Source of the DNA: Methylomagnum ishizawai
GTDB taxonomy: Bacteria; Pseudomonadota; Gammaproteobacteria; Methylococcales; Methylococcaceae
Direction of reading: 5' to 3'
Assembly (NCBI RefSeq): GCF_019670005.1
Contig: NZ_AP019783.1
Location: 1,012,501 to 1,076,500, forward strand
Length of the DNA stretch: 64,000 nt
A model generated the notes under the pieces. The model was given only the letters and a program-made list of their open reading frames with translations. It had not been told where the DNA came from and did no database searches. The position numbers were made by a program, and so were the translations under genes. Below, in pieces: positions 1 to 64,000 of this stretch. The first letter of the stretch is position 1. Each line of letters begins with the position of its first letter.

Positions 1-239
1 CGGTCCAGTTTGTCGTTGATGGCTTGCTCTGCCCGTTGCGCGTGGACGGCGGCTTTGTTGGCACCGGCTTCGGCTTCCTGCGCGGTGGATAAAGCTTCAT
101 CCGCAGCGGTTTTCACGGCGGAAACTTCCGATTTCAGACTATCGATTTGGGTTTGTATCTTGCCGACATCGGATTTGTTGGCGCAGCTGCCGAGCAGTGC
201 GCTCAATACCAGAATCATGGGGAGTGAAAGGCTTTTCAT
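1..239 (-). CDS. Lpp/OprI-like alanine-zipper lipoprotein, 3' part cut by window edge
   Basis: About 79 codons from an ATG at 239 run leftward off the window with no stop. The protein begins MKSLSLPMILVLSALLGSC, a lipoprotein signal with lipobox LGSC, then a short polar linker and a long Ala-rich heptad region (ADEALSTAQEAEAGANKAA) typical of outer-membrane alanine-zipper lipoproteins. An AGGAG ribosome site precedes the start. It is closely similar to the next gene (517-813), and the non-coding sequence upstream is also similar, so the two are a tandem duplication. Its role is presumably envelope tethering or stability, by family resemblance only. The C-terminus is not visible. Confidence 0.75.
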   Translation of the reverse strand, partial: MKSLSLPMILVLSALLGSCANKSDVGKIQTQIDSLKSEVSAVKTAADEALSTAQEAEAGANKAAVHAQRAEQAINDKLD

Positions 240-516
240 AGGCGATGCTCCTGTGAGAGTGGAATAACCGAATTTGAGCGATGCTTGTAAATTATGCGGG
301 TTATCGCCGTGAGTGGGGGGGCTGGATGCCTGTGAATATTTACATTGACTTTGCTGTTTGTTTGATGTTCGGTGCGAATGTGAATTCGGCCTTCCGTAAC
401 TATGCTCTAGCGGGGGGTCAAGCATCTAAACTGCGCCGGAACTCTCTCCCTAACACGTTTTATCTTGGCTTACGCTCTGGACATTGACGTCTATGAACGC
501 TCTGAGATATCCATGA
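240..516. other. intergenic region between duplicated lipoprotein genes
   Basis: No convincing gene. The part next to the left lipoprotein start (240-420) matches the region 814-990 upstream of the second lipoprotein gene, including the shared stretch TGTGAATATTTACATTGAC, so the upstream regulatory region was duplicated with the gene. The 68-codon open frame on the plus strand here is not preserved as a coding frame in the second copy and was not called. Confidence 0.6.
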
Positions 517-813
517 TTACCACCGACAGCTTTTCCTGGAGCCACGGTCCAAGCAGCCTTTCTTGAAGTAGTTACCGTCCAGTTTGTCATTGATGTCCTG
601 CTCCACGTACTGCGCGGCGCGTGCGGCTTTGTTGGCATAGGCTTCGGCTGCTTGGGCGGTGGATAAGGCTTCATCCGCAGTGGCCTTCACGGTGGAAACA
701 TCCGATTTCAACCCATCGATTTGGGTTTGTATCTTGCCGACATCGGATTTATTGGCGCAGCTCGCGAGCAGTGCGCTCAATATCAGAATTATGGGAAGCG
801 GAAGGCTTTTCAT
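517..813 (-). CDS. Lpp/OprI-like alanine-zipper lipoprotein
   Basis: A 98-residue predicted outer-membrane lipoprotein. Residues 1-19 form a lipoprotein signal ending in lipobox LASC (Cys19). Residues 20-45 are polar, with DVGKIQTQIDGLKSDVS. Residues 46-75 are an Ala-rich coiled coil (ADEALSTAQAAEAYANKAA). The C-terminal tail (KKGCLDRGSRKSCRW) is basic and contains two Cys; it does not look like the lysine-ended tail of classic Lpp, so covalent peptidoglycan linkage cannot be assumed. The start is supported by CAGGAG seven bases upstream. It is a tandem paralogue of the truncated gene at the left edge. Confidence 0.8.
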   Translation of the reverse strand: MKSLPLPIILILSALLASCANKSDVGKIQTQIDGLKSDVSTVKATADEALSTAQAAEAYANKAARAAQYVEQDINDKLDGNYFKKGCLDRGSRKSCRW

Positions 814-1040
814 AGGCGATGCTCCTGAGGGGGTGGAATAACCTGAATGAGCGATACCTGTAAATTATGCGGGTTCTTGTCGTGTGCAGGGAGGCCGGAT
901 GTCTGTGAATATTTACATTGACTTTGGTGGTGATTTGATACCTGGGGTGATGGGTATTCGGCTTTCCGCAGCCCTGGCTCTGGCGGGGGGTGGCGAAGCT
1001 CCGTAAACTGCGCCCCAACTTTCCCAAAGGAACGCCCGCC

Positions 1041-2210
1041 ATGTCCCGCCCCATCCCCGACCTCCTCGCCCGCATCCGCGCCCTGATCGCCCTGCCCACG
1101 GTCAGTTGCACCGATCCCCGCCACGACCAGAGCAATTTGCCGGTCATCCACCTGCTGGCCGAATGGCTGGAAGCCGTGGGTTTCCGCGCCGAAATCATGC
1201 CGGTCGGGGATGGCAAGGCCAATCTGGTCGCGACCTTCGGCGGTCCCGCCGACCAGCCCGGCGGCTTGGTGCTGTCCGGCCACACCGACACCGTGCCCTG
1301 CGATCCCGGACTTTGGACTTCCGACCCGTTCCGGGCCACCGAGCGCGACGGGCGTATCTACGGTCTCGGCAGTTGCGATATGAAAGGCTTCTTCTCGCTC
1401 GCCATCGAGGCCGCACTGCGCTATGAAGCCCAGGCTTATCGACGCCCCTTGGTGATCCTCGCCACCGCCGACGAGGAAAGTTCCATGTCCGGCGCCCGCG
1501 CCCTCCTGGCCGAGAACCGGCGCTTGGGTCGGCAGGCCGTCATCGGCGAACCCACCGGACTCAAGCCCATCCGCCTGCACAAGGGCGTGATGATGGAAGC
1601 CATCACCGTGAAGGGCCGGGCGGGCCATTCCAGCGACCCGGCGCTAGGCGCGAACGCCCTCGACGGGATGCACGCCGTGATAAGCGAACTCCTGGCTTTC
1701 CGCGCCGAACTCAAGGCCAAGCATCGCCATCCGGCGTTCAAGGTCGATTACCCGACCTTGAACCTGGGCTCCATCCACGGCGGCGACAATCCCAACCGCA
1801 TCTGCGGCTGCTGCGAAACCCAGATCGATATCCGGCCCTTGCCCGGCATGGATTTGGAGGAATTGCACCAAGTCCTGGCAAACCGGCTGGCCCCGGTGCT
1901 GGCGGGCCATCCCGGCCTGTCGTTGGAACTGCGCCGCTTGTTCGCGGGGCTGCCGCCGTTCGAGACGCCCGCCGGGGCCGGGATCGTCCGCGCCTGCGAG
2001 GAATTCACCGGGCAGGGGTCCGATGCCGTGGCGTTCGGTACCGAAGCGCCTTTCCTCAGCCAGTTGGGGATGGATACCGTGGTCATGGGGCCAGGCTTTA
2101 TCGACCAGGCCCACCAGCCCGATGAATACCTGCCGCTGGACCATATCGCCCCCGGCGTCGAAGTGCTGGGCCGCTTGATCGAACGTTTCTGCCTGCATCC
2201 CGCCGCATGA
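1041..2210 (+). CDS. argE: acetylornithine deacetylase
   Basis: A 389-residue M20-family metallopeptidase that hydrolyses N-acetylornithine to ornithine in the cytoplasm (arginine pathway). Visible metal-site motifs are SGHTDTVP (first His/Asp), CDMKGF with the bridging Asp, and the catalytic/metal pair ADEESS. The dimerisation (lid) domain lies between about residues 175 and 295. The open frame extends further upstream, but ATG 1041 fits the family N-terminus (MSRPIPDLLARIRAL) and has AAAGGAA upstream. It overlaps the next gene by ATGA, so translation with argA is likely coupled. Confidence 0.95.
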   Translation: MSRPIPDLLARIRALIALPTVSCTDPRHDQSNLPVIHLLAEWLEAVGFRAEIMPVGDGKANLVATFGGPADQPGGLVLSGHTDTVPCDPGLWTSDPFRATERDGRIYGLGSCDMKGFFSLAIEAALRYEAQAYRRPLVILATADEESSMSGARALLAENRRLGRQAVIGEPTGLKPIRLHKGVMMEAITVKGRAGHSSDPALGANALDGMHAVISELLAFRAELKAKHRHPAFKVDYPTLNLGSIHGGDNPNRICGCCETQIDIRPLPGMDLEELHQVLANRLAPVLAGHPGLSLELRRLFAGLPPFETPAGAGIVRACEEFTGQGSDAVAFGTEAPFLSQLGMDTVVMGPGFIDQAHQPDEYLPLDHIAPGVEVLGRLIERFCLHPAA

Positions 2211-3520
2211 TGAAGCCATCCGATTTCGTCCGCTGGTTCCGCGGTTCCTCGCCCTATATCCACGCCCATCGTGGCAAGACCTTCGTCATCTATTTCGGCG
2301 GCGAGGCGCTCGGCGATCCCCGGTTCGCCGATCTGGTCCACGATTTCGCCTTGCTCAATAGCCTGGGAGTGCGGCTGGTGCTGGTGCATGGCATCCGTCC
2401 GCAGATCGATAGCCGTCTCGCCCGCCAAGGCTGCCAAGCCCAATACCAGAACGGCCTGCGCATCACCGACCGGGCCGCGCTGGAATGCGTGAAGGAAGCG
2501 GCGGGCACGGTGCGGGTGGAGATCGAAGCGCTGTTTTCGACCGGGGTGGCCAATTCGCCCATGGCCGGGGCGCGGGTGCGGGTGGCGTCCGGCAATTTCG
2601 TCACCGCCAAGCCGGTGGGGGTGCGCGATGGGGTGGATTTCCAGCATACCGGCGAGGTGCGCCGGGTTGATGCCGAGGGGCTGAACGCCGTGTTGGCGCG
2701 GGGCGATGTGGCTTTGCTGTCCGCCGTCGGCTATTCCCCGACCGGGGAAATCTTCAACCTGCGTTCCGAGCAGGTCGCCACCGCCGCCGCCATCGCGCTC
2801 AAGGCCGACAAACTGCTGTTGCTGACCGAGGAGGAATGCCTGTCCTTGCGCGAAGACCGCTTGCTGCGCCAAATCACCACCGCCGAGGCCCGCGCCTTGC
2901 TGGGCGAGGCCGATACCTTGGCCCCGGAAGTGGCCCCGCATCTCAAGGCGGCGGTCCAGGCTTGCGAGGCGGGCGTGGGGCGGGCGCATGTGCTGGACCG
3001 CCATATCGACGGGGCCATCCTGCTGGAATTATTCACCCGCGACGGCGTGGGCACCTTGGTCAGCCGCGCCCCGTTCGAGACCTTGCGGGCGGCGCTGGTG
3101 CAGGATGTGCCGGGGATTTTGGATTTGCTGCGGCCCTTGGAGCAGAAGGGCGTCCTCGTCACCCGCTCCCGCGAGCGGCTGGAATCGGATATCGGCGATT
3201 ACACCGTGATCGAGCGCGACGGGATGATCGTCGGTTGCGCGGCGCTGCACCGTTTTCCCGAGGCGCGGATGGGCGAATTGGCCTGTCTGGCCCTGCACGA
3301 TGATTATCGCGGCGAGAACCGGGGCGAGCGCCTGTTGGCGCATATCGAGGGGAAGGCGGTCGCGATGGGGTTCGAGCGCTTGTTCGTGCTGACGACCCAG
3401 ACCGCCCATTGGTTCCGCGAGCGCGGGTTCGAGCCTGCCGAGGTGGCGGATTTGCCGGAAACCCGGCGGGCCGCCTACAACCCCCGGCGCAATTCCAAGG
3501 TCTTGATTAAAAGCCTGTGA
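2207..3520 (+). CDS. argA: amino-acid N-acetyltransferase (N-acetylglutamate synthase)
   Basis: A 437-residue classical ArgA that acetylates glutamate with acetyl-CoA, the first step of arginine synthesis. The N-terminal two-thirds are an amino-acid-kinase fold (IYFGGEALGDPRF, then LVLVHGIRPQID), which in this family binds arginine for feedback inhibition. The last 140 residues are a GNAT acetyltransferase (RGENRGERLLAHIE, then FVLTTQTAHWFRERGF). The start overlaps the argE stop by four bases. ArgE next to ArgA suggests the linear acetylation route rather than ArgJ recycling; argJ is not in the window. Confidence 0.95.
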   Translation: MMKPSDFVRWFRGSSPYIHAHRGKTFVIYFGGEALGDPRFADLVHDFALLNSLGVRLVLVHGIRPQIDSRLARQGCQAQYQNGLRITDRAALECVKEAAGTVRVEIEALFSTGVANSPMAGARVRVASGNFVTAKPVGVRDGVDFQHTGEVRRVDAEGLNAVLARGDVALLSAVGYSPTGEIFNLRSEQVATAAAIALKADKLLLLTEEECLSLREDRLLRQITTAEARALLGEADTLAPEVAPHLKAAVQACEAGVGRAHVLDRHIDGAILLELFTRDGVGTLVSRAPFETLRAALVQDVPGILDLLRPLEQKGVLVTRSRERLESDIGDYTVIERDGMIVGCAALHRFPEARMGELACLALHDDYRGENRGERLLAHIEGKAVAMGFERLFVLTTQTAHWFRERGFEPAEVADLPETRRAAYNPRRNSKVLIKSL

Positions 3521-3644
3521 CGGGGCGGATGTCATCGCTTCGTTGCGCGACCGACATCGACCCGCAACGTCCCGGCAGGATAATCCGCGCCGGGAAACCG
3601 GATGCATATCAAGTTTTGCGCCCAGACTGACCAAGGACGGTCTA

Positions 3645-3662
3645 CCCCGCTTCCGGGCGGGG
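3645..3662 (+). terminator. GC hairpin downstream of argA (possible terminator)
   Basis: CCCCGC (3645-3650), a six-base TTCCGG loop, then GCGGGG (3657-3662). There is no T-run after it, so it could be a Rho-dependent end, a barrier between the convergent argA and kinase genes, or simply GC-rich background. The 183-base gap between argA and the convergent gene holds no gene that I can support. Confidence 0.25.
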
Positions 3663-3703
3663 GAATCGGCCCGCCCCAAGGGCGTGTTCCCCCGCCCGTC
3701 CGC

Positions 3704-5269
3704 TCACCCGGCGGCAATCGCCGAGGCCCAGGTCTCCACCGACACCTTCCCGCCCATATCCACCACGAGCGCGTGCCCGCGCTCGTCCCCGCCCAGGGGT
3801 TCCCGTCGCGCCGTTTGCCGGTCCAATACGGCGAGGTCGGCTTCCGAGGCGTCGGTCCCGGCCAGATGGCGGGCGCGGACACGGGCGCGCAAGGTTTCCG
3901 GCGGCGCTTGGCAATCGAGGATCAGGAACCGGGCACTGTGGCGCTCGGCCAGTTGGCGCTGGGCTTCCCGGTGTTCGCGTTGGAGGAAGGTCGCGTCCAT
4001 CACCACCGGATACCCGGCCTCCAGCAAAATTCCGCCCAATTCCGCCAGCCGCCCGTAGGTCCGCGCCGTCATATCGGGACCATAGAGTCCCGCGCCCAGC
4101 GCCCCATCGCTACGGGCCGTGGCGGATAGGCCCGCCAGCCGTTTGCGTTCCACATCGGAGCGCAGGCGGATGGCGGGCAGGGTTTCGGCCAGCCGGGCGG
4201 CGAGCTGGGATTTGCCGCTGCCGGAAAGGCCGTGGGTGATGTAAAGCCTGGGTGGCTTGGGTTGGATCAGCCGCAATCCGTAGTCCAGATAGCGGCGGCA
4301 GCGGGCGTGGAGCGCGGCGCGTTGTGCCGGGTCGCCGGTTGGCTGCCACGACAGCGCGGCGATCTTGGCGCGGACCAGCGCCCGATACAGCCGGTAATAA
4401 TCGAACAGCGCCATCCCGGCATAATCGCCGGTGATTTCCAGAGTTTGGTTGAGCAACCGATAGGCCAGGGCGGGACAGCCCCGCGCTTCCAAATCCATGA
4501 CCACGAAGGCCAGTTCGTCCAGGGTGTCGATCCAGCGCAGTGCCTCGCTGAATTCGATGGCGTCGAACAGGGTCGGGCGTCCGTCGATCAGGGCGATATT
4601 GCCGAGGTGCAAATCGCCATGGCATTCGCGGATGAAACCGTCGCGCTTGCGTTGGGCGAGCCGGGGTTCCAGCCGGATATATTCGGCTTCGGTCCAAGTA
4701 CGCAGAATGTCGAGATCGGCGCTGTCGGCGGGCGAGCCCAATAACGGGCGCAACTGGGTGAAGTTGAATTCGGCGGCGCGGTGTTGTTGCTCGGGAAGCC
4801 CGTGGCCGTCGCTGGCGCTGGCCTGGGCTATGCCGTCGTGGAAAGCGGCGAGGTGGGCGGCCAGGGCGTCGATGTGTTGGGGGAGCAGATTTCCGGTTTC
4901 CGCCATCGTCCCGAACAGCGCATCGGCGTCGAAGCGGCGCATTTTCACGGCATATTCGATGGGGATGCCGGGGCCGTCCATACGCGGTTGCCGGGGATCG
5001 CCGACGATGGGCACGACGGCGAGATAAAGATCGGGGGCGTGGCGGCGGTTCAGCCGCAATTCGGCTTGGCAGGCGGCTTGCCGCCGTTCCAGGGTGGAGA
5101 AATCGAGGAAGCCGAAATCGACCGGCTTCTTGATCTTGTAGGCGAACTCCCCGGCCAGCAGTACCCAGGAAATATGGGTTTCGGCGAGTTGGACCGGGCC
5201 GCTGGGATGGCCGTAGGCCGCGGGCCTCAGCAAGCCTCCGAGCCAGGGCGGGCGGGGCGGTTCAGGCAT
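3704..5269 (-). CDS. fused aminoglycoside phosphotransferase-like / P-loop kinase protein
   Basis: 521 residues. The N-terminal part (about 1-330) is an APH/choline-kinase-like phosphotransferase with catalytic loop CHGDLHLGNI near residue 217 and metal-binding DAIEFSE shortly after. The C-terminal part (about 335-500) is a P-loop NTPase with Walker A GLSGSGKS near residue 346 and a basic region FLQREHREAQRQ. This fusion is a known conserved type of unknown substrate; the aminoglycoside-kinase name is only a domain label, and there is no reason to infer resistance. The start ATG at 5269 overlaps the 3' end of rnd by eight bases, so the two form an operon. Confidence 0.85.
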   Translation of the reverse strand: MPEPPRPPWLGGLLRPAAYGHPSGPVQLAETHISWVLLAGEFAYKIKKPVDFGFLDFSTLERRQAACQAELRLNRRHAPDLYLAVVPIVGDPRQPRMDGPGIPIEYAVKMRRFDADALFGTMAETGNLLPQHIDALAAHLAAFHDGIAQASASDGHGLPEQQHRAAEFNFTQLRPLLGSPADSADLDILRTWTEAEYIRLEPRLAQRKRDGFIRECHGDLHLGNIALIDGRPTLFDAIEFSEALRWIDTLDELAFVVMDLEARGCPALAYRLLNQTLEITGDYAGMALFDYYRLYRALVRAKIAALSWQPTGDPAQRAALHARCRRYLDYGLRLIQPKPPRLYITHGLSGSGKSQLAARLAETLPAIRLRSDVERKRLAGLSATARSDGALGAGLYGPDMTARTYGRLAELGGILLEAGYPVVMDATFLQREHREAQRQLAERHSARFLILDCQAPPETLRARVRARHLAGTDASEADLAVLDRQTARREPLGGDERGHALVVDMGGKVSVETWASAIAAG

Positions 5270-6425
5270 AGTGCTGGATGTGGAGCAGGCCGTCGCTGAC
5301 GCTGATGTGGCATTCCCCGTGGAGCAGGGCGGCCAATTCCTCCCCGGCCATGGTTTTGCGCCAGCCCTTCAGCAGCCGGGAATCCTGGGGCTCGTCCAGG
5401 AGTTGCTCCAAATCCTTGCGGCCCGCCAGGATGGCGGGATTCAGCGTGTGCTGCGCGGCGCGTAGCCGGACCACCGCGCTCAGCAGGTCCAGCAAGGCTT
5501 CCTGTTCGGGCGGGCGGCGGGCGGAACGGGCTTTCCATTCCAGTGGGGGCGGGGGCTGGTCGCGTCCGGCCAGGATGGTTTTGCACAGGGTGTTGCCGTA
5601 GCGCTTGAGGGTGCGTTCCTCCAGGCCCCGGATGCGCTTGAGTTCTTCCGGCGTGGTGGGCGAGAGCCGGGCCAGGTCGAGCAGCGCCTCGTCGCGGACC
5701 ACCCAGTTACGGGGAATATCCTGTTCGCGGGCGGTGGTTTCGCGCCAAGCCGCCAAGGCCCGCAACGCGGAAAGTTGGCGGCTTTTCAGGGTCTGCACCC
5801 CGCCGATGCGTTGCCAGGCCAACTCGGGCGGACTTTCGTAGAGTTCCGGGTTCAGCAGCGCCGTGAAATCGTCTTCCAACCAATCCAGCCGTCCCAGGGC
5901 TTCCAGTTTTCCCCGCAGCGCTTGATAGGCCGCGCCCAGATAAATCACATCGTCCGCCGCGTAGCGCAACTGCGCTTCCGACAAGGGCCGCAAGGACCAA
6001 TCGGTGCGGGTGTGGCTCTTGCCCAAGGAAACGCCGAGGATTTCGGCCACCAACCCCGCGTAGCTGATTTGCTCGGCCAGGCCGACCAGGGGCGCGGCGA
6101 TTTGGGTGTCGAAAATGGGGGCGGGTAGTTTGTTCCATATCTGGTAGAAGATTTCCAAGTCCTGCCGTCCGGCGTGGAAGACCTTGGTGATGGCGGGGTC
6201 GAACAAGAGGGCGGCGAGCGGTTCCAAGTCGTCGATGGCCAGGGGATCGATGCAGGCCACCTGCGGGCCGCAGGCGATCTGCAATAGGCAGAATTTGGGG
6301 TAATAGGTCTTTTCGCGCAGGAATTCGGTATCCACGGCCAGCCAGTCGGCATCTTGCAGGGCGGCGCAGAATTCCCGCAGATGGGCGGTGGAGTCGATGA
6401 AAACGGTGTGGGGCTGGGCATTCAT
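5262..6425 (-). CDS. rnd: ribonuclease D
   Basis: A 387-residue 3'-5' exoribonuclease of the DEDD family that trims tRNA precursors and other small RNAs. The first exonuclease motif DTEFLREKTYYPKF is near residue 32 and the last, YAADDVIYL, near residue 167. An HRDC domain follows (about 205-290), with a second HRDC-like segment towards the C-terminus. Length matches the E. coli enzyme. It is first in a two-gene leftward operon and divergent from the tRNA genes at 6662. Confidence 0.95.
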   Translation of the reverse strand: MNAQPHTVFIDSTAHLREFCAALQDADWLAVDTEFLREKTYYPKFCLLQIACGPQVACIDPLAIDDLEPLAALLFDPAITKVFHAGRQDLEIFYQIWNKLPAPIFDTQIAAPLVGLAEQISYAGLVAEILGVSLGKSHTRTDWSLRPLSEAQLRYAADDVIYLGAAYQALRGKLEALGRLDWLEDDFTALLNPELYESPPELAWQRIGGVQTLKSRQLSALRALAAWRETTAREQDIPRNWVVRDEALLDLARLSPTTPEELKRIRGLEERTLKRYGNTLCKTILAGRDQPPPPLEWKARSARRPPEQEALLDLLSAVVRLRAAQHTLNPAILAGRKDLEQLLDEPQDSRLLKGWRKTMAGEELAALLHGECHISVSDGLLHIQHYA

Positions 6426-6617
6426 AGGTGTGGATCGCTGGGCTTTGAATCTTGCGGGCTATTATAGGGCCAAGGCCTGGGAGCGCATTGCTTAGACGGA
6501 TTGGCTTATGCGCCGGTGCCCTGGACGCCCGTAGGTTCAAATACGGCGAACACAAATAGCGGAGCGGATAGGGAAGGGAAGCTCGATCGGCGGGATATGA
6601 AAATTTTTGCCGAATGG

Positions 6618-6646
6618 TTGACACGGCTAGGCTATCCATAGATAAT
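6618..6646 (+). promoter_or_regulatory. sigma-70 promoter of the tRNA-Arg/tRNA-Asn unit
   Basis: A perfect -35 TTGACA (6618-6623), a 17-base spacer and -10 GATAAT (6641-6646). The expected start falls just before tRNA-Arg at 6662. It is one of the best promoter matches in the window. Confidence 0.8.
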
Positions 6647-6661
6647 TCTTGCTTCCACAGC

Positions 6662-6738
6662 GCGCCCGTAGCTCAGTTGGATAGAGTACCTGGCTACGAA
6701 CTAGGTGGTCGGGAGTTCGAATCTCTCCGGGCGCGCCA
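6662..6738 (+). tRNA. tRNA-Arg (anticodon ACG)
   Basis: 77 nt. Acceptor GCGCCCG (6662-6668) pairs with CGGGCGC (6728-6734), followed by G and an encoded CCA. D arm GCTCAGTTGGATAGAGT; anticodon loop CTACGAA with ACG; T arm GGGAG-TTCGAAT-CTCTC. Closely resembles E. coli tRNA-Arg(ACG), whose A34 is deaminated to inosine to read CGU/CGC/CGA. Confidence 0.97.
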
Positions 6739-6780
6739 CTTTTTCCCCAAAGCGGATACTGTGGGAAATCCAGATACCAA

Positions 6781-6856
6781 TCCCCTGTAGCTCAGTCGGT
6801 AGAGCAGGTGACTGTTAATCACCGGGTCGGCGGTTCGAGCCCGTCCGGGGGAGCCA
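6781..6856 (+). tRNA. tRNA-Asn (anticodon GTT)
   Basis: 76 nt. Acceptor TCCCCTG (6781-6787) pairs with CGGGGGA (6846-6852) including one T-G pair, then G and an encoded CCA. Anticodon loop CTGTTAA gives GTT; T loop TTCGAGC. It lies 42 bases after tRNA-Arg and shares its promoter. Confidence 0.97.
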
Positions 6857-6863
6857 AATCGAA

Positions 6864-6893
6864 AAGGCTTGCGAAAACGCAAGCCTTTTTTCT
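6864..6893 (+). terminator. intrinsic terminator after tRNA-Asn
   Basis: AAGGCTTGCG (6864-6873), AAAA loop, CGCAAGCCTT (6878-6887), then a T-rich tail. A perfect ten-base stem with a T-tract directly after a tRNA gene is a classic Rho-independent terminator. Confidence 0.95.
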
Positions 6894-6951
6894 TTTCGTA
6901 AGCCGTGATCTTGCCGCGCCGTTTTAGGCCGGTCGATGTGACGGCCCTCTA

Positions 6952-6980
6952 TTGACAGCCAAGCGTCCTTCGCTTAAATT
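6952..6980 (+). promoter_or_regulatory. candidate str-operon promoter
   Basis: A perfect -35 TTGACA (6952-6957), then TAAATT at 6975-6980 with a 17-base spacer as -10 (four of six). It lies about 115 bases before rpsL, leaving a roughly 110-base leader that could carry regulation. No other convincing promoter is seen before rpsL. Confidence 0.65.
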
Positions 6981-7096
6981 TGCCCGCTTTACCAGCGGGT
7001 CCAGGTGGGGCTTTTGCGGCGAAACGTGAAAGAATAAAGCCGCCGCTTGGCTGGGTTGGGATTCCAGGGGTTGAGCAATATCGGAGTTTTTTGGAA

Positions 7097-7471
7097 ATGA
7101 CCACGATTAATCAGTTGGTTCGTAAGCCGCGAGTACGCAAGAAAGAGAAAAGCAACGTGCCTGCGCTTGAGGGTTGCCCGCAGCGGCGTGGGGTTTGTAC
7201 TCGTGTCTATACGACGACTCCGAAAAAGCCCAATTCGGCGTTGAGGAAAGTGGCCCGCGTGCGGCTGACCAACGGTGCCGAAGTCAGTAGCTATATCGGT
7301 GGCGAAGGCCACAACCTGCAAGAACACTCCGTGGTCTTGATCCGCGGCGGTCGTGTCAAGGACTTGCCTGGCGTGCGTTACCACGTTGTGCGCGGCAGCC
7401 TCGATACCGCCGGTGTGCAGAAGCGTCGCCAAGGCCGTTCCAAGTACGGCGCGAAGAGACCGAAAAGTTAA
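7097..7471 (+). CDS. rpsL: 30S ribosomal protein S12
   Basis: 124 residues, exactly the usual length. Contains the decoding-centre loops PNSALRK and [11 protein letters not shown], where streptomycin-resistance substitutions and the conserved Asp methylthiolation occur in other bacteria. The frame is open for 39 codons upstream, but [12 protein letters not shown] is the family N-terminus. First gene of the str-S10-spc-alpha run, 17 bases before rpsG. Confidence 0.98.
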
Positions 7472-7488
7472 TTAAGGCTGGATAAGTC

Positions 7489-7962
7489 ATGTCAAGAAGA
7501 AGAGTTTCCCAGAAAAGAGAATTGATTCCCGACCCGCGTTTCGGCAGCGAAACCCTCGCTAGGTTCGTGAACATGCTGATGGTGAGCGGCAAGAAGTCGG
7601 TGGCCGAGCAGGTCGTCTATGGCGCTCTCGATCAAATCCAGGCCAAGAACAGCCAAGCTTCCTCGCTTGACGTCCTGCAAAGGGCCTTGGACAACGTCCA
7701 ACCCTTGGTGGAAGTGAAATCCCGCCGCGTCGGTGGTGCCACCTATCAGGTGCCAGTCGAAGTGCGTCCTTCCCGCCGCGTGGCTTTGGCGATGCGCTGG
7801 TTGATCGATTCCGCCCGCAAGCGCAGTGAAAAAGGCATGGTCGCCAAACTGGCCGGCGAACTGCTGGACGCTCACGAAAACCGGGGCTCGGCGGTCAAGA
7901 AGCGTGAAGATACGCATAGAATGGCCGAAGCCAATAAGGCATTTTCCCATTATCGCTGGTGA
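7489..7962 (+). CDS. rpsG: 30S ribosomal protein S7
   Basis: 157 residues. Nucleates assembly of the 30S head by binding the 3' domain of 16S rRNA and contacts the E-site t[23 protein letters not shown] and [17 protein letters not shown] are the conserved blocks. In E. coli S7 represses the str operon; whether the rpsL-rpsG spacer here carries that site cannot be judged by eye. Confidence 0.98.
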
Positions 7963-8004
7963 TGTAAGCCGGTGTAGGCAAGCAATCCAATCGAGGACCC
8001 GGCA

Positions 8005-10104
8005 GTGGCACGTACAACTCCCATCGAACGATATCGCAATATTGGGATATCCGCACATATCGATGCCGGCAAGACCACGACCACCGAGCGGGTTCTGTTC
8101 TACACCGGCATCAATCACAAGATCGGCGAAGTCCATGATGGCGCCGCGACCATGGACTGGATGGAGCAGGAGCAGGAACGCGGCATCACCATCACCTCCG
8201 CCGCCACCACGACCCATTGGCGTGGCATGGGGTTGAACTACCCCGAACACCAGATCAATATCATCGATACCCCCGGCCACGTCGATTTCACCATCGAGGT
8301 GGAGCGCTCCATGCGTGTGCTCGATGGGGCTTGCATGTTGTATTGCGCGGTGGGGGGGGTGCAGCCCCAATCGGAAACGGTATGGCGGCAGGCCACCAAA
8401 TATGGGGTTCCGCGCATCGCGTTCGTGAACAAGATGGACCGTTCCGGCGCGGATTTCTTCAAGGTTTACCACCAAATGCGGGAGCGCCTCCGCGCCAATC
8501 CCGTTCCGATCCAAATCCCCATAGGAGCCGAAGAGGGCTTCAAGGGTGTGGTCGATTTGATCAAGATGAAATCGATCATCTGGAGCGAAGCCGATAACGG
8601 CGCGACCTTCACCTATTCCGATATCCCAGCCGAACTCGCCGAACTCGCCGCCGAATGGCGCGAAAAAATGGTCGAGGCCGCCGCCGAATCCTCCGAAGAA
8701 CTCATGGAGAAGTATCTCGAAGGCGGCGAACTGGGCGAGGAAGACATCAAAGCCGCATTACGCAAGCGCACCATCGCCTTGGAAATCGTGCCGATGCTCT
8801 GCGGTTCGGCTTTCAAGAACAAGGGCGTGCAGGCCATGCTGGACGCCGTCATCGATTTCCTGCCTTCTCCGGTCGATATCCCCGCGATCAAGGGTGTGGA
8901 CGCCAATAAGGGCAATCCCATCGAGCGCCACTCCAGCGACGACGAACCTTTCTCCGCCCTGGCTTTCAAGATCATGACCGACCCCTTCGTCGGTTCCTTG
9001 ACCTTCGTCCGCGTCTATTCGGGCGTGCTGAATTCCGGTGATAGTGTCATCAATTCCCAGACCGGCAATAAGGAACGCATCGGGCGTTTATTGCGGATGC
9101 ATGCCAACGACCGTGTGGATATCAAGGAAATCCGGGCGGGCGATATTGCGTGTTGTGTCGGTCTCAAGGATATCGTTACGGGTACCACGTTATCTGCCCT
9201 CGACAAGCCCGTGGTGCTGGAGCGCATGGAATTCCCCGAGCCGGTGATTTCGGTCGCCGTCGAACCCAAGACCAAGAGCGACCAGGAAAAGATGGGCTTG
9301 GCTCTGCAACGCCTCGTCCAGGAAGACCCTTCGTTCCGGGTGCGCACCGACGAGGAGTCGGGCCAGACGATTATTTCAGGCATGGGCGAATTGCACCTTG
9401 AAATCATCGTGGATCGTATGAAGCGGGAGTTCAAGGTGGATGCCAATGTCGGCGCTCCCCAGGTGGCGTACCGCGAAACCATCCGCAAGCAAGTCGAGCA
9501 GGAAGGCAAATACATCCGGCAGACCGGCGGACGTGGCCAGTACGGCCATGTGTGGTTGCGCATCGAGCCTTTGGAATCGGGGGGCTACGAGTTTGTGAAC
9601 GGCATCGTAGGCGGTGTGGTACCGAGGGAATATATCCCGGCCGTGGATAAAGGTGTGCAAGAGCAATTGAAAAATGGTATATTGGCTGGCTTCCCCGTCG
9701 TGGATGTAAAGGTCACTTTATTCGATGGCTCGTATCACGATGTGGATTCCAATGAAATGGCATTCAAAATCGCAGGATCGATGTGTTTCAAGGAAGGCGC
9801 TCGCAAAGCCAATCCGGTCTTGCTAGAGCCTATGATGAGTGTCGAAGTTGAAACCCCCGAGGATTACATGGGGGATGTCGTCGGTGATTTGAACCGGCGG
9901 CGCGGGATAATATTGGGTATGGACGACAATGCGGGTGTGAAAGTGCTGAAAGCCGAAGTTCCTCTGGCGGAAATGTTCGGTTACTCCACGACTTTGCGTT
10001 CCTTGAGCCAGGGGCGCGCCACCTATTCCATGGAATTTAAGAAATATCAGGAAGCTCCACCAAATATCGCGGAAGCCGTTATAAAAAGAGCGTCTGTAGG
10101 TTAA
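8005..10104 (+). CDS. fusA: elongation factor G
   Basis: A 699-residue translocase GTPase. G1 is AHIDAGKTT, switch I ends in [11 protein letters not shown]3 is DTPGHVDF and G4 NKMD near residue 143. Domains II-V follow, including GGRGQYGHV in domain IV. The start is GTG at 8005, with GAGGA seven bases upstream. The 5' and middle parts are GC-rich (39 of 60 in 8341-8400), whereas the last 400 bases fall towards the composition of the ribosomal genes (25 of 60 in 10021-10080). Confidence 0.98.
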
Positions 10105-10142
10105 GAACTCGAGAAAAAATTGAAGTTAAGAGGTATTCAGCC

Positions 10143-11333
<1,191 letters not shown>

Positions 11334-11337
11334 TTCC

Positions 11338-11649
11338 GTGCAGAAGCAAAGAATCCGCATCCGGTTGAAAGCATTCGACCACCGCTTGATTGATCAGTCA
11401 GCCAATGAAATCGTGGAAACCGCCAAGCGGACCGGTGCCCAAGTTTTGGGTCCGATTCCGTTGCCGACCAAGATAGAGCGTTATACGGTTCTGATCTCAC
11501 CGCATGTCAATAAGGACGCGCGCGATCAATACGAGCTTCGGACCCACAAGCGTCTTATGGACATCATCGAACCCACCGATAAAACGGTGGACGCGCTAAT
11601 GAAGCTAGATTTGGCTGCTGGCGTCGATGTCCAGATTAAGTTGAATTAA
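11338..11649 (+). CDS. rpsJ: 30S ribosomal protein S10 (NusE)
   Basis: 103 residues with GTG start at 11338 ([21 protein letters not shown]. coli has [20 protein letters not shown]). The Shine-Dalgarno GGAG lies inside the last tuf codons. Besides its 30S head role, S10 binds NusB in antitermination. With four bases between tuf and rpsJ there is no room for the long attenuating leader that regulates the S10 operon in E. coli. Confidence 0.98.
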
Positions 11650-11673
11650 AAAAGCGTATTCCAGGAGTCATCA

Positions 11674-12309
11674 ATGACGCTAGGGTTGATTGGACGGAAA
11701 TGTGGCATGACCCGCATCTATACCGAAGATGGGGCTGCGGTTCCTGTTTCGGTGGTGCATGTGGAGCCCAATCGTGTAGTCCAGGTCAAAAACGAAGACA
11801 CGGATGGATATCGTGCGATACAAATAACCACCGGTAGTAAGAAGCGCTCGCGCCTTTCCAAACCCATGGCGGGCCATTATGCCAAAGCCAGTGTGGAAGC
11901 GGGCCGGGGTTTGTGGGAGTTCAGATTGGATGGCGATGCCGAGCCTTATAGCGTAGGCCAGGAGTTCGGCGTCGATCTTTTCCAAGAAGGCCAGTTCGTC
12001 GATGTGCGCGGTGTCAGTATTGGTAAAGGGTTCGCCGGCGTGGTGAAACGCCATAATTTCAGGACCCAGGATGCCACCCACGGCAACTCGCTTTCGCACC
12101 GTGCGCCGGGTTCCATCGGTCAAAACCAAACCCCAGGCCGTGTTTTCAAAGGCAAGAAAATGGCCGGCCACATGGGACATGAAAATGTGACGGTTCAGAG
12201 TCTTAAGATTTGCGCGATTAATCCCGAAAAATCTTTGCTGTTGATAAAAGGCGCAATTCCTGGCCCGAAAGGCGGAGATGTGGTTATCAAGCCCGCCGTG
12301 AAAAAATAA
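11674..12309 (+). CDS. rplC: 50S ribosomal protein L3
   Basis: 211 residues. An early 50S assembly protein whose loop reaches the peptidyl-transferase centre. The loop [21 protein letters not shown] holds the glutamine methylated by PrmB in E. coli. ATG at 11674, with CAGGAG upstream. 13 bases before rplD. Confidence 0.98.
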
Positions 12310-12322
12310 GGGGATCTTTTAA

Positions 12323-12937
12323 ATGACTCTTCAGATTCCATCGGCAAGCAATTCTGAATCCGCTTTGGCGGTTTCGGATGCCGTTTTTGGCGTTCAATAT
12401 AACGAAGCCTTGGTCCATCAGCTTGTGGTCGCTTATATGGCGGGCGGGCGTTCGGGCACCAAAGGCCAGAAAACCCGTTCCGATGTCAGCGGTGGCGGTG
12501 CTAAACCATGGCGGCAAAAAGGCAGTGGTCGTGCTAGGGCGGGTACAAGCCGGAGCCCTTTGTGGCGCACGGGCGGTGTGACTTTCGCTGCTAGAAACCG
12601 TGATTTTTCGCAGAAACTGAATAAGAAAATGTATCGTGCGGCGATGCGCTCGATATTCTCTGAATTACTGCGGCAAGGGCGGTTGGTGGTGGCTACCGAT
12701 ATTAGCCCATCCGAACCAAAGACCAAGTCCTTGTTGGATAAGTTGAAAGGTCTAGGCTTTGATAAAGGATTATTAATCGCCGATAGCATCGATAATAACT
12801 TGTATTTGGCAGCTAGGAATATCCCTCATATCGGTATCTGCGATGTGAATTCGCTTAGTCCGGTAGCTTTGGTTCACAGCGAAAAAGTTGTTATCACTGC
12901 CGAAGCGGCTAAAAAAATCGAGGCTGGATTATCATGA
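12323..12937 (+). CDS. rplD: 50S ribosomal protein L4
   Basis: 204 residues. The long loop ([30 protein letters not shown] region) lines the peptide exit tunnel. In E. coli L4 also represses its own operon; the conserved globular part is present, but the usual leader target is absent before rpsJ. Its stop overlaps the rplW start (ATGA). Confidence 0.97.
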
Positions 12938-13227
12938 AGCAGACAGATTTGATGAGCATTCTGGATGCGCCGATCATTTCGGAAAAAACCACCTTGGCGG
13001 GTGAAAAAAATCGACAAGTGGTATTTCGGGTGAAGAAGACCGCGACGAAAAATCAGGTCAAGCGTGCGGTGGAGTTCCTATTCAAAGTCCAAGTCGAATC
13101 GGTAAATGTATTAAACGTGCAAGGGAAAGTGAAACGCTTTGGGCGTTTTCTCGGTACCCGTTCAGACTGGAAGAAAGCTTATGTGAAACTTAAGCCGGGG
13201 TCCGAGATAGATTTTTCGGCGGCATGA
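12934..13227 (+). CDS. rplW: 50S ribosomal protein L23
   Basis: 97 residues. Sits at the tunnel exit and docks trigger factor and SRP. Conserved blocks are [13 protein letters not shown] and [17 protein letters not shown]. Starts within the rplD stop (four-base overlap), so translation is coupled. Followed by a 51-base gap before rplB. Confidence 0.97.
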
Positions 13228-13278
13228 GAAGCTAGCTTTAAGCAGTTAGTATAATTAGCATTGAGATAGGATTTTCAA

Positions 13279-14100
13279 ATGGCGCTTGTAAAATCTAAGC
13301 CGACATCGGCGGGGTCGCGATTCGTAGTCCGGGTGAAAACCGATGGATTATATAAGGGGCGTCCCCATGCTCCGTTGTTGGAAAAAAAGACTAGAAGCTC
13401 GGGAAGAAATAATCAAGGGCATGTGACCACCCGTCATAAAGGGGGTGGGCATAAACAGTTTTACCGGTTGATCGACTTTAAACGGGATAAACTCGACATT
13501 CCGGGCAAAGTGGAAAGAATTGAATATGACCCTAATCGGACCGCCCATATCGCTTTGGTTGTCTACAGCGATGGCGAGCGTAGGTATATGATTGCGCCTA
13601 AAGGCTTGCTTGTTGGACAAGAAATCATATCGTCCGAGTTTGCACCTATCAAGGTAGGTAATTCGCTGCCTGTGCGGAATATGCCGGTAGGTTCCGTAAT
13701 TCATTGCGTCGAACTTAAGCCCGGCAAAGGAGCTCAGATCGCACGCGCCGGAGGGGCTTCCGTGCAATTAGTCGCTAAGGATGGTGCTTATGCGACGATC
13801 AGGTTGCGCTCTGGCGAGATGCGCAAAATCCTGATCGACTGCAAGGCCGTCATTGGTGAAGTCTCCAATAATGAGCATAACCTAGCTTCGCTGGGCAAGG
13901 CGGGCGCATCGCGTTGGCGTGGTATTCGTCCTACCGTTCGCGGTGTAGCGATGAACCCAGTGGATCATCCCCATGGTGGTGGCGAAGGCCGTACTTCTGG
14001 GGGGAGGCATCCGGTATCGCCGTGGGGCGTACCTACTAAAGGTTATAAGACGCGCAACAACAAACGAACCGACAAAATGATTGTTCGGGGTCGGAAATAA
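13279..14100 (+). CDS. rplB: 50S ribosomal protein L2
   Basis: 273 residues. Bridges the subunits near the peptidyl-transferase centre. The invariant C-terminal segment [19 protein letters not shown] carries the histidine important for activity in E. coli. ATG at 13279, with AGATAGGA upstream. Confidence 0.98.
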
Positions 14101-14121
14101 AAAATTGTAGAGGTAAGAATC

Positions 14122-14394
14122 GTGCCACGCTCGATTAAAAAAGGACCCTTTGTCGATCACCACCTGCTTAAAAAAGTATTGGAGATTGGTCAAGGAGGCT
14201 CCAAGAAGCCAGTAAAAACCTGGTCTCGGCGGTCGATGATTATACCAGAAATGATCGGAATTACATTGGCGGTACATAACGGTCGCCAGCATGTGCCTGT
14301 ACTCGTTACCGATAATATGGTTGGTCATAAGCTGGGAGAGTTCGCCCCAACGCGGACTTATAAAGGCCATCAAGCCGATAAAAAGTCCAAGTAA
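14122..14394 (+). CDS. rpsS: 30S ribosomal protein S19
   Basis: 90 residues with a GTG start ([18 protein letters not shown]). Binds 16S rRNA in the 30S head beside S13. AGAGGTAAG lies upstream of the start. Usual length and order between rplB and rplV. Confidence 0.98.
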
Positions 14395-14409
14395 TTAAGG
14401 GAAGGAGTT

Positions 14410-14742
14410 ATGGGTACTATTGCTAAGTTAAGCCATGCTAGGGTATCAGCCCAAAAATGCCGGTTGGTAGCCGATCAGGTTAGGGGTTTGAAAGTAGATA
14501 AAGCCATTAACTTGCTGGCGTTTAGCCCTAAAAAATCCGCAAAGATAGTCAAGAAAATCTTGGAGTCCGCTATCGCCAATGCGGAGCATAATGATGGTGC
14601 CGACATTGATGAACTGCGGATTAGCTCGATTGAGGTTAGTGAAGGCCCAAGTTTAAAAAGGATGTCGCCACGCGCGAAAGGGCGGGCTAACCGAATTACG
14701 AAGCGCACTTGTCATATCACGATTCAAGTTTCCGAGCATTGA
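14410..14742 (+). CDS. rplV: 50S ribosomal protein L22
   Basis: 110 residues. Its hairpin loop ([20 protein letters not shown]) lines the exit tunnel and is a site of macrolide-resistance changes in other species. AAGGGAAGGAG precedes the ATG. Confidence 0.98.
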
Positions 14743-14755
14743 TTAGGGGTTAAAT

Positions 14756-15427
14756 ATGGGACAGAAAGTTCATCCCACGGGCATCAGGCTCGGCTATATT
14801 AAAGATTGGACTTCACGTTGGTATGCCAACAGTAAAGATTATGCGAATTACTTGCATAAGGATATTAAAGTTAGGGAGTTTTTGAAAAAACGCTTGGGGC
14901 ATGCGTCGGTAAGCAGAATCCAAATCAATCGTCCGGCCAATAATGCCCATATCACAATCCATACCGCGCGTCCTGGATTAGTCATTGGGAAGAAAGGTGA
15001 AGATATCGATATCTTAAGGAAAGAGATATCCGCGATGATGGGTATTCCGGTTCAGGTCAGCGTCGAAGAAATAAGAAAGCCCGAATTGGATGCACAACTG
15101 GTCGCCGAAGGTGTGGCCCAGCAATTAGAAAAGCGCATAATGTTTAGGCGGGCTATGAAAAGAGCCGTTACTAATACTTTGCGCTTGGGGGCTGAAGGAA
15201 TAAAGATCAATGTAAGCGGGCGTTTGAATGGGGCGGAGATCGCCCGGAGCGAATGGTATCGGGAAGGCAGAGTCCCACTCCATACTTTCCGGGCCGATAT
15301 TGATTATGGTTTCGCCGAAGCTAAGACCACTTATGGTGTGATAGGTGTGAAGGTTTGGATTTTCAAAGGCGAAGTCTTTTCCCATCCTTCCAACGAAGGG
15401 AAATTAGCTCTCGTTTCGGAATCTTAA
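14756..15427 (+). CDS. rpsC: 30S ribosomal protein S3
   Basis: 223 residues. An N-terminal KH domain (with [17 protein letters not shown]) and a C-terminal domain ([27 protein letters not shown]) form part of the mRNA entry channel and its helicase activity. ATG at 14756, 13 bases after rplV. Confidence 0.98.
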
Positions 15428-15448
15428 TAAGATAAGAGTTCAGTAAGC

Positions 15449-15862
15449 ATGTTGCAACCAAAAAGAACGAAGTTCCGCAAACAGCATAAAGGACGTAATT
15501 GCGGTCTAGCCCAAAAAGGCAATCGAGTGAGTTTTGGCGAGTTTGGCTTAAAGTCGATTGAGCGGGGCCGTCTGACCGCCAGACAAGTTGAAGCGGCCCG
15601 CCGAGCAATCACCAGGCACGTCAAGCGTGGCGGAAAAATATGGATTCGAATATTTCCCGATAAACCGATTTCTAAAAAACCTTTGGAAGTCCGCATGGGG
15701 AGTGGTAAAGGCAGCGTTGAATACTGGGTAGCCGAGGTTAAGCCAGGGACCATGTTGTACGAATTGCAAGGGGTGAATGAGGAACTGGCTAGGGAAGCCT
15801 TTAGCCTAGCGGCTGCTAAATTGCCTGTCAAAACCGTGTTTTCTGTCAGGACGGTAATGTGA
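15449..15862 (+). CDS. rplP: 50S ribosomal protein L16
   Basis: 137 residues. Organises the A-site region of 23S r[20 protein letters not shown] is the family N-terminus; the arginine hydroxylated by YcfD in E. coli lies in the conserved RMGSGKG segment. Stop TGA overlaps the rpmC start. Confidence 0.98.
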
Positions 15863-16053
15863 TGAAAGCGAACGAATTAAAAGAGAAATCAATTGCTGAT
15901 CTTAACGGTTTACTACTTGACCTTCGTAAAGAGCAGTTCAATCTTAAAATGCAAAAAGCAACCGGTCAGATTAGCAAGCCTGATCGCATTAAACTCGTAA
16001 GACGTGATATCGCTAGAATCTATACCATGTTAGGACAAAGAGAAGGTGCGTAA
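15862..16053 (+). CDS. rpmC: 50S ribosomal protein L29
   Basis: 63 residues from ATG 15862 ([18 protein letters not shown]), the same length as in E. coli. A GTG three bases upstream is an alternative start. L29 sits at the tunnel exit by L23. Its TAA shares a base with the rpsQ ATG (TAATG). Confidence 0.95.
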   Translation: MKANELKEKSIADLNGLLLDLRKEQFNLKMQKATGQISKPDRIKLVRRDIARIYTMLGQREGA

Positions 16054-16313
16054 TGAATAGCGAGCAAAAAACGTCGAGTACGCTGCTTGGCACAGTAGTT
16101 AGTGTGAAAATGGATAAAACCATTTGTGTGCAAATTGAAAGACTAGTTCCTCATCCAACTTATAAAAAATATATTCGGAAGTCTAGCACCCTTTTGGCGC
16201 ATGACGAAAAAAACGAATCTCGTGAAGGTGATAAGGTTCTCGTTGTGTCATGCCGTCCTATTTCAAAAAGAAAGGTATGGAAGCTCGTCAAGATTGAAGG
16301 ACGTGATAGCTGA
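16053..16313 (+). CDS. rpsQ: 30S ribosomal protein S17
   Basis: 86-residue OB-fold protein binding the 5' domain of 16S rRNA. LGTVVSVKMDKTICVQIER and RPISKRKVWKLV are the conserved blocks. Overlaps the rpmC stop by one base. It ends the S10 section; the 54-base AT-rich gap to rplN is where E. coli has the spc promoter, but I see no convincing -35/-10 pair. Confidence 0.97.
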   Translation: MNSEQKTSSTLLGTVVSVKMDKTICVQIERLVPHPTYKKYIRKSSTLLAHDEKNESREGDKVLVVSCRPISKRKVWKLVKIEGRDS

Positions 16314-16367
16314 GTGAACAAAAAAGAAGTTTTTTAAATTCAGCAATTTTGATTTAAGGTGGTTTAA

Positions 16368-16736
16368 ATGATCCAAATGCAAAGCTGCCTTGATGTGGCA
16401 GATAACAGTGGTGCTCGCAAAGTAATGTGCATCAAGGTTTTAGGGGGGTCGCATCGCAGATATGCCAATGTCGGTGATATTATAAAAGTCAGTGTTAAAG
16501 AAGCGATACCTAGGGGTCGCGTGAAAAAAGGCGAAGTATATAATGCCGTAGTGGTTAGAACCCGCAAAGGCGTTCGTCGTGGTGACGGATCAGTGATCCG
16601 ATTTGATGGTAATGCTGCTGTTATACTGAACAACCAGCATCAACCGATAGGTACCCGGATTTTTGGTCCGGTTACACGAGAGTTGCGCTCAGAAAAGTTT
16701 ATGAAGATTATTTCTTTGGCACCGGAAGTAATCTAG
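16368..16736 (+). CDS. rplN: 50S ribosomal protein L14
   Basis: 122 residues. [22 protein letters not shown] is the family signature. Forms intersubunit bridges and contacts RsfS. AAGGTGG lies upstream of the ATG. First gene of the spc section. Confidence 0.98.
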
Positions 16737-16751
16737 CACGGGGATGGTAAA

Positions 16752-17069
16752 ATGCAAAAAATTCGTAAAGGCGATCAAGTTGTAGTTTTAACTGGAAAAG
16801 ATAAAGGAAAACGTGGAAATGTACTTTCTCTTCCGGTTGATGGCTATGCATTGGTTGAAGGGGTAAATATGGTGCGTAAGCATCAGAAACCCGCACCAAT
16901 GAAGGGGATTAATGGTGGGATTGTTGAAAAAACCATGCCTATACACATCTCAAACATAGCTTTATATAATCCCAGCACTCATAAGGCAGATAAAATTGGT
17001 TTTCGGTTATTGGCTGATGGTAGAAAAGTTAGATACTTTAAATCTACCAATGAAACCGTAGATGTTTGA
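16752..17069 (+). CDS. rplX: 50S ribosomal protein L24
   Basis: 105-residue KOW-domain protein ([21 protein letters not shown]), an initiator of 50S assembly. One of the most AT-rich genes here (21 of 60 G+C in 17041-17100, covering its end and the rplE start). Confidence 0.98.
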
Positions 17070-17086
17070 TACAAGGAAATAAGGTT

Positions 17087-17626
17087 ATGGCTAGATTGAG
17101 TGAAATATATAAAAAGCAGATTGTTGCTGAGTTAGGTAAGCAGTTTAATTACCAGTCTATTATGCAGGTTCCTAAACTCGAAAAGATAACTTTGAATATG
17201 GGGGTGGGGGAGGCGGTAGCTGATAAAAAAGTACTTCAAAGTGCTATTGATGATCTGCAAAAAATTTCCGGCCAAAAGCCGGTTATAACTTTGGCAAGAA
17301 AATCGATTGCGGGCTTTAAAATCAGGGAGGGGATGCCCATTGGATGTAAAGTTACTTTGCGTCGTGAAAAAATGTATGAATTTCTGGATCGACTGATCAC
17401 TGTTGCGATTCCAAGAATTAGAGATTTTAGAGGATTAAGCTCGAAATCTTTCGATGGGCGCGGCAATTATAGTATGGGTGTACGTGAACAGATCATTTTT
17501 CCAGAAATTGATTACGATAAGGTAGATACGGTTAGAGGATTAGATATAACTATTACAACTAGCGCTTCTTCTGATCAAGAGGCTCGTGCATTGCTTGAGC
17601 ATTTTAAGTTTCCATTCCGTACATAA
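17087..17626 (+). CDS. rplE: 50S ribosomal protein L5
   Basis: 179 residues from ATG 17087, the E. coli length, with AAGG just upstream; the longer open frame from 17066 is not needed. Binds 5S rRNA with L18 and contacts P-site tRNA. Conserved [14 protein letters not shown] and the C-terminal [10 protein letters not shown] are present. Confidence 0.98.
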
Positions 17627-17637
17627 GGTGATCTAAA

Positions 17638-17943
17638 GTGGCAAAAAAGTCTATGATTGCACGCGAAAGTAAGCGTTTACAGTTGATTGAAAAATATAAA
17701 AATAAGCGGGAAGAGTTAAAGCTTATAATTAGCAGTCTTACTGCAAGCGAAGATGAAAAGAATCAGGCTGAACTAAAGCTTCAGAAGCTACCTCGTGATT
17801 CTTCATCTTCGAGAGTGCGTAACCGTTGTAATTTGACTGGTCGTCCTCATGGATATTATAGAAAGTTCGGTTTGGCAAGGAACAAACTGCGTGAGGCTGT
17901 TATGAGAGGGGATGTGCCAGGAGTTACAAAAGCGAGTTGGTAG
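17638..17943 (+). CDS. rpsN: 30S ribosomal protein S14, zinc-free type
   Basis: 101 residues, GTG start. Has the long C-minus form of S14: no CxxC pairs, and the conserved end [20 protein letters not shown]. Located in the 30S head. A 57-base AT-rich gap separates it from rpsH. Confidence 0.97.
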
Positions 17944-18000
17944 CATATCTTAAACATAGTTTATATATAAGTTGCTAAGTATAAAATAGGGCATATAATA

Positions 18001-18396
18001 ATGGGCATGACTGATCCGTTGTCAGATATGATTACGAGGATTCGTAACGGCCAAGCAGCGAGCAAGGCGGAAGTTAAGATGCATTCATCTAATCTCAAAG
18101 TCGCGCTCTGTGGTGTTTTGGAAAATGAAGGATATATAGAATCTTTTAATGTTGAAGAAAGCTTAGGGAAAAGCGAACTAACAATAAGGCTCAAATATTA
18201 CAAGGGGCTGCCTGTCATTGAGAATATTCAAAGGGTTAGTAAGCCTGGATGTAGGGTATATAAAACAAAATCGCACTTGCCAAATGTTTTGGGAGGATTG
18301 GGTGTAGCTGTGATTTCAACATCTAAGGGCTTGATGACTGGTACCGATGCTAAAAAACAGGGCCATGGCGGCGAAGTGATCTGTATAGTGTCATAA
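18001..18396 (+). CDS. rpsH: 30S ribosomal protein S8
   Basis: 131 residues. Binds the central domain of 16S rRNA; in E. coli it represses the spc operon by binding near rplE, not testable by eye here. Conserved [14 protein letters not shown] and the C-terminal [20 protein letters not shown] are present. Confidence 0.98.
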
Positions 18397-18415
18397 CTTA
18401 TCTAGGGATTTGTAA

Positions 18416-18949
18416 ATGTCCAGAATAGCAAAAAATCCTATCCCCATCCCGAAAGGGGTAGAAGCCGTATTGGAAAATAACCAAATTACTGTGAAGGGCG
18501 GTAAGGGTGTTTTATCTATGGAACTCAGCCCTATCGTAACGGTAGCAATATCGGATGGGCAGATTACTATATCTTACGACCGGATAAATAAGGCTCAAAA
18601 TGTTTTAGCCGGGACAACCCGAGCTAATATAGCTAACATGGTGTCTGGAGTTAGCTCTGGATATGAGCGGAAGCTTAGCATGGTGGGCGTTGGATACAGG
18701 GCGCAAGCAAAAGGTGATATTGTTAGTTTAAGTTTAGGATACTCTCATCCGGTTGAGTTCCCTGTCCCAAACGATATAACGGTAGAAACCCCTACGCAAA
18801 CTGAAATTGTAATCAAAGGTTGCGATAAGCAAAAGGTAGGGCAAGTCGCCGCAAACATCCGATCTTATAGACCACCAGAGCCTTATAAAGGTAAGGGAGT
18901 TAGATACTCGGATGAGCAGATTATAAAGAAAGAGGCTAAAAAGAAGTAG
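18416..18949 (+). CDS. rplF: 50S ribosomal protein L6
   Basis: 177 residues with two related L6 domains, located near the GTPase-associated centre. C-terminal signature [16 protein letters not shown]. Uses AGA and ATA codons near the start, in keeping with the AT-rich bias of this section. Confidence 0.98.
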
Positions 18950-18957
18950 GCTTGGTT

Positions 18958-19311
18958 ATGGATAAAAAAGCAGCAAGGTTAAAACGTGCGAACAAGTCCC
19001 GACAAATTATTAGAAATTTAGGGGTTAATAGATTATCAGTTCATCGCACTCCCCGGCATATATATGCTCAAATAACGAGCGCGGATGGTTCAGTGGTTTT
19101 GGCGAGTTCATCGACTCTTGAATCTTCTTTAAAATCAGATATTAGGAATACTGGGAACATTGAAGCGGCTAAGCTCATTGGGAAAAGTATTGCAGAGCGT
19201 GCGCTTTCTACGGGTATAACGATTGTAGCATTTGATCGTTCTGGGTTTAAATATCATGGTCGAGTTAAGGCCTTGGCTGATGCCGCTCGTGAAGCGGGAT
19301 TAGTCTTTTAG
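18958..19311 (+). CDS. rplR: 50S ribosomal protein L18
   Basis: 117 residues from ATG 18958, the E. coli length; a TTG six bases upstream is the only alternative. Binds 5S rRNA. Conserved [10 protein letters not shown] and [20 protein letters not shown]. Confidence 0.98.
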
Positions 19312-19319
19312 GAGCGGTT

Positions 19320-19850
19320 ATGGCAAATATCAACATTCAAAGCAACGCAATTGAAGGGCTTCAGGAAAAGCTGGTAGCTGTCCGGCGTGTTGCTAAAGTT
19401 GTAAAAGGTGGTCGTCAGTTCGGCTTTACTGCGCTTACAGTGGTCGGTGATGGCAACGGACGCGTTGGATATGGCCTGTGCAAGGCTAGGGAAGTCCCTG
19501 TGGCGATACAGAAATCCATGGAACAGGCGCGTAAGAATATGCGCAAGGTTAGCTTGGATGGTGATACTTTGCATTATGCAACCACTGCGTGTACTGGTGC
19601 GGCTAAAGTTTTTATGCAACCAGCATCACAAGGTACCGGTATCATCGCGGGAGGTGCGATGAGAGCGGTGTTTGAGGTGGTAGGGATTCATAACGTGCTT
19701 GCTAAATGTATTGGTACTAATAACCCTATAAATGTTGTGCGTGCCACAATTAAAGGGCTGACGGATATTAAAGATCCTAAAGCAATTGCCGCGAAAAGGG
19801 GTAAGAGCGTGGAAAGGATATATGCTGAGGGCAAGCCGAATGAACGATAA
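19320..19850 (+). CDS. rpsE: 30S ribosomal protein S5
   Basis: 176 residues. The dsRNA-binding-like N-domain contains [17 protein letters not shown], the loop where spectinomycin-resistance changes map in other species; C-terminal [18 protein letters not shown]. Its last ten codons overlap the start region of rpmD. Confidence 0.98.
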
Positions 19851-20025
19851 AATCCTTGTGGTAAAACAGATTAGAAGCGACATTGGTAGGCTTCAATCTC
19901 ATAAAGCTTGCTTGAAAGGACTTGGAATTCGTAGAATGCATCAAGTCGTCCGCGTCTTGGCTACATCGGCCAATTTAGGTATGATAAATAAGATCGCTTA
20001 TATGCTGAAAGTAGAGGAAGTTTGA
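19840..20025 (+). CDS. rpmD: 50S ribosomal protein L30
   Basis: 61 residues from ATG 19840 ([18 protein letters not shown]), overlapping the end of rpsE by 11 bases. [21 protein letters not shown] is the conserved L30 core. The longer in-frame extension inside rpsE is not needed. Confidence 0.96.
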
Positions 20026-20462
20026 TGCGCTTAAATAATCTTAAACCAGCAGAAGGAAGTAAAAAGCACTCACGACGTCTTGGCAGAGGCATTGGATGCA
20101 CTCTTGGGAAAACGTGCGGCAAAGGACATAAAGGACAAAAAGCAAGGGCAGGCGGGTTCCACAAAGTGGGTTTTGAAGGTGGACAGATGCCCTTGCAACG
20201 CCGCCTGCCTAAGATTGGGTTCAATACGCATAAAAAAGCGTTGCGCGCAGAGGTTACGATAGCGGAATTAGCTAAATTTGCTGGGCAAACGATAACTATT
20301 GCGGCGCTTAAACAAGCTAACTTGGTTCCTTTCCAAGTTAAAGTGATAAGTATTATAGATTCTGGAAATATTGACGCCCAGATTACGGTGGCTAGTGAAG
20401 TCCGTGTGACTAAGGGCGCTAAAGTAAAAATTGAAGCAGCTGGTGGAAAAGTTGAGGTTTAA
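20025..20462 (+). CDS. rplO: 50S ribosomal protein L15
   Basis: 145 residues. [22 protein letters not shown], then GHKGQKARAGG and FEGGQMPLQRRLPKIGF are diagnostic. The start shares one base with the rpmD stop (TGATG), and it abuts the secY start directly. Confidence 0.98.
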   Translation: MRLNNLKPAEGSKKHSRRLGRGIGCTLGKTCGKGHKGQKARAGGFHKVGFEGGQMPLQRRLPKIGFNTHKKALRAEVTIAELAKFAGQTITIAALKQANLVPFQVKVISIIDSGNIDAQITVASEVRVTKGAKVKIEAAGGKVEV

Positions 20463-21791
20463 GTGAGTAATATCAGCTCCTCCTTATCTAATCGCTTCGG
20501 GAGGCTTACCGAACTGAGGCAAAGGCTTTTGTTTGTGTTGGGTGCTCTTATCGTATATCGTGTGGGCTCTCATATCCCGATACCCGGTATAGATCCAAGA
20601 GCCTTGGCTGCGATGTTTGCTAATCAAGGAAGTTCCATCCTTGATATGGTGAATATGTTCTCTGGGGGAGCTTTAAAAAGGCTAAGTATTTTTGCTCTCG
20701 GAATTATGCCTTATATTTCTGCATCAATTATTGTGCAGTTAATGACGGGTGTAGTGCCAAAGTTGGAGCAAATTAAAAAAGAAGGGGAATCTGGGAGAAA
20801 AAAGTTAAATCAATATACCCGTTATGGAACTGTGTTTTTAGCCACGTTTCAGTCTATAGGAATAGCCTTTGCTTTGCAAAACCAATCCGCAGCTGGATTC
20901 CCGGTAGTGATCCATCCGGGTGCCCAGTTCGTGTTTGTTACCGCTACTTCTTTAGTATGCGGTACTATTTTTTTAATGTGGTTAGGTGAGCAAGTTACTG
21001 AGAGAGGAATAGGAAACGGCATATCCATAATTATCTTTTCTGGTATTGTTGCGGGATTGCCTACGGCAATAGGAGGTACATTAGAGTTAGCTAGGACAGG
21101 TGAGCTTAGCCCTTTTAGTATCATCGTATTGTTTTCTATCGCGCTAGCGGTAACAACGCTAGTAGTGTTCGTAGAGCGAGGTCAGCGTCGGATTACTATC
21201 AATTATGCCAAAAGGCAGGATGGTCGTAGGATGTATGCTGCTCACAAAAGCTTCCTGCCTCTTAAGCTTAATATGTCAGGTGTTATTCCTCCGATATTCG
21301 CTTCCAGTATAATATTATTTCCTGCGACTTTGGCAGGATGGTTTGGAAATAACGAAAGCTTGGTTTGGCTTCAGGATATAGCGGCTACTCTTTCTCCTGG
21401 TCAACCGCTATATGTGTTTTTCTACGCAACGGCTATAGTTTTTTTCTGCTTTTTCTATGCGGCTCTGGTTTTCAATTCGAACGAGACGGCTGAGAATCTA
21501 AAAAAGTCTGGTGCATTTATACCTGGGGTCAGGCCTGGACAGCATACCGCGAACTATATAGATAGTGTTATGACCAGATTGACTTTGGTTGGCGCAATGT
21601 ATATTACTTCGGTATGTTTATTGCCTGAATTTTTGATATTGTATTGGAATGTGCCTTTTTATTTTGGAGGAACCTCGTTACTGATTATTGTTGTTGTGGT
21701 TATGGATTTTATGTCCCAAATTCAAACCTATATAATATCTCATCAGTACGAAGGGCTTTTGAAAAAAACAAATATGGCAAAAGCTGACTAA
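20463..21791 (+). CDS. secY: preprotein translocase channel subunit SecY
   Basis: 442-residue inner-membrane protein with ten transmembrane helices forming the Sec channel. GTG start at 20463 directly after the rplO stop. Conserved blocks include [10 protein letters not shown], the plug region [20 protein letters not shown], and the ribosome-contact loop [20 protein letters not shown]. The sequence around the stop is a 10-bp tandem duplication (21781-21800). Confidence 0.98.
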
Positions 21792-21852
21792 AGCTGACTA
21801 GAGCGTTCAAATGGATTTACGTGGTATCATTATTTTTAAATGAGGAATAAGT

Positions 21853-21966
21853 ATGAAGGTTCGTGCGTCTGTAAAAAGAATTTGCCGGAACTGCAAGGTA
21901 CTGAAGCGAAAAGGCATTGTGCGTATAATTTGCAAAGATGCCAGGCACAAACAAAGGCAAGGTTAA
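21853..21966 (+). CDS. rpmJ: 50S ribosomal protein L36, zinc-ribbon form
   Basis: 37 residues, too short for usual open-frame cutoffs: [20 protein letters not shown] followed by [17 protein letters not shown]. The zinc ligands Cys11, Cys14, Cys27 and His32 are all present. It occupies its conserved slot between secY and rpsM, with GAGGAATAAGT just before the ATG. Confidence 0.97.
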
Positions 21967-21995
21967 TTTCGTTTTAGTTTTTGGAGGTTATATAG

Positions 21996-22352
21996 ATGGC
22001 TCGTATAGCTGGAGTAAATATTCCAGATCATAAGCATTTGGGCATCTCTCTTACTGCAATTTATGGTATAGGGAAAACAAGAGCATCGCTTATTTGTGAA
22101 AGTTTAGGATTGGATCCTTCGATTAAAGTAAAAACTTTAGAAGAAGCAGATATAGAACGCATTCGTGAGCAAGTTGCTAAGTTCACTGTTGAAGGTGATT
22201 TGCGCCGCGAAACGGCTATGAGTATCAAAAGATTGATGGATTTAGGCTGCTACCGTGGATTGCGTCATAGGAGGGGGTTGCCAGTAAATGGACAAAGAAC
22301 TCGTACCAATGCTCGCACAAGAAAAGGCCCGCGTCGTCCAATTCGCAAGTAA
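21996..22352 (+). CDS. rpsM: 30S ribosomal protein S13
   Basis: 118 residues. [21 protein letters not shown] is the family start; the basic C-terminal tail [16 protein letters not shown] contacts P-site tRNA. TTGGAGGTT precedes the start. First gene of the alpha section. Confidence 0.98.
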
Positions 22353-22377
22353 AATTTAGTTCATAAGAGGTTCGGAT

Positions 22378-22764
22378 ATGGCAGCTTCTAGCCGTCCAGT
22401 AAAAAAAATAAAGCGCGATATATCTGATGGAATAGTTCATATCAGCGCTTCCTTTAATAATACAATTATTACTATTACTGATCGAAAAGGTAACACGTTG
22501 GCGTGGGCAACGGCAGGTGCTTCTGGATTTCGGGGTTCGCGTAAAAGCACACCATTTGCTGCTCAAGTCGCAGCAGAGAAAGTTGGTAATATAGTTAAAG
22601 AATTTGGTGTAAAAAATTTAGATGTCAAGATTAAAGGTCCTGGCCCAGGTCGGGAGTCAGCAGTTAGATCTTTGAATAATCTCGGCTTTAAAATTGTTAA
22701 CATACTTGACGATACGCCAATTCCACATAATGGATGTCGTCCACCTAAGCGTCGCCGAGTTTAA
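22378..22764 (+). CDS. rpsK: 30S ribosomal protein S11
   Basis: 128 residues. On the 30S platform near the E-site mRNA. Conserved [19 protein letters not shown] and the C-terminal [12 protein letters not shown]. Confidence 0.98.
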
Positions 22765-22791
22765 TGTTAAAGATTTAAGGGTTTTTTGGTT

Positions 22792-23412
22792 ATGGCTAGA
22801 TATTTAGGTCCAAAGTGCAAGTTAAGCAGAAGAGAAGGCACCGATTTGTTTCTCAAAGCGAGAGGCAAATCGATAGATTCAAAATGTAAAATAGATCAGC
22901 AACCGGGGCAGCACGGCCAAAAGCGGACCCGGATGTCTGATTATGCGACTCAGCTCCGTGAGAAGCAGAAGTTAAGAAGAATCTACGGTGTTTTAGAGCG
23001 ACAGTTCCGTAATTATTATAAGGCAGCGGCTCAAAAGAAAGGTTCAACCGGCCAGAATCTTTTGAACATGTTGGAATCCCGTCTGGATAATGTTGTATAT
23101 AGGATGGGGTTCGCTGCTACAAGGTCCGAGGCCCGTCAATTAGTCAGTCACAAAGCCATCAAGGTAAATGGTAGTGTTCTTAACATACCATCTTATCAAG
23201 TTCAGGCTGGGGATATAGTTAGCGTACGAGAGAAATCTCAATCGCAGCTTAGAATAAAGGATGCTTTGGGCGTTGCTGAGCAATATGGGTTTCCTGTTTG
23301 GTTGGAAGTGGACGCCAAAAAAATGCAAGGGTTGTTTAAATCAGTGCCCGAGCGTAATGACTTAGGGTCTGATATTAACGAGCAATTGGTAGTAGAGTTG
23401 TACTCTAAATAA
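22792..23412 (+). CDS. rpsD: 30S ribosomal protein S4
   Basis: 206 residues from ATG 22792, the E. coli length. Primary 16S rRNA binder with an S4 domain ([21 protein letters not shown]). Represses the alpha operon in E. coli; the target there is before rpsM. This is the zinc-free form, lacking the clustered N-terminal cysteines. Confidence 0.98.
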
Positions 23413-23426
23413 ATTAGCGGAATTCA

Positions 23427-24422
23427 ATGCAAAGCCATTTTGCTAACTTGATTAAGCCTCGTTTAGTCGACGTAAATCAGATAGATAAAAACAGTGCTAG
23501 GATAGTCATCGAGCCTTTAGAGCGCGGATTCGGGCATACCCTTGGAAACGCTTTAAGGCGGGTACTGTTGTCTTCTATACCTGGTTGCGCGGTGACTGAA
23601 GTCTCTATTGATGGTGTAGAGCATGAATATACGACCATTGATGGGGTACGCGAAGATATCATTGATATTTTGCTAAATTTGAAGAATTTAGCTATCCGTA
23701 TACATGAGGGTAACGAAGCTACGCTTAAAATCAATAAGAGCGGTGCTGGTCCGGTTACTGCTGCGGATATTCAATTAACCCATGATGCTGAAGTGGTGAA
23801 TCCAGATATGGTAATCGCCAACCTAACGCATTCTGGAAAGTTGAGTGCGACTTTAAAAGTTGAAAAAGGAAGAGGCTACCAGCCAGTTAGTGTAAGAAAT
23901 CTTACCCAAACTGATGCCGTAGTCGGTGTGCTATACGTCGATGCATCGTTTAGTCCGATTAAGCGGGTTTCCTATTTGGTGGAAAGCGCTCGGGTTGAAC
24001 AACGTACCGACTTGGATAAGCTGATTCTTGAGATTGAAACGAATGGCACCCTTGATCCAGAAGAAGCCGTTCGTCAAGCAGCTTCTATATTGAACGAACA
24101 TCTGTCTGTATTTATCTTTTTTAAGGGAGAGGATACGCCGGGTTCTTCAGACGAAAGGCCTCAGTTCGATCCAATGTTATTAAGGCCTGTTGATGATCTT
24201 GAGCTAACTGTTCGTTCGGCCAATTGTTTAAAAGCCGAAAATATCTTTTATATTGGGGATTTGATACAAAGAACCGAGGTTGATTTGTTGAAAACCCCTA
24301 ATCTTGGAAAAAAATCTCTTACAGAGATTAAAGATGTATTAGCTACCAAAGGTCTCTCCTTAGGGATGCGGCTTGAGAATTGGCCCCCAGAAAGCCTTAA
24401 AAGAGAGCAGCAAGAAGGATAA
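23427..24422 (+). CDS. rpoA: RNA polymerase alpha subunit
   Basis: 331 residues. The N-terminal domain (1-235) dimerises and assembles RNA polymerase ([22 protein letters not shown]). The C-terminal domain (about 250-331) binds UP elements and activators; it includes [17 protein letters not shown] and [16 protein letters not shown]. Located between rpsD and rplQ as in other gammaproteobacteria. Confidence 0.98.
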
Positions 24423-24434
24423 AGGTATAACAAT

Positions 24435-24800
24435 ATGCGTCACGGTAACGTTGGTAAAAAATTTAATATTAAAAGCGGTCATCGGGTCGCTTTATTTAGG
24501 AATTTGACGGCTTCTTTGATACATCATGAAGTAATTAGCACTACCTTGCCTAAAGCAAAAGAGTTGCGCAGGTACGCTGAGCCGTTGATTACCCTATCCA
24601 AGACGAATACCCTAGCGGCACGCCGTATAGCTTTTTCCCGCCTTAGGGATAGGGAGGCAGTAGTGAAGCTGTTTGACGAACTAGGACCACGTTTTAAGGA
24701 TAGGGCTGGTGGGTATTTAAGGATTTTAAAATGTGGCCTTAGAAGAGGAGATTCCGCTCCAATGGCTTATGTCGAGCTATTGGATAGGCCGGATATGTAA
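24435..24800 (+). CDS. rplQ: 50S ribosomal protein L17
   Basis: 121 residues ([23 protein letters not shown]). Located near the tunnel exit. Last gene of the ribosomal run; after it the sequence is non-coding for about 300 bases and the next genes are convergent. Confidence 0.98.
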
Positions 24801-25108
24801 TAGTCCTGTTTTCTTGCCTGTTTTGATGGTGGAAGGACGTTGTAAGTAAAGCTTGTGTAAAGCTTTTCCAGTATGCAAACCGTCCTTACCACCATTGTCC
24901 GCCTTGTCATCTCACATCAATGCTGAAATCTCCTTCAGATTAAGGCATACCCAACCGATTATCTCTTTCTATTCCGGCATAGTCAGTCTACTATGCTCGA
25001 TCGTCTAAGCATGACTCAGAATGAGCCTTTTCTATTCTGGTTTCATGTCCGCGCCATTGCTCCGCGTTTTTAAGTTTTCAACCGTATCGGATCGGATGGT
25101 GCGCCCCA
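24801..25108. other. intergenic region between rplQ and convergent batD
   Basis: No gene supported. It holds the nested inverted repeat at 24826-24895 and a smaller AATCT/AGATT repeat. As the gap between two converging transcription units it should contain the ends of both. No hairpin followed by a clear T-run was found on either strand. Confidence 0.6.
24826..24895. repeat. nested inverted repeat after rplQ (terminator candidate)
   Basis: Outer arms ATGGTGGAAGGACG (24826-24839) and CGTCCTTACCACCAT (24881-24895) pair over 14 bases with a single A bulge. The 41-base loop contains a second hairpin, AAAGCTT (24848-24854) with AAGCTTT (24860-24866). It could end transcription of the ribosomal run or be a small mobile or structured element. 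Confidence 0.5.
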
Positions 25109-26866
25109 TCAATGTTGAGGCTCTTTGTGCTGGATACTTGATGGACTAAGGTACAGCGGTTCCAGTGTTGGTTTGCGAGGGACATCCCTTGCCATGCTTT
25201 CGATATGGTCGCGGAAACTTTGCCATAGTCCTTGCCCTTCCCATGCCGATTGCCCGCGACCATAAAGGCATTGATCTAATAATTTGATCTCCTTGGCTAA
25301 ACGGCTTCCGTAGTGTTGTGGTTCCGAGCGAGGACGATGGTTATTGACCCAATCCGAGAGCGCTTTGCGCGCCGCTACCGCGTCGTTGGTTTTGCAGGCA
25401 TGTTCTATCGCTAATACAAGCTTATGGGTTGGAATCCCACCATCCGAATTGACCGGTATGGACGGCTTACGGTTGGAACGCTTGCTCAACCACCAAGCTA
25501 GGCCCGTGCTTATCCAGCCAAAACCAAACAGAAACACCAGCCAGAACCATGGCCCGCTTGTTTGGGAAACCGTGGCGGGTAGGGCAGCGTTTGGGGGTTC
25601 AGTGGTCCTGGATGGCTTGGACGCTTCCCCTGTTGGGGCGGGTGTTTCCGGGATTTGCCGCGTTGCCGCGGCTTGTACCGTCAAGGTTCGTTCCGGTATC
25701 CGGGCGGTTTCCATCCGGTTCTCCAGGGTATTCCACCAGGGGATTTCCAGGGCCGGGATGGTATAGGTGCCGGGTTTGGAAGCCATCATCGCGGTTTTTT
25801 CTTGGCGTATACCGATCAGGCCGGAAATGGATTTCTCCTCGTTCTGGATGGGCTGGTCGGGATACTGTTTGATCGCGTCCGGCAAAGCGGTGGCGGTGGC
25901 GCTGATCTCGGGTAGGAGCCCGACCGTCGCGCCTTGCGCTTTGAGTGTGAGGGTACGGGTCAAGGGGTCTCCCGCCATGGTTTTGGGGGGATTTTTGGCC
26001 CACGAATCTTCCAGCTCCAAATGCCCGGCGGGCAGCCAATGCCTGCCTTTGAACTCCGCGGGTACGGGGCGGACTTCGAGGGTGAGCGCTTCCGAAGCGA
26101 TGCGCTGGGTCCGGGTCTGTGGATTGAGGAAGGCATTGAACATGGAGCGGCTCCCGCCCGCCACCTGCATTTCCAGCCGCATGGGTTCGATCCGCAAGGG
26201 GCCGCTTTTTTGCGGGAACAGGGCATAGCGGATTTCCGTCATTTTGTATTGGACGCCGTTGCGGGTGACGATGCTGCTGGGGCTTTGCCCGTCGCCCAGG
26301 CGCTCGACCAAGGTGTCCGCCGCTTCGGGGGTGCTGAGACGGGCGTCGCCGAAGGCGATCCGGCTCAATACCCGCACGCTATAGATGACCTGGGCTTGCA
26401 CGTAGGGGTTTTTCGGTTCGGCCTCGACTTCCATGAAGACTTCCCCGTCGCCGCTGTTCCGGCGTTTGGCCGGGCCGGGCGCGACGGTGACCGAGAAGGG
26501 TTCGGAGCGGTCCTTGCCGAAGGCGATGGGCGGGATCGTCAAATTGCCCGCGTGTTTCGCCATCACGCTGACCTGCCATTCGATGCGGTGGCTGGCGTGG
26601 CCGTTGTTCAGGGAATATTGGTTGCTCTGCGATTGGCCCAGCACCTCGAAGTCTTGTTCCAGGGCGCTGAAATCGGGGTCGTCGTCGGGAGAGGCGTCGG
26701 CGGAAAAGATCAGGGTGAAGGACTCCCCCAGCGGGACCGGGTTGCGGTCCAGGCTGACCTCGATCCGGGCGGCCAGGCCAAGCCCCGCGTACAGGGCCAA
26801 TAGCGGCCCTAGCCACAGCCAGTGCCGCAGGGTTGCGCGTTTGCCCGTAGCCATCGGATTCACCAT
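25109..26866 (-). CDS. batD: BatD-like aerotolerance protein
   Basis: 585 residues. A hydrophobic N-terminal segment (LRHWLWLGPLLALYAGLGLAA) serves as signal, followed by a long periplasmic part with beta-rich repeats (RIEVSLDRNPVPLGESFTL opening), and one C-terminal membrane helix (WFWLVFLFGFGWISTGLAWWL) before a cytoplasmic tail. Start ATG 26866 overlaps the upstream stop (ATGGTGA) and has GGAG eight bases before it; a second Met is four codons later. Bat proteins occur with MoxR ATPases and VWA proteins; the biochemical role is unknown. Confidence 0.85.
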   Translation of the reverse strand: MVNPMATGKRATLRHWLWLGPLLALYAGLGLAARIEVSLDRNPVPLGESFTLIFSADASPDDDPDFSALEQDFEVLGQSQSNQYSLNNGHASHRIEWQVSVMAKHAGNLTIPPIAFGKDRSEPFSVTVAPGPAKRRNSGDGEVFMEVEAEPKNPYVQAQVIYSVRVLSRIAFGDARLSTPEAADTLVERLGDGQSPSSIVTRNGVQYKMTEIRYALFPQKSGPLRIEPMRLEMQVAGGSRSMFNAFLNPQTRTQRIASEALTLEVRPVPAEFKGRHWLPAGHLELEDSWAKNPPKTMAGDPLTRTLTLKAQGATVGLLPEISATATALPDAIKQYPDQPIQNEEKSISGLIGIRQEKTAMMASKPGTYTIPALEIPWWNTLENRMETARIPERTLTVQAAATRQIPETPAPTGEASKPSRTTEPPNAALPATVSQTSGPWFWLVFLFGFGWISTGLAWWLSKRSNRKPSIPVNSDGGIPTHKLVLAIEHACKTNDAVAARKALSDWVNNHRPRSEPQHYGSRLAKEIKLLDQCLYGRGQSAWEGQGLWQSFRDHIESMARDVPRKPTLEPLYLSPSSIQHKEPQH

Positions 26867-28740
26867 GGTTCCCGCTCCAAATTCTGTTGTTGTTGGCGTT
26901 GCCGGTATTGGTAATAAAACTTGCGCTTGAGCAAGCCGCCGGGATCGTCCGGGATGCGCCGGAGCCATTGTTCCTCGGCTTGCTGGATTTCGCCCTTGGC
27001 CGGGGATTCGGCGGGCTGTGCCTTGGGGTCGGCGTCGCCGGGGCGTTCCTGCTGCTCCGGTGGGGCGGCTTGGGGTTCCTGGGGTCCGGGCTGGGCCGGT
27101 TCCGGTTTGTCGCCTTTGCTCGGCGCTTGATCCTTGCCGTCGGCTTGGGGCCGGTCTTCGGGTTTTTGGCCGGATTCTTCGGGCTTGCCATCCGCCTCCT
27201 GGCTTTGCTCCGGGTTTTGTTCCTTCCCCTTTTGGCCGGGTTGCTGGTCCTGATCTTTGGGGGATTCCCCGCCTTGCCCTGACGGGTCTTTTTCCTTTTG
27301 ATCTTTTTTGTCCTGCTTGTCCTGCTTGTCCTGCTTGTCCTGCTTGTCCTGCTTGTCCTGCTTGTCTTGTTGCTGTTGCTTGCGTAGGGCTTCCTCGACC
27401 AACTGCTTGTTATAGGCGGCATCCTGGTTGTTGGGGTCGAGTTTCAAGGCTTGTTCGTAGGCTTGGATCGCGGCGGGGTATTGGCCTTGCTGGGCCAGGG
27501 CGTTGCCGCGGTTGTATTGGCTGTCGGCGGCGGGAAGTTTTTCCAACGCCTGGGCGGCTTGCGGGTATTGGCCGGCTTTGTATTCGGCGGCGGCTTTCCA
27601 CTCGGGGTTTTGGAAATGCTGGGCGGCTTGGTCGTATTGGCCCGCCTGGAGTTCCTTTTGCGCCCGTTGGTCGGGGGTGAGCCAAAGGTCTTGCCATTCC
27701 AGGGCTTGCGCGGAATCCGGGACCGGCGCGAGGACCAAGAGCAGCCAGATTCCCAGCCAGCCGCGCCGGAATGCCAGCGCCGCCAACGGCAACAGGACCG
27801 GCAATAGGAACACCCCGTCTTCGCGCCATTGGTCGATATGGACCTGCTCGCCGGTGGGGTCGCCGGATTGGGCGCGGTGGTCGAAAAAGCCGAGCAAGGC
27901 GTCGAGGTCGGCGGAGTCGGGCCGCAGGGCGCGGGACAGTCCGCCCCCGGCTTCCGCCAAACCGGCCAGGGCGGCGGCGTCGAGCCTCGGCACTTGGATA
28001 TTGCCCGCCGCGTCCTTGAGAAAGCCGCCTTCGGGCAGGGGAATGGGGGCGCCGTCCGGGGTGCCGGCGCCCAGCACCGAAACCCGGTAGCCTTCGGCGC
28101 GCAGCGCGGACGCGGTTTGCCCGGCTTCCGCCGCGCCTTCGCCGCTGGTGATGAGCAGCACGTCGCCGGATTTGAGTCCGGCTTGTTTCAGCAGGCGTTC
28201 CGCCGTGCGCAGCCCCGAATCGATGCGCTCGCCCTGGCCGGGCATGAGTCCGGGACTCAAGGCGGAGAGCTGGGCGGCGATGGTGGCCGCATCGTCGGTG
28301 AGCGGGGTGACGGCGAAGGCATCCCCGGCGTAGACCACCAGGGCGGTTTGGCCGTCCTTGCGGGCGCGGAGGATATCTTCGATCTTGAAGCGGGCGCGTT
28401 CCAAACGGCTGGGCTTGAGGTCGGCCGCGTTCATGGCCGGGGTGAGGTCCAGCACCAACACCAGGGCGGAGAGGTTGCGGAACACCGGCGCGGGCAGGCG
28501 TTCCCACACGGGACCGGCCAGGGCCAGCACGGCCAGGAACCCCGTCAGGGCGGTCAGCCACAGCCGGTGCCGGCTGTGGCGGGCGGGCGTTCCGATCAGG
28601 ATATGGGGCAACAGGGCGGGGTCGCAGTAGGACCGCCAGTCCTCGCCACCCCGTTGCCGCCGCCTCAGCGTCCAGAGCAAAGCGGCCAGGACGGGCAGCG
28701 CGAGCAGCCACCCAGGTCTCAGGAAATGGAAATCGGTCAT
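26860..28740 (-). CDS. BatB-BatC fusion: VWA-domain membrane protein with TPR tail
   Basis: 626 residues. Two N-terminal helices (FLRPGWLLALPVLAALLWTL and LWLTALTGFLAVLALAG), a VWA domain (about 90-290), a helix pair near 320-355, then TPR repeats (about 375-470) and a charged, low-complexity Gln/Lys/Asp/Pro tail. The metal site reads DLTPAMN instead of the usual DxSxS, so the central Ser residues are replaced by Thr and Ala. The tail contains a (KQD) run from a 9-bp DNA repeat. BatB and BatC are separate genes in many genomes; here they are one. No moxR, DUF58 or batA is adjacent in the window. Confidence 0.85.
   Translation of the reverse strand: MTDFHFLRPGWLLALPVLAALLWTLRRRQRGGEDWRSYCDPALLPHILIGTPARHSRHRLWLTALTGFLAVLALAGPVWERLPAPVFRNLSALVLVLDLTPAMNAADLKPSRLERARFKIEDILRARKDGQTALVVYAGDAFAVTPLTDDAATIAAQLSALSPGLMPGQGERIDSGLRTAERLLKQAGLKSGDVLLITSGEGAAEAGQTASALRAEGYRVSVLGAGTPDGAPIPLPEGGFLKDAAGNIQVPRLDAAALAGLAEAGGGLSRALRPDSADLDALLGFFDHRAQSGDPTGEQVHIDQWREDGVFLLPVLLPLAALAFRRGWLGIWLLLVLAPVPDSAQALEWQDLWLTPDQRAQKELQAGQYDQAAQHFQNPEWKAAAEYKAGQYPQAAQALEKLPAADSQYNRGNALAQQGQYPAAIQAYEQALKLDPNNQDAAYNKQLVEEALRKQQQQDKQDKQDKQDKQDKQDKQDKKDQKEKDPSGQGGESPKDQDQQPGQKGKEQNPEQSQEADGKPEESGQKPEDRPQADGKDQAPSKGDKPEPAQPGPQEPQAAPPEQQERPGDADPKAQPAESPAKGEIQQAEEQWLRRIPDDPGGLLKRKFYYQYRQRQQQQNLEREPW
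27308..27370. repeat. 9-bp tandem repeat (six exact units plus one variant)
   Basis: Unit TTGTCCTGC repeats six times exactly from 27308 to 27361, then a variant unit TTGTCTTGT. Read on the minus strand it encodes a Lys-Gln-Asp run inside the BatB-BatC fusion. The unit is a multiple of three, so copy-number change would alter length without shifting the frame. Confidence 0.97.
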
Positions 28741-28816
28741 CGCGGGAACGGGCTTGGAGTCATGGCCCGCTATCTTGGCGTGTGGGCGCGGGGTGTTCAA
28801 GCCCTGAAAGATCGGG

Positions 28817-28833
28817 GCGGGCGTCCTGCCCGC
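28817..28833. repeat. small GC palindrome (REP-like)
   Basis: GCGGGC (28817-28822), five-base GTCCT loop, GCCCGC (28828-28833), between the BatBC start and the next gene. The GGGGCGGGC core also occurs in the hairpin at 58767-58789, suggesting an interspersed GC palindrome family; the two copies are too short to prove it. Confidence 0.35.
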
Positions 28834-28843
28834 TGGATGGGGT

Positions 28844-29083
28844 TCAGGAGGGGCGGATTTCCTTGCGGGGCCGCAGGGCGACGACCGCTCGGCCGACGGG
28901 GGTCAGCATCTCGGGCCAGACCCAGGTTTTGGTGCCCTTGGGGAGGGTGCCGGTATCCATTTCGCATGCGGAAAGCAATTCCACATCGAAAAAAGCCGCC
29001 CCGTACTTGACGCCGCTATCGATGATTTTGGCAAAGCAATGGCAGCCGTTGAACGTGGCATTCACGATATCGCCTGGTTTCAT
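28844..29083 (-). CDS. small conserved-looking protein of unknown function
   Basis: 79 residues, cytoplasmic, no signal or membrane helix. Start ATG 29083 has a strong GAGGAGATCCCCC site, which makes it a credible gene. The sequence begins MKPGDIVNATFNGCHCFAKI and ends VALRPRKEIRPS; it has a Cys-His-Cys cluster (GCHC) near residue 14 and a third Cys (SACEMD) around 40, possibly a metal site. No family recognised. It is in line with the Bat genes (104 bases upstream) but too far to claim coupling. Confidence 0.6.
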   Translation of the reverse strand: MKPGDIVNATFNGCHCFAKIIDSGVKYGAAFFDVELLSACEMDTGTLPKGTKTWVWPEMLTPVGRAVVALRPRKEIRPS

Positions 29084-29183
29084 GGGGGATCTCCTCTGGC
29101 AATGGCGGGGTCCGCGCTGCCGGTGGGCACGCCGACAAGGTTTAGACGGGGCGGCGGCGGCGATATTCCCCGTCCAGCCCGCT

Positions 29184-30269
29184 TCATCCAGGGGATGCTC
29201 CGTTGCCCGGTCCGGGCGGTTCCAGCCAATCCAGGAACACCGTGTAGGCCACGGCCAGCAAGGTGGTCCCGAGGAAAATCCCGACGAAGCCCCAGGCCAA
29301 CAAGCCGCCGATCACGCCCACCAGGATCAACAGGAAGGGCAGGGGGCTGGTTTTGCCGATCAGGTAGGGCTTGATGAAGTTGTCGATGACATTGATGAAG
29401 ATGCCCCAGACCACGGTGAACGCGGCCCAGCCCTCGCTGCCTTGGTGGGCCAGCCAGATCGCCGTCGGAATCCAGACGATGCCGGTGCCGATTTGCAGGG
29501 TGGCGGCGAGGAAGCACAGCAGCCCCAGGACGCCCGCGCCCGGCACCCCGGCCAGGGCGAACCCCAGCCCGGACAGCACGGCCTGGAGCAAGGCCGTCCC
29601 GATCACGCCCAGCGACACCCCGCGCACCGTCAGCCCGGCCACGCGCAAAGCCTGGATGCCGCTGGGTCCGCCGATGCGCAGGGCGACCCGTTCCGCCGTC
29701 GCGCTGGCGGTTTCGCCATTGGCGTAGAGCAGCCCGGCCAGGATCACCGCCAGGACGATATGCAGCGCGGCCAGGGCCAGGCCCGCGCCTTGTTGCAACA
29801 ACCAACCCGCGCCGGAAGTCAGGATCGGCCTCACCTTCTCGGGCGAGAGGAACGAATTCAGCTTGCCCGTCCGTAGGGTTTCGTCCAGTTTGGTGCCGAC
29901 CAGGGGTAATTGGGCCACCCAGTCCGGCGGTTGGTCGGGGCTGAGCGCGGACAATTGGGCGGCGGCCTTGCTCAGGTAGGGCAGGTAGTGGGTGACGGAA
30001 TCGAAGGCGTCGAAGGCGGGCACCACGAACAACAGCAGCATCCCCAAGGTCAGCACCACCGCCGCGAGGCCGCGGCGGCCACCCAGCCCTTCTGCGGCCT
30101 TGAGGTAATAGGGCCAGGTCGAAACCGCCAGGATCACGGCCCAGATGAAGGGTACCAGGAAGGGCAGGACGATCTCGACGCAGGCGTAGCCCAGGGCGCC
30201 GATGAGCAGCAGGATCAAGGCGCGTTCGATCAGGATGCCATGGCCGGGGGTGGGGGCGGGTGTGGTCAT
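29184..30269 (-). CDS. AI-2E family transporter (PerM/YdiK type)
   Basis: 361-residue inner-membrane protein with about seven or eight helices, two at the N-terminus (LILLLIGALGYACVEIVLPFLVPF and on) and a C-terminal block including FINVIDNFIKPYLIGKTSPLPFLLILVGVIGG, diagnostic of the family. Members export signals, ions or small solutes; the substrate cannot be inferred. GAGG eight bases before ATG 30269 supports the start; the frame extends upstream without support. Confidence 0.88.
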   Translation of the reverse strand: MTTPAPTPGHGILIERALILLLIGALGYACVEIVLPFLVPFIWAVILAVSTWPYYLKAAEGLGGRRGLAAVVLTLGMLLLFVVPAFDAFDSVTHYLPYLSKAAAQLSALSPDQPPDWVAQLPLVGTKLDETLRTGKLNSFLSPEKVRPILTSGAGWLLQQGAGLALAALHIVLAVILAGLLYANGETASATAERVALRIGGPSGIQALRVAGLTVRGVSLGVIGTALLQAVLSGLGFALAGVPGAGVLGLLCFLAATLQIGTGIVWIPTAIWLAHQGSEGWAAFTVVWGIFINVIDNFIKPYLIGKTSPLPFLLILVGVIGGLLAWGFVGIFLGTTLLAVAYTVFLDWLEPPGPGNGASPG

Positions 30270-30320
30270 GAAACGAGCCTCTGGGTTTTGGGCCGATATG
30301 AGGTTGCTTTGGTTTGGTTT

Positions 30321-30353
30321 GGTAGGGTGTGCCGAACACAGCGAAGCGCACCG
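30321..30353. repeat. palindromic repeat GGTAGGGTGTGC...GCGCACCG
   Basis: GGTGTGC (30326-30332) pairs with GCGCACC (30346-30352), one G-T pair, around CGAACACAGCGAA. The GTAGG-stem-GCGnAG-stem plan recalls the palindromes at 62777 and 63319. It lies in the 121-base gap between the efflux operon end and the AI-2E gene. Confidence 0.5.
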
Positions 30354-30390
30354 CCCGAAACCGATGCGCTTCCCGTTCCAGCCGACCTGG

Positions 30391-31833
30391 CTACGGAAAC
30401 ACCGAAGCCTCCTGTGGCTTCGGCAATTTCTCCGCCTCCGCCACCACCCAGCCGCCGCCCATCGCCCGGTAGAGCTGGATCGAAGCGGTGAAGGTCGAAC
30501 TCTGCGCCGACAGCAGGTCGATCTGGGCCTCGTACAACTGCCGCAAGGAGTCGAGGACGGTGATGTAGTCCACCAAGCCCTCGTCATAGCGCAGCTTCGA
30601 GAGCCGGTAATAATCGCCCACCGCCGTGACCCGCGCCCCTTGCTTGTCGCGTTGTTCCTGGGTCTTTTGGGAAGCGACCAGGGCGTCCTCGAACTCCCGG
30701 AAGGCCGTGAGGATCGATTGCTGGTAGTTCGCCAGCGCCGCCCGCTGCGCGGCTTCGGCGGCCTGCACCTGGCCCGCGATCTTGCCGGCGGTGAAGATCG
30801 GACCCAGGACGCTGGTCCCCACGCTCCAGAAATTCGCGCCCGGTGTGAACATGGTCGCGGCCTGGGTGCTGAGTTGGCCCACATCGCTGGTGATGGAGAT
30901 TTTCGGGAAATACAAACCCCGCGCCACGCCGATCTGGGCATTGGCGGAAATCAAGCGCTGTTCCGCCTGCTGGATATCGGGACGGCGCACCAGCACATCG
31001 GCGGGCAATCCCGCCGGGACCGCCGGCAGCTTGAGGTCGTCCAGGCTCTTGCCGCGGCGGATCGCGCCGGGGTTTTGGCCCAGCAGCAGCTTGAGGGCGT
31101 GTTCGGCCTGGGCGATGGATTCCTCGGCGGCGGGAATCAGGGCCAGCCTACGCTGGTATTCCGATTCCACCTGCCGCACCTCCAATTCCGAACCATAGCC
31201 CTCCTTGAAGCGGGCCTGTTCGATCTGCAATTGCTCTTCCAGGGTCTTCACCACGAAGCGGGTGATTTCCAGGTTCTTGTCCAGGGTGCGGAGTTGGATA
31301 TAGGTCTGGGCGACCTGGCTGGCGAGCGTCAGCAGCACTCCCCGTTTCACGCCTTCCTGGGCCAGCATCTCGGCGAATGCCGACTCGTTGGCGCGGCGGA
31401 GCGCCCCCCAGACATCGATTTCCCAACTCAGTTGCCCGCCCAAACGGGCGTAATCGACATCCTTGCCGCTCAGCTCGATACCTTTCGGCAGGCTCAGGCT
31501 CTGGGTGCTGTTCTTGCGCCGGAGATAATCGCCGAAGCCCGAAATCTGCGGGAACAGGTTGGAGCGGGTCGCGCCGTATTGCCCCATGAATTGATCCACG
31601 GTGGCGACGGCAGCCTTGAGGTCGAGGTTGCCGCGCAGGGCTTGGTCGACCAGGCGGTTCAATTCCGGGTCGCCCAGTTGTTCCCACCATTTGAGGTTGG
31701 TGGTGTCGCGGGCCTCTTTGTCGGCGAAGCGCCATTGCTTGGGCGTGTCGATTTCGGGTTTGACATAGTCCGGGCCGACCTGCCAGCAACCGGCCAGGGC
31801 GGCGGCGACCGCGATCACGATGAGCTTACGCAT
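30391..31833 (-). CDS. RND efflux outer-membrane channel lipoprotein (OprM/NodT family)
   Basis: 480 residues. Lipoprotein signal ending LAGC (Cys16), followed by two outer-membrane efflux protein repeats with long periplasmic helices (about 55-245 and 265-460). It forms the outer-membrane trimeric exit duct of the pump encoded upstream. Its start overlaps the end of the RND gene by eight bases, so it is the third gene of a leftward operon. Confidence 0.93.
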   Translation of the reverse strand: MRKLIVIAVAAALAGCWQVGPDYVKPEIDTPKQWRFADKEARDTTNLKWWEQLGDPELNRLVDQALRGNLDLKAAVATVDQFMGQYGATRSNLFPQISGFGDYLRRKNSTQSLSLPKGIELSGKDVDYARLGGQLSWEIDVWGALRRANESAFAEMLAQEGVKRGVLLTLASQVAQTYIQLRTLDKNLEITRFVVKTLEEQLQIEQARFKEGYGSELEVRQVESEYQRRLALIPAAEESIAQAEHALKLLLGQNPGAIRRGKSLDDLKLPAVPAGLPADVLVRRPDIQQAEQRLISANAQIGVARGLYFPKISITSDVGQLSTQAATMFTPGANFWSVGTSVLGPIFTAGKIAGQVQAAEAAQRAALANYQQSILTAFREFEDALVASQKTQEQRDKQGARVTAVGDYYRLSKLRYDEGLVDYITVLDSLRQLYEAQIDLLSAQSSTFTASIQLYRAMGGGWVVAEAEKLPKPQEASVFP

Positions 31834-34800
31834 GTTCTTCCCCCTCCTTCAGTGGCGGCGTGGTTGCTTGTTTTTTGTGGGACATCTTCTCCACCACGTA
31901 GAAGGTCACCGGAATCAGGAAGATCGCGATACAGGTCGCGGCGGTCATGCCGCCGATGACGGCGTAACCCATCACTTTGCGCGATAGGGCGCCGGCCCCG
32001 CTGGCGGTGGCGAGCGGCACGCAACCCAAGATGAACGACAAGGCCGTCATCAGGATGGGCCGGAGCCTTAGCCGGGCCGCTTCGATGGCGGCGTCGTAGG
32101 CCGATTTGCCTTCCTCCACGCCCATCTTGGCGAATTCCACGATGAGGATGGCGTTCTTGGCGGCGAGGCCGATCAGCATGATGAGGCCGATCTGGGCGTA
32201 GACGTTGATTTCGTACTGCCCGATCATCAGCCCCGCGAACGCCCCGAACACCGCGATGGGCGTTCCGAGCAACACGCTGAACGGCAGGCTCCAGCTTTCG
32301 TACAGGGCTGCGAGGATCAGGAACACGCAGAAGATCGCGAAGCCGAACACCACGGCGGGCGACACGCCTTCCTGGGCCTTCTTCACCTGATAGCTCATGC
32401 CGATGTAGTCGTAGCCCATTTCCGTGGGCATGGTTTCGGCGAACACTTCCTCCATGGCCTGCATCAACTGGCTGCCGGTATAGCCCGGCTTGGGGATCGC
32501 CATGATTTGGGCGCTGCGGTAGAGGTTGTAGCGCATGGTGAATTCCGGCCCGATCACCTCGCGCACGCTGGTTAGGGCGGCCAGGGGCACGGTGTCGCCG
32601 TCGGCGTTGCGGACGTAGAACTGGCCCAGGTGGTTGGCGGTGTCGCGGTATTCGCCCTCGGCCTGCACGTAGACCTGCCATTGCCGCCCGAAGCGGTTGA
32701 AGTAGTTGACGAAGCCCGAGCCCATATAGGCCTGCAGGGCTTGGTACACATCCGAAAGCTTCACGCCTTGCTTCAGCACCTTGTCGCGGTCCACGTCCAC
32801 GTACCGCTGCGGCACGGCGGACAGGGCGGTGGTGAAGACCCCGGCGATTTCCGGGCGCTTGCGGGCGGCGGCCAGGAATTTCTCGGTGTTTTCCTCCAGG
32901 AAGGCCACATCGCGGCCGGCGCGGTCTTCCAACACCATGGTCAGGCCGCCCGAGGTGCCGACCCCAGGGATGGCGGGCGGCGGGAAGGCCAGCCCGACGG
33001 CTTCGGGCAGTTTCTGCAATTCCTTGCTGATGTGGTCGCGGATGGCGTGGTACTGCTCCTCCGGGGCTTTACGCTCTTCCCAAGGCTTGAGGGCGATGAA
33101 GAAGAAGGTGTTGTAGGTGGTGTTGGCCTGGCTCAACATGCTGTAGCCGATGACCGAGGAGTAATACTCGACGCCCGGCGTCTTGGCGAGGATGTCCTCG
33201 ACCTTCTTGGTCACTTCGTCCGTGCGCTGGAGCGAGGCCACGTTGGGGAGCTGGATGGTGGCGAAGAAATAGCCTTGGTCCTCGTCCGGCAGGAAGCCGG
33301 GGTGCAGATGCTTGCCCAGGCTGCCGGTCAGGAACACGATGCCCACCAGGAACAACAGGCTGAGGGCGCTTTTGCGGATCAAGACCGAACAAAAGCCCAC
33401 ATAGCCGTTGTTGGCCTTGCCGAACGCCTTGTTGAAGCCGTCGTAGAACTTCTGGACCGGCCCGGTGCCGCGCTTCCTGGGCTTCAGGATCAAGGCCGCG
33501 AGCGCGGGGCTCAAGGAGAGCGAGTTGAAGGTGGAGATCATTACCGACACGCCCACGGTCACGGCGAACTGTTGGTACAACTGTCCCGTGATGCCGGGGA
33601 TGAACACCGTCGGCATGAACACCGCGATCAAGGCCAGCGAAGTGCCGATGATGGGGCCGGTCACTTCCTGCATGGTGCGGAGCGTGGCTTCCTTGGGCGA
33701 CAAGCCCTTTTCGATATGGTGCTCGACCGCTTCCACCACCACGATGGGGTCGTCCACCACCAAGCCAATCGCCAGCACCAAGCCGAACAGCGACAAGGTG
33801 TTGATCGAGAAGCCCAGCATCGGGAACAGCAGGAACGTACCGATCAAGGAGACCGGCACCGCCAGCAGTGGTATCAAGGTGGGTCGCCAGCCTTGCAGGA
33901 ACAGGAACACCACCGCGATGACGAGGATCAGCGCCTCGAACAAGGTGTCGATGATTTCGTCGATGCCCGCCGTCACCGCCAAGGTGGTGTCCAGCGCGAC
34001 GACATAGTCCAAATCCTCGGGGAAGCGGGTCTTGAGTTCCTCCATGGTTTTCTTGGCGCCCGCCGCCGCCTCGATGGCATTGGAGCCGGGCAATTGGTAG
34101 AGCGCGATCAAAGCCGCCGGTTTGCCGTTGAGCCGTCCCACGATGTCGTAGGACTGGGCACCGAGTTCGATGCGGCCCACGTCCTTGATGCGGACGATGG
34201 AACCGGAAGGGTCGGCCCGCAGCACGATGTTGCCGAATTGTTCCTCGGTCTCCAAACGGCCCTGGGCGCGGACGGCATAGGTGAATTCCTGGCCCTTGGG
34301 TACCGGTTCGCCGCCGATCTTGCCCGCCGGGTTCACCGTGTTCTGGGCCTGGATGGCGCTGATGATCTCGGGGATAGTGATGTTGAGCTTGGCCAATTGG
34401 TCCGGCTTCACCCACACCCGCATGGCGTATTGCCCCGCGCCGAACACCGTGACGCTGGCGATCCCCGCCACGCGGGTCATTTGGTCGTTGATGTTGATAT
34501 AGGCGTAGTTCGCCAGGAAGATTTGGTCGAACGTGCCCTTGGGCGAATACAGGGCGAACATAATCAAGGGCGAGGCCGTGGACTTTTTCACGGTCACGCC
34601 GTAGTTGCGCACGTCGGAGGGCAGTTGCGACTCCGCCTGCGATTCGCGCATCTGGGCCAGGATTTGGTCGGTGTTGGGGTCGGTCTTCACATCGAAGTTG
34701 ACCCGGATGGTGGTCTGGCCGTTGTTGGCGTTGATGGAGTACATGTAGTTCATGTTGTCCACCCCCGACATTTGCTGCTCGATGGGCGTGGCCACGGACT

Positions 34801-34975
34801 GCTCGACGGTCAGGGAATCCGCGCCGGTATAGGTGGTCTGGACCTGGACTTCGGGCGGGGCGATGTTGGGGAACTGGGCGATGGGCAATTGCGCCATGGA
34901 GACCAGCCCCACCATGACCATCAGGATGGCGATGACGATGGCGACGATGGGGCGGTTGATGAAGAATTTGGCCAT
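31826..34975 (-). CDS. HAE1-type RND efflux pump (AcrB/MexB family)
   Basis: 1049 residues, the normal length for hydrophobic/amphiphilic RND pumps. Twelve transmembrane helices, one near the N-terminus (MAKFFINRPIVAIVIAILMVMVG) and blocks near 340-560 and 870-1040, with two large periplasmic loops. Proton-relay aspartates are in GLVVDDPIVVVE; the family signature GYAVIGGMTAATC is near the end. Exports drugs or toxic metabolites in exchange for protons. Six bases after the adaptor gene. Confidence 0.96.
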   Translation of the reverse strand: MAKFFINRPIVAIVIAILMVMVGLVSMAQLPIAQFPNIAPPEVQVQTTYTGADSLTVEQSVATPIEQQMSGVDNMNYMYSINANNGQTTIRVNFDVKTDPNTDQILAQMRESQAESQLPSDVRNYGVTVKKSTASPLIMFALYSPKGTFDQIFLANYAYININDQMTRVAGIASVTVFGAGQYAMRVWVKPDQLAKLNITIPEIISAIQAQNTVNPAGKIGGEPVPKGQEFTYAVRAQGRLETEEQFGNIVLRADPSGSIVRIKDVGRIELGAQSYDIVGRLNGKPAALIALYQLPGSNAIEAAAGAKKTMEELKTRFPEDLDYVVALDTTLAVTAGIDEIIDTLFEALILVIAVVFLFLQGWRPTLIPLLAVPVSLIGTFLLFPMLGFSINTLSLFGLVLAIGLVVDDPIVVVEAVEHHIEKGLSPKEATLRTMQEVTGPIIGTSLALIAVFMPTVFIPGITGQLYQQFAVTVGVSVMISTFNSLSLSPALAALILKPRKRGTGPVQKFYDGFNKAFGKANNGYVGFCSVLIRKSALSLLFLVGIVFLTGSLGKHLHPGFLPDEDQGYFFATIQLPNVASLQRTDEVTKKVEDILAKTPGVEYYSSVIGYSMLSQANTTYNTFFFIALKPWEERKAPEEQYHAIRDHISKELQKLPEAVGLAFPPPAIPGVGTSGGLTMVLEDRAGRDVAFLEENTEKFLAAARKRPEIAGVFTTALSAVPQRYVDVDRDKVLKQGVKLSDVYQALQAYMGSGFVNYFNRFGRQWQVYVQAEGEYRDTANHLGQFYVRNADGDTVPLAALTSVREVIGPEFTMRYNLYRSAQIMAIPKPGYTGSQLMQAMEEVFAETMPTEMGYDYIGMSYQVKKAQEGVSPAVVFGFAIFCVFLILAALYESWSLPFSVLLGTPIAVFGAFAGLMIGQYEINVYAQIGLIMLIGLAAKNAILIVEFAKMGVEEGKSAYDAAIEAARLRLRPILMTALSFILGCVPLATASGAGALSRKVMGYAVIGGMTAATCIAIFLIPVTFYVVEKMSHKKQATTPPLKEGEEHA

Positions 34976-34981
34976 GGTGCC

Positions 34982-36187
34982 CTACCTCTCCGCTTGTGCG
35001 GTGGCGGCGGCTTCCTTCCAAGGCTTGGGATCGACCTTGATCCCGTTCTTCACCTTCTGGATGCCCTCGACGATGACCTTGTCGCCCGGTTTCAGCCCTT
35101 CGTCGATCACCCATTCGGTGCCGATGGTCTCTCCCGGTTTCACCATGCGGATGGCGACGGTGTTGTCGGGGTTGACCACGGCGACCATGGATTTGCCCTG
35201 GAGGTCGGCCACCGCCCGTTGCGGCACCAATAGCGCGTTGGGTTTGGTATGCACCACGGCGCGGATTTTGGCGTATTGGCCGGGGCGCAGCAGGTTGCGG
35301 GGGTTGGGGAACAGCGTGGCGACCTTGATGGTGCCGGTCTTGATATCCACCTGGCGGTCGGCGAAGTAGAGCTTGCCGGGATGGGGATAGACCGAGCCGT
35401 CGGCGAGGGTCAGTTCCAAGGGCACCGGCGGGGGCGCTTCGCTGTCGTTGGGCCTTTGCCGCTCGAACTTCAAATACTGCTGCTCGCTCAGGGGGATGTA
35501 GGCCTTGATCGGATCGACCTGGGACACGGTGGTCAGCACGGCGTTGGCGCTGCCGGGGCCGACCAGGTTGCCGATCTGGGCCTGGGACAGGCCGGCGATA
35601 CCGTCGATGGGCGAGGTGATACGGGTGAATCCCAAGGAAAGCTGGGAGCTTTCCACAGCGGCTTTGGCAGCCAGCACTTCGGCTTCGTAGGACGCTTCCT
35701 TGCCCACCGCGTTGTCGCGGTCGCGCACGCTGACGGCGTTCTGTGGCAATAATCGCTCGACCCGGTCCATGTCCAGGCGGGCGGTTTTCAGCAAGGCTTC
35801 CTGGCGGACGAGGTTGGCGCGGGCTTGGTCGAGGTTGGATTGGAAGGTGCGGGGGTCGATCTCATAGAGCAACTGGCCTTTCCTGACCGGCTGGCCTTCC
35901 TGGTAGTTCTGCTTGACGAGATAGCCCGTGACCTGGGCCAGGATTTGCGCGTTCACCATGCCGTCCAGGCTGCCCACCCATTCCTGGTGGATGGGCACAT
36001 CTTGTTGCTTGACCTCGGTGACTTCGACCGTGGGCGGTGGCGGGGGTGTCGCCGCCGCCGGGGCGTGGCCGTCTTTGTCGCAGCCGACGAGGGAGGAAAC
36101 GATCAGGCCGATAAGGAGCAAGGCCGGGCGGATTGTGAATCCCGGTCCCCCCGGGCGGAAAAGATGCTGGGTATGCTTATGGTTCAT
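34982..36187 (-). CDS. RND efflux periplasmic adaptor subunit
   Basis: 401 residues from ATG 36187, with GGAAGG six bases upstream. Lipoprotein signal with lipobox LVGC (Cys36), a lipoyl/barrel-sandwich domain (VTGYLVKQNYQEGQPVRKGQLLYEID region), a helical hairpin (about 125-190) and a beta-barrel/membrane-proximal part. Links the pump to the outer-membrane channel. First gene of the three-gene operon; no adjacent TetR or MarR regulator is present. Confidence 0.95.
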   Translation of the reverse strand: MNHKHTQHLFRPGGPGFTIRPALLLIGLIVSSLVGCDKDGHAPAAATPPPPPTVEVTEVKQQDVPIHQEWVGSLDGMVNAQILAQVTGYLVKQNYQEGQPVRKGQLLYEIDPRTFQSNLDQARANLVRQEALLKTARLDMDRVERLLPQNAVSVRDRDNAVGKEASYEAEVLAAKAAVESSQLSLGFTRITSPIDGIAGLSQAQIGNLVGPGSANAVLTTVSQVDPIKAYIPLSEQQYLKFERQRPNDSEAPPPVPLELTLADGSVYPHPGKLYFADRQVDIKTGTIKVATLFPNPRNLLRPGQYAKIRAVVHTKPNALLVPQRAVADLQGKSMVAVVNPDNTVAIRMVKPGETIGTEWVIDEGLKPGDKVIVEGIQKVKNGIKVDPKPWKEAAATAQAER

Positions 36188-36381
36188 ATCGCCTTCCAGG
36201 ATGAGATACGGCGTGGGCCGCGAGTGACAAATTAGCCGGAGCCTTGGAACCCGGCGTTGCGATATAGGGTATCTCAATCCGGCGGATTTGAGTGGGGGGC
36301 CACCCTCCACCGCGATCCATGCTAAAAACAGGGGCCGCCCGCCCCGCCCGACCATTGCCCGAGGACCGTTGGAAATCCCCC

Positions 36382-37080
36382 ATGCTGAAAAAACCGCTGC
36401 CCCTTCCCGATATCCACCAAATCCGCCATCTCCATGGCCGCGTAGGCCGGTTCCGCTTCCTCACCGTGGTCATGGTCGCCATGATCGCACTGCGGCCCTT
36501 CCTGGGCGGTTTCTTCGCGCTGGGTCTGGTGACCGATGTTTTATTTTTGCTGGTGTTTTTCTCCGGGGTTTACGCGGTGAAAGGGGAGAAAGGCGCGTAC
36601 CGGCTAGGTTGGGTCTTGGCCTTGACCTTCGCGGGGCTCAGGGTCCTCGATCTGTTCGGTTGGCTGGCGCGGGTGGGACCGTTCGAGAAAGCCCTGGTGC
36701 TGCTGTTCCTGCTGCTGACCCTCCACAACATCTACCGCCAAATCCAGGCCGAGGAACGGGTGACGATGGACTTGATTTTCGCGGCCTGTTGCAGCTACCT
36801 CTTGATCGGCATGGTCTGGGCGCACGCCTATTATTTTTTGGAATGGCTACAGCCGGGTTCGCTCAAGGGGCTGGAACCCGCGGCGGGCGACGATATTTCG
36901 GAGTTCACCTATTACAGCTTCGTGACCCTGACCACGATGGGCTATGGCGATATCCTCCCGGTCACCAAGCAGGCCCGCTCGCTGGCGATTTTGGAGGCGG
37001 TCACGGGCCAGCTGTATATCGCCATCCTGGTCGGACGCTTGGTCGGCGCCTATGTGGGCGAACCCCGCGAGGACCAATAG
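36382..37080 (+). CDS. potassium-channel-like membrane protein
   Basis: 232 residues with about five or six membrane helices and a C-terminal pore loop containing TLTTMGYGDI near residue 185, the K+ selectivity filter with Met in place of the usual Val. Pore helix FTYYSFVTLTT precedes it and a final helix (SLAILEAVTGQLYIAILVGRLVG) follows. There is no cytoplasmic RCK domain. ATG 36382 is chosen over upstream starts because it has GGAAA nearby and removes a Pro/Arg-rich non-membrane stretch. Divergent from the RND operon. Confidence 0.85.
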   Translation: MLKKPLPLPDIHQIRHLHGRVGRFRFLTVVMVAMIALRPFLGGFFALGLVTDVLFLLVFFSGVYAVKGEKGAYRLGWVLALTFAGLRVLDLFGWLARVGPFEKALVLLFLLLTLHNIYRQIQAEERVTMDLIFAACCSYLLIGMVWAHAYYFLEWLQPGSLKGLEPAAGDDISEFTYYSFVTLTTMGYGDILPVTKQARSLAILEAVTGQLYIAILVGRLVGAYVGEPREDQ

Positions 37081-37493
37081 GCCGGGCCGGCAAGGTCGGA
37101 TTCCCTACAATCGACCGCTTGGGTTTGTAGAGGCCCGGTGCCACGCGGGCGTAAAAACTGGCGGGGCCTGTGTTTTTGCGGCTTGCCACGGTAAATGCAG
37201 CTTTTCCCTAGCGGTCGATCCGGCTGGGGGCCGGATATGCGGTCGTGGGCGGGTTGCCACTGCGGAAACCGCTTGAATCTTGGCTTTCCCCCGCGTTTCC
37301 ATTCCGTCCAGCGGAGCCGGTCCAAGGCCGGGGGCGGGTTGCCGGGGCGGGGCGCATGGCCCGGTGTTTGCTGAATTTCCAATATGCGCCGTGGCTCCTG
37401 TGGATAATGCGCCCCAAGGACGGGGCAGGAGTTCAATCCGCCCGCGCCGCGCCACACGACAACCACCATCACAAGACAGCAGAGGGTAAGTTT
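37081..37493. other. 413-base intergenic region upstream of gnd
   Basis: No gene supported: the open frames here lack ribosome sites and recognisable content. It holds a hairpin ATCCGGC/GCCGGAT at 37218-37236 without a T-run. The length suggests a regulated leader for the gnd-zwf unit, but no operator or riboswitch is recognised. Confidence 0.5.
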
Positions 37494-38500
37494 ATGCAGC
37501 TAGGTATGATCGGTCTGGGCAGAATGGGGGCCAACATGGTCCGGCGCTTGATGAAGGGTGGCCACGATTGCGTGGTGTTCGATGCCAGCCCGGACGCCGT
37601 CCAGGCCCTGGCGGCGGAAGGCGCGACCGGCGCGGATTCGCTCCAGGCGTTCGTCGCCGCCTTGCAGCCGCCCCGCGCCGTGTGGGTGATGGTGCCGGCC
37701 GGGGTGGTGGATGGCATGGTCGCCGAGGTCAAGGCGCTGCTGGAACCGGGCGATATCCTCATCGACGGCGGCAATTCCTATTACATCGACGATATCCGCC
37801 GGGCGGAGGAATTGGCGCAGGATGGCTTGCGCTACCTGGACGTGGGCACCAGCGGCGGCGTGTGGGGTTTGGAGCGCGGCTATTGCCTCATGATCGGCGG
37901 TGATACTGCGGCGGTGCAATCGCTCGATCCCATCTTCAAGACCCTGGCGCCGGGCCAGGGCGATATCCCGCCCGCACCGGGCCGGGTGGCGGGCGGTACC
38001 GCCGAACAGGGTTATCTGCATTGCGGCCCGGCGGGCGCGGGCCATTTCGTGAAGATGATCCACAACGGCATCGAATACGGCATGATGGCGGCCTTCGCCG
38101 AAGGCTTCAACATCATGAAACGCGCCAACATCGGCAAGGCCGACCATGCCCACGACGCCGAAACCACCCCGCTGCGCCATCCCGAACATTACCAGTACGA
38201 CCTGCCCCTGGCCGATATCGCCGAACTGTGGCGGCGCGGCAGCGTGGTGGCGTCCTGGTTGCTCGACCTGACCGCCAACGCCTTGACCGAAAGCCCGGCC
38301 CTGGAGGAATTCTCCGGCAAGGTGTCGGATTCCGGCGAGGGCCGTTGGACCATCCACGCCGCCATCGACCAGGGCACGCCCGCGCCGGTCCTGAGCGCCT
38401 CCGCCTTCCAGCGCTTCGCCTCGCGCGGCGAGGATGAATTCGCCTGCAAGCTGCTGTCGGCCCTGCGCTACCAATTCGGCGGACACCGGGAGAAAAAATA

Positions 38501-38501
<1 letters not shown>
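37494..38501 (+). CDS. gnd: 6-phosphogluconate dehydrogenase, decarboxylating (short form)
   Basis: 335 residues from ATG 37494 ([16 protein letters not shown]), with AGAGGG upstream. Rossmann motif GLGRMG; substrate loop [11 protein letters not shown]; catalytic Lys in [18 protein letters not shown]. The length marks the short GntZ/YqeC-like class rather than the about 470-residue Gnd of E. coli; this class often prefers NAD+. Converts 6-phosphogluconate to ribulose-5-phosphate and CO2. Its stop overlaps the zwf start (TAATG). Confidence 0.93.
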
Positions 38502-40030
<1,529 letters not shown>

Positions 40031-40126
40031 TGCAGTCCGCGGGCGGAACCGCAACGGTTCCCCCCGGCGCGGCTCTAAGGCGGAATCCAGCGCGGTTCCG
40101 CCCGCGCCCACCCGAGGAGTCCGGCC

Positions 40127-41026
40127 ATGTCCATCCTGATCGGCACCGCTTCCTGGACCGACCCCAGCCTGATCGAGTCCAAGCGATTCTATCCGCCCGA
40201 GGCCAAAACCCCCGAACAGCGGCTCCGGTTCTACGCCACGAGGTTCCCGCTGGTCGAGGTCGATAGCAGCTACTACGCCTTGCCTTCGCAAAAGAACGCC
40301 CTCCACTGGGCCGAGCGCACCCCGCCGGGCTTCGTCTTCGATGTCAAAAGCTTCCGCCTGTTCACCGGCCACCAAACCCCACCCCAGGCTTTGCCCGCCG
40401 ATATCCGCGCCGCCCTGGGTCCGGTGTCCAAGCGCAATGTCTATTACCGGGATGTGCCGGAGGAGTTGCGCCTGGAACTTTGGTCGCGGTTCCGGGGCGC
40501 GCTCCGGCCTTTGCGGGAGGCGGGCAGGTTGGGCGCGGTGTTGTTCCAGTTCCCGCCCTGGTTCGTGCATGGGCGCGAGGGTTTCGAGCATATCGCCCTC
40601 TGCGCCGACCTCCTGGCCGGGCACCGCTTGGCGGTGGAGTTCCGCCACCGTTCCTGGCTGAATCCCGAGCAAGTCGCCGGCACCTTGGATTTCCTCAGGA
40701 CGCACGGCCTCGGCCATGTGGTGGTGGACGAGCCGCAGGGGTTTTCCAACAGCGTCCCGGCGGTATGGGAAGCGACCTCGCCCGAGGTGGCGGTGGTGCG
40801 CCTGCATGGCCGCAACGCCGCCACCTGGAATATCAAAGGGGCCGATTCCTCCGCCGAGCGCTTCAATTACCTTTATTCCATCGAGGAATTAGCGGACCTG
40901 GCCGAGCCGATCCGCGCCCTGTCCGACGCCACGGCCCAGGTCCATGTGGTGTTCAACAACAATATGAGCCATTACGCCCAGCGCAATGCGGCGGAATTGA
41001 TGGGCTTATTGGGGCTTGCGGCTTGA
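40127..41026 (+). CDS. DUF72 protein (YecE-like)
   Basis: 299 residues, TIM-barrel-like family of unknown activity. Diagnostic blocks: IGTASWTDPSLIE at the start, YATRFPLVEVDSSYYALP, and the C-terminal VHVVFNNNMSHYAQRNAAEL. CGAGGAG precedes ATG 40127. The 96-base gap after zwf leaves it uncertain whether it shares the operon. Confidence 0.9.
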   Translation: MSILIGTASWTDPSLIESKRFYPPEAKTPEQRLRFYATRFPLVEVDSSYYALPSQKNALHWAERTPPGFVFDVKSFRLFTGHQTPPQALPADIRAALGPVSKRNVYYRDVPEELRLELWSRFRGALRPLREAGRLGAVLFQFPPWFVHGREGFEHIALCADLLAGHRLAVEFRHRSWLNPEQVAGTLDFLRTHGLGHVVVDEPQGFSNSVPAVWEATSPEVAVVRLHGRNAATWNIKGADSSAERFNYLYSIEELADLAEPIRALSDATAQVHVVFNNNMSHYAQRNAAELMGLLGLAA

Positions 41027-41075
41027 GGCTGTAGGGTTGAGGCGATAGGCTGTAGTTAGCCTACAGACTACAGCC
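41027..41075. repeat. GGCTGTAG/CTACAGCC direct and inverted repeats
   Basis: Two GGCTGTAG copies (41027-41034, 41048-41055) face CTACAG (41061-41066) and CTACAGCC (41068-41075). CTGTAG-TTAGC-CTACAG folds as a hairpin, with alternative pairings. It lies between the DUF72 stop and the TPR lipoprotein start, so it could act as a terminator or be an interspersed repeat. Confidence 0.5.
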
Positions 41076-41088
41076 CCCAGGAAGCACC

Positions 41089-43866
41089 ATGCCCAAGCCG
41101 TCCGCCGCCCCGTTCCGCAAGCTCGCCGCCAGCCTGTTGTTGCCGCTGGCCTTGACCGCCTGCGAGCGGGCCAAAAAAACCACCGACGCCCAGGATGTCG
41201 CCCAGGCCCAGACCGCGCTCGACCAGGGCGACCTCCGGGGCGGTGCCATCAATGCCCACAACGCCGCCCAGAAAAACCCCAACAACGCCGATGCCCACCG
41301 CTTGCTGAGCCTCATCAACCTGGAACTGGGCAACGGCGAGGCGGCGGAAATCGAGCTGAAGCGCGCCACCGATCTCGGGATCGCGCGGGAGGTGGCTTTG
41401 CCGATCCTGGCCAAGGCTTTGCTATTGCAAGGCAAGTACCAGGATGTGCTGGACCGGATCGATCTCCCCGCCCAGATGAATCCCCAGGACGGTGCCCGCC
41501 TGATGGCTTTGCGCGGCGATGCTTGGTTGGGGGTGGGCAAACCCGACAAGGCCCGGGCCGATTACGAGGCGGCCCTGATGCTGGACGCCACCGCGCCCAC
41601 CGGCAAGCTCGGCCTGGCCCGCCTCGCGCTGGGCGGGGGCGATGCGCCCCAGGCGCTGGCCTTGGTCCGGGAAGCCATGCAGCGCGAACCCCGCAACGCC
41701 GAGCTATGGAGCTTCCAGGGCCAGCTCTACGAAGCCCAGGGCGATCCCGCCCAGGCCGAGGCTAGTTATACCCAGGCCATCGACTTGCGCCAGCGCGATG
41801 TCTTCGACCGTTCGCGGCGGGTTTGGGTGCGGCTGTCCCAGGGCAAGACGCAAGCCGCCCAGGAGGACGTGACGGCTTTGGAACGGCAATTCGCCAATCA
41901 TTTCCTGACCCATTTCACCCGCGGCCTGCTGTTGTTCAAGCAGCGCCAACTGCCCGAAGCCCTGACCGAGTTCGAGGCGACCTCGAAGCTCAACGAAGGC
42001 TATGCCGAGGCGCTGTATTTCCAGGGCGTGACCCAACTGCTGATGGACCATCTGCCCAACGCCCAGGAACTCCTGGCCCGTTTCAACGCCTTGGTGCCCA
42101 ACACCGTGCGCGGTTCGATCATGATGGGTTTGATCAAGGTGAAGCTGAACGACCTGCCCGAGGCCGCGAAATGGCTGCTGCCGGTGTTGGAGCAATATCC
42201 CGACAATATCCAGGCGCTGCAATTGATGGGCAATATCGAACTGAGCCGCGGCAATAGCGCCAAGGCTTTGGAATACCTGAACCGGGCGGTGGTGGCGGGC
42301 GACCGGACCGGCCAGCCCAGGGCCACGGGCAAGGCCGATCCGGGCCTGGGCGAAATGGAAACCGCCCTGGCGACCGATCCCGCCCTGGTGCGGACCGAGG
42401 TGCAGATCGTCTTGATCCATCTGCAAGACAAGGCTTACGCCAAGGCCATCGAAGCCGTCGAGGCCATGAAAAAGCGGATGCCCGGCAGCGCCCTGCCGTT
42501 CAACCTGCTGGCCGAGGTTTATGTCCGCCAGGGCGACGACGCCAAAGCCGAGGCGGTGTTGAAGGCGGGGCTGCGCCAAGTGCCGGACGATGTGGGCACG
42601 TTGCAATCCCTGGCCCGGCTCGCCATCAAGAACCGGCACGACGACCAGGCCCGCCAGTATTGCCAGACCGCGCTGGGCCTCCAGCCCAAGGATTTGCCTA
42701 GCCGCCTGTGCCTGGTCGAATTGAACGAACGGGCGGGGGATCAAGCCGGAGTGGCGGAGGAACTGCAAACAGCCATCCAGGACCATCCCGAAGCTTTGTT
42801 GCCGCAACTGACCTTGTCCCGGCTCTATGCGCGGATGGGCCAACCCCGGCGCGGTTTGGCGCTGCTGGACACCGCCCGCGCCCGGTTCGGCGAGCAGCCC
42901 GAATTCGTGGCCCGGCTAGTCGAGGCCCAGATCGAGACCGGACAGCCCGGACAGGCGCTGGAAACCGCCGGCCAATTGGTGAAGCTGGAACCCCGGTCGG
43001 CGCGGGCCGAGTATCTCCTGGCCCTGGCCGAGGGCGCGAACGGCCACGCTGCGGAAATGCGGGCGGCTTTGCAGCGCTCGCTCCACCACAATCCCAAATT
43101 CCGGCCCACCCGCGAAGCTTTGATCCGGGCGTTGGCCGGGGAGAACCATCTCGCCGAGGCCGAGCGCGACCTCAAGCAATTGGCCAGCGAATATCCCGGC
43201 GATGGCGGGGTACTGGCGCTCAAGGGCTGGCTCGCCCTGCGGCAGAAGCAGTGGAGCGCGGCGACGGCGGCTTATCGCCAAGCCCTGGACAAAGACCCCA
43301 ACAACCCCGACATCGCGGTCGAATTGGCCCGCGGCCAGTGGTTCGGCAACGACCGCGAAGGCGGTTTGAAGACCCTGAGCGATTGGAGTGCCCGGCATCC
43401 CCAGGATGTGGCCGTCCACCATGTGCTGGCCGGTTTCTACGGGGAAATGGGCCGGCGGGCCGAACAACTCGCGGCGTATGAAAAAGCCCTGGCCATCGAT
43501 CCCGACGACACGCTGGCGCTCAACGAACTGGCTTGGGAGTTGAAGGCGGAAAATCCGGCGCGGGCGCTGCAATACGCGGACCGGGCGGTGAAGCTGGCCC
43601 CGGATTCGGTGCCGGTGTTCGATACCCAGGTGGCGGTGTTGATCGAACAGACCGAGTTCGAGCGGGCCTTGGGCTTGTTGCTGCAAGCCAAGAAGCGCTG
43701 GCCGGACAACACCATGGTCCTGTACCGGCTGGCCGTGGCCCAGGACAAGGTCGGCAGCACGGCGCAGGCGATCAAGACCTTGCGGGAATTGCTGGCCAGC
43801 CATCCTGGGGCGTTCGCCGAGCGCAAGGACGCGGAGGGGTTGTTGGCGCGGTTGGCGGCGCGGTGA
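41089..43866 (+). CDS. PrsT-like TPR-repeat lipoprotein
   Basis: 925 residues. Lipoprotein signal with lipobox LTAC (Cys25), then more than 20 tetratricopeptide-like repeats to the C-terminus. Architecture and length match the TPR lipoproteins found with PEP-CTERM/exopolysaccharide systems, but none of the usual partners (exosortase, XrtA, PrsK/R) lies in the window, so this is architecture-based. It probably acts as a periplasmic scaffold attached to the outer membrane. CAGGAAGC lies upstream of ATG 41089. Confidence 0.75.
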   Translation: MPKPSAAPFRKLAASLLLPLALTACERAKKTTDAQDVAQAQTALDQGDLRGGAINAHNAAQKNPNNADAHRLLSLINLELGNGEAAEIELKRATDLGIAREVALPILAKALLLQGKYQDVLDRIDLPAQMNPQDGARLMALRGDAWLGVGKPDKARADYEAALMLDATAPTGKLGLARLALGGGDAPQALALVREAMQREPRNAELWSFQGQLYEAQGDPAQAEASYTQAIDLRQRDVFDRSRRVWVRLSQGKTQAAQEDVTALERQFANHFLTHFTRGLLLFKQRQLPEALTEFEATSKLNEGYAEALYFQGVTQLLMDHLPNAQELLARFNALVPNTVRGSIMMGLIKVKLNDLPEAAKWLLPVLEQYPDNIQALQLMGNIELSRGNSAKALEYLNRAVVAGDRTGQPRATGKADPGLGEMETALATDPALVRTEVQIVLIHLQDKAYAKAIEAVEAMKKRMPGSALPFNLLAEVYVRQGDDAKAEAVLKAGLRQVPDDVGTLQSLARLAIKNRHDDQARQYCQTALGLQPKDLPSRLCLVELNERAGDQAGVAEELQTAIQDHPEALLPQLTLSRLYARMGQPRRGLALLDTARARFGEQPEFVARLVEAQIETGQPGQALETAGQLVKLEPRSARAEYLLALAEGANGHAAEMRAALQRSLHHNPKFRPTREALIRALAGENHLAEAERDLKQLASEYPGDGGVLALKGWLALRQKQWSAATAAYRQALDKDPNNPDIAVELARGQWFGNDREGGLKTLSDWSARHPQDVAVHHVLAGFYGEMGRRAEQLAAYEKALAIDPDDTLALNELAWELKAENPARALQYADRAVKLAPDSVPVFDTQVAVLIEQTEFERALGLLLQAKKRWPDNTMVLYRLAVAQDKVGSTAQAIKTLRELLASHPGAFAERKDAEGLLARLAAR

Positions 43867-43875
43867 TAGGGCGGA

Positions 43876-44571
43876 TCAAGCCGGCTTCCCAAAACTCAAC
43901 GCATGATGCCAAGTGTATTGCCCCAAGCGCCGCGCTTCCGTAAAGCCCGCTTGTTCCGCCATGCCCAGCAAGCCGTCCAGCGTCTCGGGCAGGTCGTAGC
44001 TCCTGACATGGCCGATGGCGAAGTCCAGTTCCCCGGCCTCCAGCGCGGTCCAATCCCGCGCCATGGTCCCGCAATAGGCGTCCAGATACGCGGGCAAATC
44101 CTGGCCCTCGTCCCGCGCCACATCGATCAACAGCAAACGCCCGCCCGGTCGTAGCCGCTCGGCGCAATGCCGGAAGAAATCCTGTTTCTTTTCCGCCGTC
44201 AGATGGTGCAGGGCGAAGCTGGAAAACACGGCGTCGTAGCGTCCGCCGTCGTCCGCCAGCCAGTCCAGCATATCGCCTTGGCGCAGATCGACCGGACAGG
44301 CCAGTTCCCGCAAGTTCTCCGCCGCCAAATCCAGGGCCGGTCCCGCCAGATCGACGCCCCGGTACGCGGCCAAATCCAGGCGCTTCAAGATCGGCGCGAG
44401 ACGGGAGGCATCGCCGCAACCCAGGTCCAGCAGCGCGAATGGACGGGCCGGGCCGTCGCCCAGGCTCCGTTCCACGGCGGCGTAGATTTCCCGGTGGAAC
44501 ATATAGTTATGGGCGACCAGCTTGTTGTAGACGTTCCAGGAGTTGACGAAAAAGGCTTCGGGCGTGTTCAT
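43876..44571 (-). CDS. class I SAM-dependent methyltransferase
   Basis: 231 residues. SAM-binding motif I is LLDLGCGDAS near residue 48, an acidic Asp follows in RGVDLAG, and motif LHHLTAEKKQDFF and the RPGGRLLLID strand are present. Substrate unknown. ATG 44571 overlaps the end of the upstream gene by 65 bases; the next in-frame Met (44502) would remove the overlap but also lose the helical segment NSWNVYNKLVAHNYMFHRE, which looks like part of the fold. Confidence 0.85.
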   Translation of the reverse strand: MNTPEAFFVNSWNVYNKLVAHNYMFHREIYAAVERSLGDGPARPFALLDLGCGDASRLAPILKRLDLAAYRGVDLAGPALDLAAENLRELACPVDLRQGDMLDWLADDGGRYDAVFSSFALHHLTAEKKQDFFRHCAERLRPGGRLLLIDVARDEGQDLPAYLDAYCGTMARDWTALEAGELDFAIGHVRSYDLPETLDGLLGMAEQAGFTEARRLGQYTWHHALSFGKPA

Positions 44572-45964
44572 ACGGGGTGTCTTGGGTGGGTTGGGTGGGG
44601 GTTGTGGGAGCCGGGGCGTCCGCCGGGACGACCACGAAAGAGCCGTGGATCATCCCCATCCAGCAGCTCCAGGCGATGACGCCGCTACGCTCCGGCGTGA
44701 ATTCGATCAGATTGTCGCCGGGCCGGACCTCGAATTCCAAGCCCAGCGTGGGCACCATGATCCTGCGGTTGCATTCGGTGATGTGCTGGCCGACCACGGT
44801 CCAGCGTACCGGGACGCCTTGTTTCAGCACGAAGCGGTTGGGGTGGTAGCCCTGGGCGTCCACTTCCATGCGGATGGCTTGGTAGCCTTCGGGATGGGTT
44901 TCCGCCGCCGGGGCCGGTAAGGAATCGAACCGTTGCTCGGCGCGGAGGGCGAGGCTGCGGAAATCGTAGCCGCTGCCGGTCATCAGCAAGCCCCGGTTCA
45001 ACATCATCACCCCCAGGGCCACCACCAGGAAGGCCGACGCCTTCAACACGCCATGTGTGACCCGTCCCGACACCGCCCCCGCCAATAGCCCGAAGCCCAG
45101 CATCACCGGCAGCGTGCCCAGCCCGAAGGCCAGCAGCAGCTTGGCCCCCTCCAGGAAATCCCCGGTCCCGGCGGCCATGACGTACATGGCTTGCAGCGGG
45201 CCGCAGGCGATCATCAGGCCGTTGAGCAGGCCGATGGCGAAGGGGCTGGGGTGTTTTTTGCTTTCGATGCTGAGGAAGCGGGCCAGGAACCGGGGCATCC
45301 TGAGACCGATGCGGTGCAGGCTGGGAAACCAATCCAGCATGTTGATCCCGAACAGGATCAAGAACGTCCCCGCCGCCAGGGCGGCATAGCCCCGGATCAT
45401 GGGGGTGAAGGCGATGAACGAACCCAACAGCCCGAACAGCCCGCCGATCAGGGTATAGGACAAGGTCTTGCCCAGCCCGTAGGCGGCATGTCCCAGCCAG
45501 CGGGCGCGTCCGGGTTTCTGGGCGGAGCGGGCGGTATAGCCCACCACGAAGCCGCCGCACATGCCGATGCAATGGAAGCCGGTGAACAAGCCCACCAGGA
45601 ACAACAGGCCATAGCCCATGCCATGCTCGAATTGCGGCAGGCGGAAACGGTCGGCCAGGTCGATCCCCACGGTCGTTAGCCCGCCGATGCCGGCCAGGGC
45701 CAGCGCCACGCTTGCGAGGCGTCCCAGGTTGCGCCAGACCGGGCGCGACCGCTGCCGCGGCGAACAGCCGTAGCCCGCTTGTTCGACGGCGGCGGCGATG
45801 AGGGCCGGGCTGGTGCGGGCGGCGTCGAACAGGACTTCGAGCGTGCCCGTGTCGTAGTCGGCCTGGGCCAGCCGCACGCCGGCGACCTTGAGGGCCGCTT
45901 GTTCGATGATGCCGGCGCAACCTTGGCAGTGCATCCCTTCGATGGTGAGACGCTGGGTGGGCAT
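44507..45964 (-). CDS. HMA - TauE/SafE membrane - cupredoxin fusion (copper handling)
   Basis: 485 residues in three parts. 1-70: heavy-metal-associated domain with GMHCQGCAG. About 95-345: membrane core of the TauE/SafE (COG2836) type with MCGGFVVGY and GLLNGLMIACGPLQAMY. About 390-475: cupredoxin-like domain with GQHITECN and a C-terminal CWMGMIHGSF segment that could supply Cys, Met and His ligands. Such proteins accompany copper-enzyme maturation, especially cbb3 oxidases; a copper role here is inference. Start ATG 45964 gives the HMA start MPTQRLTIEG; the Shine-Dalgarno is weak. Confidence 0.82.
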   Translation of the reverse strand: MPTQRLTIEGMHCQGCAGIIEQAALKVAGVRLAQADYDTGTLEVLFDAARTSPALIAAAVEQAGYGCSPRQRSRPVWRNLGRLASVALALAGIGGLTTVGIDLADRFRLPQFEHGMGYGLLFLVGLFTGFHCIGMCGGFVVGYTARSAQKPGRARWLGHAAYGLGKTLSYTLIGGLFGLLGSFIAFTPMIRGYAALAAGTFLILFGINMLDWFPSLHRIGLRMPRFLARFLSIESKKHPSPFAIGLLNGLMIACGPLQAMYVMAAGTGDFLEGAKLLLAFGLGTLPVMLGFGLLAGAVSGRVTHGVLKASAFLVVALGVMMLNRGLLMTGSGYDFRSLALRAEQRFDSLPAPAAETHPEGYQAIRMEVDAQGYHPNRFVLKQGVPVRWTVVGQHITECNRRIMVPTLGLEFEVRPGDNLIEFTPERSGVIAWSCWMGMIHGSFVVVPADAPAPTTPTQPTQDTPYEHARSLFRQLLERLQQAGRP

Positions 45965-46118
45965 GGAGATGTCTCGCTGGGCGGTGGGGGGCGGGAAGGA
46001 CGGGCTGGTTCTGGCGGCGCGGTCCAGGAGGCCGCCGTCCCGGCGGGGCGATATGGGTGTCGTGGCCCGGATGGGGGTGCGACCGAATCCGGGCCACCGG
46101 GTGGCCGACCCGCGCCGC

Positions 46119-46553
46119 TCAGTCCCGTTCCCGTTTGAATTCCCCCTCAATGACCCGCTGGCCTTGCGGCGGTTCCGTCCCGTCGCCCGGCAGCACCACG
46201 AACTTTTGCAGCAGATAGCCCGCCAACTTTTTCCGGCTCGCCGGAATCAAACAGGCCAGTCCCAGGATATCGCTCAGGAATCCCGGTATCACCAAGAGCA
46301 AGCCGCCCAGGGCCACCAGCCCGCTTTCCAACATTTCCAGGGCCGGGGTTTCGCCCCGCGCCAGGGCGCGTTGCACGTTCATCCAGGTCGATAAGCCCTG
46401 CGAGCGCAACAGCGACATTCCCAGGCCGGCCGCGCCCAGCAGCAGGGCCAGGGTCGCGACGAAGCCCAGCGCCCCGAACAGCTTGATTAGAAGGTAAAGC
46501 TCCAGGAGCGGCAGGGCCACCACGGCGGCCAATAACCATTGTCTAATGTCCAT
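46119..46553 (-). CDS. fxsA: FxsA-family membrane protein
   Basis: 144 residues with about four helices: WLLAAVVALPLLELYLLI, GFVATLALLLGAAGLGMSLL, and LVALGGLLLVIPGFLSDILGLACLIP, the FxsA signature. In E. coli high FxsA dosage relieves F exclusion of phage T7; its normal role is unknown. GAGGATGGG directly precedes ATG 46553. Divergent from cutA with a 46-base gap. Confidence 0.9.
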   Translation of the reverse strand: MDIRQWLLAAVVALPLLELYLLIKLFGALGFVATLALLLGAAGLGMSLLRSQGLSTWMNVQRALARGETPALEMLESGLVALGGLLLVIPGFLSDILGLACLIPASRKKLAGYLLQKFVVLPGDGTEPPQGQRVIEGEFKRERD

Positions 46554-46599
46554 CCCATCCTCATACGGTAAAATTCGGGAAAACCCAGGACTTTTTGCC

Positions 46600-46935
46600 A
46601 TGTCCACCGCATACTGTCTAGTTTTCTGCACCTGCCCCGACGCCGATAGCGCCGGGACGTTGGCCGACGCCCTGGTCGCCGAGCGGCTCGCGGCCTGCGT
46701 CAATATCCTGCCCGGCCTGGTTTCGGTCTACACCTGGGAAGGCAAGACCGAGCGGGCCTCCGAACACCTCCTTGTGATCAAGACCGAAGCCGCGCTCTAT
46801 CCGGCCTTGGAAACTTTCATCCAATCCCGCCATCCCTACGATGTCCCCGAGATCGTCGCCCTGCCCGTGGCGCGTGGCTCGGCTCCCTATCTGCACTGGA
46901 TCAGCACATGCCTACATCCTCCCGAAGAACCATGA
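46600..46935 (+). CDS. cutA: divalent cation tolerance protein CutA
   Basis: 111 residues from ATG 46600. Forms a trimeric cytoplasmic ferredoxin-like fold. Conserved LVFCTCPDADSAGTLADALV, ERLAACVNILPG, SVYTWEGK and HPYDVPEIVALPV. Associated with copper tolerance in E. coli, though direct metal function is debated. Overlaps dsbD by ATGA. Confidence 0.95.
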   Translation: MSTAYCLVFCTCPDADSAGTLADALVAERLAACVNILPGLVSVYTWEGKTERASEHLLVIKTEAALYPALETFIQSRHPYDVPEIVALPVARGSAPYLHWISTCLHPPEEP

Positions 46936-49265
46936 TCTCGAACCCGCCGTCCATCCGCCGCCTGGGAGCCTGGGGCGGCTTTTTTGTGCTGTGCCTGTGG
47001 TGCGTGGGCGCGGCCTGGGCGCTGGAAGGCAAAGACCTGTTGCCGGCCGAACAGGCGTTCCGGAGCGCGGCCCGGATCGAGGGCGACGCCGTGTTGTTGG
47101 ATTGGGAGATCGCCGAGGGCTATCACCTCTACCGCAAGAAATTCAAATTCGCCACCCAGACCCCAGGGGTCCAATTGGGCGAGCCGGTGTTGCCCGAAGG
47201 CAAGCTGAAACACGACGAGATTTTCGGCGAGATGGAGGTTTACCGGCACCATGCCCAAATCCGTCTGCCGGTGGCGCGCCAAGAGGGCGGGGCGCAAGCC
47301 CTGGCTTTGGAGATGAGCGTGCAGGGCTGCGCCGATGCCGGGGTGTGCTATCCGCCGCTCAAACGGACGCTGCGCTTGGATTGGCCCGCGCCACCGCCGT
47401 TGAATGTCGCGGCGGCGTCGAATTCGGTGCTGGGCGGGGCGCTCCATGCCTTGGGGCTGAAAACGGGTTCCGGCCAGGATGAACTATTGCCCGCCGAGCA
47501 GGCGTTCCGGTTCTTCGCCGAGGTGAAGGACGATCATACCCTGTGGCTGCATTGGCAGATCGCCGACGGCTATTACCTCTACCGCGAGAAGTTCAAGCTC
47601 GCCCTGGCCGGGACGCCGGGCGTCACGCTGGGCGATTACCAGATTCCCCCTGGCGAACCCAAGCACGACGAGGAATTCGGCGATGTCGAGGTGTTCCACA
47701 AAACGGTGGCTTTCGCGCTGCCGCTGGTGCGCGGCGCGGCCCAACCGCTCAAACTGGCCTTGAAGGCCGGGTTCCAGGGGTGCGCCGACCGCGGCGTGTG
47801 CTATCCGCCGATGAACCAGACGGTCGAGTTGCCATTGCCCGCCGCCGGTACGGTTCAGGCCGGCGCGGAAACCACGCCCGCGCCCGGAGCCGCCCCCGCC
47901 GGCGAATGCGAGATGAAATCCGCCGCGGGTTTCGTCGAGGACGCGCCGCAGTCCGAGCAGTGCCAGATTTTCTCTTCGTTGCAAAACGATTCGCTGTGGC
48001 TGACGGTGGCGAGCTTCTTGGGGATGGGCTTGCTGCTGGCTTTCACGCCTTGCGTGTTCCCGATGATTCCCATCCTGTCCGGCATCGTGGTCGGCCATGG
48101 CCATCATCTGACCACCCGCCGCGCTTTCTTCCTGTCGCTGAGCTACGTGCTGGCTTCGGCCTTGGCCTATGCGGTGTTCGGGGTGTTGGCGGGGCTGTTC
48201 GGCGGCAATCTGCAAGCCTTGTTCCAGGAGCCCAGGGTCATCATCGCCTTCAGCGCGGTGTTCGTGGTGCTGGCCTTGTCGATGTTCGGCTTGTTCACCC
48301 TGCAAATGCCCGGTTTCATCCAGGACCGTGTGGTCGGTTGGAGCAACCGCCAGCATGGCGGCACGCTGGCGGGCGCGGCGGTGATGGGGGCGCTCTCGGC
48401 CTTGATCGTCGGGCCGTGTGTCGCGGCCCCGCTGGCCGGCGCCTTGATCTATATCGGCCAGTCCGGCGATTGGGTGCTGGGTTTTTGCGCCTTGTTCGCG
48501 CTGGGGCTGGGGATGGGGTTGCCGCTGCTGGCCATCGGGGCTTCCGCCGGGAAGCTGCTGCCCAAGGCCGGTATCTGGATGAATTCGGTGAAAGCCGTGT
48601 TCGGTGTGGGTTTGCTGGGTATCGCCGTGTGGTTGTTGGCGCGTATCCTGCCGTCCGCGGCTTCGATGTTCCTGTGGGCTTTGCTGCTGATTATCCCGGC
48701 GATGTATCTGGGGGCGCTGGATACGCTGCCGCAGCCCGCTTCGGGTTGGCGCAGGCTGTGGAAGGGCGTCGGGATCGTGATGCTGGCCTATGGCGTCCTG
48801 CTCTTGATCGGCGTGGCCGCCAACACGGGCGATCCCTTGCAACCCTTGCGCGGTTTGCAGGCGGTCGCGGCGGGCGGTACCGGGACGGCGGCCCCGCAAT
48901 CCCTGGAATTCCGGCGGGTCAAATCGGTGGCCGAACTCGACCGCGAAATCCAGAAGGCCCAGGCCGCCGGGCGTTGGGCGATGCTGGATTATTACGCCGA
49001 TTGGTGCGTGTCCTGCAAGGAGATGGAGCGCTATACCTTCACCGATGCCAAGGTGCGGGCCGCGTTGGCCGATGTGGTCCTATTGCAAGCCGATGTCACC
49101 GACAACACCGAGGACGACACGGCCCTGCTCAAGCGCTTCGGCTTGGTGGGACCGCCGGCCACCTTGTTCTTCGGGCCGGATCAGGAGGAGCGCAAGGCGT
49201 TCCGGGTGGTGGGCTATATGGACGCCGAGAACTTCGTGGAGCATGTGCGGAAGGTGGTGCGCTGA
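46932..49265 (+). CDS. dsbD: thiol:disulfide interchange protein DsbD with duplicated N-terminal domain
   Basis: 777 residues, against about 570-620 usually. Signal peptide (about 1-31), then two copies of the periplasmic alpha domain: about 33-155 (QGCADAGVCYPP near 131) and about 185-310 (QGCADRGVCYPP near 283), both beginning LLPAEQAFR and both with the paired Cys. The membrane domain (about 355-590) has the reactive cysteines TPCVFPM near 372 and GPCVAAP near 494. The C-terminal thioredoxin domain has DWCVSCKE near 691. Passes electrons from cytoplasmic thioredoxin to periplasmic DsbC/CcmG-type proteins. Confidence 0.95.
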   Translation: MISNPPSIRRLGAWGGFFVLCLWCVGAAWALEGKDLLPAEQAFRSAARIEGDAVLLDWEIAEGYHLYRKKFKFATQTPGVQLGEPVLPEGKLKHDEIFGEMEVYRHHAQIRLPVARQEGGAQALALEMSVQGCADAGVCYPPLKRTLRLDWPAPPPLNVAAASNSVLGGALHALGLKTGSGQDELLPAEQAFRFFAEVKDDHTLWLHWQIADGYYLYREKFKLALAGTPGVTLGDYQIPPGEPKHDEEFGDVEVFHKTVAFALPLVRGAAQPLKLALKAGFQGCADRGVCYPPMNQTVELPLPAAGTVQAGAETTPAPGAAPAGECEMKSAAGFVEDAPQSEQCQIFSSLQNDSLWLTVASFLGMGLLLAFTPCVFPMIPILSGIVVGHGHHLTTRRAFFLSLSYVLASALAYAVFGVLAGLFGGNLQALFQEPRVIIAFSAVFVVLALSMFGLFTLQMPGFIQDRVVGWSNRQHGGTLAGAAVMGALSALIVGPCVAAPLAGALIYIGQSGDWVLGFCALFALGLGMGLPLLAIGASAGKLLPKAGIWMNSVKAVFGVGLLGIAVWLLARILPSAASMFLWALLLIIPAMYLGALDTLPQPASGWRRLWKGVGIVMLAYGVLLLIGVAANTGDPLQPLRGLQAVAAGGTGTAAPQSLEFRRVKSVAELDREIQKAQAAGRWAMLDYYADWCVSCKEMERYTFTDAKVRAALADVVLLQADVTDNTEDDTALLKRFGLVGPPATLFFGPDQEERKAFRVVGYMDAENFVEHVRKVVR

Positions 49266-49777
49266 TGACCGGCAAAGTGTTGTATCCATTGATCGCGGTC
49301 GCCGCCTTGCTGGCCGGTATCGCCACCCAACACTGGCTGGCGTCCCCCACGGAACCCATCCTCGAACCGCCGCTGCACGATCTCGCGGGCACGCCGCACG
49401 CCTTGGCCGAATGGCGCGGCAAGGTGGTGGTCCTCAACTTCTGGGCCACTTGGTGCCCGCCATGCCGGGAGGAAATGCCGGAGTTCTCGCGCTTGCAGCA
49501 GGAACTCGGCCCGCAAGGCTTGCAATTCGTCGGGGCCGCCATCGACGACCCGGAAGAGGTCCGTAATTTCCTCAAGGACAACCCCGTCGATTATCCCATC
49601 CTGCTCGGCGACGAGCGCGTGCCGCATTGGGCCGACCAACTCGGCAACCACCTGTCGGTGTTGCCGTTCTCGGTGGTGTTCGACCGCGCGGGGACGCCGG
49701 TCGCCATCCATACCGGCGGCTTCGAGCGCCAGCAAGTCATCGATCTCGTCCGGCCCTGGCTGGAAACCCGGCCCTGA
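49265..49777 (+). CDS. TlpA-like thiol:disulfide oxidoreductase
   Basis: 170 residues. N-terminal signal/anchor ([20 protein letters not shown]), then a thioredoxin fold with active site [14 protein letters not shown]. Likely a periplasmic reductant, for example in cytochrome c or copper-centre maturation, receiving electrons from DsbD. The start shares a base with the dsbD stop (TGATG), so the two are coupled. Confidence 0.92.
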
Positions 49778-49917
49778 GTTCCGCGCCGAAATCCTGGGTT
49801 ATTTGCACCAACTGCCGCGATCATCGCGGAAAATCCGGCTTCATGGACAAGATTTGCCGGTTTCGGCAAAATACCCGCGCTTTTTCCCTTACAATGCCTT
49901 TAACCGGAGGTTTTCCC

Positions 49918-50364
49918 GTGGCGAGCATCTTGGTCCTGAACGGCCCGAACCTGAACATGCTGGGGGTCCGCGAACCCGAGGTCTATGGTCGGCAAACCTT
50001 GCAGGACATCGTGGATCGGCTCGCCAGGATGGCGGAAACCCGCGGCCACCAACTGGACGCCTTCCAGAGCAACGCCGAGCATGAATTGATCGAACGCATC
50101 CACCGCGCCTACCATGAAAAGGTGGATTTCATCCTCGTCAATCCCGCCGCCTATACCCATACCAGCATCGCCCTGCGCGATGCCTTCCAGGCCACCCGCA
50201 TCCCGTTCATCGAGGTCCACCTCTCCAACATCCATGCGCGTGAGCCGTTCCGCCATCATTCCTATCTGTCCGATATCGCCCAGGGCGTGATTTGTGGGCT
50301 GGGCGCTTCCGGTTATGGCTTGGCCCTCGAGGCCGCCTTTCAAACCCTAGAGCAAGGTCGATAA
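49918..50364 (+). CDS. aroQ: 3-dehydroquinate dehydratase, type II
   Basis: 148 residues from GTG 49918, chosen because GGAGG lies seven bases before it and the family start is [15 protein letters not shown]. Shikimate-pathway dehydratase forming a dodecamer. Catalytic features: the tyrosine loop [25 protein letters not shown], and [18 protein letters not shown] with the catalytic His. Adjacent to accB as in many gammaproteobacteria. Confidence 0.96.
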
Positions 50365-50368
50365 CACC

Positions 50369-50842
50369 ATGGATATTAGAAAAATAAAAAAGCTGATCGA
50401 AATGATCGGCGAGTCCGATATTGCGGAAATCGAAATCCGCGAGGGAGAGGAATCGGTCCGTATCAGTCGGCAAGGCTCCCAAGCGGTCGCCGGGCCGCAA
50501 TACATCCCGATGATGCAGCCGGGGATGCAGCCCATCGCCTATCAGCCATCGCCAGCGCCGGCCGCCACCCCGGAAGCCCCGGCGGCGGGCGAGGGCGACC
50601 GCATCACCGGGCACGTCGTCCGCTCGCCCATGGTCGGCACCTTCTATCGTTCGTCGGCTCCAGGGGCCAAGGCTTTCGTCGAGGTCGGCCAGCGGGTCGA
50701 GGCCGGGGAAACCCTGTGCATCATCGAGGCGATGAAAATCCTCAACCAGATCGAGGCCGACAAGTCCGGCACCGTGGCCAAGGTCATGGTGGAGAACGCC
50801 CAGCCCGTGGAATATAACCAGCCGCTGTTCGTCATCGAATAA
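50369..50842 (+). CDS. accB: biotin carboxyl carrier protein of acetyl-CoA carboxylase
   Basis: 157 residues. N-terminal helical part ([23 protein letters not shown]), a Pro/Ala linker (about 50-75), then the biotinyl domain with the biotinylation lysine in [13 protein letters not shown]. Carries CO2 between AccC and AccAD in fatty-acid synthesis. Four bases after aroQ. Confidence 0.97.
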
Positions 50843-50868
50843 GCCGCCCCCACCCCAAGGTTATCTCC

Positions 50869-52215
50869 ATGCTCGGTAAAATCCTCATCGCCAACCGGGG
50901 CGAGATCGCCCTACGCATCCTCAGGGCTTGCCGCGAACTCGGCATCAAGGCCGTGGCCGTGCATTCCGAGGCCGACCGCGACCTCAAGCATGTGCGCCTG
51001 GCCGACGAATCGGTGTGCATCGGCCCCGCGTCCTCGAAGGAAAGCTATCTCAACGTGCCCGCCATCATCAGCGCCGCCGAGGTGACGGATTCGGTCGCCA
51101 TCCATCCCGGCTACGGCTTCCTGTCGGAAAACGCCGATTTCGCCGAGAAGGTGATCCAGAGCGGCTTCATCTTCATCGGTCCCCGGCCCGACACCATCCG
51201 TATGATGGGCGACAAGGTCGCCGCCATCGCCGCCATGAAGAAGGCCGGCATCCCCTGCATCCCCGGTTCCGACGGTCCCCTGGGCGACGACCACGAGACC
51301 AATATCAAGATCGCCCGCCGCATCGGCCTCCCGGTCATCATCAAGGCGGCGGGCGGTGGCGGTGGCCGCGGGATGCGGGTGGTGCATAGCGAGGCCAACC
51401 TCCACAGCGCCATCAACCTGACCCGTGGCGAAGCCGCCGCCGCCTTCGGCAACGATATGGTCTACATGGAGAAGTTCCTGGAGAACCCGCGCCATATCGA
51501 ATTCCAGGTCATCGCCGACAGCCATGGCAACGTGGTGCATCTGGGCGAGCGCGATTGCTCCACCCAGCGCCGCCATCAAAAGGTGATCGAGGAAGCGCCC
51601 GCGCCCGGCATCGACGAGTCCAAGCGCCAAGCGATGGGAATGCGCTGCGTCAAGGCCTGCCAGGAAATCGGTTATCTCGGCGCGGGGACTTTCGAGTTCC
51701 TCTATCAGGATGGCGAGTTCTATTTCATCGAGATGAACACCCGCGTCCAGGTCGAGCATCCCGTCACCGAGATGGTCACGGGCTTCGATATCGTGAAGGA
51801 GCAATTGCGGATCGCGGCGGGCGAAAAGCTTTCCATCCGCCAGGAGGATGTGGTCCTGCGCGGCCATGCCATCGAATGCCGCCTCAACGCCGAGGACCCC
51901 AAGAGCTTCATGCCCAGCCCCGGCTTGATCGAGCAATTCCACATGCCCGGCGGCCCCGGCATCCGGGTCGAAACCCATATCTACAATGGCTACAAGGTGC
52001 CGCCATATTACGATTCGATGATCGGCAAGCTCATCGCCCACGGCGAGGACCGCGCCAGCGCCATCGCGAGGATGCGGACCGCGCTGGCCGAGATGGTCAT
52101 CGGCGGCATCCGCTGCAATATCCCCTTGCTGCTGGATATCATCAACGACGCGGCGTTCGAGGCGGGTGGGCAGAACATCCATTACCTGGAGCAGAAACTG
52201 GGGCTGAAGCACTGA
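50869..52215 (+). CDS. accC: biotin carboxylase of acetyl-CoA carboxylase
   Basis: 448 residues. ATP-grasp enzyme with [14 protein letters not shown] glycine loop, [19 protein letters not shown] active-site segment and the N-terminal [17 protein letters not shown]. Carboxylates AccB biotin with bicarbonate. 26 bases after accB; its stop overlaps the prmA start. Confidence 0.98.
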
Positions 52216-53093
52216 TGTGGCAGCAATTCGCCGTCGTCGTCGACGAAGCCGGGGCCGAGCCGCTGTCGGACCTGTTCATGGACCTCGGGGCGGTGTCGGT
52301 CGGTTTCGAGGACGCGGGCGACCAGCCCTTGTTCGAGCCGAAGCCGGGCGAGACGCCGCTGTGGAATCGTACCCAGGTGGTGGCCTTGTTCGAGGAGGGC
52401 GCGGACGAAGCGGCGGTCCGCGCCGCCGTGGAAGCCCGCTTCGGCGGCGCGTTGCGCGAGTGGAAAGCCTCCGTCCTGGAAGACCAGGTGTGGGAGCGGG
52501 CGTGGTTGGAGCATTTCAAGCCCATGTCCTTTGGTAAGCGGCTGTGGATTTGTCCCACCAGCTACGAGCCGCCCGCGCCCGAGGCGGTCAATGTCTGGCT
52601 CGACCCCGGCCTCGCCTTCGGCACCGGCACCCATCCCACCACCGCGCTGTGCCTGGAATGGCTGGACGGCCAGGAGGTGGCCGGAAAGACCGTGCTGGAT
52701 TACGGTTGCGGCTCCGGGATACTCGCCATCGCCGCCTTGAAACTGGGCGCGGTCCTGGCCCATGGCGTCGATATCGATCCCCAAGCCCTCACCGCCAGCG
52801 CCGACAATGCCCGCAAAAATAGCGTGGAAGCCGGGCTGGAACTCTATCTGCCCAAGGCGCTGCCCGCGCTGGAAGCCGATATCGTGCTGGCGAATATCCT
52901 GGCCGGTCCCCTGGTCGAATTGGCCGACGCCATCCTGGCGCCTTTGCGGCCCGGCGGCGGCCTGGCCTTGTCGGGCATCCTCGCCACCCAGGCCGACACG
53001 GTACGCGCCGCCTACGCCGACCGGGTCGAATTCGCGCCGACGCTGGTGCGGGAGGATTGGGCCTTGCTGTCCGGCGTCAAGCGGGCCGGGTGA
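52215..53093 (+). CDS. prmA: ribosomal protein L11 methyltransferase
   Basis: 292 residues. An N-terminal L11-recognition domain and a C-terminal SAM domain with DPGLAFGTGTHPTT and VLDYGCGSGILAIAALKLGA. Trimethylates L11 lysines. The start overlaps the accC stop (TGATG), and its own stop overlaps the next gene the same way. Confidence 0.97.
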   Translation: MWQQFAVVVDEAGAEPLSDLFMDLGAVSVGFEDAGDQPLFEPKPGETPLWNRTQVVALFEEGADEAAVRAAVEARFGGALREWKASVLEDQVWERAWLEHFKPMSFGKRLWICPTSYEPPAPEAVNVWLDPGLAFGTGTHPTTALCLEWLDGQEVAGKTVLDYGCGSGILAIAALKLGAVLAHGVDIDPQALTASADNARKNSVEAGLELYLPKALPALEADIVLANILAGPLVELADAILAPLRPGGGLALSGILATQADTVRAAYADRVEFAPTLVREDWALLSGVKRAG

Positions 53094-53866
53094 TGACGAA
53101 GCGGTTCCGGTGCCCGGCCTGCCAAACCGAGTACCGCATCGGAACCCAGGAATTACGCGCCAGCCAAGGGGAAATCCTCTGCAAGCATTGCCATACCGCC
53201 TTCAACGCCTGGCCCCGTGCGTCGGCGCGGAACCAACTCGCGGGACCGGACCGGAACCCGACCGCCGCGCCGCCCCGCTTCGGGCACGGGCGTTTGGAAG
53301 AACTGGACGAGGCCCAGGCCTTTGGGAAAATCGACATGCCCGCCACCACTGACCGCATCGGGCGTAAGCCCCGCCCCAAATCCACCGGTTTCCCCGAACT
53401 GCCCGAACCGCTGCGCTGGGGAGCCGCCGCCTTGGGCCTATTGGCGCTGTTGGGCGTGCAGGTGTTTGGCTTCGAGGGCAAGCGTCTGGCCCAGAACAGC
53501 TATGCCCGGCCCGTGCTGGATAGCCTGTGCGCGACTTTCGGCTGCGAACTCGCGCCGTTCAAGGACACCGCCCATATCGCCACCCTGGACCGCGCTTTGA
53601 GCGCCAACCGGGACAGCAAGGAAATCCTCGATTTCCACATGGTGTTCGCCAACCAAGCGACCTTGCCGCAGGATTTCCCCGATGTCCGGCTGGTGCTGAA
53701 CGCGCTGGACGGGCATCCGCTGGCCGAGCGGGTGTTCGCGCCGATGGATTACCTCCCGGACTGGCAGGAAGGCGCGGAGATGCCGGTCGGCAAGTCCTAC
53801 GAAATCCGCCTGACCCTCGCCAAGCCCAGCCGGGAGGTGGGCGGCTTCACCATCGAATTCCGGTAA
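53093..53866 (+). CDS. zinc-ribbon and DUF3426 membrane protein
   Basis: 257 residues. N-terminal MJ0042-type zinc ribbon with RCPACQTEY and CKHCHTAF (CxxC pairs), a polar linker, one transmembrane helix (LRWGAAALGLLALLGVQVF, about 123-142), and a periplasmic DUF3426 domain (about 165-255). Commonly follows prmA in gammaproteobacteria. Its start overlaps the prmA stop. Function unknown. Confidence 0.9.
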   Translation: MTKRFRCPACQTEYRIGTQELRASQGEILCKHCHTAFNAWPRASARNQLAGPDRNPTAAPPRFGHGRLEELDEAQAFGKIDMPATTDRIGRKPRPKSTGFPELPEPLRWGAAALGLLALLGVQVFGFEGKRLAQNSYARPVLDSLCATFGCELAPFKDTAHIATLDRALSANRDSKEILDFHMVFANQATLPQDFPDVRLVLNALDGHPLAERVFAPMDYLPDWQEGAEMPVGKSYEIRLTLAKPSREVGGFTIEFR

Positions 53867-53878
53867 TTCCGCGCCCGG

Positions 53879-54520
53879 TCACTCTATATCCACGCCCACA
53901 TAGGGATTGTGGCGCATCTCCTCGCCGAAGGTGGATACGGGACCGTGGCCGGGAATGAACACCACGTCCCCGCCCAAGGGAAACAGCCGCTCGCGGATGG
54001 ATTTCAACAAGGTGGCGTGGTCGCCCTGCGGGAAATCGGTGCGGCCTATCGAACCCTGGAACAGCACATCCCCCACCACCGCCAGCCGTTCGCCCCGGTG
54101 GAAGAACACCACATGCCCCGGCGTGTGCCCCGGACAATGCAGCACCTCCAGGGTTTCCCCGCCGAATTCCACCGTGTCGCCCTGGTCCAGCCAGCGGTCG
54201 GGCACGAAGCCCTTGACCTTGGGAAAGCCGAACATCTGGCTTTGCTGGGGCAGCAACTTGATCCAGAAATCGTCCAGCCGTTGCGGGCCTTCGACCGGGA
54301 GGCCCAGGCGCTCGGCCAGTTCCGCCGTGCCGCCGGCGTGGTCGATATGGGCGTGGGTCAGCAGGATTTTCACCAGCTTCACGCCCGCCGCGTGGGCTTC
54401 CTCCAAAATCAGGTCCAAATCCCCGCCCGGATCGATCACCACGCCTTGCAGCGTGCGCTCGCACCAGAGCAGGGTGCAGTTTTGCTGGAACGCGGTGACG
54501 GGGACGATGAGGGCTTTCAT
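53879..54520 (-). CDS. MBL-fold hydrolase (glyoxalase II-like, YcbL type)
   Basis: 213 residues from ATG 54520. Metal-binding motif THAHIDHAG (HxHxDH), a third His in CPGHTPGHVVF, and Asp/His in GDVLFQGSIGRTDFPQG and FIPGHGPVS. Short glyoxalase-like hydrolases of this class lack the C-terminal lid of GloB; the substrate is not settled. Convergent with the DUF3426 gene with only 12 bases between. Confidence 0.9.
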   Translation of the reverse strand: MKALIVPVTAFQQNCTLLWCERTLQGVVIDPGGDLDLILEEAHAAGVKLVKILLTHAHIDHAGGTAELAERLGLPVEGPQRLDDFWIKLLPQQSQMFGFPKVKGFVPDRWLDQGDTVEFGGETLEVLHCPGHTPGHVVFFHRGERLAVVGDVLFQGSIGRTDFPQGDHATLLKSIRERLFPLGGDVVFIPGHGPVSTFGEEMRHNPYVGVDIE

Positions 54521-54665
54521 GGTGGCGGCTCGGCAAAAGGGGGAATGGTAGCGGATCGGGGCCGGTTTGGTCTTGCGGAGGGTGTGCGTAGAATGGGGCT
54601 TATTTCCACGGCGCGGCTGGGGAAAACCCCCGCCCACCGCCGGGCCATTCATGCGGGAGGGTGCC

Positions 54666-55070
54666 ATGGTAGACCTGAAAGAACTCTTGATCCTCAAGGA
54701 CAAGCTCATCAAGTCCAAGGACTTCAAGGAGCCTTGCGATTATTTCCTGGGCCATTTCGCCGGGCAGCCGGAGTTCATGCGGATGGGCGAGCCGGTCGAT
54801 GGCGAATTCATGCGGCCCATCGTGGTGGAACTCGGCAACGCCCTGCTCAAGCGGAGGCCCGGCGAGGTCCGGCTGATGATGACCGAAATCGCCGAGTACC
54901 ATTTCCTGCACGGTGCCTGCCTTATCGATGGCAAGCCCGCCAACCTCATGTATTTCCGGGATATCGATATGGGCATCCTGTCCCTGTTGCACGAGGACGC
55001 GCAGGGGGTGGTGATGGCGCGGTTTTCCTGCGTGTACAAGCCGCCACAGCCGCCGCGCGCCCTGCACTGA
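54666..55070 (+). CDS. conserved-looking protein of unknown function
   Basis: 134 residues from ATG 54666, preceded by GGGAGGG. No signal peptide or membrane helix. Contains KDKLIKSKDFKEPCDYFLGHF, FMRPIVVELGN and MTEIAEYHFLHGACLIDGKPANLMYFRDIDMGIL; acidic and aromatic residues are well spread, as in a folded cytoplasmic protein. I do not recognise the family. It is a single-gene unit between two opposite-strand genes. Confidence 0.7.
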   Translation: MVDLKELLILKDKLIKSKDFKEPCDYFLGHFAGQPEFMRMGEPVDGEFMRPIVVELGNALLKRRPGEVRLMMTEIAEYHFLHGACLIDGKPANLMYFRDIDMGILSLLHEDAQGVVMARFSCVYKPPQPPRALH

Positions 55071-55076
55071 GCCGTC

Positions 55077-55598
55077 TTAGCGCAGGAAGTCCGGCACCGG
55101 CCAGGGATCGCAAGGGTTGAGGCTGGCTCCCTGGGCGATCCGTTCCCGCGCCGTTTCGTCCAGCGCCTCGCCGCAAGCGTCCTCGACGCGGCGGAACTGC
55201 GCGTCCAACTGCTTCGCCTCGGCTTCCTTGCCGGTCTTGCGGTAAACCGCCGCCAACAGGTTCATGGCGCTGGCGGTCAAGGGATGTTCCGCCCCGAACA
55301 TGGCGGTGCGGGTTTCCAACAGGCGCTTGATCGCGGTTTCCGCCTCGGCGTAGCGCTGTTGCCGCAGATAGGCCAGGGTCAGCCCGTTCAGGCTGGTGTC
55401 GAAGAACAAGCCCGGTTCCAACTTTTCCCCTAGGCGCATCGCTTGTTGACAGGCCGCTTCCGCGTCCGGGTAGCGGGCTTGGTCGAGTGCTTGGTCGCAT
55501 TCGCCTTGCGACCGGGTCCAGGCGAAGATTTGCTCTTCGTCGGCCTGGGCCAGCACGGGCAACAGGAGGAGGAGCGGGGTGGCGCGGCGGATCGGCAT
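55077..55598 (-). CDS. secreted TPR-repeat protein
   Basis: 173 residues. Signal peptide MPIRRATPLLLLLPVLAQA, then tetratricopeptide repeats of the kinesin-light-chain style (FDTSLNGLTLAYLRQQRYAEAETAIKRLLE, then HPLTASAMNLLAAVYRKTGKEAEAK). Ends with an acidic helical tail and DPWPVPDFLR. Periplasmic; partner unknown. Convergent with the preceding gene with a six-base gap and in line with the oxidase operon upstream. Confidence 0.8.
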   Translation of the reverse strand: MPIRRATPLLLLLPVLAQADEEQIFAWTRSQGECDQALDQARYPDAEAACQQAMRLGEKLEPGLFFDTSLNGLTLAYLRQQRYAEAETAIKRLLETRTAMFGAEHPLTASAMNLLAAVYRKTGKEAEAKQLDAQFRRVEDACGEALDETARERIAQGASLNPCDPWPVPDFLR

Positions 55599-55651
55599 GG
55601 TTGCGGGTGGGGGGTTGGTGGGTGGGTGCGGCCTTCCCTGGCCGGTGGGTT

Positions 55652-56296
55652 TTATTCGCTGGCACCGGCGTAATAACGCGCCAGTTGCTTGATTTCCTCG
55701 TCGCTGAGTTGTTGGGTGAGCGAGCGCATCCGGCTGTAGAGGTCGTTATGGCGCTCGCCGGACTTATAGGCGAGCAGTGTTTGTTCCAGATAGGCCGCCC
55801 GCTGCGCCGCCAAGGCCGGAATATCGATCTTCTGGCCGCGCCCGTCCGCTTCGTGGCAGGCTTGGCAGGGCGGCAGGATGCGCTTGCCGTCGCCGCGCCC
55901 GACCAATTGCTCGATGTTGTCCGGGATCAGCATTTGCTTCCGCCATTCGGGGGCCGGTTCGCGGCTGTAATAGGCCGCGATATCCGCCGCGTCCTGCGCC
56001 GACAATCCCGCCACCATGCCCGCCATGACCGGGTTTTGGCGGCTGCCGTCCTGGTAGTCGCGGATTTGCTTGTAGAGATAGGTGGCGAGTTGCCCCCGCA
56101 AGGACGGGTTGGCGGCGTTGCCCGGCGTGGGCGCGTGGCAGCCCTCGCAGGTGGCGGCGAGCTGCTTGCCCTTGTTGGGGTCGGCGCGTTCCACCTGGCG
56201 CAGGGTATCGAGCGTCCAGGCGACCTGGGAGGAGGGTCCGGCCCAGGCGAGGCCGCTGAAAACCGCGCAGGCGGCGAAGAGATGGTGCGGTTTCAT
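55652..56296 (-). CDS. dihaem cytochrome c (c4-like)
   Basis: 214 residues. Signal peptide (about 1-20), then two cytochrome c domains with haem motifs CEGCH (50-54) and CQACH (144-148) and distal Met candidates after each. Soluble or loosely bound periplasmic carrier. The start shares one base with the oxidase subunit I stop, which makes it the likely electron donor to that oxidase. A Met four codons upstream is possible but lies inside the upstream gene. Confidence 0.92.
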   Translation of the reverse strand: MKPHHLFAACAVFSGLAWAGPSSQVAWTLDTLRQVERADPNKGKQLAATCEGCHAPTPGNAANPSLRGQLATYLYKQIRDYQDGSRQNPVMAGMVAGLSAQDAADIAAYYSREPAPEWRKQMLIPDNIEQLVGRGDGKRILPPCQACHEADGRGQKIDIPALAAQRAAYLEQTLLAYKSGERHNDLYSRMRSLTQQLSDEEIKQLARYYAGASE

Positions 56297-57918
56297 CAGT
56301 ACCCCCATGGGATCGAACCGAAGGTTTTGGCCAGGAAGAATTGCAGGATCGGATAGCCGAAGTTCAGCACCATCAGCCCCAGGATCGCCACGTTCCACAC
56401 CTTGAAGCCGTTCAGCAAAGGATGGACCGGGCCGTCGGCGGGCTGGTAGCCGGCGTATTCGACCTCGAAGGCTTGTTCCGCCGCCGGGCGGGCCTGGGAT
56501 TGCCACAGGATATAGGCGAACAGCAGGGCCGAGCCGGTCAAGACCAAGCCGCCGACGATCATCGCCAGTTCGTAGGGGTCCCAGGCCAGGGTCAGGAGGC
56601 TGTTATAGGCCACGCTGGAAATGCGCCGCGGCTGGCCGAGCAGCCCCAGGATATGCCAGGGCGTGGTCATCAATACCATTCCCAGGAACCAGGACCAGAG
56701 CTGGATCACCGGCAGGCTGGCGGAACACAGGGGCTTGCCGGTCAGCCGCGGCCAGATGTAATAGCCGACCGCCATGTACAGGATGACCGTGGTGCCGGCG
56801 AAGATCAGATGGAAATGGCCCGACACCCAGGCGGTGTTGTGGACCATGGCGTTCATGGCGTAGCTGGCGTTGACGATGCCGCCGAAGCCGCCCGCGATCA
56901 ACATCAAAAAGGCCAGGATCGCCGCCAGCACCAGGGGCTCCCGCCACGGCAGGGCGCCGATCCAGCCGAACAGTCCGCTACCGCCACGCCTGCGCCCGGC
57001 GATTTCCATGGAGGCGATCACGGTGAAGCCGGTCAGCAAGGTGGGCAGGGCCACCAGGAAGGTGCCGACCCCGTGCATGAGCTTGAAGCCCGAGCCTTGC
57101 TCCGGGTCCATGTACAGATGGTGGAAGCCGATGGGCAGGCCGAACACCACCAGCATCAGGAAGGCGGCGCGGCCCAGGTCGTGGCTGAACAACTCCCCGC
57201 CCGCCGCCTTGGGCACGAAGGTATAGAGGGCGATATAGGCCGGGATCAGCCAGAAATACACGATGGGATGCAAGGTCCAGGAAAACAGGGTGCGGGCCAG
57301 CCCCACATCCACCGTCTCCACCCAACCCAAGGTCCAGGGGATCAACTGGAACAATACTTCCAGCGCCACGCCCGCGCTGGTCCATAGCCAGAGGATGGCG
57401 TTGGCCGTGGTGGCGAACATGGGCAGGGGCACGGTTTCATCCGGGTGGGCGGCTTTCCATTGGCTGTGCATGACGATCATCACCACGCACCACAGCCAGG
57501 ACCCCACCACCAGCAAGGTCGCGCCCAGATAGAACAGCACGCTGGCCTGCAAGGGCGGATAGAAGGTGTACAACACCGAAGCGTTGCCGGTCAGCAAGGG
57601 CAGGGCGGCCAGCGCCACGCCGAACGCGGCAATCCCGAACCCGGCCCAGGCCAGCTTGGGATTCCACAAGGGCGTTTTCAGGCTGGACACCGCCACCACA
57701 TAGCCGAAGCCCATGATGAAGAACGTGGTCAGCACGAAGGCCATCAACACGCCATGGGTGCTGACCGAGGCGAAATAGACGCCGGGCGACTGGATGGCCG
57801 GGACCAGGCCGCTGCGTTCCAGCACTTGGTAAAGGCCCAGCACGCAGGCCAGGGCGAACGCCCCGAACGCCACCCAGAAATGGCACAGGGCGAGGAATCT
57901 GGTCGGTTTGTCGATCAT
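56296..57918 (-). CDS. ba3-type cytochrome c oxidase subunit I
   Basis: 540-residue membrane protein with about 13-14 helices. Haem-copper ligands are visible: His55 (STHGVL), His217 and Tyr221 (HPIVYFW, the cross-linked pair), His266 and His267 (GFHHLYM), and His368 and His370 (SGHFHL). Sequence style is that of the type B (ba3) class rather than aa3 or cbb3. Reduces O2 to water with proton pumping. Four bases after subunit II. Confidence 0.95.
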   Translation of the reverse strand: MIDKPTRFLALCHFWVAFGAFALACVLGLYQVLERSGLVPAIQSPGVYFASVSTHGVLMAFVLTTFFIMGFGYVVAVSSLKTPLWNPKLAWAGFGIAAFGVALAALPLLTGNASVLYTFYPPLQASVLFYLGATLLVVGSWLWCVVMIVMHSQWKAAHPDETVPLPMFATTANAILWLWTSAGVALEVLFQLIPWTLGWVETVDVGLARTLFSWTLHPIVYFWLIPAYIALYTFVPKAAGGELFSHDLGRAAFLMLVVFGLPIGFHHLYMDPEQGSGFKLMHGVGTFLVALPTLLTGFTVIASMEIAGRRRGGSGLFGWIGALPWREPLVLAAILAFLMLIAGGFGGIVNASYAMNAMVHNTAWVSGHFHLIFAGTTVILYMAVGYYIWPRLTGKPLCSASLPVIQLWSWFLGMVLMTTPWHILGLLGQPRRISSVAYNSLLTLAWDPYELAMIVGGLVLTGSALLFAYILWQSQARPAAEQAFEVEYAGYQPADGPVHPLLNGFKVWNVAILGLMVLNFGYPILQFFLAKTFGSIPWGY

Positions 57919-57922
57919 GGAT

Positions 57923-58444
57923 TTATCTCCCGGCGGATGGATGGGCGAGGGTCCAGCTTTCCTTCGACACCACCGTCATTTTGCTCCACATATGGTCGTG
58001 GCCCATCCCGCAGAACTCGTTGCAGAGCATGGGATATTCGCCCGGCTTGGGGAAGGCCGTGGTCACGGTGGACACATAGCCGGGGACGACCATGGTGCTG
58101 AGGTTGGTCATGGGCGCGTGCATCCCGTGCAGTACGTCGGCGCTGGCGATGCGGAAGGTGATCGGCGTGCCGGCGGGGACTTGGATTTCCCGCGGGAAGA
58201 AGCCATAGCGGGCGGCGACCAGGGTGACGCGCACCGAGCCGTCGGGTTCGGTCCTGACGCCCAGTTTGTCCTCCATGAATTCGCCGTCGAGGTGCAGCCG
58301 GGCCGAATCGATGATTTCCATATGGCCGGGGGGATGGATGCCGCCGAACAGGGCGGTGAGCAGGATGGAAGCCAGGAAGATGGCGATGGCGGCGGAAGCG
58401 GCGTACAGCCATTTGCGTTCGAGTGGATGGATATGGAAGGCCAT
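57923..58444 (-). CDS. ba3-type cytochrome c oxidase subunit II
   Basis: 173 residues from ATG 58444. One N-terminal helix (about 12-34) and a cupredoxin domain with a complete CuA site: His106, Cys141, Cys145, His149 and Met152 (LCNEFCGMGHDHM). Accepts electrons from the cytochrome c. The length is short, as in ba3 enzymes. Nine bases after the small subunit. Confidence 0.95.
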   Translation of the reverse strand: MAFHIHPLERKWLYAASAAIAIFLASILLTALFGGIHPPGHMEIIDSARLHLDGEFMEDKLGVRTEPDGSVRVTLVAARYGFFPREIQVPAGTPITFRIASADVLHGMHAPMTNLSTMVVPGYVSTVTTAFPKPGEYPMLCNEFCGMGHDHMWSKMTVVSKESWTLAHPSAGR

Positions 58445-58452
58445 GGTTCCCC

Positions 58453-58602
58453 CTAATGGATGGGACCGCGGGGCAGGAACACCCCGAAGTACAGGAACAA
58501 CCAAGCGGCCACCATGGCGGCGGCGACCAGGCACAACAGCGCCCAGGTGCCGGTCGGCGCGGATTCCGGGGTTTCCCCGGTCGGGTCTTGCTCGTCGGAC
58601 AT
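58453..58602 (-). CDS. ba3 oxidase small single-helix subunit (subunit IIa-like)
   Basis: 49 residues, below usual gene-finding cutoffs. A polar N-terminus (MSDEQDPTGETPESAPTG) and one membrane helix (WALLCLVAAAMVAAWLFLYFG), ending VFLPRGPIH. GAGGGG seven bases before ATG 58602 and the nine-base distance to subunit II support expression in this operon. ba3 oxidases elsewhere have a comparable one-helix subunit; assignment is by position and topology. Confidence 0.8.
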   Translation of the reverse strand: MSDEQDPTGETPESAPTGTWALLCLVAAAMVAAWLFLYFGVFLPRGPIH

Positions 58603-58965
58603 GCTTATCCCCTCATGCAAAGTGTGGTTGATAACGCATGGGCAGTGTGCGATTTGCCGCAGTCAAAAGCAAGCGCGGGCGGGTTACCATCGCGTTGCGG
58701 GTCCGGTGGATTGGGTATGCGGAGGGACAGGGCCGGGATGGCGGTGTCTCGGAAGTTGGGGCGGCTGGGGCGGGCAAGGTGCCCGCCCCGTGTTTTATGG
58801 GGCCAAGCTCGGGAACGGCGGCATGAACGGCTCCACGCTCCAGGAACGGGCCTGCCGGATCGGACCCCGGCGGCGGGCGCGGGGTTCTTTGGCGCGGAGC
58901 GCGGCGGGTTCGCCTATCATGTCCGCCATGGTCCCGCCCCGTCCATCGTTATGAGGAGAAACCCC
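58603..58965. other. 363-base divergent intergenic region
   Basis: Lies between the leftward oxidase operon and the rightward MCE gene, so it should carry both promoters. No open frame here has both a ribosome site and credible protein content. The only clear structure is the terminator-like hairpin at 58767-58796. No FNR- or ANR-type TTGAT-N4-ATCAA box was recognised. Confidence 0.5.
58767..58796 (+). terminator. perfect GC hairpin followed by TGTTTT
   Basis: GGGGCGGGCA (58767-58776), AGG loop, TGCCCGCCCC (58780-58789), G, TGTTTT. It looks like an intrinsic terminator for a rightward transcript, yet no rightward gene lies between it and the divergent promoters. It could end a short RNA, act as an attenuator before the MCE gene, or be a REP-like palindrome (see 28817). 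Confidence 0.5.
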
Positions 58966-59622
58966 ATGTCCATCCGTTCCTGGCTGATCGCCGCCCTCGC
59001 GCTGTTGTTCGCCGCCTGCTCGCCGGGCGGACTCCACCTCAATCTGTTGCTCGACAACGCCGCCGGCGTGAGCCCCCAAACCCCCGTCATGCTGGGCGAC
59101 CGCAAGATCGGCCAGGTGATGGCGGTGAACCCGGACGGGGCGGGCGGCTATGTCGCGACCCTGGAAATCGCCGACGAGTTCCGGGGTTCGGCCACCCAGG
59201 GTTCCCATTTCGCCGTGGCGCGCGATCCCCAGGCACCCGACCTGCGCCGCATCGAGTTCCAACCCGGTCCGCCCGGTGCCGCGCCCTTGGTGGAGGGGGC
59301 CATCGTCAAAAGCGATGCCGGGTCCGGGGCCTGGTTCCCCCTGGGCGAACTCCTGCGCGGCTTCACCGATGGCCTGGGCCAGTTGCGCAGCCAGTTGGAG
59401 CGCTTCCGCTCCGAGATGCAACGCCTGCCGGATTCGCCGGAAGCCCGCCATTTGCAGGAGGAATGGGCGCGGCTCAAGGAGGAAATGAAGCAGGCCCAGC
59501 AGTCCACCGAGGAATCGGTGAAGAAGGATGTCCTGCCCCGCTTGCAGCGCGAACTCGACGAACTGGACCGGAAATTCAGGGAGCTGAACGCGCGGCCGCC
59601 CGCCAAGTCCCCGCCGATTTGA
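58966..59622 (+). CDS. MCE/MlaD-domain lipoprotein
   Basis: 218 residues from ATG 58966, with GAGGAG upstream. Lipobox FAAC (Cys18), an MCE-like domain (about 20-115, with SPQTPVMLGDRKIGQV), and a C-terminal coiled coil (about 125-210, QLRSQLERFRSEMQRL onward). MCE proteins bind lipids in trans-envelope transport; here no Mla ATPase or permease is adjacent. Anchored lipoprotein MCE proteins with a coiled coil are less studied than MlaD, so the role is inferred. Confidence 0.75.
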   Translation: MSIRSWLIAALALLFAACSPGGLHLNLLLDNAAGVSPQTPVMLGDRKIGQVMAVNPDGAGGYVATLEIADEFRGSATQGSHFAVARDPQAPDLRRIEFQPGPPGAAPLVEGAIVKSDAGSGAWFPLGELLRGFTDGLGQLRSQLERFRSEMQRLPDSPEARHLQEEWARLKEEMKQAQQSTEESVKKDVLPRLQRELDELDRKFRELNARPPAKSPPI

Positions 59623-59855
59623 AGGCCGGTCCGCGGGGTAGCGCCAACGCGATTCGGCGGGTATGGCGGTAGTAGTACGGTGACGGAATTTGTCTAGCCG
59701 GCCACATTGAATATTAGGAACTATTGTTATAGTTGGAGTCCCAGGCCGGTCGGGCTTCCGGCGTTCGCCGCATAGGCCCGGTCCGGTATTCCCGCCATGC
59801 CCGCCGAGGCGGCTCCTCCAATTCCTATCCATACCCCTTAAACCTGACAAAAAAT

Positions 59856-61433
59856 ATGGAAAATATCCGACTTTCATTCTCCAGCCTGATACCCCCGGCC
59901 CCGTTCGTGGCGCGGACCCTCGCCCTGGCCTGCGCGCTCGGCTTGGGTCCGGCGACCGCCTCGCCGGAATTCGGCGCCCTGAGCAACTTCGACGTGTTCA
60001 ACGACACCGGCGAGGACGCCCACGGCTTCGAGATCGAATTGGAAGGCGTCTCGGCCTCCGACGTGTTGTACACCTTCGGCGGCGGCTATTCCCATTACGG
60101 CAGCCCCTCGGTCGAAACCGACGCTTCCGGCAAGGTCTTCGTCCGCTACAAGGCCGCTTACAACCCCGGCAACAACACCTGGGTCGGCACCACGGTCCGG
60201 GCGCCGGCGGTCATCACCCCGACCAACGGCCATGCCTGCTTCAATGGCGGCATGAACCCGGCGGCCTACGATGCTTCCGGCTGCGAGCATTTCGGCGTGT
60301 CCCTGCGCGGCAACGCCACCCGCACCGCCTACCGCTGGCTGGTGGCCGATCCCGGCAACCCCGGCAACCTGGTTCCCTCGGGCACCCAGGTCAGCCTGCC
60401 GGCCCCGGTGTGGACGCCGCCGCCCGCCAATCCGGCCCAGCCCCAGGTGGTGGCGGCGGTCGTCCAGCCCGAACCCGCCGAGGTCCACGACCAATGGGGC
60501 AAGGCCCAGTGGGTCAAGGTCTATGTGACCGAATCGGAGCAGCCCGCCCAGCTCGACCACTTGCTGACCGACGATCCGGCGGTGCCGCAGGAGGCGGCGG
60601 AGACCGAGACCGAATGGGTGTTGATGCAGGCGCGTCCCGCCAACGATCCCGGCGAGGACGAATTGGCCGAGCAAAAGGAATTGGGCAAGGGCAAGGAATC
60701 GGTCACCCGCCGCTACGAGTTCTACGAATACACCGGGGCCTACGATCCCGAGAACCACGAGGCCATCCCCCGCAACGATGCCGACCCCTACGCCAATGCC
60801 GATGGTTCCGCCGCGCCCCAGGGCAATGGCGATATCGGCAATTACATCGGGGCGCAGATGGTGGCGTTCAACCTCGATGCCGATGCGGCCTTGCCGTTGA
60901 GCCTGTCCGCCGGATTGCCCCTGGGCGAGGTTGGCGTGCCGTATCGCGCGCCCTTGGTCACGGGCGGCATGCCGGGCTATAGCTTCGCCTTCGCCAAGAA
61001 GAACGGCGCGTGGCCGGACGGGCTGGCGGCGGACCCCGCCTCCGGGGCCTTGTACGGGGTGCCGGCCCAGGCCAAGAAATACAAGCTGTCCTTCACCGCC
61101 GCCGATAGCGCCGCGCCATCGGCCAGCGTGTCCGGGAGCTTGGTGCTGCAAATCGCCAAGCCCGTGGCGATCACCACGTCCGTCCTGCCGCCCGCCAAGC
61201 TGAAGAAGGGCGTGCCCGCTTTCTATTCGGCCAAGCTCAAGGCCAAGCTGGGCGCGGCCCCGTATGCCTGGGCGCTGGTGGCGGGAGGCTTGCCGAACGG
61301 CGTGGACCTGGACGGCGGCACGGGCCGGATTTCCGGGATACCCACCGAACACGGCAATTTCGCCTTCACGGTCGAGGTGGGCGATGGGCTGGGCGGGACC
61401 GCCCGGCAGGATTTGACCCTGGTCGTGCCCTGA
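59856..61433 (+). CDS. secreted protein with putative-Ig (He_PIG-like) repeats
   Basis: 525 residues from ATG 59856. Signal peptide (about 1-35, TLALACALGLGPATASP), an N-terminal region of unknown fold (about 36-200) rich in Gly, Asn and Tyr, an acidic middle (about 200-345), and two cadherin-like putative-Ig repeats (about 350-435, with LPLGEVGVPYRAPLVTGG, and about 436-525, with LKKGVPAFYSAKLKAK and DGGTGRISGIPTE). Exported by Sec; binding or structural role only guessed. Preceded by an AT-rich segment and followed by a strong terminator, so it is a single-gene unit. Confidence 0.75.
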   Translation: MENIRLSFSSLIPPAPFVARTLALACALGLGPATASPEFGALSNFDVFNDTGEDAHGFEIELEGVSASDVLYTFGGGYSHYGSPSVETDASGKVFVRYKAAYNPGNNTWVGTTVRAPAVITPTNGHACFNGGMNPAAYDASGCEHFGVSLRGNATRTAYRWLVADPGNPGNLVPSGTQVSLPAPVWTPPPANPAQPQVVAAVVQPEPAEVHDQWGKAQWVKVYVTESEQPAQLDHLLTDDPAVPQEAAETETEWVLMQARPANDPGEDELAEQKELGKGKESVTRRYEFYEYTGAYDPENHEAIPRNDADPYANADGSAAPQGNGDIGNYIGAQMVAFNLDADAALPLSLSAGLPLGEVGVPYRAPLVTGGMPGYSFAFAKKNGAWPDGLAADPASGALYGVPAQAKKYKLSFTAADSAAPSASVSGSLVLQIAKPVAITTSVLPPAKLKKGVPAFYSAKLKAKLGAAPYAWALVAGGLPNGVDLDGGTGRISGIPTEHGNFAFTVEVGDGLGGTARQDLTLVVP

Positions 61434-61461
61434 GCCCGGCCCGCTAGCGGGGCTTGCCATG

Positions 61462-61505
61462 CCCCCGCGCCCGGTCCCGCCGTGGGGCCGGGCGCGGGGG
61501 TTTTT
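61462..61505 (+). terminator. strong intrinsic terminator
   Basis: CCCCCGCGCCCGG (61462-61474), a 13-base loop, CCGGGCGCGGGGG (61488-61500), then TTTTT. A perfect 13-base stem with T-run 29 bases after the Ig-protein stop. Confidence 0.95.
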
Positions 61506-61563
61506 CATGTCCGTGGGTTCGGGTACAGTCGGTTCCGGCTGTACCCCCTCCCCGCGCTGTTCC

Positions 61564-62520
61564 ATGTCCCGCCCCAAAAAACGCAAATCCCGCCGCCGCG
61601 CTTCCGTTCCACCGCCGCCCGCCGTCCCGCGCCGGGACGGTCCCGCCCGTGGGCTGGCCTATATGCTGGCCGCGGGGTTGCTGTTCGCGGTCATGGGGGT
61701 GGTGGTGTATGCCGCCGCGCTGGCGGAACCGCCGGTGGCCGCGTCCATGGTCAGCTTCGTGCGGGTGGCTTTGAACCTGTCGATCCTGCTGGTGCCCGCC
61801 GTGCTGGCGCGCCGGGTGGCCGGGTTGTTCGGCGATCTGCGGCCTTCCTTGTGGTGGCGGGGGGTGTTCGGCGGGGTGTCGTTGATCCTGTCGTTCGCCG
61901 CCATCCAGCGTATCGGGCCGGGAGAAAGCGCGTTCCTGTCGGCCAGCAGCGGGGTGTTCGTGGCCGCGCTCGGGCCTTATGTGCTGGGGCAGCGCAATTC
62001 CTGGGGCGTGTGGCTGGCGATCTGGGGGGCATGGCTGGGCTTGTTCCTGCTGTTCCAGCCGGGGATGGGGCAGGGCGATTGGCAGGGCCGGGCGCTGGGG
62101 TTGGCTTCGGGCTTCCTGGCGGCGCTGGCCTATCTGATGGTGGCGCGGGCCGGGCGCAGCAATCCGCCGGGGACCGTGGTGTTCTATTTCTGCCTGGTGG
62201 CGACGCTGATCCATCTGGCGTGGTTCGCGGTGGAGGGCGTGGCCTTGCCCAGTGGTTTCCAGGCTTGGGGTTGGGCGGTGCTGGCGGGTTTGGCCGGAAG
62301 CGCGGCGCAGTGGTTCATGACCCGCGCTTACCAACTCGCCCCCGCCGCCTTGGTCGGGGCGGTGGGCTATGTCGGGCCGGTGCTGAGCGTGGCGCTGGGG
62401 GCTTGGCTGTTCGGCAAGGTGCCGGGGAACGAGGCTTTGGCGGGGTGTGGGTTGGTGTTGTTGTGCGGGGTTTATTGTGGCGGTACGACGTTCAAGCGGC
62501 GGGCGGGGAAGCATTCATGA
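61564..62520 (+). CDS. EamA/DMT-family permease
   Basis: 318 residues with ten predicted helices in two EamA halves (about 30-165 and 180-310; for example GLAYMLAAGLLFAVMGVVVY and AALVGAVGYVGPVLSVALGAWL). A basic N-terminus (MSRPKKRKSRRR) precedes helix one. Start ATG 61564 is chosen because the earlier ATG at 61507 lies within the terminator tail. Transports small metabolites, substrate unknown. Confidence 0.85.
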   Translation: MSRPKKRKSRRRASVPPPPAVPRRDGPARGLAYMLAAGLLFAVMGVVVYAAALAEPPVAASMVSFVRVALNLSILLVPAVLARRVAGLFGDLRPSLWWRGVFGGVSLILSFAAIQRIGPGESAFLSASSGVFVAALGPYVLGQRNSWGVWLAIWGAWLGLFLLFQPGMGQGDWQGRALGLASGFLAALAYLMVARAGRSNPPGTVVFYFCLVATLIHLAWFAVEGVALPSGFQAWGWAVLAGLAGSAAQWFMTRAYQLAPAALVGAVGYVGPVLSVALGAWLFGKVPGNEALAGCGLVLLCGVYCGGTTFKRRAGKHS

Positions 62521-62661
62521 CGGCCCGATCAAGTATCGTCGGCGGACTTTGCCTGGGCGGTTTCGGTGCCATGTTTGCCGCTGCGACTCCTAGAATATGT
62601 ATCTTTAATGGAAATACCGTATAATAAATTGGGGGGTTTCTTGTTTTAACGCATCTCTAGA

Positions 62662-62690
62662 TTGACGTGACGAATTAAGCTGTGTATCGT
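62662..62690 (+). promoter_or_regulatory. candidate promoter upstream of the P-loop gene
   Basis: -35-like TTGACG (62662-62667), 17-base spacer, -10-like TATCGT (62685-62690). It is 140 bases from the start and outside the repeat element. Moderate match only. Confidence 0.3.
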
Positions 62691-62748
62691 TCAGGTTTAG
62701 GTGGCGCATGCGGCGTATAATCTGGGTGGTTTATGCGGTGGTCGCGCT

Positions 62749-62826
62749 GCCTAATACACGTTAGGCAGGGCCGTAGGTGCGATTAGCGCAGCGTAATCGC
62801 ACGAATTCATATTAATTATGTTAGGC
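62749..62826. repeat. attC-like element 1 (78 bp)
   Basis: Begins GCCTAAT and ends GTTAGGC, so the ends are inverted and GCCTAATACA pairs with the right end over eight of ten positions. A central palindrome (GTGCGATTA at 62777-62785, TAATCGCAC at 62794-62802) surrounds GCGCAGCG. End type (RYYYAAC/GTTRRRY), size and central palindrome resemble integron attC sites, although the left end has AAT instead of AAC. Confidence 0.45.
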
Positions 62827-62829
62827 ATA

Positions 62830-63294
62830 ATGAAGAACCGTCCAATACCAGCAGAATACGCCGCCTTGGCGGAATTGATGCTGCCGCTTACGATTCCGAG
62901 ACGCAGACTGACTATTGCAATTGATGGAGTCGATGGATCGGGGAAGTCGAGTCTGGCGCGCTTCCTTTCATGGCAATTGGACATGCCTGCGATTGAGGCA
63001 GATATGTATCTTATGGGGAATGGCCTTATGCCGAGGTACGATTTCCTGAAACTTAGAGAATTGATCCATGAATGGCATCAGTTAAATCAACCCGTAATCG
63101 TTGAGAGCCTGTTTGTGCTTCAACTGCTAAGGGACATTAACGTGAAACCAGACTGTCTGATCCGTGTGAATCGAGTAGGGCACACCGGTAGCAACCGGTG
63201 GCAGAAATCCTATGCAAACTACCTTGCAGAATTCCCACGGGCAAACGTACCGGATCACACTTTAACTTGGCGGCAGCAAATAACGCCTACCTAA
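62830..63294 (+). CDS. P-loop kinase-like protein (uridine kinase-like fold)
   Basis: 154 residues from ATG 62830; an earlier ATG at 62818 lies inside the repeat element. Walker A GVDGSGKSSL near residue 37, a possible lid/substrate segment IEADMYLMGNGLMPRYDF, and a Walker B-like strand PVIVESLFVLQLL near 105. Shorter than typical uridine kinases (about 200), and the basic end HTGSNRWQKSYANYL lacks a clear lid. AGG is five bases upstream. Codon use is unlike the GC-rich neighbours, suggesting transfer. Substrate unknown. Confidence 0.7.
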   Translation: MKNRPIPAEYAALAELMLPLTIPRRRLTIAIDGVDGSGKSSLARFLSWQLDMPAIEADMYLMGNGLMPRYDFLKLRELIHEWHQLNQPVIVESLFVLQLLRDINVKPDCLIRVNRVGHTGSNRWQKSYANYLAEFPRANVPDHTLTWRQQITPT

Positions 63295-63364
63295 CAAACC
63301 GGTGCAGCCCGCGTAGCGCCGATTAGCGCAGTGTAATCGGAGGATGAAGTCCATACCACTAGGT
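63289..63364. repeat. attC-like element 2 (76 bp)
   Basis: Left end ACCTAAC (63289-63295), central palindrome CCGATTA-GCGCAGTG-TAATCGG (63319-63340), right end ACTAGGT (63358-63364), which differs from the expected GTTAGGT at two positions. The distance from the left end to GATTAGCGCA is 25 bases, identical to element 1. It overlaps the kinase gene stop. Confidence 0.4.
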
Positions 63365-63466
63365 TCCGCTAATCGCGCTTTCGGCCCTTGACGGACGCCG
63401 ATTTCCCATTATCATTCCGCGCCATCATCCACCCCAACCGGCTCAGGCTTACAGGTGTAGGTTTAT

Positions 63467-64000
63467 TCATACCGCCCCCGTGAGGATCGCCACGGTTGCC
63501 CCTGGGGTTGGGATTGGCACCGATGGCCAGGGTTCTGGGCGGGCCTTCCCCACCGGCAAGGCGCGGCGCTCGAAGAGGGCGGCCAGGATCAGGGAACGGC
63601 CATGGCGGAAAATCCCCACCAGCCGCCAGCGGTGGGTTTGTTGGCGGGGAGAGCCTGGAATGGCCGGGAAGGTGGCGGCGGCCATTCCGGCCTCGGCCTC
63701 CCCGCCCACCGAGAGCAGCCACCAGGTGGCGATGGCGATCGCCAACCAGAGGCGCTCCGCCCGCTCGGGATCGTCCATGCGGGTGTTCTGCCATTGCCAG
63801 CCGCCGCCCTTGATTTTCTTGAAGCTTTGCTCGATCCAACCGCGCAATCCGTACCAGCAGGCGTTGGCGGCTTCCGGCGGCAGGTCCGTCAGGACGAGCC
63901 AGGGGTCCTTGTGGCCTTCCCCCCAATAGGCCAACAGGGTGCAGTCCAGGCGGGTCCGCTTGCCGCCGAACGCCGTCCCCCGGCCTTGCCAGCGGTCGCC
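63467..64000 (-). CDS. IS4-family transposase, N-terminal part outside the window
   Basis: Open from the right window edge to a stop at 63467, about 177 codons, so only the C-terminal part is visible. It contains the IS4 signature Y-(2)-R-(3)-E-(6)-K exactly, as YGLRGWIEQSFKKIK, followed by GGWQWQNTRMDDPERAERLWLAIAIATWW. The ending is Pro/Arg-rich. No start is assignable. GC-rich, like the main chromosome and unlike the adjacent kinase gene. The left inverted repeat of the IS was not identified. Confidence 0.8.
   Translation of the reverse strand, partial: GDRWQGRGTAFGGKRTRLDCTLLAYWGEGHKDPWLVLTDLPPEAANACWYGLRGWIEQSFKKIKGGGWQWQNTRMDDPERAERLWLAIAIATWWLLSVGGEAEAGMAAATFPAIPGSPRQQTHRWRLVGIFRHGRSLILAALFERRALPVGKARPEPWPSVPIPTPGATVAILTGAV

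Follow-up and report, generated by a model that had tools for sequence, protein, structure and literature searches.

A probable orphan attI/Pc with one stranded kinase cassette, and a REPIN in the expected attC position, in Methylomagnum ishizawai

A gene for a small kinase-like protein in the Methylomagnum ishizawai genome is probably a stranded integron cassette: it lies behind an orphan attI site and cassette promoter (Pc) that have no integrase gene, its attC is missing, and a palindromic REPIN repeat stands in its place. The locus lies near the right end of the window, that is, the whole 64,000-nucleotide stretch of DNA that was analysed. An earlier note had read the gene as a possible solitary gene cassette bracketed by two matched attC-like elements of 76-78 bp, here called elements 1 and 2. 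This reading as a solitary integron cassette is probably correct, although the sequence taken as its proof was the wrong one: the cassette reading is favoured by homology of the upstream leader to an intI-attI region and by cassette-type boxes around the gene, whereas the flanking elements do not behave as attC sites.

Table 1. Features of the kinase locus, in window positions
Feature	Position	Strand	Basis
Leader: probable Pc promoter and attI, integrase gene gone	62556..62766	+	Copies found with model R1, G025 homolog, reciprocal model, 30-locus intI test
Probable Pc, TTGACG-17-TATCGT	62662..62690	+	Motif in all leaders; with an 18-nt spacer beside own and sister intI
Probable attI core, TGCCTAATACAC^GTTAGGC (the left end of element 1 in the first reading)	62748..62766	+	Alignment with G025 and own intI region
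Half REPIN (single REP, GTAG head) between attI core and cassette start	62767..62810	+	R2 match, 25.8 bits
GTTAGGC, probable 5' cassette boundary, three bases before the kinase start codon	62820..62826	+	
Kinase-like gene, 154 aa, P-loop DGVDGSGKSS; alternative start upstream at 62818	62830..63294	+	
ACCTAAC overlapping the stop codon; probably the first box (R'') of an attC since lost	63289..63295	+	6/7 complementary to GTTAGGC at 62820
REPIN, second half decayed, where an attC would be expected	63306..63388	-	R2 match, 75.2 bits; alignment; sister locus

The leader upstream of element 1 is a repeated sequence. A DNA search showed that positions 62617-62762 recur at C1:3185038 with 70% identity, and a model of the 200-bp leader (R1) recovered four copies in the genome at 152-167 bits each: A at this locus, B at C1:3184984, C at C1:1189270 and D at C1:3209507, of which A is the most diverged. 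Downstream of A lies the kinase gene, downstream of B the start (~95 residues) of a Shedu SduA-like protein that an IS630-like element interrupts, and downstream of C a 266-aa protein of no known family; in D, an element of the same kind as that in B is inserted in the core. The Shedu SduA-like gene start behind B (L076:5209-5535, G000:C1:3185208-3185534) gave a PADLOC match of 57 bits. Closely similar IS630-like elements are present at several integron-related loci (L134:4690-5890, L076, L038, L009, L011), the one in D exactly inside the attI core. The leaders have a promoter motif in common, TTGAC[AG]-17-TA[TG]CGT, and in A the G of the attI core follows 70 bp beyond it. When both strands of the window were searched for TTGAC-N18-TATCGT, the Pc of leader A was the single match, and the same promoter motif, with an 18-nt spacer, was also found upstream of the genome's own intI gene and that of the sister genome (G064).

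The nature of the leader is suggested by its best match outside the genus, at G025:C1:2233003-2233186 (31.6 bits, E 4e-7 for one genome). This sequence directly borders the upstream side of a divergently oriented integron integrase gene (402.7 bits across 282 positions, against a cut-off of 265; 471 bits, with one in-frame stop, in a second measurement), and attC-bearing cassettes (88 bits) come after it. The leader is homologous to the region between an integron integrase gene and its first cassette. A second copy in G025, at C1:3494553-3494737, retains IntI codons 1-38 at 60% identity and none of the remainder, and again precedes cassettes with attC. Therefore, loss of intI beside this type of attI can be seen directly in a relative. 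The surrounding region of that copy (L136, G025:C1:3489000-3499000) presents an orphan attI in another genus, with only those 38 codons kept and cassettes with several attC sites behind it. When a model of the four leaders was run against the upstream regions of 30 intI loci, G025 alone was picked (E 1.6e-9). Conversely, a model of the two G025 leaders, searched in 489 kb of M. ishizawai DNA, ranked B, C and D first and placed A as a weak fifth (E 6.5).

At the core, the alignment reads TGCCTAATACAC^GTTAGGC in A, GTCTACTTTAC^GTTATGT in G025 and TGTCTACTACAC^GTTCGCC in the genome's own intI region, and therefore the left end of element 1 is best read as an attI core. On these alignments and model matches, the leader is probably a Pc promoter and attI whose integrase is gone. 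We also considered whether it is a copy of the attI region of the genome's own frameshifted intI, and rejected this; the similarity was very weak (E 0.017), and the leader would therefore come from a different type of integron. No IntI remnant was detected by tblastn near leaders A, B, C or D. Weaker leader matches in other genomes of the order likewise had no intI nearby by tblastn.

The gene behind leader A carries the boxes expected of a cassette, with a GTTRRRY sequence before it and a complementary RYYYAAC sequence at its end. As the earlier note had observed, its TAA stop codon (63292-63294) falls within ACCTAAC, the left end of element 2. Among 529 mechanically defined open reading frames, from the window and ten other stretches, a pair of the GTTAGGC/ACCTAAC type was found around the kinase gene only, and the same test at a wider distance gave one candidate each in L009, L039 and L136. 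The gene is also AT-rich, again as had been noted, at 49% GC compared to 59.5% for the window. One copy of GTTAGGCA lies at the attI core and a second at the cassette start, separated by the half REPIN; this doubling could be what remains of an earlier first cassette, or could have come about through the REP insertion. The protein itself matched nucleotide-kinase and AAA models weakly and below their cut-offs, and its matches in defence libraries were confined to the P-loop and set aside for that reason. Its relatives include proteins of Candidatus Gallionella acididurans and Polaromonas sp. P2-4 (45% and 41% identity); 4 of 300 other genomes of the order contained a weak match, plasmids gave only remote relatives, and the gene was not found in viral contigs. 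No close solved relative was found by sequence, and an AlphaFold model built from two sequences (mean pLDDT 54) was too poor for a fold search.

These data must be weighed against a simpler history, in which the kinase was an ordinary horizontally acquired gene, the leader a repeated promoter region of some other mobile element, and the likeness to an integron a matter of chance. In keeping with such a history, the attC model finds no complete attC at the 3' end of the gene, where there is a REPIN instead; the Gallionella and Polaromonas relatives are single genes beside which no attC was seen by eye; and the similarity between the leader and G025 is moderate. The divergence of leader A, with its E of 6.5 in the reciprocal search, and the lack of an integrase remnant at A-D also count against an orphan attI. 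However, the best foreign match to the leader falls exactly upstream of an intI gene, the other G025 copy precedes attC cassettes and keeps the first IntI codons, and the box pair surrounds only one of the 529 reading frames. The recurrence of the leader before different or interrupted genes, its promoter motif, and the absence of the gene from the sister genome likewise count in favour of an orphan attI. We therefore regard acquisition as an ordinary gene as unlikely.

The description of the two flanking elements in the earlier note was exact as a reading of the letters: element 1 begins with GCCTAAT at 62749-62755, has GATTAGCGCAG from 62781 after 25 bases, and ends with GTTAGGC at 62820-62826, and element 2 begins with ACCTAAC at 63289-63295, has GATTAGCGCAG from 63321, again after 25 bases, and ends with ACTAGGT at 63358-63364. 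That they are units with these ends was not borne out, as their common part, a 33-bp core of 82% identity, is a REP palindrome. The pattern CGATTAGCGCAGYGTAATCG has 23 copies within two mismatches genome-wide as compared to none for the reversed control pattern, and many of the copies are paired as inverted doublets, 36-37 bp apart, in which the spacer is conserved. REPINs are known as GTAG-headed palindromes in inverted pairs (PMC3116915, PMC3733652). A REPIN covariance model (R2) found ~15 places in the M. ishizawai genome, or ~20 loci when single REPs are included, and ~8 places in the sister genome. The genome also encodes a REP-associated tyrosine transposase (RAYT; L045:257-808, NF047646, 206 bits against a cut-off of 80), with a REP of the same family at the 3' end of its gene. 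Thus, the palindromes of the two elements have the GTAG head, the many copies, the inverted doublets and the resident RAYT gene of a REPIN family, and their shared core is a REP palindrome and not attC. Element 1 is a half REPIN, because it contains one REP and then departs from the REPIN consensus. Element 2 belongs to a whole but decayed REPIN, and ACTAGGT is therefore not the decayed right end of an element, as had been proposed, but an internal run of the second REP.

The sister genome clarifies how the REPIN relates to the gene. At the orthologous site, which in both genomes is bordered by the EamA transporter gene and by the same DNA downstream, G064 has a REPIN and no kinase, and the second half of this REPIN is similarly altered, both copies reading TCCGCTAATCGC where the family reads TGCGCTAATCGC. 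The stretch from the EamA gene to the REPIN in the sister (L055, G064:C1:3980000-3992000) also includes a second pair of palindromic repeats, of another family (GCGGAATA...TATTCCGC). Beyond the REPIN, from 63448 to past the end of the window, is an insertion sequence with a DDE transposase (right end near L012:2760); ACCGGCTCAGG flanks it on each side and is present as a single copy in the sister. Behind leaders A and C the REPIN starts within ~12 bases of the stop codon of the gene, and at both sites, the two comparable cases, the sister has the REPIN and neither leader nor gene. The kinase may represent either a gain in M. ishizawai or a loss in the sister. We also considered that a REP had inserted, at this very site, into a then complete attC belonging to the kinase cassette; this is unsupported, because the sister has a REPIN there without the kinase. 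The simplest account is that deletion or short-homology recombination at REPINs removed the attC.

REPINs are in fact concentrated in integron-derived DNA, which holds six to eight of the ~20 REP loci and was taken as ~1% of the genome or less, its lengths being estimates. A binomial calculation for six loci gives 5e-10 to 8e-8 for assumed integron-derived lengths of 25 to 60 kb, a figure that overstates the case, since the lengths are estimates, the clusters depend on one another and REPs are found preferentially between genes. This concentration, together with the REPINs without modules at A and C in the sister, allows for the idea that REPINs are more than passengers, such that attI-plus-gene modules were inserted or transplanted at pre-existing REPINs with the hairpin in place of attC. 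Within that scheme, IntI or RAYT could target the REPIN hairpin in single-stranded form, or the hairpin could provide shared homology. We consider such a role quite improbable.

To search for attC directly, we used a covariance model (R3) trained on six attC sites that came from M. ishizawai and its family. Real attC sites score 20-88 bits with this model, which also recovered sites outside its training set in the genome's own array (L009), in its second array (L038, C1:2984-3000k) and in G025. This was a search of the kind that the earlier note had recommended, and no match was obtained at element 1 or element 2; they are not attC by this test. With filters off, the sole score above noise in the region was 11 bits, for the 18-bp GCCTAATACACGTTAGGC, a GCCTAA..TTAGGC pair in the attI core. 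The proposal that the kinase is bracketed and mobilised by the elements, as a matched attC pair or as a novel attC-like site based on the palindrome, does draw on the exact end-to-core spacing in both elements and on plausibly placed GCCTAAT/GTTAGGC and ACCTAAC boxes. However, the outer boxes of element 1, while complementary at 6/7 positions, include a left box that is the attI core and folds on itself, those of element 2 are unmatched, with the right box inside the REPIN, and predicted folds do not pair the outer boxes across either element. Moreover, the core is a REP that recurs throughout the genome, in which a RAYT gene is also present. The earlier note had itself named wide occurrence of the elements without an intervening gene as evidence against its reading, and this is what was observed, both throughout the genome and at the sister's orthologous site, where the REPIN is present and the gene absent. 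Taken together with the negative attC model, these results make an attC-type pair highly unlikely. Still less can be said for a REP-gene-REP unit moved by a REP-associated transposase with the REPs as its ends, in the manner of IS200/IS605, which we think hardly credible: the gene has a REP to either side, both on one strand, and the genome has a RAYT gene and repeated REPIN-gene neighbourhoods, yet the two REPs come from different REPIN halves, the right one belongs to a whole REPIN whose counterpart in the sister stands there with no kinase, and the shared leader is left unexplained. RAYTs are not known to transport genes.

The window contains no integrase, as the earlier note had stated. 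Its suggestion to look for intI elsewhere did reveal two clear genes, but both look damaged, and they are far from the kinase locus. The gene at C1:1873903-1874784 (L009:16820-17890) shifts out of frame immediately ahead of the segment in which integron integrases have their catalytic tyrosine, and the one at C2:214914-215567 (L011) lacks its first hundred or so residues, the N-terminal third. Several attC sites lie beside the former. The sister intI is full-length (G064, C1:2846381), and several related genomes have intact integron integrases. In addition, a second cassette array (L038, G000:C1:2984000-3000000) has at least two attC sites and no integrase seen, with three REPINs at or near the ends of its cassette genes. 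Similarly, a probable cassette at L039:5635-6406 (G000:C1:1427634-1428406) encodes 153 aa and has its TAA inside GCCTAAC, with a REPIN 18 bases on and another before it. Near both of these loci, Rfam C4 antisense RNA matches above threshold were found on the minus strand (L038:3790-3876 and L039:4139-4226).

To return to the orphan attI with its stranded cassette, the locus could have arisen as follows. An integron integrase of the G025 type would have joined the kinase cassette at attI by crossover at G^TTAGGC, which would have placed the gene under the Pc at 62662-62690. The integrase gene and the attC of the cassette would have been lost later, and because of these losses the cassette would now be fixed, expressed like any ordinary gene if the promoter works. 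The palindromes belong to the REP/REPIN type of repeat that REP-associated transposases spread, and this genome encodes one such enzyme. A half REPIN lies in the junction between attI and cassette, and a REPIN, which the sister also has at that site, follows directly after the stop codon, in the attC position.

Integron surveys rest on intI and attC, and this genome appears to have four attI/Pc copies with neither alongside. Two of these still precede an intact foreign gene (the kinase and the 266-aa protein), and one precedes a cut Shedu-type defence gene. Integron leftovers may thus outlast their recognisable parts, and may therefore be undercounted. Indeed, outside class 1, attI sites have been poorly characterised and go undetected by IntegronFinder (PMC9024848), and integron finders would therefore miss an orphan attI and a cassette without attC. 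Our literature search turned up no publication about orphan attI sites or about cassettes that contain REPINs. The repeated occurrence of REPINs in attC positions suggests that two systems, both acting on hairpins of single-stranded DNA, are linked.

Among known arrangements, the locus resembles the attI/Pc and first cassette of a chromosomal integron, in that a promoter and an attI-like core precede a promoterless, AT-rich gene with GTTRRRY/RYYYAAC boxes, but it differs in having no adjoining integrase gene, no attC behind the gene, and a single gene. It also resembles the IntegronFinder classes CALIN (an attC cluster without integrase) and In0 (an integrase without attC) as an integron remnant without a main part (PMC9024848). 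It is neither, however, consisting of attI/Pc and a cassette gene alone: the region has no attC, whereas a CALIN, as the earlier note had suggested this relic might be, needs at least two without an integrase, and there is no integrase at the locus as In0 or a complete integron would have. Finally, the repeats compare well with REP/REPIN systems with a RAYT (PMC3116915, PMC8266576, PMC3733652) in their GTAG-headed palindromes, inverted doublets and RAYT gene with an adjoining REP, but they are set apart by a low copy number (~20 loci) and by an unusual concentration at integron-derived genes.
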